From Candidatus Photodesmus blepharonis (lineage in GTDB: Bacteria > Pseudomonadota > Gammaproteobacteria > Enterobacterales > Vibrionaceae), in contig NZ_JGVK01000028.1 of assembly GCF_000731795.2 (NCBI RefSeq), positions 1 to 32,826 on the forward strand: DNA of 32,826 nucleotides, read 5' to 3'. The position numbers and the translations under genes are program-made. Each line of letters begins with the position of its first letter. Positions within the stretch are counted from its first letter, which is position 1. Below are positions 1 to 32,826 of the stretch, one piece after another. Under the pieces are notes generated by a model. That model saw only the letters and a list, made by a program, of their open reading frames with translations. It had not been told where the DNA came from and did no database searches.

Positions 1-32
1 TTTTTTTTTGTTTCACTTAATATGAAATAAAA

Positions 33-108
33 GGGCGATTAGCTCAGTTGGGAGAGCACCTGCCTTACAAGCAGGGGGTCACTGGTTCGAACCCAGTATC
101 GCCCACCA
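33..108 (+). tRNA. tRNA-Val (anticodon UAC)
   Basis: A complete 76-nt cloverleaf can be folded by eye. The 7-bp acceptor stem pairs 33-39 with 98-104. The anticodon stem pairs 59-63 with 71-75 around a 7-base loop whose central bases 66-68 read TAC. The T arm contains the usual GGTTCGAACC. The discriminator A at 105 is followed by a genome-encoded CCA at 106-108. The sequence closely resembles the gammaproteobacterial tRNA-Val(UAC). No other tRNA is adjacent, so this is either a single gene or the last of an array that begins left of the window. Confidence 0.97.
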
Positions 109-167
109 TTTAGGAAATATCTTGTAGTAGTTTATTTTTCATTAATTATAGATTTGTCATTTTAAAA

Positions 168-803
168 ATGGATCTTTCAGATTTTCGTAGAGAATATGTA
201 AAAACTAGCTTAAGAAGAAAAAATTTGAAGCTTGATCCGATTGATCAATTTAATTTTTGGTTGCAGGAAGCTATCGATGCTAGATTGATAGATCCTACAG
301 CGATGACTATTGCAACAGTCAATAAAGAAGGCCAACCCTTTCAGCGTGTTGTTTTATTAAAGAGTGTTAATAAGTGTGGTTTTGTTTTTTATACAAATTT
401 TGCTAGCCGTAAAGCTAACCATATAAAACTAAATAACAAAGTAAGTTTGCATTTTTCTTGGTGTTCTATGGAGCGTCAGGTTCATGTGACTGGTACGGCA
501 AAAAGACTGACTAAGATGGAAAACGTGAGGTATTTCTCTTCTCGTCCAAAGGAAAGTCAAATCGCCTCTATCGTAAGTAAGCAAAGTAGTAAAATTTCTA
601 CTCATAGTGTTTTGGAAGGAAAATTCTTGGAATTACAACAAAAGTTTGAACGAAGAGAAGTTCCAATACCAAATTATTGGGGAGGGTTTAGAATTCGTCC
701 AGAAACAATTGAGTTTTGGCAAGGTGGCAGACATAGATTACATGATAGATTTTTATTTACAAAATGCGAAAATCGATGGAAAGTTGATCGACTCGCTCCC
801 TAA
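168..803 (+). CDS. pdxH: pyridoxine/pyridoxamine 5'-phosphate oxidase
   Basis: FMN-dependent oxidase that converts pyridoxine or pyridoxamine 5'-phosphate to pyridoxal 5'-phosphate in the cytoplasm, the last step of B6 synthesis and also the salvage step. The 211-aa protein has the family's full length. It shows the LRR(x)nLDPI N-terminus, DPTAMTIATV, the QRVVLLK and YTN.ASRKA FMN-site blocks, the SKQSS block, and a C-terminus ending KVDRLAP exactly as in Vibrio and E. coli. One oddity is that the PLP-site motif WQGGEHRLHD reads WQGGRHRLHD here, with Glu replaced by Arg (codon 729-731); the adjacent Arg and His that contact substrate are kept. It follows the tRNA by about 60 bp and its stop overlaps the stop of the convergent gene by 4 bp. 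Confidence 0.97.
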   Translation: MDLSDFRREYVKTSLRRKNLKLDPIDQFNFWLQEAIDARLIDPTAMTIATVNKEGQPFQRVVLLKSVNKCGFVFYTNFASRKANHIKLNNKVSLHFSWCSMERQVHVTGTAKRLTKMENVRYFSSRPKESQIASIVSKQSSKISTHSVLEGKFLELQQKFERREVPIPNYWGGFRIRPETIEFWQGGRHRLHDRFLFTKCENRWKVDRLAP

Positions 804-2644
804 TTTGTTAGATTGTTGTTGATGTCTCTTACTACTCGAAAACCAGTATAATTTGAAGAAGAGGACTCCGCAAGGAAAAGGCGTTTATCGGCTGCAGCCA
901 TGTTTGGTGAAAAGATCCACGCTCCACCTTTGACGATGCCACGTTTATCGTTGGTCCATTCCCAAACATTGCCAACCATGTCATAAAGTCCAATTTGATT
1001 TGGAGAAAAAGCTCGGACCGGTGAAGTGCCTTGGTTAGACCAAAGTGTTCCACCCCATCCTGTGTTAGCTTCACCGGGTTTGAATTCATTACCCCACCAG
1101 TAATTATCTTGACTGTCGAGAAGAGCTGCAATTTCCCATTCATCTTCGCTTGGTAATCGGTAGGTATAGCCTGTTTCTTTGCTTAACCATTGTGTGTAAG
1201 CTTTGGCGTCGTTTTTGCTTATACAAACTACAGGTGAGTTATTAAATTGTTTAAAGCCAGGATTACGCCAAGAGCCATTAGGAATAGGAATGTTTTTAGA
1301 ATCGTTGATAGTGGTACAGGTATGTTTATTTTCTGCTTCTGTTAGGTAATTAGTGATATTGACAAAGTTTGCGAATTGTTCAACAGTTACAGGAGTTAGC
1401 CCAATTCCGAAAGCATAAGGGAAATTAACTTTTTTCGATAATTTTTTAGAGTTCGAGTATTTGCTTGGAATTAAAGCAACCATACTAGGTGCTTCATGTT
1501 TTCCGGGTAAAGAATCTGCAAACTTATAACCTGCAATCAGTTTGTTTTCTTTTTCCTTTAAGATAGCTTTCAATATTTTGTCTGCATTAATGTCTATTTT
1601 TTTTTGAATAAAAGAATGATAGCCTTCTTTCTCTATAGTAATCATGTGCGGTCCTGTTGGTAACATGATCTCTACAGGAGAGCTACCATAAGAGATCCCA
1701 TCAATTGATATGTTGTCGTTGTGTTGATTTGAATCGACTCTTAATTTTACCCAAGCAACTTTCTCATTTTGTGTAAATTTAGTTGTGCTATGATCGCCAA
1801 AAGCAAAACAATATTTGGATTCTAATTTAAGTAATTTGCACGCTATAGTTTCGCTTGGGTATGTAGCTAGGTTTGCATTTAAAATAATTTTGTAGTGTTT
1901 GTCATCATAGAAACCAGATTCAAAGGTTTCGTAATGCAGTAGGTGGATGTCTAATAAACCGTTATCAACATTTTTTTTGATTAAATCGCTTTCTGTGGTT
2001 TCAGTGATGATTATTTTTTGAAATTCGTCAATTACTTTTTCTTGAGCTAAAGTTTCGGTTTGTTTTTTACATTGTTCAAATGTCATTGTTGTATCGCATG
2101 TATTGGTAAAAATGACTTGCTGTGTGTCATTTCGTTTTAATTCTTTTTTTAAGCGACTAGTACGAGCACGTATTTTCTTTTCTTCTAATTGGATTAAATG
2201 CAATTTAATTGTTTTGATATTAGCTTCTTTTTTTATTAGTTGTGTTTGTAACTCCTTTAACTTTTTTTCCTGTTTTAAACGATTGCTCTGATTTTCTTTT
2301 ACTTCCATCCAAACTTTTCGATAAGAATTTTGTAATCGCATCAAATTTAATTTCGGATTATTAATCATTTTTTGATATTCATGATCAAAATTAGACTTTG
2401 TTTTATTTAGCAACTTATTTAACTTTTCTGCTTTAAAATTTAGCGTGACTAGTTGTTTTTGTTCGTTTTGAATAACTTGTTTACATTCCTCTTTTTTTTT
2501 ATAGGCTTTTGATAGTTCAGAACGTCTATCAAAAATAGCATTCTCAATCTCGATGATTGAGGAATACGTTTGACTAGCCATGACTAATGTTGTTGCTAGG
2601 TAGGTTGATATCACGAATATCAGAACCGCTGAACTTTGTTGCAT
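800..2644 (-). CDS. secreted coiled-coil / PEGA / SUMF1 (FGE-like) domain protein
   Basis: A 614-aa exported protein. Residues 1 to about 23 form a signal peptide. Residues about 25-170 are charged and heptad-like (coiled coil). A middle region carries two cysteine pairs, C-x8-C and C-x9-C. Then comes a PEGA domain (about 300-365, with ISIDGISYGSSPVEIMLP) and a C-terminal formylglycine-generating-enzyme fold (about 385-608) with GNVWEWTND and a final GFRVVRD. The paired cysteines that activate sulfatases in true FGE proteins are absent from the KGGAW...GFR segment, so sulfatase activation is unlikely. Related PvdO/EgtB-like SUMF1 domains do other chemistry or only bind. The domain order suggests a periplasmic, perhaps envelope-attached protein; substrate and partner are unknown. 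It shares an extended region with the upstream gene at 2745-3845 and is probably co-transcribed with it. Confidence 0.85.
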   Translation of the reverse strand: MQQSSAVLIFVISTYLATTLVMASQTYSSIIEIENAIFDRRSELSKAYKKKEECKQVIQNEQKQLVTLNFKAEKLNKLLNKTKSNFDHEYQKMINNPKLNLMRLQNSYRKVWMEVKENQSNRLKQEKKLKELQTQLIKKEANIKTIKLHLIQLEEKKIRARTSRLKKELKRNDTQQVIFTNTCDTTMTFEQCKKQTETLAQEKVIDEFQKIIITETTESDLIKKNVDNGLLDIHLLHYETFESGFYDDKHYKIILNANLATYPSETIACKLLKLESKYCFAFGDHSTTKFTQNEKVAWVKLRVDSNQHNDNISIDGISYGSSPVEIMLPTGPHMITIEKEGYHSFIQKKIDINADKILKAILKEKENKLIAGYKFADSLPGKHEAPSMVALIPSKYSNSKKLSKKVNFPYAFGIGLTPVTVEQFANFVNITNYLTEAENKHTCTTINDSKNIPIPNGSWRNPGFKQFNNSPVVCISKNDAKAYTQWLSKETGYTYRLPSEDEWEIAALLDSQDNYWWGNEFKPGEANTGWGGTLWSNQGTSPVRAFSPNQIGLYDMVGNVWEWTNDKRGIVKGGAWIFSPNMAAADKRLFLAESSSSNYTGFRVVRDINNNLTN

Positions 2645-2744
2645 TGTCTTTCTACTTTAGTAAGAAAAATAATTGATTAATCCGTACAAAAATATTTTTC
2701 CTTAAAACGGCACTTCTTTAATATCTCTAGATAAAAAATTTGAA

Positions 2745-3845
2745 TTAACTATTTTTTTTTTGTTTTAGTTTTGCCCATATAGTGTGATTACCATCGATCC
2801 TAACAGTTCGATTATATGTTTCGTAACGATTTTTAGAAACTGTTATTTGGTGATCACCCTTTGGTAGCAGCACTTCAATTGGAGTGCTTCCGTACTTTAT
2901 TCCGTTGATTGTAACTGAATCGTTGTATTGATCGGAGCGAACAATGACATTGACCCATTTTTTATTGTTCTCTTTTGGCTTTTTCAAAGCTTCACCTTTT
3001 AAACAGTAACGTGCTGAAACATTAAGAAGTTTGCATGCAGCTGTTAATTCAGGTTTCGCTTGTAATTGTAGTTTCATTTGAGTAAAGTGCTCGTTTTCGC
3101 CTTTAAAGCCGCTACGAATAATCTGATTTTCTTGAATGTAGATATTCAATTGAACGTCTTTCACGTTCTGCTTTACGAGAGCTGATTCACTTAAATTAAA
3201 AAATAGTTTTTCGCGGAAAGATTTAACGGCTTTTTGTTTAGTCAGATATATACCCTGGTTCGAACACTCACCAAGCGTCATGGTCATTGAACAGGTTGTT
3301 TGAAAACTCGTTTCAAAAGTACTACTTTTACGCAGCTCAGATTCGAGACGTCTAATTCTTGCAGATACTCGCAATTCCTGCAAATTAGAGAATTCAGCGT
3401 TCAGACGATCCTGCTTTTGTTTAATCTGATCTAGAAGTATCTCACTTTCAGTGATTGCTTGCTTAGCATCAAGTTGATCAGAATGATTCTGTTTTACCTC
3501 AGACCAGGATTCTTGATACTTTTTCTGAAAAGAAATGAGATCAATCTCAGGCTCTTCAAGTAATCGATTGTATTGTTTGTCGAGGTCTAACTTAGCTCGT
3601 TCCTGTTTAAGATTGAGTTCTTCTCCATATCTCGAAAGTCGGTTTAGTTCATTTTTAATTTGTTGAAGTTTATGATTTTCAGCTTCGTAGCTTGATGCAG
3701 CAGAATCAAGTTCGGTTTGCTTTATATTTATTTTCGCATCAATAGTAGCAATTGGATTGCTTTCTTCCGAATATGCTGGTTTATCTATCCCAAAGGGTAC
3801 TAGCGTAAATAATAAAAGAGCTAAAATAGTACGACGTATAATCAT
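2745..3845 (-). CDS. secreted coiled-coil / PEGA domain protein (paralogue of 800-2644)
   Basis: A 366-aa exported protein of unknown function. It begins with a signal peptide (MIIRRTILALLLF..., cleavage probably near AYSEE), followed by a long coiled coil (about 30-165). It then has the same cysteine pairs as its neighbour (C-x8-C in CSMTMTLGEC and C-x9-C in CKLLNVSARYC) and a C-terminal PEGA domain (VTINGIKYGSTPIEVLLP). It stops just after the PEGA domain, where the paralogue continues into its SUMF1 domain, so this is either a domain-loss copy or the ancestral short form. The ATG at 3845 is chosen because an AGGA ribosome-binding site lies just upstream; a TTG 12 bp earlier is less likely. 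The 100-bp spacing to the next gene suggests a two-gene unit. Confidence 0.85.
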   Translation of the reverse strand: MIIRRTILALLLFTLVPFGIDKPAYSEESNPIATIDAKINIKQTELDSAASSYEAENHKLQQIKNELNRLSRYGEELNLKQERAKLDLDKQYNRLLEEPEIDLISFQKKYQESWSEVKQNHSDQLDAKQAITESEILLDQIKQKQDRLNAEFSNLQELRVSARIRRLESELRKSSTFETSFQTTCSMTMTLGECSNQGIYLTKQKAVKSFREKLFFNLSESALVKQNVKDVQLNIYIQENQIIRSGFKGENEHFTQMKLQLQAKPELTAACKLLNVSARYCLKGEALKKPKENNKKWVNVIVRSDQYNDSVTINGIKYGSTPIEVLLPKGDHQITVSKNRYETYNRTVRIDGNHTIWAKLKQKKNS

Positions 3846-3857
3846 AAGTTCCTGCAA

Positions 3858-4301
3858 TAACTAATGTATTAAATTTACATACATGGAAGATTTTTCAATG
3901 ACTTCGTGTATTGGAGCTACGTGTACTTCTTGAGTTCGATTTTTTTTCTCATGCAAAAATTACCAATAACAACAAACTTTAGAAAGAGTACAGTCAATAG
4001 ACCACCATTTACACAGCTGTCATTTTGCCTCTACATCATAAAATATGCAAGCCTATAAATTTGGTAACGTTTTATTACTATAATCTACGATCTGAATCAT
4101 GATTTATCTTTTTTTGTCATATATGATTTGTTTTCGTTGTTTACATTGTTAAAAAAGATTTTTTTTGAATTCTTTTACTATGCTCATAAAGGTAAGCAAT
4201 TAAATATAGAGTTGTGTGTTCTAAATTGGTTAAATATTTTAAAAATTATAAAGTCATTAACTTTTCTATTTTTCTTTTAAATACAATGGATAAACAATTA
4301 A
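3858..4301. other. gene-free intergenic region
   Basis: This is a 444-bp AT-rich stretch between the divergently transcribed PEGA gene and popT. It must hold the promoters of both units, but no -35/-10 pair with good spacing stands out. I saw no convincing gene fragment, tRNA or strong hairpin. The distance is long for a compact genome, so it may be the residue of a lost gene. Confidence 0.5.
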
Positions 4302-5216
4302 ATGAATTACTTTGGTGTTTTTTTAAAAGGAATATTAATGGGTGCAGCTGATGTTGTTCCTGGCGTTTCTGGAGGCACTATCGCCTTTATTGCTGGTATT
4401 TACGATATATTACTTAAAAGTATTCGTTCTATTAATTTAGGTTTTATATCGGTTTGGAAAAAAGATGGATTTAAAAACGCCTTTGAATATATTAATGGTT
4501 TTTTCCTTATTGCTTTGTTAGGCGGTATTTTGATTGGTATTCTGACATTAGCTAAATTGGTCTCTTGGTTGTTAGTGTCAAATCCAATCCAGACCTGGTC
4601 ATTTTTCTTTGGATTAATTCTCATATCCGCATTTCATATGTTTAGACAAATGAAAAAACAATGTAGCTTTTTTCGATTTTTGTTTTTAGTATTTGGAGGA
4701 GTGTTTGCATATGTCATTACGATGTTAAGACCGCTTCAATTTGAATTTACAGGCATTGCTATATTATTTGCCGGTTCTTTGGCAATTTGTGCAATGATTT
4801 TGCCGGGTATTTCTGGAAGCCTAGTTTTAATTTTCCTTGGAATGTATACTCCTATGCTAGAGGCAGTTAAGTCATTTCAGATTGATACACTTGTATTGTT
4901 TTTACTTGGTTGTGTAGGTGGTCTTTTGTCTTTTGCACGTTTGATTTATTTTTTTATAAATAAATTTAGGGATGTAACATTGTTGTTTTTAAGTGGGTTA
5001 ATGCTTGGTTCTTTACCTAAGTTGTGGCCTTGGAAGATCACAGTTTCGTGGCGTATTGACGCTAATGGAGAGCTAACGCCTTTCTTAGAGAAGAATCTAT
5101 CGCCATTTGAATTTGAAATTGTATCAGCTCAACCAGCTCAATTAGGATCGGCTGTTATTTTTATGTTTTGTGCTGTTGGATTAGTTTTAGGATTAGAAAA
5201 AATTTCAAAAGGATAA
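4302..5216 (+). CDS. popT: DUF368 / PopT polyprenyl-phosphate transporter
   Basis: A 304-aa multi-spanning inner-membrane protein of the DUF368 family, whose Vibrio cholerae member is reported to recycle undecaprenyl phosphate (C55-P) across the membrane for peptidoglycan and surface-polymer synthesis. The N-terminal signature MGAADVVPGVSGGTIAF is seen at residues 13-29. A second, internally related block (ILPGISGSLVLIFLGMY) near residue 165 reflects the family's inverted-repeat architecture. Eight or more hydrophobic segments are visible. It heads a plus-strand run with three genes for a secreted protein and copper chaperones; the spacing of 32 bp or less suggests one transcript. It is functionally linked to murJ at 19987, since both belong to the lipid-carrier cycle. 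The ribosome-binding site is weak, but the start agrees with relatives. Confidence 0.93.
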   Translation: MNYFGVFLKGILMGAADVVPGVSGGTIAFIAGIYDILLKSIRSINLGFISVWKKDGFKNAFEYINGFFLIALLGGILIGILTLAKLVSWLLVSNPIQTWSFFFGLILISAFHMFRQMKKQCSFFRFLFLVFGGVFAYVITMLRPLQFEFTGIAILFAGSLAICAMILPGISGSLVLIFLGMYTPMLEAVKSFQIDTLVLFLLGCVGGLLSFARLIYFFINKFRDVTLLFLSGLMLGSLPKLWPWKITVSWRIDANGELTPFLEKNLSPFEFEIVSAQPAQLGSAVIFMFCAVGLVLGLEKISKG

Positions 5217-5248
5217 TTTCTTTAGATGTTAATCTGACGTTAATAATT

Positions 5249-5677
5249 ATGCATTTTTTAATTAAAACTTTAATAGGTTTTCTAGCTTCAGGAGTCGGAT
5301 TTTTTTTGTACGACCTTATTGATTGCTTAAATCAATTGAACTCAATAATGCCTATTGAGGAATATTGTATGCTTTCAGATGGGACTTGCATCCAGAATGA
5401 AGTAGTTATGACATTAAATAAAGATATTATTCAACCACTGGTTCCATTTAAGATGACAGTACGATGGAAAAATAGTCATCCTAAAGGGTTGCTGTTGAGT
5501 ATGAGAGGATTAGAAATGGATATGGGGGTAATAAAATACCGCTTACAGTCCATTGGTAATAAGATTTATGACACTGATATTGTCTTTCCAATATGTACTG
5601 CAAATAAAATGACATGGATTGGGACTCTGTCTGATGGGATTGATACTGTTTATCCAGCAATTAGGATCTTAAAATGA
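5249..5677 (+). CDS. uncharacterised exported/membrane-anchored protein between popT and SCO1
   Basis: I do not recognise a named family. The protein is 142 aa from the ATG at 5249. A longer frame opening at 5168 would run inside popT and adds a poor N-terminus, so I prefer 5249. Residues about 3-22 form one hydrophobic segment (signal peptide or anchor), and the rest looks extracytoplasmic. Three cysteines stand out: a CMLSDGTC pair and a later FPICTANKMTW, plus many methionines, which would suit a metal-handling or disulfide-bonded domain. Its stop overlaps the SCO1 start (ATGA), so it is translationally coupled to copper-chaperone genes. A role in cytochrome oxidase assembly is inferred from context only. 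Confidence 0.75.
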   Translation: MHFLIKTLIGFLASGVGFFLYDLIDCLNQLNSIMPIEEYCMLSDGTCIQNEVVMTLNKDIIQPLVPFKMTVRWKNSHPKGLLLSMRGLEMDMGVIKYRLQSIGNKIYDTDIVFPICTANKMTWIGTLSDGIDTVYPAIRILK

Positions 5678-6276
5678 GTAGACATTATTTGCTTGTTGTT
5701 GTTGTTTTTGCTTTTGTATTGGGATTGGGTTTCAGGATTTATTTAGAAATGTCAAAAGACGCTTCTTCTCTTCTAAGTTTATTGTTATTTGGGAAAGATG
5801 AAAATGGAACTGATATTTTTGATTTGCAAGATACAAGAATTCGAATCGTTTATTTTGGTTTTACTCGTTGTCCGGATATTTGTCCAACTTCATTATCTGT
5901 TTTGGCCACTGCGTTAAACGAAATTGATGAGGTGGATAGAGCGAAGTTGCGACCATTGTTTGTATCTTTGGATCCTGAGCATGATAAAGCTAATTTCGCG
6001 CATCAGTACGCGCAGTATTTTCATACGATGATAGAAGGTTTTTCGGCTCCTTTAGAGGTAATAACAGAACTTGCATCCCGCTATGGCGTAATTTTTTATA
6101 AAACCAAACTTGAAGGTTCTCAAATGAAATATACAATTGATCACAGTTCAAATTTTTATTTTTTAGAACCAAATGGTGCTTTAATTGCTAAAGTAGCACA
6201 TACATTTTCTCCAGATCCATTGATTGAAACTATTAATATGATTACTAATACAAAAATAAAGAGGATTTTAGAATGA
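5674..6276 (+). CDS. SCO1/SenC/PrrC copper chaperone for cytochrome oxidase
   Basis: A 200-aa membrane-anchored thioredoxin-fold protein. It has one N-terminal transmembrane segment (residues 5-22), the CxxxC copper site at C66 and C70 (in FTRCPDIC), the distal ligand His157 in DHSSNFYF, and the SLDPE motif near residue 100. All three copper ligands are present, so it should be functional. Family members insert or reduce copper for terminal oxidases on the periplasmic side. It overlaps its neighbours on both sides by 4 bp (ATGA), giving tight translational coupling with the unknown gene before it and the PCuAC gene after it. Confidence 0.93.
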   Translation: MSRHYLLVVVVFAFVLGLGFRIYLEMSKDASSLLSLLLFGKDENGTDIFDLQDTRIRIVYFGFTRCPDICPTSLSVLATALNEIDEVDRAKLRPLFVSLDPEHDKANFAHQYAQYFHTMIEGFSAPLEVITELASRYGVIFYKTKLEGSQMKYTIDHSSNFYFLEPNGALIAKVAHTFSPDPLIETINMITNTKIKRILE

Positions 6277-6686
6277 AAAAGCTTTTTCTGACTTTGAGCT
6301 TGATATTGAGCTCGTTCGTTTATGCAGAAAAAAACGTAGTAGTATACGCTCCCTATGCTAAAACTACACCACTAAACGCAATAAGTGGTGCTGTCTTTTT
6401 TGAAATCATGAGCTTTAGTGATGAAGTTTATACGATTGTATCGGCCGTTACTGATGTAGCCTCTAAAGCAGAATTGCATGATGTGGTTAAAGAGGGCGAT
6501 GTAATGAAAATGCGTCGTATGCATAATATTGAGTTACCTGCAAAAGGTAAGGTAGTGCTAAAACCGGGTGGTTTACATATAATGCTTTACGATCTAAAAG
6601 AAAGGTTGGTGGCAGGTAAAGAGATTGATTTAAAGCTTGTTTTCTCTGATGGTGAAGAGTACACATTCAAAGTACCAATAGTCTAA
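6273..6686 (+). CDS. PCu(A)C (DUF461) periplasmic copper chaperone
   Basis: A 137-aa secreted protein with an 18-residue signal peptide ending in VYA. The family's copper motif has exact spacing: His69, Met80 (11 apart), His102 (22 later) and Met104, matching H-x10-M-x21-H-x-M. PCuAC proteins carry Cu(I) in the periplasm and pass it to the CuA site of cytochrome c oxidase together with SCO proteins. The adjacent, overlapping SCO1 gene supports this. It is the last gene of the operon and is followed by a strong terminator at 6764-6800. Confidence 0.93.
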   Translation: MKKLFLTLSLILSSFVYAEKNVVVYAPYAKTTPLNAISGAVFFEIMSFSDEVYTIVSAVTDVASKAELHDVVKEGDVMKMRRMHNIELPAKGKVVLKPGGLHIMLYDLKERLVAGKEIDLKLVFSDGEEYTFKVPIV

Positions 6687-6763
6687 AAGTAATAAATATT
6701 TTTATTAAATAGTGATCGTGTTTTCGAATTCTTGTATTACGGAGCATTCATGACTCTTGCTGG

Positions 6764-6808
6764 ATAGCCTACCTTTTGTTAGCAACAAAAGGTAGGCTAT
6801 TAATTTAT
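6764..6808 (+). terminator. Rho-independent terminator of the popT-PCuAC operon
   Basis: The arms 6764-6780 and 6784-6800 are perfect 17-bp inverted repeats around a 3-nt loop (AGC). A T-rich tail (TAATTTATTTT) follows on the plus strand. It lies about 80 bp after the PCuAC stop, which is rather far. The tail is interrupted rather than a pure T run, so it may also act as an mRNA-stabilising hairpin. Confidence 0.85.
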
Positions 6809-6988
6809 TTTATCCGGGAAACTGATTCAGATATTAGGTATTTTATTTTCTACCTGCTGATCCTTCCTTTCCGTTTTTGAGTGCGAAATGTCAATTAATT
6901 CTGGACACATGATTTCGAATCGCTAGTATTATCCTGCTTTAGTTTCAATGACTATAATTCTATAAATTGATTCATTACAGGAATGATT

Positions 6989-8203
6989 ATGCAATATAAA
7001 AATACATTTGTCCGTTTTATTCGAGGCAATCTAGTTTTACAAATTCTTGCCGGCATCGTTTTTGGTGTAGTATTGGCAATTTTAGTTCCAGAAAGTGCAA
7101 AAAAATTCGGATTATTTGGAACTCTTTTTGTGGGTGCGCTCAAGGCTGTAGCCCCAATTTTAGTATTCATTCTTGTGGCTTCCTCTATTCTAAATCGAAC
7201 GAAGAATCGACATGCTCGTATGCGTCCAATTGTGCTTTTATATTTTCTAAGTACATTTACTGCTGCTGTAACGGCTGTTGCATTAAGTTTCTTGTTTCCG
7301 ACCACGCTTACTTTAGTTGAAAATACCGTTAGTATTACACCACCTCCTCAGGGTATAATCGATATATTTAACGCATTACTATTTAAGTTAGTTGACAATC
7401 CAATTAGTGCATTGATGAACGCTAATTATATTGGTATTTTAGCATGGGCGGTTGCTTTAGGTTTGGCTCTTGATCGTGCATCAGTAACAACTAAGGCTAT
7501 ATTCCAAGATTTAAGTCATGGTTTATCTAAAGTTGTACACTTTGTCATTCGGTTAGCACCATTTGGTATTTTCAGCTTAGTATCAGTAACGCTCTCTAGC
7601 GCTGGTTTTAGAGCACTAGCTAGTTATGCTCGATTGCTATTTGTATTGCTTAGTGCGATGATACTTGTTGCCCTAGTTATAAATCCGATTATTGTTTTTT
7701 TAAAAACTGGTAAAAACCCTTATCCTCTAGTCCTGAAATGTTTACGTGAAAGTGGAGTTACAGCCTTTTTTACTCGTTCAAGTGCAGCGAATATTCCTGT
7801 TAATATGTTGCTTTGTGAAAAGCTGAAGCTAGATGAAGATACTTACTCAGTTTCAATTCCATTAGGTGCGAATATCAATATGGCTGGTGCTGCAATTACG
7901 ATAACAGTGTTAACTCTCGCTGCTGTTCACACGCTAGGTCTTGAAGTAGATCTATTAATGGCGTTATTACTCAGCTTGGTGGCTTCAGTTTCTGCTTGTG
8001 GTACGTCTGGTGTTGCTGGTGGTTCTTTACTCGTTGTTCCATTAGCCTGTAGTTTATTCGGTATTCAAAATGAAATAGCAATGCAAGTTGTTGCAGTGGG
8101 TTTTGTTATCGGTGTTATTCAAGATTCTGCTGAGACTGCATTAAATAGTTCCACAGATGTAGTGTTTACTGCACTTTATGCGCAACAAAACAAGGAATTC
8201 TAA
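6989..8203 (+). CDS. sstT: sodium/serine-threonine symporter
   Basis: A 404-aa inner-membrane carrier of the dicarboxylate/amino acid:cation symporter family that imports serine and threonine with Na+. Diagnostic stretches are [15 protein letters not shown], the [13 protein letters not shown] substrate-site loop, [18 protein letters not shown], and [19 protein letters not shown] near the end. All align closely to E. coli SstT. Of two in-frame ATGs at 6983 and 6989, the second sits 6 nt after AGGA and is the better start; the first overlaps that site. A TATAAT at 6953-6958 may be the -10 box, but no good -35 was found. Serine uptake would make sense if serA has been lost. Confidence 0.95.
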
Positions 8204-8346
8204 TATCAACAATCAAGCGATCCTTGATGCAGCAATTGGCAAGGGTCGCGTTCCACTGTATTGCTTTGATGCTTTTAAAAAAATTTTCACTGATCTTCTA
8301 ATCATGCAAGAAGCAATGAGCATTTTGAAATCTTTATTTTGTATCT

Positions 8347-9879
8347 TTAGGCTTTTGTTACGGCACGCATTGAGGGAAATAGTATGACATCTCTAATAGT
8401 CTTAGTGTTAGTAAACAGCATGGTTAAGCGATCGATTCCAATACCTTGACCTGCAGTTGGGGGTAATCCATACTCCAATGCGGTGATGTAATCTTTATCG
8501 TAGCAGTTTATTGTTTCATTGCTTTCCGTATTTTGTTTATCGAGATGTTGTTTTTTAAAGCGAAGATCTTGATCTTCCGCATCGTTTAATTCGGAAAAAC
8601 CGTTCGCAATTTCATAACCACCAATGAAGAGCTCAAAGCGATCAGAGAAAAATGAGTCTTTATCATTCTTACGAGCAAGCGGAGAAATTTCTGCTGGATA
8701 ATTAGTAATAAATGTTGGTTGAATAAGTTGAGATTCGGTTGTTTCACTAAAAATTTTTTCAAGAATCTGACCGCAAGTCCACTGCTCTTCAGTGTGTAAG
8801 CACACTAACTTAGCGATTGATATCATGAGCTTATGGTTTTGTAGATCTTTCCTTACTAGATTTTGGATTTCTATATGATCTTGGTTGTAGAGTTTGATTG
8901 CCTCAAACATGCTCATTTGAGCATAAGTACCTCCAAGCTCAATTGTTGTGGTGCCGTAACGTATTGAAGTTGAACCAAGAACTTGAATAGCTATTGAACT
9001 TAGCATGTTTTCAGTTAGGAGCATTAAGTCTTTATAATCAGAGTATGCCTGGTAAAATTCTATCATGGTAAATTCTGGATTGTGATATGGGGAAAGACCT
9101 TCATTTCGAAAGTTACGGCCTATCTCAAACACACGCTCGAAACCGCCTACAACTAAGCGCTTTAGATACAGCTCTGGTGCAATGCGTAAGTACATATCCA
9201 TGTTTAGCGCGTTATGATGAGTTGTAAATGGACGTGCTGTAGCGCCACCTGGAACGACTTGCATCGTTGGTGTTTCAACTTCTATATAGTCTTTAGAAAG
9301 CATAAAGCTACGGATCGCAGCTATGAGCTTAGAACGAATTCGGAATGTTCTACGTGAATTTTTGTTAATGATTAAGTCTACATAACGCTGTCTGTAGCGT
9401 GTTTCTTGATCGGTTAGGCCGTAGAATTTTTCTGGTAGAGGACGCAGCGACTTGGTTAGTAAGAAGCAGTTTTCTACGCTTACATACAGATCGCCTCTAC
9501 GAGATTTATTAAGAACGCCCTTGATGCCTATTATATCGCCAATATCCAAGTTTTGATATTTTTTTTTCAGTTTTTTCTGGATGCTTTTAGTTGTATACAC
9601 TTGTATGTCATCTGACATTTCTCGAATAACTAGAAAGGGTCCACGTTTTGCCATTATACGGCCTGCAATCGCTACCCTATGATTTAATTCTTCTAATTCT
9701 TCTTTTGTTTTTTTAGAAAATTTTATTTTCAAGTCAGAGGCAAAACTATCGCGACGGAAGTCGTTTGGATGTCCGTTAACAATACTATTTTTTCGTATGT
9801 AATCTAGTTTTTTTCGACGTTCTATAGTTAGTTTATTTTCTTCTTCAGAATTTTGGGTGGGATTCATTATGTCTTTCAT
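8347..9879 (-). CDS. lysS: lysyl-tRNA synthetase (class II)
   Basis: A 510-aa cytoplasmic enzyme that charges tRNA-Lys. The N-terminal OB-fold anticodon-binding domain (about 60-155) is followed by the class II catalytic core. Motif 1 is around [13 protein letters not shown], motif 2 is [16 protein letters not shown], and motif 3 is [13 protein letters not shown] near the C-terminus. Wording such as GHPNDFRR and MAKRGPFLV is specifically Vibrio-like. The ATG at 9879 gives a slightly long N-terminus; the ATG at 9867 (506 aa) fits Vibrio relatives as well, and neither has a clear ribosome-binding site. It lies 33 bp downstream of prfB in the classical prfB-lysS operon. Confidence 0.97.
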
Positions 9880-9912
9880 TTTTGATGTGCTCTATAGTAC
9901 CATTAAGAGAAT

Positions 9913-11011
9913 TTACAGCCCTAACTTTAAGCTTTCTTCGATAAATTTGTCTAAATTACCATCAAGAACTGACTGTGTATCACGTTCTTCTATACCTGTA
10001 CGTAAATCTTTAACGCGTGAATTATCTAACACGTAAGAGCGAATTTGACTGCCCCATGTAATATTAGATTTTGCGTTTTCGCTTGCTTGTTTTTCAGCAT
10101 TTTTTTTCTGAGTTTCAAGTTCAAATAACTTCGCACGTAGCTGCTTCATGGCCTGCTCTTTATTTTTATGCTGAGAACGATCATTTTGGCACTGTACGAC
10201 CGTATTAGTTGGCAGATGAGTTATACGTACTGCAGATTCTGTGGTATTAACATGTTGACCCCCTGCTCCTGATGCACGATATACATCAATCCGCAAAGAA
10301 GAAGGGTCAACATCGATTTCAATATTGTTATCAATATCTGGATAGACAAAGACGGATGCAAAAGAGGTATGACGACGACTGTTTGAATCAAAGGGTGATT
10401 TGCGAACTAAACGATGCACGCCAGTTTCCGTGCGCAACCAACCGTAAGCATATTTACCTGAGGTATGGATAGTAACGCTTTTTAGTCCTGTTACTTCACC
10501 TTCAGAGATTTCAATTATTTTATTTTTAAACCCTTTGGTTTCTGTCCAACGTAAGTACATACGCAGCATCATTGCAGTCCAATCTTGTGCTTCTGTACCA
10601 CCAGAGCCCGATTTTAGATCAATGTAACAGTTAAAGGAATCGTAGTTTCCGGAAAACATACGACGAAACTCTAGTTTATTCAATTTACTTTCAAGTTTAA
10701 TTATCTCATCTTCAATTGTCTGAAATATTGTTTCATCTTTTTCTTCAATTGCAATTTCTGTTAAACAGGAAATGTCTACAATATCTTGTTCGAGGGAATT
10801 TATTGTTTGTATTGCTATTTCTAACGACGCACGCTCTTTACCTAACGCTTCTGCATATTTGGGTTTCTTCCAGGTATCTGGTTGTTGTAATGCTAAGTCG
10901 ATTTCCTCTAAATTTTCCTTTTTAGTATCATAGTCAAAGATACCCCCGTAGAATACTTGTACGTTTAGATAAATTTTGCAAGCGGTTTTTAATTGGATTG
11001 ATTTCAAACAT
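9913..11011 (-). CDS. prfB: peptide chain release factor 2, expressed by programmed +1 frameshift
   Basis: RF2 recognises UGA and UAA stops and triggers peptide release on the ribosome. The true start is the ATG at 11011 ([11 protein letters not shown]...), 25 codons before an in-frame TGA at 10936-10934. A +1 slip at CTT-T-GAC continues into [11 protein letters not shown], giving 365 aa, the same length as in E. coli. The SPF stop-recognition motif (RKSPFD) and the catalytic GGQ (SGAGGQHVN) are intact. A simple reading frame starting at the TTG at 11007 is misleading because it skips the frameshift and gives a false N-terminus. It is followed by lysS. Regulation is by RF2 level, since low RF2 favours frameshifting. 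Confidence 0.97.
10933..10947 (-). promoter_or_regulatory. programmed +1 ribosomal frameshift site in prfB
   Basis: On the minus strand a GGGGG anti-SD-like run (10947-10943) is followed by TAT and the slippery CTT-TGA-C (10939-10933). In the zero frame, TGA is codon 26. Shifting by one base restores the RF2 frame. Layout and codon number match the well-studied E. coli site. Confidence 0.95.
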
Positions 11012-11159
11012 ATTAGTTCAACATTCGACAGAATTTAATTTTGATCTACTTTAGACTAATAGTGAATATACAGAAAAAAATCAACTATGTATAATTAAGT
11101 ACAGCAAATTAATCAAAATGAGATTTGTTTAAAAATTTAGCAATACCTTGTCGTATTTA

Positions 11160-12506
11160 TTAGAATTCCAACCATCTATCTAGTTTCTTTTTAGAGGTTT
11201 CTTTTACTGACTCATGCCTAGAATGATTTTCATCAACGAAGAACATAGCTATAATTGCTGTGATTGTTGGTATCAGCCAGCTCATGCCTACTTCAAATAA
11301 CGGAAGTATATTAAACACCGAAACATCAATTCCTACTACTTTAAGCGCATCAAGGCAAGCAAATAAAAGAGCGATAAAAATTACTACACAATAGGCCATT
11401 TTAGTATTCGGTAGCTTCTTACGTATAAACGCGAGGGTAACAAGCGTGATAGCTACTGGATAAAGCGTAAACAAAACAGGAATGGAAACTATAATGAGCT
11501 GAGAAAGACCAATATTTGCTACAGTTGCGCAGATAACACTGTTTATAACAACCCAATGTTTGTATGAAAAAGGAGTTAGAGAACTAAAGTATTCTGAACA
11601 TGCTGAAATCAGCCCGATTGCTGTGGTTAAACATGCCAACAGCACTATCAAAGATAGTACTATTTGGCCGTGTGCTCCGAATAAAGATTGGACGTATAAG
11701 CTTAAAATTAGGGCACCATTGTCGGCGTTTGATGCCACAGACGTGCTTGTTGCACCTAAGTAAAAAAGTGATATATAAACAAATGTTAGTCCTATGGCTG
11801 CAATGCATGCTGATCTGATTAAGTATTTAGATATAATACTAGACTCTGTAATACCCTTACTTCTTAGAGTGTCGACAATCAAGACACCAAACATCAGTGA
11901 GCCAAATATATCCATCGTATTATAACCTTCTAAGAATCCTTTTTGTAGAGGATGCGTGATATACTCACCGTGTGCAGAAATTATTTTTCCTTGAGGATCT
12001 ATGAACACTGCTATTGCTAGTATAACTAGGCAAATAAATAGGATAGGTGTTAATATTTTTCCGATAATGTTAATTAATCCACCTCTAGACCATGCAAAAA
12101 ATATTATGATTGTAAAAAAAACAGCAGAAAAAATTACTAGATCTAATTGCATTGTATTAATAAAAAAAGGCTTTACTGCCATTTCATAAGCAACCAGTGC
12201 AGTTCGAGGAGCTGCAAAAGCGGGGCCAATGATAATAAAGATCAAAATAGCTATTAGTGTCGCTACATATTTAGGAAGATCTTTAGTAAGGTGTTCCCAA
12301 GAACCGCCTGATATCGCAATAGCAACAATAGTTATAAGAGGTAAGCCTACTGCTGTTAGCAAAAAACCAATTATTGCTGTTAGCAAATTGTCACCAGCTA
12401 ATTGGCCAGCTAAAGGTGGGAATATGATATTCCCTGCTCCAAGAAAAAAGGCAAATAGCATCGAGCCTACTGCTATAATGTCGATCAGTTTTAAACTGTG
12501 CTTCAC
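11160..12506 (-). CDS. brnQ: branched-chain amino acid:cation symporter (LIVCS family)
   Basis: A 448-aa, roughly 12-span inner-membrane carrier that imports leucine, isoleucine and valine with Na+ or H+. The N-terminal MLFAFFLGAGNIIFPP and the following GPAFAAPRTALVAYE are the family's hallmark segments. The start is GTG at 12506, preceded by AAGG at suitable spacing; the first residues (KLIDIIAVGSMLFA) agree with relatives. It stands alone on its strand between prfB and prfC, with 150-320 bp on either side. Import of branched-chain amino acids fits a genome that appears to have shed amino-acid biosynthesis. Confidence 0.94.
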   Translation of the reverse strand: MKHSLKLIDIIAVGSMLFAFFLGAGNIIFPPLAGQLAGDNLLTAIIGFLLTAVGLPLITIVAIAISGGSWEHLTKDLPKYVATLIAILIFIIIGPAFAAPRTALVAYEMAVKPFFINTMQLDLVIFSAVFFTIIIFFAWSRGGLINIIGKILTPILFICLVILAIAVFIDPQGKIISAHGEYITHPLQKGFLEGYNTMDIFGSLMFGVLIVDTLRSKGITESSIISKYLIRSACIAAIGLTFVYISLFYLGATSTSVASNADNGALILSLYVQSLFGAHGQIVLSLIVLLACLTTAIGLISACSEYFSSLTPFSYKHWVVINSVICATVANIGLSQLIIVSIPVLFTLYPVAITLVTLAFIRKKLPNTKMAYCVVIFIALLFACLDALKVVGIDVSVFNILPLFEVGMSWLIPTITAIIAMFFVDENHSRHESVKETSKKKLDRWLEF

Positions 12507-12826
12507 ACGCTCAACCTTATCATAATAATTTTTATGCGAATCGATGTAGTGTTCTCACGACTTTTTATAACATTAGTCGTATTAAGGATGATACACTCGG
12601 TGTCTTATGTAACGTAAAGATAACAAACTAGTCTAACAAAATAAAAGAAAGTTGATAATACTACAATGCGAAATAACAGATAAAATCTACAATATATGCG
12701 GTGTATTTTAGTCTATAGAACCTATGAATTGTAAATTACAACCTGTATATTTTTGCGTTCAGCGCTCTATAATTTAACAAAGCTTGTTTTGCCTGTTCTT
12801 TAGAGTTCTGTTTTTATGTTCAAGAA
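12507..12826. other. gene-free region upstream of brnQ
   Basis: This 320-bp AT-rich gap lies between the prfC stop and the brnQ start, both on the minus strand. It should hold the brnQ promoter and the end of the prfC transcript. I found no convincing -35/-10 pair, terminator or gene remnant. A short palindrome around AAGCTT at 12780 is too weak to call. Confidence 0.5.
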
Positions 12827-14407
12827 TTAATGTTCGCGTGTTGAATAAAATTCAATGTTGGGAAAACGCTCTCGCACTAAATTTAGATTAAGCATTGTTG
12901 GAGCGATGTAGGAGAGGTTACCTCCACTATCTAACGCTAAGTTGGCTCTATTTTTATTTTTAAACTCTTCTAGTTTTCTACTATTCTCAGATTCAATCCA
13001 ACGGGCAGTTATAGCATTAATGTCCTTATAGATTATTTCAACGTTGTATTCTATTTTCAGACGTTCTACAACAACATCAAATTGGAGTGTACCAATTGCA
13101 CCAACTATGAGATCATTGTTCTGTAATGGACGAAAGATTTGAATTGCACCTTCTTCAGAAAGGTGGATTAGAGCTCTGAGCAGCTGTTTTTGTTTCAATG
13201 GTTCTTTGAGGCAGATACGGCGAAGAAATTCTGGAGCAAAATTTGGAATGCCGGAAAATTTTAGTTTTTCACCTTGCGTAAAGGTATCGCCGATTTTAAT
13301 CGTGCCATGATTATGTAAACCAATAATATCGCCCGGATAGGCTTGCTCAGCTCGTTTACGGCAGCCAGCTATAAAGACTACAGCATCTGCACCGATGATT
13401 TTATTGATACGTACATGGTTTATTTTCATACCTCTTAAATACTTTCCAGATACGATGCGTATGAAAGCGATACGATCATGGTGTTTATGATCCATATTTG
13501 CTTGTATTTTAAATACAAATCCAGAGAATTTTTCTTCGGATGCTTTTACAAGACGTTCATTTGCCTGGTGAAAACGTGGAGGTGGAGCCCATTTGGTTAG
13601 GCCGTCTAATATATAATCCACTCCAAAATTTCCTAACGCAGTTCCAAAGTATACTGGGGTCAATTTGCTTGCTAAGAAGTGGTTTTGATCAAATTTTGGA
13701 TATGCGTTAATTATAAGCTCTAGTTCTTCACGAGTGTTTTCAGCTAGATCTTTACCTATTGCCTTATCTAAATCTAAGTTATAAAGATCTTTGATAACAT
13801 GCGTTTTACGAATTTCATGACCATGACCAGATTTATACAAAATAGTCTCATTACGATGGATATGGTACAGACCTCTAAACCTTTTACCGTAACCTATTGG
13901 CCATGAAATGGGCGTACAAGCTCCTATTTCGTTTTGAATCGCATCTAAAATTTCCATTGGTTCTTGAACATCACGATCAAGTTTATTTACAAAAGTTATA
14001 ATTGGTGTCTTGCGTAGACGGGTAATTTTTATCAGTTTACGTGTGCGATCTTCAATACCTTTTGCAGCATCAATTACCATCAGACAAGAATCAACAGCTG
14101 TTAGTGTACGGTAAGTATCTTCGGAGAAATCTTTATGTCCCGGAGTATCGAGTAAATTTATTAAGCAATCTTTATAAGGGAACTGCATTACTGAGGTAGT
14201 TACGGAGATACCACGTTTCTTTTCTATTTTCATCCAGTCAGATTTCACATACTGATTTGAACCACGACTTTTAACAGTTCCAGCTTTTTGGATCACATTA
14301 CCAAATAAGAGTATTTTTTCGGTGATTGTAGTTTTGCCTGCATCTGGGTGAGAAATGATAGCAAAGGTTCTACGTTTTTGAATTTGTTTGATAAGATTGG
14401 AATTCAC
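12827..14407 (-). CDS. prfC: peptide chain release factor 3 (GTPase)
   Basis: Translational GTPase that removes RF1/RF2 from the ribosome after peptide release. The 526-aa product has G1 ([12 protein letters not shown]), G3 (DTPGH), G4 (NKLD) and the C-terminal [17 protein letters not shown] blocks, and ends in TREH like Vibrio and E. coli RF3. I chose GTG at 14407: it has AAGG about 10 nt upstream and gives the usual short N-terminus before KRRTF. An ATG at 14440 would add 11 residues but lacks a ribosome-binding site. One oddity: the residue after DTPGH is Lys where RF3 normally has Glu (see findings). In E. coli prfC also lies close to holD, as here. Confidence 0.96.
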
Positions 14408-14596
14408 TCGGGTTTTACCTTCATTGTTACGAACAAACATACGCGTATTTGTGTACTCAAATGCGTAGTGGGATTTTATCTAAACTTCAGATTATAACAA
14501 TTGAATCTTAAAATTTCCTTGAGTTCATATATAATTATCCCAAATGGAACATTCAAAAAGGTATGAATGTTTGACAAATTACGATAAGTTTTTATG

Positions 14597-15493
14597 CTAA
14601 ATTTTAAAGCGTTCTGTAGCATCTTTATAATCGTAATCCGCATATTTTGATCCACAATCATAAAGATTATCCAAAAAAATCTTTTCTTCTGATAAGACTT
14701 GTTCGTTAATCTCACGCCACCAGTACTTATTTACAGCACTGTTGTGCCAACGATATCCTCGTTTTTTAAGCTGTTCTTTGACATTAAAAGGAGCTCCAAT
14801 AGCGCGTATTAATACTGTTTTACAGTTTGCTTCGTACAACAAATTTTCTACTGATTGAGGCAATGAATAAAGTAGCCAGGTTAGAGCTAAACTATCTGTA
14901 ATGGCACGATGTCCCTCGTAAAACCAGCCAAGTTGCAATAAGAGATATTCCAGTTTACGTCCTTGAAAACCTAAGGTTTGCCAATCAATACCAGTGGCTG
15001 AACAAGCCCATCGGTAATTGGTTAAAGAGTTGAAGCGTTTTTCAAAAAAAGGCCTATCAAATTGTGCATTATGTGCAACGATAAGTGGGTAATCATCTAG
15101 CCAGTTGGCGATTAAGATATCGTCAATATGCTTACCCTGTACTATTTTATCGGTAATTCCTGTCAATTCTGTTATAAAAGAGGGTATAGGTTTACCTGGA
15201 TCTTCATACATACTCATGACATCTAAGATGGATACAATACGCTTTTCTGAAGGGCTATACTTCGCTTTTACCATGGCAAGTTCAATGATAGATTCATTTA
15301 TTACAGATAAGCCTGTCGTTTCTACATCCAGTATTATTATAGGTAAGTCGTCACCAACTGATTTAGATAATTGTAGTGGCCAACGTTGCTCATTATAGGT
15401 TAAAGGAATACGTTCTAATAATTTAAAATTTTTAGGTCTATTCAATATTTCGGACAAGCGTTCTATTGGAAACTGCGGTAATTTTTTTATCAT
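14597..15493 (-). CDS. DEDDh-type 3'-5' exonuclease (DnaQ-like)
   Basis: A 298-aa protein with a DnaQ-family exonuclease core. Motif I is IILDVETTGLS (Asp and Glu), motif II is AHNAQFDRPF (Asp), and motif III is HRAITDSLA (His and Asp), so all metal-binding and general-base residues are kept. It is too short and too divergent for the PolIII epsilon chain. Related Vibrio genes are annotated only as 3'-5' exonuclease, acting on DNA or RNA ends. The C-terminal part after residue 215 (GAPFNVKEQLKKRGYRWH) looks like a small nucleic-acid-binding add-on seen in this group. The ATG at 15493 has AAGG 8 nt upstream; an upstream ATG at 15532 has none. It follows holD by about 65 bp. Confidence 0.85.
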   Translation of the reverse strand: MIKKLPQFPIERLSEILNRPKNFKLLERIPLTYNEQRWPLQLSKSVGDDLPIIILDVETTGLSVINESIIELAMVKAKYSPSEKRIVSILDVMSMYEDPGKPIPSFITELTGITDKIVQGKHIDDILIANWLDDYPLIVAHNAQFDRPFFEKRFNSLTNYRWACSATGIDWQTLGFQGRKLEYLLLQLGWFYEGHRAITDSLALTWLLYSLPQSVENLLYEANCKTVLIRAIGAPFNVKEQLKKRGYRWHNSAVNKYWWREINEQVLSEEKIFLDNLYDCGSKYADYDYKDATERFKI

Positions 15494-15558
15494 TGCTATT
15501 TCCTTGGTCAATATGTGTCTCACAAAAGACATGTTAAAGTAGTATTTGGTATATTATT

Positions 15559-15981
15559 TCAGAGGTTTTTAAAGTGACAAATCTGTTTCCATAACGCACG
15601 ACGTTCTCCTCTATTATTGTTGAGTTTTGATAGCGAAGGAGAGGATAAAGATTTTTCTGCAATTCCTTTAATCATTTTAGTATCTGCGAACCAAATCCAT
15701 TCAAGTTGATGTTTAGCGAGGTAGTTTAAGTATTCAGGTATGAGATGTCGGGCTTGCGATAGATTTAACTGAATACTCTTTAGCACCCGTTCGAACAATT
15801 TAGCTTCTTCTAATGCAGGACAACTTGTAGACACTAGCAATAATTTGCAGGAGTTTCGCAAAGTAATTTTAGTTGGTTTGTAGCCAGTTAATTTTTCTGG
15901 ATGGATTAGTAACCAATGGCTAATGCCCATTTCTTTTAAATAAGAAGATGTATCTTGTAATAAAGTTTTTTGTTTTTGCAT
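15559..15981 (-). CDS. holD: DNA polymerase III psi subunit
   Basis: A 140-aa small subunit of the clamp-loader complex that bridges the gamma/tau complex to chi (HolC) and so to single-strand-binding protein. Recognition rests on the N-terminal MGISHWLLIHPEKL and the C-terminal RRALWKQICHF, both matching E. coli HolD closely at equivalent positions; the middle is poorly conserved, as is normal. The length compares with 137 aa in E. coli. In E. coli holD is followed by rimI, yjjG and prfC. Here an exonuclease and prfC follow on the same strand and no rimI is present. Confidence 0.85.
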   Translation of the reverse strand: MQKQKTLLQDTSSYLKEMGISHWLLIHPEKLTGYKPTKITLRNSCKLLLVSTSCPALEEAKLFERVLKSIQLNLSQARHLIPEYLNYLAKHQLEWIWFADTKMIKGIAEKSLSSPSLSKLNNNRGERRALWKQICHFKNL

Positions 15982-16294
15982 AGAGAGTTACCTTAACGTT
16001 GAATAGTTTTGTGGTAGCAAACTATCAAATGGAATATTGTTTTTTTGAAAATAGGTTGAAGACGAACTGATTTTTATAATTAAAGTTAGGAATTTCTCAC
16101 TTATTTTAGCAATTTAGTGAACCGATTTAAATCACCAATAGAAAAAATAATCGTAATCAGAAGAGTTATCAGTTCAATAATATAAAACTTTAGTTAGCGA
16201 GGAGAAAGTCTCTATGTTACTTAGAAATTTAGCTTCAGTCGTTACATTAAATATCTATTGATGTACACAGATCTGAGAACTAAGTTTTCATTTT
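15982..16294. other. intergenic region with a possible 15-codon reading frame
   Basis: A 313-bp AT-rich gap between holD and mutH, both minus strand. On the plus strand a strong GAGGAG (ribosome-binding-site-like) precedes an ATG at 16214 that opens 15 codons (MLLRNLASVVTLNIY) and ends at TGA 16259-16261. It could be a remnant 5' end of a lost gene, a tiny peptide or chance. Nothing else was recognised. Confidence 0.4.
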
Positions 16295-16963
16295 TTAAGT
16301 AAAAAAATGCGACTGTAGAATGTTATCAGTAAATTGAGTTCTTAGATAGAAAGCTCTAGGAAGAGTTTTAATAAGCTTTCCACTTGTTCCGTAAGCATTT
16401 GTAAGAACTCTGCTATTTGTGGCTTTTGGTCGTAGCTGCAAAGCTTCACCATACTGGGCAGTGATATGTTTTATTTGACCAAGCGCGATCATTTCCATAA
16501 GTTCTTCCCAGTCAGTTTTGAGTTTTAATTCTTCTTCTTTTGAAGGAGACCAGAGTAACGGTGAACCTACTAATCGTTTTGCTAGAGGTATTTTTTTGTC
16601 ACCTTCAACTGGAATCCATAGAATTCGCGATAGCTTATTACGTACATGACTCTGTTCCCATTTTAGCCCATGAACACCAACTAAAGGGGCTAGACATATA
16701 GAGGTTGTTTCTAGTGGTTTTCCGCTGTAACTAATAGGTATGCTTTTTAATTCGATTCCTAATTGTTCAAAATCTTGTTGTGCTTTGTTTTTTGAAATAG
16801 CGCCTAAGTGCCATTCTAAGAGTTTGCCGATCCAACCTTTATTTTTGAGTAAGTTTTTTGGTATTCTAACACCAGCTTCGGTAGCTAGCTCCAACAAGGA
16901 AAACCCAGCAATAGCTTGCGCTCTTTCTAGCAATTCTTTTTCCGATTTAGGTCTTGGTTTCAT
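16295..16963 (-). CDS. mutH: MutH, methyl-directed mismatch repair endonuclease
   Basis: A 222-aa sequence- and methylation-specific nickase that cuts the unmethylated strand at hemimethylated GATC after activation by MutS-MutL. The catalytic D-(x6)-E-x-K triad is present as Asp64, Glu71 and Lys73 ([15 protein letters not shown]). Further family blocks are [14 protein letters not shown]-like [27 protein letters not shown] and [12 protein letters not shown]. The N- and C-termini match Vibrio/E. coli in length (E. coli 229 aa). The gene is divergent from rppH, as in relatives. Its retention implies Dam methylation elsewhere in the genome. Confidence 0.96.
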
Positions 16964-17134
16964 GTTGACACCATTATCAAAGTTGTTCAGTTGATTTTAT
17001 TTTTAGGGGATTTTATGAATGGTTTTCATGTATTATCTGAATAAATCATGGACTAAATCACATCAGTAAATTTGCTCCTGTCAAAGATATATGAAAAAAT
17101 CCCCTATGGTAAGGATTTTATTTGAGGTCGGTCA

Positions 17135-17653
17135 GTGATAGATGACGATGGTTACCGCCTAAATGTTGGTATTGTAATTTGTAATAGCTATGGTCAGGTT
17201 TGTTGGGCTAAACGATATGGACAACGTTCGTGGCAATTTCCGCAAGGAGGTATTAACGAGGATGAAAGTGCTGAGCAGGCGATGTATAGAGAGTTGCATG
17301 AAGAGGTTGGTCTTGCAAAAAAAGATGTAGAAGTTATAGCAATGAGTCGTTATTGGTTAAAGTATAAATTGCCTAAACGCTTAGTGAGATGGAATTCGAA
17401 ACCTATTTGTATTGGACAGAAGCAGAAGTGGTTTTTGCTTCGTTTAAGTTGTGATGAATCCCGGATTAATATGCAGCTTAGCAACACTCCGGAATTTGAT
17501 GGTTGGCGGTGGGTGAGTTATTGGTATCCAGTGAGACAAGTTGTTTCTTTTAAAAGAGATGTTTATCGACGTGCAATGAAAGAGTTTGCAGCATTAGCGA
17601 TGCCTTTCAAAGAATCAAAATTCAAGAATAGTTATAAATATCGAAAGAAGTAG
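17135..17653 (+). CDS. rppH: RNA pyrophosphohydrolase (Nudix)
   Basis: A 172-aa Nudix hydrolase that converts 5'-triphosphate ends of RNA to monophosphates and thereby starts RNase E-dependent decay. The Nudix box covers residues 38-60 ([16 protein letters not shown], then LHEEVGL) with catalytic Glu53, Glu56 and Glu57. The [17 protein letters not shown] start and the [19 protein letters not shown] block are nearly identical to E. coli. The start codon is GTG at 17135. In Vibrio and E. coli the next gene is ptsP; here lgt follows within about 100 bp. Confidence 0.97.
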
Positions 17654-17755
17654 CAAGCTTTTATAATTTAAACTATTAGGAGGAGATAATTAAGATTAGG
17701 ATTTTTGATTAGTCAGATGTTTGTCTTTAAAAATGTATGCATTAATGGTAGCGAG

Positions 17756-18556
17756 ATGCTAATTTCTCAGGGGTTTGTCAAATTTCACAATATTGATCCA
17801 GTTCTGTTTTCTATTGGTCCAGTGTCAATTCGTTGGTATGGGTTGATGTACTTAATTGGTTTTATTTTTGCTATTCAGTTCGCTAATTACCGTGCTAGAC
17901 GCTCTGATAATGATTGGACTCGTAATGAAGTCTCTGATTTATTGTTTCCTTGTTTTTTTGGAGGGGTGTTTGGAGGTCGGATTGGTTATGTGCTTTTCTA
18001 CAATTTTGATCTTTTTTGGAAGGATCCTCTGCATCTTTTTAAAGTATGGATGGGTGGAATGTCTTTTCACGGTGGATTAGTTGGAGTGATTAGTGTCATT
18101 TTTTGGTATGCAAAAAAGAACGAACGTTCTTTTTTTGATGTTGCAGATTTTATTGCTCCATTAGTGCCATTTGGATTGGGTGCAGGTCGTATTGGTAATT
18201 TTATAAATGGTGAATTATGGGGACGAGTAACTCATGTACCATGGGCGGTTATTTTTCCAAACGCGGGGCCTTTTTTTCGTCATCCATCTCAGCTGTATGA
18301 ATTTGTATTGGAAGGTATTGTTCTATTCTTAGTCTTGCATTATTTTGTTAAAAAATTACCCCCGCCTGGATTGATATCTGGATTATTTTTAGCAGGATAT
18401 GGTATACTTCGCTTCTTTGTCGAATATTTCCGTGAGCCTGATTCTCACCTTGGTTTGCTTGGTGGATTTATCTCCATGGGGCAGGTTTTATCTTTACCTA
18501 TGGTAGTTTCTGGTGTGCTAGTGATCCTGTGTTCCTACAGATTTCAAAGGCAATAA
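17756..18556 (+). CDS. lgt: prolipoprotein diacylglyceryl transferase
   Basis: A 266-aa inner-membrane enzyme that transfers diacylglyceryl from phosphatidylglycerol to the lipobox Cys of prolipoproteins, the first step of lipoprotein maturation; LspA (22639) does the second. The Lgt signature [16 protein letters not shown] and [10 protein letters not shown] are present, with about seven hydrophobic segments. The ATG at 17756 gives the N-terminus expected from Vibrio ([15 protein letters not shown]). In-frame starts at 17705 (TTG) and 17717 (ATG) exist. A very strong AGGAGGAG at about 17680 lies oddly far from all of them, so the start is uncertain by up to 17 residues. thyA follows 27 bp later in a conserved pair. 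Confidence 0.95.
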
Positions 18557-18583
18557 AGGAAAATAAACTCAGGGTAGGAGAAT

Positions 18584-19435
18584 GTGAAGCAGTATTTAGA
18601 TCTTTGTCAGCGTATTATTGATTATGGTGTTTGGGTTGAAAATACCCGCACTGGTAAACGTTGTCTTACTGTAATAAATTCTGATCTTAGTTATGATGTA
18701 AGCAGAAATCAATTTCCTCTTATCACTACTCGAAAGATTTTTTGGAAGTCCGCAGTTGCTGAGTTGCTTGGTTATATTCGTGGTTATGATAATGCAAAGG
18801 ATTTTCGTAAATTGGGTACGAAAACTTGGGATGCGAATGCGAATTTAAATCAAGATTGGTTGGACAATCCTTATCGTAAAGGTTTAGATCACATGGGACG
18901 AGTTTATGGTGTGCAAGGACGTTCATGGTTTAAATATGGTGGCGGTTATGTTGATCAATTGCATAAAATAGTAGAGCATTTGAGTATGGGGTTTGACGAT
19001 CGTAGCGAAATATTGAATTTTTATAATCCCGGTGAGTTACATATGGGTTGTTTAAAGCCTTGCGTGTATAGTCATCATTTTTCTTTATTGGATCACACAT
19101 TGTACTTGAACAGTACCCAACGTTCATGCGATGTTCCACTTGGTTTAGCCTTTAATATGGTACAAGTATATGTTTTTCTAGCCGTTATGTCGAAGATCAC
19201 GAAAAAAAAACCAGGAATAGCGTACCACAAGATCGTTAACGCTCATATTTATGAAAATCAACTAGAGCTCATGAGGGATGTTCAGATTAAGCGCAGGCCT
19301 CTAAATAGGGCGGTTTTCCATATGAATCCGAAGATTCAATCACTAAGAGATTTGGAAACCTGGGTGACAGTAGATGATTTTTGGGTTGATGGGTATGTAA
19401 GCCATGAGCCAATTAAATACCCATTCTCCCTGTAA
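18584..19435 (+). CDS. thyA: thymidylate synthase (Vibrio-type)
   Basis: A 283-aa enzyme that methylates dUMP to dTMP using methylene-tetrahydrofolate. The catalytic Cys160 lies in [10 protein letters not shown], and [10 protein letters not shown] and the C-terminal [10 protein letters not shown] are present. The [14 protein letters not shown] and [13 protein letters not shown] segments are those of Vibrio cholerae ThyA, a distinct longer type than E. coli's 264-aa enzyme, and one of the best lineage markers in the window. The start is GTG at 18584 just after AGGAG; the overlapping ATG at 18582 meets an immediate stop. It is paired with lgt upstream and convergent with rpsT. Confidence 0.97.
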
Positions 19436-19474
19436 ACTATTTTAGGTAGGCGGGTTCTGTTCTATCTATAGAAC

Positions 19475-19759
19475 TTATTCTATCCTTTGAAAATTAGATT
19501 TTAAAGATCTGATTGCAGTGCTGAAGCGAGATTTATGGCGGGCTGCCTTATTTTTGTGAATAAGACCTTTGGTTGCCATGCGGTCTAGAAGAGGCACAAG
19601 CATCGAAAAAGCATTCACAGCGGCTTGCTCATCTTTTGCATTAATGGCAGCGATGGTTTTTTTTATACTAGTTCGTATCATAGAACGACGGCTAGCATTA
19701 TGCTGACGGTGCTTTTCAGCTTGTATTGCACGCTTTTTAGCAGATTTATTATTTGTCAA
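19475..19759 (-). CDS. rpsT: 30S ribosomal protein S20
   Basis: A 94-aa small-subunit protein that binds 16S r[34 protein letters not shown] and [14 protein letters not shown] are diagnostic. The start is TTG at 19759 with a GAGG site 9 nt upstream. E. coli rpsT also starts with UUG, which weakens initiation and allows S20 autoregulation, so the rare start appears conserved. The C-terminus runs about seven residues past the usual end ([11 protein letters not shown]), suggesting loss of the ancestral stop codon. It is convergent with thyA; a small palindrome (19459-19474) abuts its stop. Confidence 0.95.
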
Positions 19760-19986
19760 TGGTCTAACCCTCAAAAGTTTTAGCAACGATCGAAGTAATA
19801 CGTCTTTACTTCTGTTAGATCTATTTTATGAAAACAACCCAATTCTTATGATAAAAGTTGTTAAACTGCAACTCCAGCGAATTGTAACAGCATTTTTGTA
19901 TCAATGCTAATATTTATCTAACATTGGCTTGGTTATCTCTTTTTTGTTTAAAAATAATGAGACTTTAAATTTTTTGTGGAGTGTAT

Positions 19987-21555
19987 GTGAACAAATTCCT
20001 TTTTAAATCTGGAATAATAGTTAGCGCGATGACTTTAATTTCTCGCATCTTAGGAATACTACGCGATATAGTAATAGCAAACTTAATGGGCGCAAGTGAT
20101 AGTGCAGATGTGTTTTTTTTCGCAAATAAGATTCCTAATTTTTTACGGCGTTTATTTGCTGAAGGGGCTTTTTCACAAGCTTTTATACCAGTTTTAAGTG
20201 AATATCATGCTAATGGTGATATGAATCAAACTCGTGAATTTATTGCAATAATATCAGGAACACTGGGAGCAATTATCTCTGTTGTTACAATACTTGGAGT
20301 TTTAGGCTCTGGGATTATAGCTGCTTTATTTGGTGCTGGCTGGTTTATAGATTGGTTAAATAACGGTCCAGAATCAAAAAAATTTGAACTAGCGAGTTTG
20401 ATACTTAAAATTACTTTTCCTTATCTGTGGTTTATTACTTTTGTTGCTCTATCTGGATCAGTTCTTAATAGCATAGGAAGGTTTGCTGTCTCTTCTTTCA
20501 CTCCGGTATTTCTCAATATTATGATTATAATCGCTGCATATTTTATTTCCCCAAATGTAAGCGAACCTGAGATTGGATTGGCTGTTGGGGTATTTCTTGG
20601 TGGTTTGGTGCAGTTTTTATTTCAGTTTCCATTTCTCATTCGAGCTAAGATCCTTGTTAAACCTAAATGGGGATGGCAGGATCCTGGCATGATTAAAATT
20701 CGAACCTTGATGATTCCCTCTTTATTTGGTGTATCAGTAGGTCAGATAAATCTGCTGTTTGATACTTTTATTGCTAGTTTTTTAACAACAGGAGCAATTA
20801 GTTGGCTATACTACTCCGATCGTTTACTTGAATTACCATTAGGATTGTTTGGTATTGCTGTTGCTACAGTGATACTGCCCTCTTTATCAAAAAATCATGT
20901 TAATCTTCAAAATGAAAATTTTGCTCATACTATGGATTGGGGAATTCGAGTAGTAGCGTTGTTTGGTGTTCCTGCTATGTTTGGATTGATGGTACTTGCC
21001 AAACCAATACTTATTGTGTTATTCGTGCGAGGAGAATTTACATCAAATGATGCTAATCAAGCTTCATCATCGCTGCTGGCTTATGCTTCTGGATTGCTAA
21101 ATTTTATGTTGATTAAAGTTTTAGCGACAGGTTACTACAGCCGTAAGGACACTAGGACTCCAGTTAAGTGCGGTATTATAGCTATGATAACTAATATGGT
21201 ATTCAACGCGGTATTTGTTTGTTTTTATAGCTACGTAGGATTAGCAATAGCTACTGCCTTGTCTGCTTTCGTTAATATGTCTCTCTTATATAGAGGTTTG
21301 CATCTTCAAGGTGTTTATCAATTAACCTATAAAACAATAGTTTTCATTGGAAAACTTGTTATTGCCGGTTGTCTAATGGCAGTAGTAATATTGTATCAAC
21401 TTGATGATGTTTCCTTATGGTTGACTTGGTGTTTCGGTCATCAGCTAGAAGAATTGGCAATATTAATAGTATTAGGCAGTTCAATGTATTTAATGATTAT
21501 ATTTTGGTTTGGTATTCGTTTGAAAGATTTGCGGATAACAATACATCAAAGTTGA
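19987..21555 (+). CDS. murJ: lipid II flippase MurJ
   Basis: A 522-aa, about 14-span MOP-family membrane protein that flips lipid II to the periplasmic face for peptidoglycan assembly. The N-terminal block (SAMTLISRILGILRD, VFFFANKIPNFLRRLFAEGA, FSQAFIPVL) is the family signature and includes the conserved arginines lining the cavity. I prefer GTG at 19987, 5 nt after GGAG, over GTG at 19981, which overlaps that site; the resulting MNKFLFKSG fits Vibrio. rpsT is divergent upstream and ribF follows, the normal Vibrio order. It completes a lipid-carrier theme with PopT (4302). Confidence 0.96.
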   Translation: MNKFLFKSGIIVSAMTLISRILGILRDIVIANLMGASDSADVFFFANKIPNFLRRLFAEGAFSQAFIPVLSEYHANGDMNQTREFIAIISGTLGAIISVVTILGVLGSGIIAALFGAGWFIDWLNNGPESKKFELASLILKITFPYLWFITFVALSGSVLNSIGRFAVSSFTPVFLNIMIIIAAYFISPNVSEPEIGLAVGVFLGGLVQFLFQFPFLIRAKILVKPKWGWQDPGMIKIRTLMIPSLFGVSVGQINLLFDTFIASFLTTGAISWLYYSDRLLELPLGLFGIAVATVILPSLSKNHVNLQNENFAHTMDWGIRVVALFGVPAMFGLMVLAKPILIVLFVRGEFTSNDANQASSSLLAYASGLLNFMLIKVLATGYYSRKDTRTPVKCGIIAMITNMVFNAVFVCFYSYVGLAIATALSAFVNMSLLYRGLHLQGVYQLTYKTIVFIGKLVIAGCLMAVVILYQLDDVSLWLTWCFGHQLEELAILIVLGSSMYLMIIFWFGIRLKDLRITIHQS

Positions 21556-21610
21556 TTTAGTAACCTGTTGCGTAGAAGTAATCAAGAGAGATAGGATTTT
21601 GGTTTTTCCA

Positions 21611-22546
21611 ATGGAATTTATCCGTGGTATCTGCAATATTAAGCTCAAGCACAGAGGTTGCGTGCTTACGATAGGGAATTTTGATGGTGTTCATTTAGGA
21701 CACCAACGAGTTCTCTCTAAATTGTCTAAGCAAGCAAGAATTCTAAATCTACCTTCCGTTGTAATGACATTTGAGCCTCAACCTTTGGAGTTATTGTCGA
21801 GATATCAATCACCTCCTCGTTTAACACGATTTAGAGATAAGTTTATTCAATTAGGTAAATTTAAACCAACTCGGTTGTTGTGTTTAAAATTTAACAATTA
21901 TTTTGCAAATTTATCAGCAGATGCGTTTATTAGCGAATTATTGGTTATTAAGTTAGGTGTTAAATATCTGGTTTTAGGTGACGATTTTTGTTTTGGCAGA
22001 GGTCGTACTGGCGATTTTTCTCTGTTGAAAGCAGCGGGAGATAAGTATGGTTTTAAGGTAGCGGGCACTAAGAGTTTGTGTTTTGAAGGTTCTCGTGTGA
22101 GTAGCACCGCTATTCGTAATGCATTAGCAAACGGTAGACTGGCTGATGCCAATAGAATGCTTGGACGTCGGTATAGCATTAGCGGGCGTGTTTCTCATGG
22201 TAAAAAATTGGGTCGTACTATTGGTTATCCTACAGCTAATATTCCACTAAAACGTTGTGTTTCTCCTCTCTCTGGTGTCTATGTTGTAGAAGCTCTAGGT
22301 TTTGGTGAACAACGTTTTGATGGAGTAGCTAATATCGGTCAAAGACCGACTGTCAATGGTGTAAATCAGCAATTGGAAGTACATTTATTTAATTTTCATT
22401 CCAATTTTTATGGTAGTCAATTGGAAGTATTTCTTTTACATAAGCTTAGAGATGAGAAAAAATTTGAGTCATTTGATTTACTTAAAAAACAAATTAAGTT
22501 GGATGCTGAAGCTGCTAAGCTTTGGTTGAGTCAATTTAAAAAATAG
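21611..22546 (+). CDS. ribF: bifunctional riboflavin kinase / FAD synthetase
   Basis: A 311-aa enzyme that makes FMN from riboflavin and then FAD. The N-terminal nucleotidyl-transferase domain has GNFDGVHLGHQ and the ISSTAIR-like RVSSTAIRNAL motif. The C-terminal kinase domain (from about residue 182) has GRTIGYPTANI and GVANIGQRPTV. The length matches the family (E. coli 313). The ATG at 21611 gives MEFIRGICNI as in Vibrio; a TTG at 21599 is less likely. FMN and FAD made here serve PdxH, UbiH, UbiI and NadB in this window. The usual next gene, ileS, is missing. Confidence 0.96.
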   Translation: MEFIRGICNIKLKHRGCVLTIGNFDGVHLGHQRVLSKLSKQARILNLPSVVMTFEPQPLELLSRYQSPPRLTRFRDKFIQLGKFKPTRLLCLKFNNYFANLSADAFISELLVIKLGVKYLVLGDDFCFGRGRTGDFSLLKAAGDKYGFKVAGTKSLCFEGSRVSSTAIRNALANGRLADANRMLGRRYSISGRVSHGKKLGRTIGYPTANIPLKRCVSPLSGVYVVEALGFGEQRFDGVANIGQRPTVNGVNQQLEVHLFNFHSNFYGSQLEVFLLHKLRDEKKFESFDLLKKQIKLDAEAAKLWLSQFKK

Positions 22547-22638
22547 CTGTTTGATTACACTTCAACAGTTTTGATGAAATGCAGAAATAAGTGTTGTAGC
22601 CGTTTGAATTTTTTTGTTTATAGAGAGGGTGACTTAAT

Positions 22639-23133
22639 GTGAGCAAGTTAATGATAAGGCAGTCTGGAGTTCCTTGGTTATGGTTGTCAGTTCTTGTATC
22701 TATTCTTGATATTTTTATTAAATTTTTAATTATGAAGAATATGAATTATGGCTGGTTGGGTCGTGTTGAAATTCTGCCCTTTTTCAGTCTGCTTTACGTT
22801 CATAATTATGGTGCTGCCTTTGGTTTTTTAAGTGATCAAAGCGGTTGGCAGCGTTGGTTGTTTGTTAGTATTACTTTTATCATAATAGGTATACTGATTT
22901 ATTGGATGAGATTTTTTGTTCTACAGAAGTATAGTAGTATCGCCTATGCATTAATTATTGGTGGTGCACTTGGTAATTTATTTGATCGGATTTGTTATGG
23001 TTTTGTTGTTGATTATCTTTATTTATATTGGAGAAATTATCATTGGCCAGCATTTAATTTAGCTGACGCAATTATTTGTGTTGGAACAGCAATGGTTATT
23101 TTTGAAAATTTTTATAAAAAAAATAAAAATTAA
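22639..23133 (+). CDS. lspA: lipoprotein signal peptidase (signal peptidase II)
   Basis: A 164-aa, four-span membrane aspartyl protease that removes the signal peptide from lipidated prolipoproteins. The catalytic aspartates are Asp125 (GFVVDY) and Asp143 (FNLADA). GNLFDR (115-117 region) and [11 protein letters not shown] are also conserved. The start is GTG at 22639; an overlapping ATG at 22637 is out of frame and stops at once. The length equals the E. coli protein. It works after Lgt. It normally lies between ileS and fkpB, neither of which is here. Confidence 0.96.
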
Positions 23134-23279
23134 CTATAAGCTTCAGCATTCTTCCTAAAGTTTATTTACTGATAGGATTTTCAGCCCTCGGCGGTTATTT
23201 TAAGCATTTAGATGTTTACAGGTGTTGATTATTGCTATTTTGTTAATAGAATACCAACTCCTTATTGCAGGTAGTATTA

Positions 23280-24248
23280 ATGAGAATTATGTTAGCGAAT
23301 CCGCGTGGTTTTTGCGCTGGTGTGGATCGTGCCATCAGTATTGTTGAATGCGCGCTAGAAATATACAAATCTCCAATTTACGTTCGTCACGAAGTAGTTC
23401 ACAATCGTTTTGTAGTAGACAGATTGAAACAGCGTGGTGCTATATTTATTGAAGAACTGATCGAAGTTCCTGATAATAGTATTGTTGTTTTTTCTGCCCA
23501 TGGTGTTTCACAAGCGGTACGCAAAGAAGCAAAAAATCGAGCTTTGAGAGTTTTTGATGCTACTTGTCCGTTGGTAACTAAAGTGCATATGGAAGTCGCA
23601 CGTGCAAGCCATAAAGATATGGAAGTGGTATTGATTGGTCATTCTGGACACCCTGAAGTAAAAGGTACAATGGGTCAATATTCCAGCGAAGTTGGTGGTA
23701 TGTATCTAATAGAAGTTCCTGAGGATGTTGAAAAAGTACTCAGAGTTAAAGTGAAGGATCCGAATCATCTTCATTATGTTAGTCAAACTACCTTGTCTGT
23801 TGATGAAACAACAAATGTAATTAATGAGTTACGCCGTGTGTTCCCACGTATCCAGGGTTCGCGAAAAAATAATATTTGCTATGCTACTCAAAATCGTCAA
23901 AATGCTGTCCGTGATCTTGCATATAGCACGGATGTAGTAGTTGTTGTTGGTTCGAGAAATTCTTCTAATTCTACTCGCTTGAAGGAAATTTCGGAAAATT
24001 TAGGGACGCCTAGTTATCTCGTTGACTGCCCGGAAGATATTCAATCAAAATGGTTTGAGCATAAATTTAGAGTTGGGGTTACAGCCGGTGCTTCTGCCCC
24101 TGAAGAATTAGTCAAACAAATTTTGAATCGTATTCAAGATTTAGGAGGAACCTCTATTGAGAATTTACTTGGATGTAGGGAAGATATGTTTTTCGAAGTT
24201 CCAAAAGAGCTACAAATCCAGAAAAAATTACTTAATAAACAAGACTAG
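23280..24248 (+). CDS. ispH: 4-hydroxy-3-methylbut-2-enyl diphosphate reductase
   Basis: A 322-aa [4Fe-4S] enzyme, the last step of the MEP pathway, which makes IPP and DMAPP. The three cluster cysteines are visible: Cys12 in GFCAGV, one in DATCPLV and one in [11 protein letters not shown]. The catalytic Glu/His blocks [10 protein letters not shown] and [14 protein letters not shown] are intact, and the C-terminus [10 protein letters not shown] matches Vibrio. The ATG at 23280 with AGG 8 nt upstream is the expected start ([10 protein letters not shown]); an in-frame TTG at 23265 is unlikely. Its products feed undecaprenyl phosphate and ubiquinone, linking it to PopT, MurJ, UbiH and UbiI. Confidence 0.97.
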
Positions 24249-24289
24249 GGGAAACATTATCTGATAAAACTGAGTAGAGAGAAAGTTGT

Positions 24290-24550
24290 ATGTCTGTTGA
24301 ACTGAATAGATTACGTGATCAAATAGATGTTATTGATCAACAAATTCTGTATTTACTTTCAAAACGCTTTTTTTTAGTGAAGAAAATAAAGGCAGTAAAA
24401 AATAGATATGGATTATCTATTTATGCTCCAGAGAGGGAAGCAATGGTGCTTACGTCTTGTTGTGCTGAAGCAAAAAGACTAGGTATTCCAATTCAATTGG
24501 TTCGAGATATTCTGAGTCGAATCATGAGTGAATCATATATGATGAAATAA
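24290..24550 (+). CDS. tyrA: stand-alone chorismate mutase domain from a truncated TyrA
   Basis: An 86-aa AroQ-type chorismate mutase corresponding to the N-terminal domain of bifunctional TyrA (E. coli 373 aa). VELNRLRDQIDVIDQQILYL and YAPEREAMVL are TyrA-like rather than PheA-like. Aligned to the E. coli mutase, Arg9, Arg26, Lys37, Arg49, Glu50 and Ser82 of the active site are kept. The last residue, Lys86, falls on the position of Gln88 in PheA, where TyrA has Glu. A stop follows at once and I found no prephenate dehydrogenase sequence downstream. So prephenate might still be made, but not tyrosine by this protein. It is either a functional remnant or an early pseudogene. Confidence 0.85.
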   Translation: MSVELNRLRDQIDVIDQQILYLLSKRFFLVKKIKAVKNRYGLSIYAPEREAMVLTSCCAEAKRLGIPIQLVRDILSRIMSESYMMK

Positions 24551-24977
24551 ATTGTTACGATAAGTTCACTTAATCTCTTTAATTGTGATGATACCTCATC
24601 GTATAGATTGCAGCTTGATCTCTGAAAAGCAAGCGTGCAATCTGATTGCATCGGATATCTGATGGTATTACCAAGATCTAGAATATCAACCATAGCACTA
24701 GGAAAAATTTAGAGATATGCATAATGTATCATATATTAGAGTAGTGACTTTATTTACTCGAGATATTATTAACTATCCTGAATTGATTTAGAGTTATTAT
24801 GTACATGCAGTGCTCATTTTTAAAAATTAATAATACAAAAATAAGTAATAGTCATTAATTTTTAGCAGCTTTTAGCAAGTAAATAGTTTGTATAGTTTTA
24901 AGTAATATTTTTTGATAAGGAACTTTCGTGTATATACGGTGTACTCTTTATCAACAAAGCAATATGTTTCTGTACTC
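24551..24977. other. gene-free junction region between truncated tyrA and rpiA
   Basis: A 427-bp AT-rich gap where the dehydrogenase half of tyrA should begin. It holds an imperfect hairpin at 24591-24668 (separate entry) and a 9-bp direct repeat TGTACTCTT near 24940 and 24972, the second copy overlapping the rpiA end. No gene fragment could be recognised in any frame. It probably marks a deletion or rearrangement junction. Confidence 0.5.
24591..24668. other. imperfect long hairpin of unknown role
   Basis: The inner stem pairs 24605-24616 with 24631-24643 (12 bp, one bulged G) around a 14-nt loop. The outer stem pairs ATAC 24591-24594 and CATC 24597-24600 with GATG 24661-24664 and GTAT 24665-24668. 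No T run follows on either side, so it is not a standard terminator. The stretch is visibly richer in G+C than its surroundings. It could be a structured RNA, a degraded operon element or chance. Confidence 0.35.
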
Positions 24978-25652
24978 TTAGGATAGTAAGCAGTCTTTGC
25001 TTTTTAATTCTGTACCCTTTGGAGTGCCAGTGATGACTATATCTGCGCTGCGGCGAGCGAATAAGCCTACTGTTACAACACCGGGGATAGTGTTAATTTT
25101 ATCTTCCAGCATTTTCGCATTGGTAATTTTCATATTATGTACATCAATAATGATATTGTTATCATCAGTGAATATACCTTCACGATATACAGGATCTCCT
25201 CCAAGTTTTGTTAATTGACGAGCAACATAGGAACGTGCCATAGGAATTACCTCAACTGGAAGAGGGAAAGCGCCTAGTACCTCGACCACTTTTGTGCTAT
25301 CTATGATACAGATAAATTTATCTGAAATGGCTGCGACAATTTTTTCTCGAGTAAGGGCAGCACCACCGCCTTTGATCATGTCATATGTTGGATTTATTTC
25401 ATCTGCGCTATCAACATAAACACCTAATTTAGGAACATCGTTACAATCAAATACTTCAATTTCTAAAGATTTTAATTTCTGAGAAGATGCTTCAGAGCTT
25501 GCTACAACCCCTTTAATTTTATCCTTGATTGAATCTAAAGCTTCAATAAAGTGGTTAACTGTAGAACCGCTTCCAACTCCAACTATGCTACCTTTTTTGA
25601 CATATTTCAGAGCAGCCCAACTCGCTGCTTTTTTCATTTCATCTTGAGTCAT
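24978..25652 (-). CDS. rpiA: ribose-5-phosphate isomerase A
   Basis: A 224-aa enzyme of the non-oxidative pentose-phosphate pathway that interconverts ribose-5-P and ribulose-5-P. The GVGSGSTV phosphate-binding loop, the catalytic VDSADEINP aspartates, the [11 protein letters not shown] lysine/glutamate block and [13 protein letters not shown] are all intact. The C-terminus is about five residues longer than in E. coli. In Vibrio and E. coli it neighbours serA; no serA is found beside it here. Confidence 0.97.
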
Positions 25653-25745
25653 ACTGATTTCCTAAAGTATTTACTAAAGCTAAGTGATAATTAAAAAGTG
25701 AATTAACAACTTAGATGGCCCGATTGTAGCGGAATAATGCTAAAA

Positions 25746-26330
25746 TTACCATTGCCAGATTTGAGTTGGTGTCACTATTTTGGGCAGTGGGATGTCCCAC
25801 GATTTTATTGGAAGTTGATCAACGTGTTGGAAGTCATATGCAAGTCCAATTGGTATAGCTCCAACTCCTGTTATGAACCACTCTTTTAATGTTCGATCAT
25901 AATAACCTCCTCCCATTCCCAGTCTATATCCAAGAGAGTCAAAACCTACTAATGGAGTACAGATAAGATCTATTTGACTTATAGGTTTAATGCATGTTTT
26001 ATTTAATTCTGGTTCAAAAATTCCATATGTATTTTGCTTGATACTTGTATTCGAATCATAATGTAAAAATAGCAAACAACCTTTTGAAAAGGGATGTATA
26101 ACAGGAAGATAGGTTTGTTTTCCTTGTTTCCATAGTCGTTCTATGAGAGGTTTAGTATCTATCTCACCATCGCTTGAAATATACAATGCAATATGCTGAC
26201 AGATCAGGAGTTCAGGCAAAGTGGAAAAACGAAGAGATAAGCTAAGACTTGCTTGATGTTGCTCATCTTTACAGAGTCTATTACGCTTTTCTCGAATCTG
26301 TTTCCTAAAATTTTGGCGAGAGAGAATCAT
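25746..26330 (-). CDS. fthC: 5-formyltetrahydrofolate cyclo-ligase
   Basis: A 194-aa enzyme (ygfA in E. coli) that converts 5-formyl-THF to 5,10-methenyl-THF with ATP, returning an inhibitory folate to use. Family features are the N-terminal RQ.FRKQIREKRN, the phosphate loop in LGYRLGMGGGYYDRTL, and TPLVGFDSLG. It lies only 6 bp after zapA and is surely co-transcribed with it. In other gammaproteobacteria the 6S RNA gene sits between these two. It fits the folate use of ThyA and YgfZ in this window. Confidence 0.94.
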   Translation of the reverse strand: MILSRQNFRKQIREKRNRLCKDEQHQASLSLSLRFSTLPELLICQHIALYISSDGEIDTKPLIERLWKQGKQTYLPVIHPFSKGCLLFLHYDSNTSIKQNTYGIFEPELNKTCIKPISQIDLICTPLVGFDSLGYRLGMGGGYYDRTLKEWFITGVGAIPIGLAYDFQHVDQLPIKSWDIPLPKIVTPTQIWQW

Positions 26331-26336
26331 GTAAAG

Positions 26337-26648
26337 TTATTGTTGCTGTCCAGATTTTACTTTACACAGCGCATCCTCTATTGATTCAGATAATAATTTC
26401 ATTCGTTTTTTAATCAAGTTTTGCTGATCTTTTTCAGCTCTATTTTTAGTCTGTAGTTCGTAAGAAATATTGAGAGCCGTGAAAATCAGCAACTGCACTT
26501 CGTTAGTGATTTTAGTTCTTGCTGTCATTTCTTTTAAACGATTATCTAAATATTTCGCGGCTTCAATAAGGGACTCCTCTTGTCCTAGTGGACAGTTTAC
26601 TCGAGTCAGTTTTCCTAAAATTTCAACGTTTACCGCTTGGCTACTCAT
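26337..26648 (-). CDS. zapA: cell division protein ZapA
   Basis: A 103-aa FtsZ-associated protein that cross-links FtsZ filaments at mid-cell. The N-terminal VNVEILGKLTRVNCPLGQEE and the LIEAAKYLDNRLKEM helix are close to Vibrio ZapA; the C-terminal half is a predicted coiled coil for dimerisation. It is followed within 6 bp by fthC. It is divergent from ubiH across a 334-bp gap in which Vibrio would carry ygfB and pepP. Confidence 0.93.
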   Translation of the reverse strand: MSSQAVNVEILGKLTRVNCPLGQEESLIEAAKYLDNRLKEMTARTKITNEVQLLIFTALNISYELQTKNRAEKDQQNLIKKRMKLLSESIEDALCKVKSGQQQ

Positions 26649-26982
26649 GATGAATGAACTCTGTTCGCACTATTTAAAAGATATATATTCACAATATAAC
26701 TGCTCAATCCGAGACTATAGAAAAACCTCCAATAACATTCAAGTTTTCTCAAGGTATTAGTTATTAAATTAGAGATTCAAAACGTAGGTTGTGGGATAAA
26801 TTGATGTTAAAATCATTTTTAATTTTATAAAATGCCTTCTTTGGTCATTAATCGAAATGTTAGAATTCTGCATATGATTTTGAGTAAGAGCGCTGTATTT
26901 TGATCATGAAAATAAGATTAGATGATACTTTAACAATTTTTGGATTATGGCAATTTATAAACTGCTTGGAGAGTTACTTTAC
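26649..26982. other. divergent intergenic region zapA / ubiH
   Basis: A 334-bp AT-rich region that must contain promoters for zapA (minus) and ubiH (plus). A TTGATG at about 26801 followed some 18-19 bp later by TATAAA is a possible ubiH promoter, not firm. No trace of ygfB, pepP or 6S RNA was recognised. Confidence 0.4.
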
Positions 26983-28164
26983 ATGAAGCGATTTGATGTA
27001 GTTGTTGTTGGCGCTGGAATGATTGGTACAACATTAGCCTTAATGCTCAATCAGTTAAGCAGAGGTAAATTATCTCTCGCGGTTATTGAGTCCATTCAAA
27101 GTGATCGGCGATTTTCCTTAGATCTTGATTCTCGTTTTATTGCTCTTTCGTACGGTACTTTAGGGATTTTAAAAAGGTTTCAACTTTGGCAACCAATAAG
27201 TTCTATGATAACACCAATCAATTATGTGCATGTTTCTGATCGTTCTCATCCTGGTTCAATGAATATTTGTGTTAATGAGCTTAATTTGGATGTTTTAGGT
27301 TGTGTAATCAATCTTACTGATGTAGCCAGAACTTACGACAATTTACTAAAAAAAGCTTATAACGTGCAGTTGTTTTGTCCAGAGTCGGTTGTTGAAATAA
27401 AGCAAACAAGGAAGCACTCTAACATCAGTTTACTCAGTGGTGAAAAGTTGCAATCGAAATTATTGGTTGGTGCTGATGGTACTGCTTCTATCTGTTGTAA
27501 GCAAATTGGTTTAGAATTTAAAGAGCATGATTTTAAACAGGTAGCGGTGGTAGCGAATATTATTACTAGTAAGTCGCATGAAGGTAGAGCTTTTGAGCGT
27601 TTCACGCAGTCTGGTTCGGTTGCTTTGCTGCCTATCAAAGGTAATTGTTTCTCTTTAGTTTGGTGTTTGTCATCCCGATTAGCAGAAAAAGTAATGTCTT
27701 ATGATGATGAAAATTTTCTGAATGAGTTGCAAAAAGAATTTAGTTGGTATTTAGGCAAATTATTGAAAGTTGGAAAACGGATTTCCTATCCTCTATTGCT
27801 ACGATATCGAAAGAGAAATATTGCTCATCGTTTTGTAGTTGTAGGCAACGCTGCTCAAACATTGCACCCCATTGTAGGACAGGGTTTTAATTTAGGTATT
27901 CGTGATATCGCCAGTTTAGCCGAAGAGGTAGTAGCTTCAGCACCTAGTGGTATAGGGAGCTATGATACTTTGGTTGCGTTTAAAAATCGTCGAAATTTAG
28001 ATAGAGATAGGACAATCCGATTGACTTCGGGTTTGGTGCATTTGTTTTCAAATGATTGCTTGCTTAAAAAAATTGGAAGAAATTTGGGTTTGTTTGCTAT
28101 GGATAATATGTTTATTCTCAAAGTTCCTTTATTGCGTCACACATTAGGTATAATCAGACATTAA
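26983..28164 (+). CDS. ubiH: 2-octaprenyl-6-methoxyphenol hydroxylase
   Basis: A 393-aa FAD monooxygenase of aerobic ubiquinone synthesis. The FAD dinucleotide fold VVGAGMIGTTLALML is at the N-terminus, SRFIALSYGT follows, the GADGTAS motif lies near residue 165, and the C-terminal FAD motif reads VVGNAAQTLHPIVGQGFNLGIRD, with the Asn and Gln typical of UbiH rather than UbiI. The ATG at 26983 has GGAGAG about 9 nt upstream and gives the normal length; an ATG at 26947 would add 12 residues without a good site. ubiI follows 25 bp later, as in Vibrio and E. coli. Confidence 0.95.
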   Translation: MKRFDVVVVGAGMIGTTLALMLNQLSRGKLSLAVIESIQSDRRFSLDLDSRFIALSYGTLGILKRFQLWQPISSMITPINYVHVSDRSHPGSMNICVNELNLDVLGCVINLTDVARTYDNLLKKAYNVQLFCPESVVEIKQTRKHSNISLLSGEKLQSKLLVGADGTASICCKQIGLEFKEHDFKQVAVVANIITSKSHEGRAFERFTQSGSVALLPIKGNCFSLVWCLSSRLAEKVMSYDDENFLNELQKEFSWYLGKLLKVGKRISYPLLLRYRKRNIAHRFVVVGNAAQTLHPIVGQGFNLGIRDIASLAEEVVASAPSGIGSYDTLVAFKNRRNLDRDRTIRLTSGLVHLFSNDCLLKKIGRNLGLFAMDNMFILKVPLLRHTLGIIRH

Positions 28165-28189
28165 ATTTCGTTTAAGAGGAAAAATCATA

Positions 28190-29419
28190 ATGATTCAACG
28201 CATTGATATCGCTGTTGTTGGTAGTGGTATAGTGGGTTTGGCATTGTCAGCTGCACTCAAGCATTCAAGCCTTCAGGTCGCAGTTATTGAAAAAAAGAAA
28301 ACAGAAGGTACAGTTGATGAACTATGTGATGTTCGGGTATCTATACTTAATCATTCTAGCGAAACTATTTTGAAAAATTTAGGTGTGTGGTGGCGTATTG
28401 CTCAGAATTGTATTTCTTCATATTCTTCAATGGAAATATGGGAACAAGATAGTTTTGCCTCTATTGGATTTAGTGCTGATGCATTGCTTCAGAACAGTAT
28501 GGGTCGTATAGTAGAAAATAGAGTTATTCAAGTTGCTTTGCTTGAACACGTTAAACAACAATCCAACGTTTTTCTTTTAACGCCGGCAACATGTTCTAAG
28601 ATGATTATTGGTCAGAACGAAGTATGGATTACGTTAGATAATGGTGAGATGCTTGCAACTAAATTAGTAATAGGAGCTGATGGTGCTAATTCTTGGGTAC
28701 GTGATCAGTTGGAAATTCCATTGACATATTGGGACTATGGTTACAGTACTATTACAGCGAATGTTTTTACTCAAGATAGACACCAGGCTATAGTTCGTCA
28801 AATATTTACGCAGCAGGGTTCCTTAGCGTTTTTGCCTATGTCGGATGAGTATACAAGTTCTATCATTTGGTCGATAGAATCCGGATATGCGGAGGAATTG
28901 GTCTGCATGTCTGAAAGCGAGTTTAACAAGTACTTAACTGCAGAGTTTGATAATCGTCTAGGCCTATGTCAAGTAATGGGTAAACGTCTGCTTTTTCCAC
29001 TAAAGATGCATTATTCCAGAGATTTTGCGGTCAATCGTGCGGTATTAGTAGGGGATGCTGCTCATACTATGAATTCACTTCTAGGTCAGGAAGGAAATAT
29101 TGGTTTATTGGGAGCTGCTAGCTTAGCTCAGGAGATTTTGGCGTTCTGGGAAAGAGGAGAAGATTTTGGGAGTAAACGAAATTTACGCAATTATGAGCGC
29201 TGGAGAAAGACGGAGGCTATAAAAGTGATTATTATGATGCAAGGTTTGAAGTATTTATTTGATGGGGATAATTCCACAAAGAGATTTGTTAGAGGTATGG
29301 GTATGAGATTTATTGATCAGTTACCTTATTTAAAAGATGGTTTTATAAAACGAGCTTTAGGATTGAAAGGTAACCTTCCCAACTTGGCAAAAAGAAATTT
29401 CGGTAATAATGTCATTTGA
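28190..29419 (+). CDS. ubiI: UbiI-type ubiquinone biosynthesis FAD hydroxylase
   Basis: A 409-aa FAD monooxygenase (formerly VisC) that adds the C5 hydroxyl during aerobic ubiquinone synthesis. The N-terminal AVVGSGIVGLALSAAL fold, the R....NRVIQVALLEH block and GADGANSWVR are intact. The third motif is unusual: the family GDAAHTINPLAGQGVNLG reads GDAAHTMNSLLGQEGNIG here, and the Asp that follows in most members is Gly (LLGAAS). AGAGGA precedes the ATG at 28190. It is the second gene of the ubiH-ubiI operon and is followed by a terminator at 29438-29470. Confidence 0.93.
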   Translation: MIQRIDIAVVGSGIVGLALSAALKHSSLQVAVIEKKKTEGTVDELCDVRVSILNHSSETILKNLGVWWRIAQNCISSYSSMEIWEQDSFASIGFSADALLQNSMGRIVENRVIQVALLEHVKQQSNVFLLTPATCSKMIIGQNEVWITLDNGEMLATKLVIGADGANSWVRDQLEIPLTYWDYGYSTITANVFTQDRHQAIVRQIFTQQGSLAFLPMSDEYTSSIIWSIESGYAEELVCMSESEFNKYLTAEFDNRLGLCQVMGKRLLFPLKMHYSRDFAVNRAVLVGDAAHTMNSLLGQEGNIGLLGAASLAQEILAFWERGEDFGSKRNLRNYERWRKTEAIKVIIMMQGLKYLFDGDNSTKRFVRGMGMRFIDQLPYLKDGFIKRALGLKGNLPNLAKRNFGNNVI

Positions 29420-29437
29420 CAATACACGCCGTTACAA

Positions 29438-29470
29438 CACTACTGATGCAAGTAGTGGGGTTTTTGTTTT
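29438..29470 (+). terminator. Rho-independent terminator after ubiI
   Basis: A 7-bp perfect stem (29438-29444 with 29451-29457), loop GATGCA, then GGG and a T-rich tail TTTTTGTTTT. It ends the ubiH-ubiI transcript before the convergent ygfZ. Confidence 0.85.
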
Positions 29471-29510
29471 GTCATTATGTCAGATGGCTGGTTGTAACAT
29501 AGGTTTTAAA

Positions 29511-30473
29511 TTAAGTATAGTAAGGCGATGGAGTGATATGCCAAATGTGGTTAGGCTGTTCAGTTAACCGAAACTTGTTATTTTCTTCAAGTTTTTTAGA
29601 TGTGACTAATAAGCCAATTGCATGGTTGTCTGCAAATTGGTAGCTTTCTAAAAGTTGACCTGCATTACGCCAATTTTTACCTACTGCACGATCTAAGGTA
29701 GTGTCTCTTTGTTTACTTAATGGTCGTTCTGTAGTACCTCTAACAATGAACATTGCCCGCTTATTTACACCACGATATTTGGCTTTAGCAATTGCTTCTT
29801 GCCCTGCGTAACAACCTTTGGTGAAGCTAATTCCATTCAATAAGTCTAAATTTATTTCCTGAGGGGTATAGGTGTTTTGTTGATTTTTTTTTATAATAGG
29901 GAGCCCTGATTCAATATCAAAACGTGTCCAAATTGATTCCGTAGCTTTAACGCAATTGGTACCAGAAAGCAATGATGAAGCTGACGCTTCATCTAGTAAC
30001 AATAACCAGCGTTCATCATCTATTTTTATGCCTGTTCCTCCTTTAATCATCCTAACACTAGTACGATCTTGAGAAATAGAATCAATAAATTCTTGGGCTT
30101 GTTTACCGATAACTCCTAGAGCAACGTCTGTGCTTTGCTTTATTTGCAGTTTATAGAAAATAGAATATTTGCGCATTTCTTTCAATGTAGTTTCAATTGC
30201 TGATATAGGTTGAAACATTGCGTAACCATCATTATGATAAAATAAACGAAACACGCTCCATACTTTACCTTTTGCATTGCAATATGCCCCCAATGTTGAT
30301 TCGCTATCTTTTAAACTTAATATGTCACAAGTAATTTGTCCTTGCAGATACGATTTTTTGTTGCTGCCAACAACGGTTACCAAACCCCAAGAGAGAAGAT
30401 AGCTAACAATCAGTGGTGAAAGCTCGCTCTTTGTCGTAATTGCTAGCGGATAAAATGTGTTTTTCCAGTCCAT
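29511..30473 (-). CDS. ygfZ: tRNA-modifying / Fe-S cluster assembly protein YgfZ
   Basis: A 320-aa folate-binding protein related to the glycine-cleavage T protein (E. coli 326 aa). It helps make or repair certain [4Fe-4S] proteins such as the tRNA methylthiotransferase MiaB. The family signature KGCYAGQEAIAKAKYRG with its key cysteine is at about residue 210. LQGQITCDI and the C-terminal AGQLLESY-type barrel also agree. AGG lies 9 nt before the ATG at 30473. It is divergent from sdhE, the conserved arrangement in Vibrio and Enterobacteria. Confidence 0.94.
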   Translation of the reverse strand: MDWKNTFYPLAITTKSELSPLIVSYLLSWGLVTVVGSNKKSYLQGQITCDILSLKDSESTLGAYCNAKGKVWSVFRLFYHNDGYAMFQPISAIETTLKEMRKYSIFYKLQIKQSTDVALGVIGKQAQEFIDSISQDRTSVRMIKGGTGIKIDDERWLLLLDEASASSLLSGTNCVKATESIWTRFDIESGLPIIKKNQQNTYTPQEINLDLLNGISFTKGCYAGQEAIAKAKYRGVNKRAMFIVRGTTERPLSKQRDTTLDRAVGKNWRNAGQLLESYQFADNHAIGLLVTSKKLEENNKFRLTEQPNHIWHITPSPYYT

Positions 30474-30640
30474 AAGTGACTACCTAATCATATTAAGGAT
30501 AAAACCTGTGTTTATGCTAGACTTCCTGAAGTCTAAACATGCACTTCTTTTGATTATTTTTTGAATATAGATCTCAATCAATGTATAATTATGATCGAGT
30601 TGGAGTAAATGGAAAGATACTAGAATTGTCAGAGGATAGG

Positions 30641-30901
30641 ATGTATAACGCAAAGGAAAAAGCTCGCATTAAGTGGGCATGTCGTCGCGGTATGCTCGAA
30701 CTTGATGTACTGATCATGCCGTTTTTCGAAGAGTGTTTTGAGAACTTGGAGAATGATGAGAAACGAAATTTTATTTCCTTGCTACAGTGCGCTGATCCCG
30801 ACTTGTTTACTTGGATTGTGAGATATGATCGCAGTAAAAATTGCAGTTATGCTTCGATCGTAGATAAAATTGTCAAGTATAATCTGAGCAAAATACCCTA
30901 A
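30641..30901 (+). CDS. sdhE: succinate dehydrogenase flavinylation factor SdhE
   Basis: An 86-aa assembly factor that promotes covalent FAD attachment to SdhA/FrdA. The RGxxE motif that is essential in the family is present as WACRRGMLELD. IMPFFEECF and CADPDLFTWI match Vibrio SdhE. I chose the ATG at 30641 because it has GAGG just upstream and gives the family length (MYNAKEKARIKW). An in-frame ATG at 30581 would add 20 unrelated residues. The usual next gene, ygfX, is absent. Convergent nadB follows after 34 bp. Confidence 0.95.
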   Translation: MYNAKEKARIKWACRRGMLELDVLIMPFFEECFENLENDEKRNFISLLQCADPDLFTWIVRYDRSKNCSYASIVDKIVKYNLSKIP

Positions 30902-30935
30902 ATTCAATGTGAGAACACTAAACAAAATTAATATT

Positions 30936-32552
30936 TTAAAATCTTTCTTTTTTTGGTACTAGAATAGTAGGCCCGCTATTTTCTGATAGTTTTGGATAAT
31001 CGAGCGTATAGTGCAGTCCTCGACTTTCTTTACGTTGCATGGCGCAAAGGACCATAAGTTCAGCTACCTGAAGTAAATTGCGTAATTCAAGCAAATTGTT
31101 CGATACTTGGAAATAGCTATAATACTCATGGATTTCTTGTTGAAGGAGCCGAATTCGCCGTAGTGCACGCTCGAGACGTTTATTGGTGCGAACAATGCCC
31201 ATATAGTCCCACATGAATAGGCGAAGTTCATGCCAATTATGTTGTATGACGACTTCCTCATCTGAATAACTTACTTGGCTTTCATCCCATTGGGGTAATC
31301 TTGCTGGTAGCTTTATTTCTCGTAGCTTACTGATAATATCTTTTGACGCAGACCAAGCGAAAACTACGCATTCAAGCAGGGAATTAGAGGCTATTCTATT
31401 TGCACCGTGTAGTCCAGTGTAACTAACTTCTCCAATAGCATATAGTTGAGCTAAATCAGTCTGACCTTGTTGGTTAACCATCACGCCACCACAAGTATAA
31501 TGTGCAGCTGGAACAATAGGTATGGGTTCTTTAGTCATATCAATACAGAGATTTTGGAGATATGCACAAATAGTTGGAAAATACTTTTCGATAAAATTAG
31601 CGGATTTATGGCTAATATCTAAGTACATGCAGTCTTCGCCTAAACGTTTCATTTCAAAATCAATAGCACGAGCTACTATATCTCTGGGTGCCAATTCAGC
31701 ACGTTCATCGAAATCTTGCATAAAACGCGTGCCATCTCGACGCTTTAAATAGGCTCCTTCCCCTCGTAATGCTTCGGTTAATAAAAAGTTTCTCGCTTTA
31801 GGATGGAATAAGCAAGTTGGATGAAATTGGTTGAATTCTAAATTAGCTACTCGACAGCCTGCACGCCATGCCATGGCAATACCATCACCTGAAGAAACAT
31901 CAGGATTTGAGGTATATTGGTATACTTTCGACGCACCACCAGTCGCCAATACAACAAACTTTGTACAAATACTCTCTACGTATTTATCACTGCGATTCCA
32001 AACATATGCGCCAATAACTTTGTTTTTTTTTCCACCTATTTTATCTTCGGTAATGAGATCGAGTGTATTACGTCGTTCTAATATGGTGATGTTTGGATGA
32101 TTATGGGCATTATTTTGGAGAGAGGTTTGTATTGCTATACCTGTAGCATCAGCTGTATGTAGAATTCTACGGTGACTATGTCCACCTTCTTGTGTGAGGT
32201 GATAACGGGGCGACTCATCACTATCATTTTCTTCACGATCAAAGGGCACTCCAGAATCAATCAGCCACTGAACACATCTTTTTGCATTATTAGCAATAAA
32301 TTCTACAACGTTTTTATCACAAATACCAGCCCCAGCAACTTGTGTGTCTTGGACATGAGAGCTGATGCTGTCTGATTCATCAAATACTGCAGCAATCCCT
32401 CCCTGTGCATAATAGGTTGCTCCTTCGTTGAGTTGTCCTTTACTTAATACAATCACCTGGCTATGTTCGGCGACGCGTAAAGCTAGCGATAAGCCAGCCG
32501 CTCCGCTACCTATTACTAATATATCGCACTGATATTCACGCTTTATATTCAT
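30936..32552 (-). CDS. nadB: L-aspartate oxidase (quinolinate synthase subunit B)
   Basis: A 538-aa FAD enzyme that oxidises aspartate to iminoaspartate, the first step of NAD synthesis, with NadA acting next. The N-terminal fold [18 protein letters not shown], the [10 protein letters not shown] block, [24 protein letters not shown] and HYTCGGVMV are all intact and closely follow Vibrio. I chose the ATG at 32552 ([13 protein letters not shown]); a GTG at 32597 would add 15 residues not seen in relatives. In Vibrio nadB lies near rpoE, which would be to the right of the window. Confidence 0.96.
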
Positions 32553-32597
32553 AAAAGTCTTTAAATCCTGAGTAATAATCTGAATTATGTTATTCAC

Positions 32598-32826
32598 TTT
32601 AATGAAGTTCGCTTTTACCTGTTACATAATACGTACCTTTGTTTTATTTTGGAAGAGGCATTTTATTTTTGCTTTTGTGTACTTCAATAATCGATGCTAC
32701 ATATTATATGCTTTATACAAAGATCAATTGTTTTAGATTTTTTATGGATTCATTTAATGTTGTTTAAAAATTACAGCAGAGTAATATTGGATTGTAATTT
32801 CGTACAATTGGTCATAAATACTAAAA
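32598..32826. other. right-edge region without a recognised gene
   Basis: A 229-bp AT-rich stretch upstream of nadB running to the window end. It probably contains the nadB promoter and perhaps that of a divergent gene beyond the edge (rpoE in Vibrio). No promoter, RNA or reading frame could be supported. Confidence 0.4.

Follow-up and report, generated by a model that had tools for sequence, protein, structure and literature searches.

What two neighbouring genes do in the cell, and whether the enzyme-like SUMF1 domain of one of them still acts as an enzyme, are the questions raised by the window, a stretch of 32,826 nucleotides from the tiny genome of the luminous symbiont Candidatus Photodesmus blepharonis. 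The two adjacent open reading frames, termed LONG and SHORT here, are both intact and full length, and their parts are as follows.

800..2644, minus strand: LONG gene, 614 aa, with an export-type N-terminus, helical hairpin, alpha/beta domain, PEGA and SUMF1
2576..2644, minus strand: LONG residues 1-23, hydrophobic export-type N-terminus (hydropathy and conservation of Ala 23; cleavage inferred)
2138..2557, minus strand: LONG residues 30-169, helical hairpin (model helices 30-95 and 102-169)
1799..2134, minus strand: LONG residues 171-282, alpha/beta domain with C183/C192 and C269/C279 (alignment and model)
1553..1753, minus strand: LONG residues 298-364, PEGA domain (PF08308)
827..1447, minus strand: LONG residues 400-606, SUMF1 domain with C443 and C474, without the FGE cysteine pair (PF03781)
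2745..3845, minus strand: SHORT gene, 366 aa, the LONG layout minus SUMF1 (ATG at 3845)
3333..3755, minus strand: SHORT helical hairpin (model helices 30-93 and 102-170, numbered on a 365-residue query that starts at 3842, one codon inside the ATG at 3845, and so one below the full protein)
2994..3326, minus strand: SHORT alpha/beta domain with four conserved cysteines (alignment and model)
2757..2957, minus strand: SHORT PEGA domain (PF08308)

LONG and SHORT align with 30% identity across LONG residues 24-369 (E 8.6e-50), which indicates that they are paralogues. They go back to an old duplication of a widespread exported protein of bacteria that is unstudied; our literature search listed no paper on a protein of this type. 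The original prediction that the two genes share a signal peptide, a coiled coil, C-x8-C and C-x9-C cysteine pairs and PEGA was borne out by Pfam, paralogy, cysteines, hydropathy and model helices, and SUMF1 was indeed confined to one protein, PF03781 being found in LONG (400-606, E 9.7e-46, 156.9 bits against a cut-off of 23.3) and not in SHORT. PEGA, a 70-residue domain according to the abstract of the PEGA paper, was matched in LONG at 298-364 (E 2.3e-15, 56.7 bits) and as the sole Pfam domain of SHORT (E 2.6e-19, 69.3 bits; PF08308 gathering score 20.8 in both cases); the further idea that it anchors the proteins to the cell wall is unsupported. Hydrophobic windows (KD at least 1.6) are confined to the N-terminus in both proteins, a hydropathy profile that is compatible with a signal peptide, and the Ala at LONG residue 23 is kept in no fewer than 95% of the 40 long-type rows. 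The paired cysteines (LONG 183/192 and 269/279; SHORT 185/194 and 271/281 in full-protein numbering) occur in all 40 long-type relatives, among which one pair of rows is identical, and in 25 or 26 of the 27 rows classed short, truncated pieces included. A further invariant cysteine pair, overlooked in the original prediction, lies inside SUMF1 (LONG 443 and 474, again in 40/40 long-type relatives).

The predicted model of SHORT (mean pLDDT 84.9) combines a pair of long helices with an alpha/beta domain and with a beta domain that spans PEGA. With this model, Foldseek gave no row past E 0.001, the top two being carboxypeptidases at about 1e-3 that the PEGA match may explain, and another fold search was dominated by unrelated helical hairpins (Z about 12). 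At the sequence level, Pfam at E <= 10 found nothing in the N-module common to most members except PEGA and the related CarboxypepD_reg (20/33), and a PDB profile search of the N-module yielded only weak coiled-coil matches (best E 0.0064). The SUMF1 part of the LONG model lies below pLDDT 50, and the fold assignment of this domain therefore rests on sequence.

The pair is not special to the window genome, because SHORT matches occur in 151 of 227 Vibrio-genus genomes, and 150 of these have two or more, counted as matches per genome (one pair, in G304, is about 27 kb apart and another, in G294, is on two contigs); the remaining 76 have no SHORT match at E <= 1e-20. Three matches were found in G213 and two in a genome outside the genus (G081). 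The figure of 195/227 genomes in one genus-wide search includes generic SUMF1 matches and is not a count of LONG. LONG and SHORT stood side by side in 20 of 20 Vibrio loci read. Homologues that never co-occur had been named as a refuting outcome, and they do co-occur. Co-transcription of the window pair is unsupported, since the 6 promoter-like and 1 terminator-like sites are fewer than in shuffles (13.4 and 2.0). Other Vibrionaceae genera and the families f2, f7 and f13 mostly carry one SUMF1-bearing gene, and a single genome (G267) has SHORT alone; therefore, neither copy needs the other in general. Two of the nine f2 genomes found contain a tandem pair with SUMF1 in both copies (L153 and L154), so that the two copies of a pair do not always divide their labour by losing SUMF1 from one, and one relative (L078) has kept the N-module and PEGA and is missing SUMF1. 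In the N-module profile search, 5 of the 39 matches, and in a further search 2 of 3, cover just the part in or near PEGA.

In a tree of 84 rows (82 different) from a quick search that carries a long-branch warning, win_LONG included, a single branch separates each of the three groups, SHORT, LONG and the single genes, from all other rows, with SH-aLRT values of 99, 98 and 89, respectively. The two LONG halves of L106 and the broken SHORT of L103 were left out, and L034 and L091 are the same genome, which doubles one row in the cysteine, tree, FGE-residue and invariant-position sets. Compared with four free-living Vibrio rows, the window shows identities of 60-66% in SUMF1, 62-65% in SHORT, 65-67% in pdxH and 39-43% in the LONG coil; between the free-living L090 and L033, the values are 75, 80, 84 and 65% for SUMF1, SHORT, pdxH and the LONG coil. 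The window retains 64/69 invariant positions in SUMF1, 12/13 in LONG PEGA, 15/21 in the LONG middle, 7/10 in the LONG coil and 83/94 in SHORT. Of the long stretches of the window LONG, SUMF1 is under the strongest constraint, and these comparisons indicate that this constraint persists while the N-terminal half of LONG has drifted.

As was originally predicted, this SUMF1 domain is without the catalytic cysteine pair of FGE: no Cys lies within 12 residues past [KR]GG[AS]W in any of 60 long-type sequences (0/60, window included, two rows identical), and in an alignment to the solved FGE 6s07 the catalytic Cys positions face other residues or gaps. Judging from these residues, the domain is not a sulfatase activator. 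The motif HxxxHxE forms the iron site of EgtB/OvoA/SenA-type enzymes; it is absent from all 84 rows of the tree set, and no His is conserved at 80% or more among 20 SUMF1 domains, so that an EgtB-type iron site was rejected. Because SUMF1 is without the enzyme's key residues, the probable role of this enzyme-like domain of LONG is not FGE chemistry but the binding or scaffolding of some component of the cell envelope. RefSeq names the orthologous pair of Vibrio sp. HDW18 'SUMF1/EgtB/PvdO family nonheme iron enzyme' and 'PEGA domain-containing protein'; the conserved residues of the LONG family give no support to the iron enzyme that the first name implies. The database name is misleading, since the residues that an iron enzyme or a sulfatase activator needs are absent, and our analysis corrects it for a protein present in two thirds of the Vibrio-genus genomes searched.

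Like PorK, GldK and GldJ of type IX secretion and gliding, LONG is exported and has an FGE fold from which both catalytic cysteines are missing. According to PMC12421860, the FGE fold of PorK is without both catalytic cysteines and serves as a docking hub, and PorK is located in an outer-membrane-associated ring with PorN and PorLM. Unlike PorK, LONG and SHORT have no apparent lipobox, no PorN/PorLM genes were seen among the neighbours read, and their N-terminal half is of the coiled-coil/PEGA type; against the GldK model TIGR03525, LONG scored 51.3 bits, below the cut-off of 350. For the lipobox, the window proteins have no Cys before LONG residue 54 or SHORT residue 185, and in 14 of 21 Vibrio rows the residue aligned with LONG residue 15 is a Cys, which lies within the hydrophobic stretch as judged by eye.

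The reading that we favour, tentatively and with slightly less than even confidence, is that of a periplasmic scaffold in which an FGE fold has been repurposed as a docking or ligand-binding hub, similar to PorK/GldK although outside that family, with SHORT probably the partner of LONG. LONG and SHORT would be inherited duplicates of a stand-alone exported protein, arising from a duplication that preceded the divergence of the sampled Vibrio. We infer that their N-termini export both proteins to the periplasm, where the C-x8-C and C-x9-C pairs would form disulphides holding the middle domain, the helical hairpin would drive oligomerisation and PEGA would act as a beta-sandwich contact module; the two proteins probably co-assemble. 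The former substrate groove of the LONG SUMF1 domain, a putative repurposed FGE fold, would dock a protein or an envelope ligand, and its mode of working would resemble that of the type IX secretion hub PorK/GldK, without the domain being a member of that system. The copy without SUMF1, SHORT, would have remained a conserved structural subunit, and LONG would have retained SUMF1 as its working end as its N-terminal half drifted. We propose that the function is useful but dispensable. This scaffold would be a further likely example, outside the type IX secretion system, of an FGE fold that has become a non-catalytic envelope module.

An alternative that we regard as unlikely is that LONG is a PvdO-type periplasmic oxidase acting on a small molecule or an envelope component, with SHORT as a non-catalytic scaffold. 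PvdO provides the best NCBIfam and PDB matches of the SUMF1 domain (NF051459, 78.4 bits; 5hha, E 2e-29), with SUMF2 (1y4j) the second-best PDB match of the SUMF1 profile, and the strong constraint on SUMF1 in the window would suit an enzyme of this kind. An oxidase role is conceivable because PvdO, the closest match of known structure, is a periplasmic protein that the final oxidation of the pyoverdine fluorophore, itself a periplasmic step, requires (PMC6206403); however, in the same paper, purified PvdO was itself inactive and had no detectable cofactor. The match is also limited to the SUMF1 part (LONG 434-566), and its score is far under the equivalog cut-off of 500. Moreover, the absence of a conserved His, the position of the two conserved Cys off the FGE sites and the persistence of the N-module without SUMF1 in L078 argue against the oxidase and are consistent with the scaffold.

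We consider it improbable that the pair is decaying and no longer functional in the window symbiont. A sister reduced genome (G193) has neither gene, and pdxH directly adjoins a VCA0040-like gene there; no other end branch of the tree is as long as that of win_LONG (1.05), whose residue make-up is odd, the identity of the LONG coil is down to about 40%, and breaks occur in other genomes (L106, with LONG in two frames, and G191, with in-frame stops in SHORT). However, both window frames are full length with every conserved cysteine retained, most invariant positions of SUMF1 and SHORT are kept, as counted above, and the divergence of SHORT and SUMF1 does not exceed that of pdxH. Sister strains showed no frameshifts, which had been named as a sign of decay, and one clean deletion, that in G193. 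That the pair is kept in a shrinking genome holds for the window genome alone, and the earlier argument from retention to use is weakened by this loss and by the genus genomes without a match. The locus offers a clean natural experiment: a gene was duplicated, a domain was lost from one copy, the two drifted unequally, and the sister symbiont has lost both.

A more specific form of the scaffold is a long shot: vibrios might build a two-protein periplasmic ring or filament of alternating SUMF1-bearing and SUMF1-free subunits, a PorK/PorN-like assembly that arose independently in Gammaproteobacteria when a repurposed FGE fold was joined to a coiled-coil/PEGA stalk and the product was then duplicated.

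Membership of the MSHA pilus or the MreB cell-shape machinery is very improbable. It is suggested by f7, in which 31 loci were read and 14 of them directly follow mshQ, directly precede mreB, or do both, but the window genome and G267 each have a copy and no DUF6701 (mshQ-type) match, which is found in 6 of 9 genomes searched, the sole positive control, and in 0 of 14 control genomes. The neighbours also differ elsewhere: they are AraC/putA genes in Vibrionaceae and ppsA-like, NhaD-like, comM-like and spermidine-synthase-like genes in f2, f7 and f13 (named by eye in f2 and f13; in f7, one comM-like and one spermidine-synthase-like frame were domain-scanned), and no fixed partner was seen by neighbourhood. 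The locus had been put forward as the best candidate for an undescribed system; the true tandem paralogue pair stands, whereas the varying neighbours and the mostly single genes outside the genus weaken this proposal, and the finding by itself reveals no new system.

A formylglycine sulfatase is expected to carry the motif C/S-x-P-x-R. That LONG is a true formylglycine-generating enzyme activating a sulfatase has next to no probability, since it shares PF03781 with FGE and SUMF2 at a score far above the cut-off but is without the FGE cysteines and has extra N-terminal modules, and the single sulfatase-fold (PF00884) match in the window genome (593 aa, with several hydrophobic stretches) is without C/S-x-P-x-R.

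Anti-phage defence was also considered and rejected: in PADLOC, LONG weakly matched LmuB (E 0.00023) and JetC (E 0.002), mostly through its coiled coil, and SHORT had no match. Two other proteins, L159 and L160, resemble LONG in having SUMF1, together with PEGA in L159, and differ in that the N-module profile matched them only in or near the PEGA part; L159 adjoins a MotA/ExbB-type channel gene and a VWA gene.

LONG and SHORT are paralogues (30% identity) separated by 100 bases in the window:

800-2644, minus strand: LONG, 614 aa, with PEGA and SUMF1 (PF03781) domains
2745-3845, minus strand: SHORT, 366 aa, with a PEGA domain only

In an AlphaFold2 model of SHORT from a nine-row alignment (mean pLDDT 84.9), two long helices (30-93 and 102-170) come first, followed by an alpha/beta domain at 173-273, and strands span PEGA at 296-357; SHORT residue numbers from searches and model are one below those of the full protein, because the query starts one codon later. 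The N-terminal half of LONG shows the same layout with AlphaFold2, and the SUMF1 part of its model lies below pLDDT 50. Pfam and PDB profile searches gave neither a family nor a solved sequence for the middle domain. Four cysteines (C-x8-C and C-x9-C) are kept in 40/40 long-type relatives, and 25 or 26 of the 27 short-class rows, truncated pieces among them, have them too; C443 and C474 in LONG SUMF1 are two further cysteines, invariant among relatives.

The original prediction of tandem paralogues, one bearing a SUMF1 domain without the cysteines of the formylglycine-generating enzyme (FGE), is sound, and its interpretation holds in part. No Cys was found within 12 residues after the [KR]GG[AS]W anchor in any of the 60 long-type sequences (window included), and the FGE cysteines of the solved FGE 6s07 align with other residues or gaps in LONG SUMF1; the missing cysteines rule out a sulfatase-activator role of LONG. 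The sole sulfatase-fold match in the window genome, a protein of 593 aa with several hydrophobic stretches, lacks a C/S-x-P-x-R site and, we assume, resembles YejM/PbgA.

LONG and SHORT may constitute a scaffold in the periplasm in which SUMF1 serves for binding, a reading that we advance tentatively, as slightly short of an even chance. Its best parallel is PorK, described as a docking hub with an FGE fold from which both catalytic cysteines are missing (PMC12421860). The main rival to the scaffold is a PvdO-type reading of the LONG SUMF1, to which PvdO is the closest solved sequence; membership of the PvdO family failed on residues or score, as did that of the FGE, EgtB and GldK families. 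The HxxxHxE motif is absent from all 84 rows used for the tree, and 20 compared SUMF1 domains have no conserved His. PvdO biochemistry is itself not settled, according to PMC6206403. The searches made found no paper on a LONG/SHORT-type protein.

The undescribed system originally proposed is instead a widespread paralogue pair and not a new system. SHORT matched 108/197 genomes of the family Vibrionaceae and 151/227 of the genus (E <= 1e-20), with at least two matches in 150 of those 151; the exception, G267, has SHORT without LONG, between an AraC gene and a vqmA-like gene. The expected co-occurrence was borne out. All 20 Vibrio loci read have SHORT immediately upstream of a co-oriented LONG, 39 to 195 bases away (346 in L103, where SHORT is broken). 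Broken copies occur in large genomes too (L036, L103, L106): SHORT of V. furnissii CIP 102972 (G191 row) has in-frame stops, and LONG is split over two frames in L106 (G309). In other Vibrionaceae genera, 19/20 loci read hold a single SUMF1-bearing gene; at the remaining one, L078 (8157-9428; G021, a 2.6-Mb genome of another genus), the N-module (the region before SUMF1) and PEGA are kept and the ORF stops just inside SUMF1, with no SUMF1 remnant found in that stretch. Beyond Vibrionaceae, the N-module occurs in 18 of 295 genomes drawn from the order, in families f2 (9), f7 (5) and f13 (4), and in 37/118 f7 genomes; a class-level sample of 274 genomes gave two matches besides the window's own, limited to the PEGA part. 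Tandem copies in two f2 genomes (L153, L154) both carry SUMF1, and this pair looks independent.

A quick tree from 84 N-modules has a branch that sets each group apart from the rest: SHORT (SH-aLRT 99), LONG (98) and the single genes (89); the order among the three has low support (37). The window LONG drew warnings on branch length and amino-acid composition (end branches: LONG 1.05, SHORT 0.43). Compared with four free-living Vibrio rows, the window is 60-66% identical in SUMF1, 62-65% in SHORT, 65-67% in pdxH, 39-43% in the LONG coil and 40-46% in the LONG middle domain; two free-living rows share 75, 80, 84, 65 and 70%, respectively. Of the LONG positions that do not vary across 21 free-living Vibrio rows, the window LONG retains 64/69 in SUMF1, 12/13 in PEGA, 15/21 in the middle domain and 7/10 in the coil, and SHORT retains 83/94 of its own. 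Judged from sequence, both genes in the window appear functional, and in LONG the emphasis falls on SUMF1.

In the window, pdxH is retained on one side of the pair, and a VCA0040-like gene lies on the other. The latter (PF04018, undecaprenyl phosphate translocase-like; 4302-5216) is divergent from the pair, and an ORF without Pfam match and SCO1, PCu(A)C copper chaperone and SDF symporter genes follow (5168-8203). The sister reduced genome G193 (1.0 Mb) has much of the window's gene order in common, and its VCA0040-like gene directly follows pdxH at 115 bases; none of the four genes of 5168-8203 was matched in the stretch read. In the whole of G193, LONG was unmatched at E <= 1e-3, SHORT at E <= 1e-20, and PEGA altogether; the window genome, G118 and G130 have two PEGA each, at the LONG/SHORT genes. 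Therefore, the pair is dispensable in this luminous-symbiont lifestyle. Both reduced genomes hold two adjacent luciferase-family genes, which fits luminous symbionts of the 'Candidatus Photodesmus' kind; PMC6020299 describes the genomes of 'Candidatus Photodesmus' as 80% reduced.

Across 40 Vibrionaceae loci, an AraC-family gene lies on the opposite strand in 39 (directly adjacent in 37), and putA (37), pdxH (32) and a vqmA-like gene (22) are nearby; putR, vqmA and lapD/lapG are presumably the names of genes among these neighbours. In f7, 14/31 loci are placed after mshQ and/or before mreB, and others lie near comM-like or spermidine-synthase-like genes. With neighbours named by eye, the f2 gene sits between a large oxidoreductase and ppsA, and the f13 gene between NlpC/P60-like and NhaD-like genes; no partner is common to all loci read in Vibrionaceae, f2, f7 and f13. 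A distant PEGA-SUMF1 protein at the scanned locus L159 (3770-11573) has its gene in line with those for a VWA protein and a channel protein of MotA/TolQ/ExbB type. L160 has most of this gene row again, around its own SUMF1 protein (families f7 and f17), and the row recalls a motor-plus-ring arrangement.
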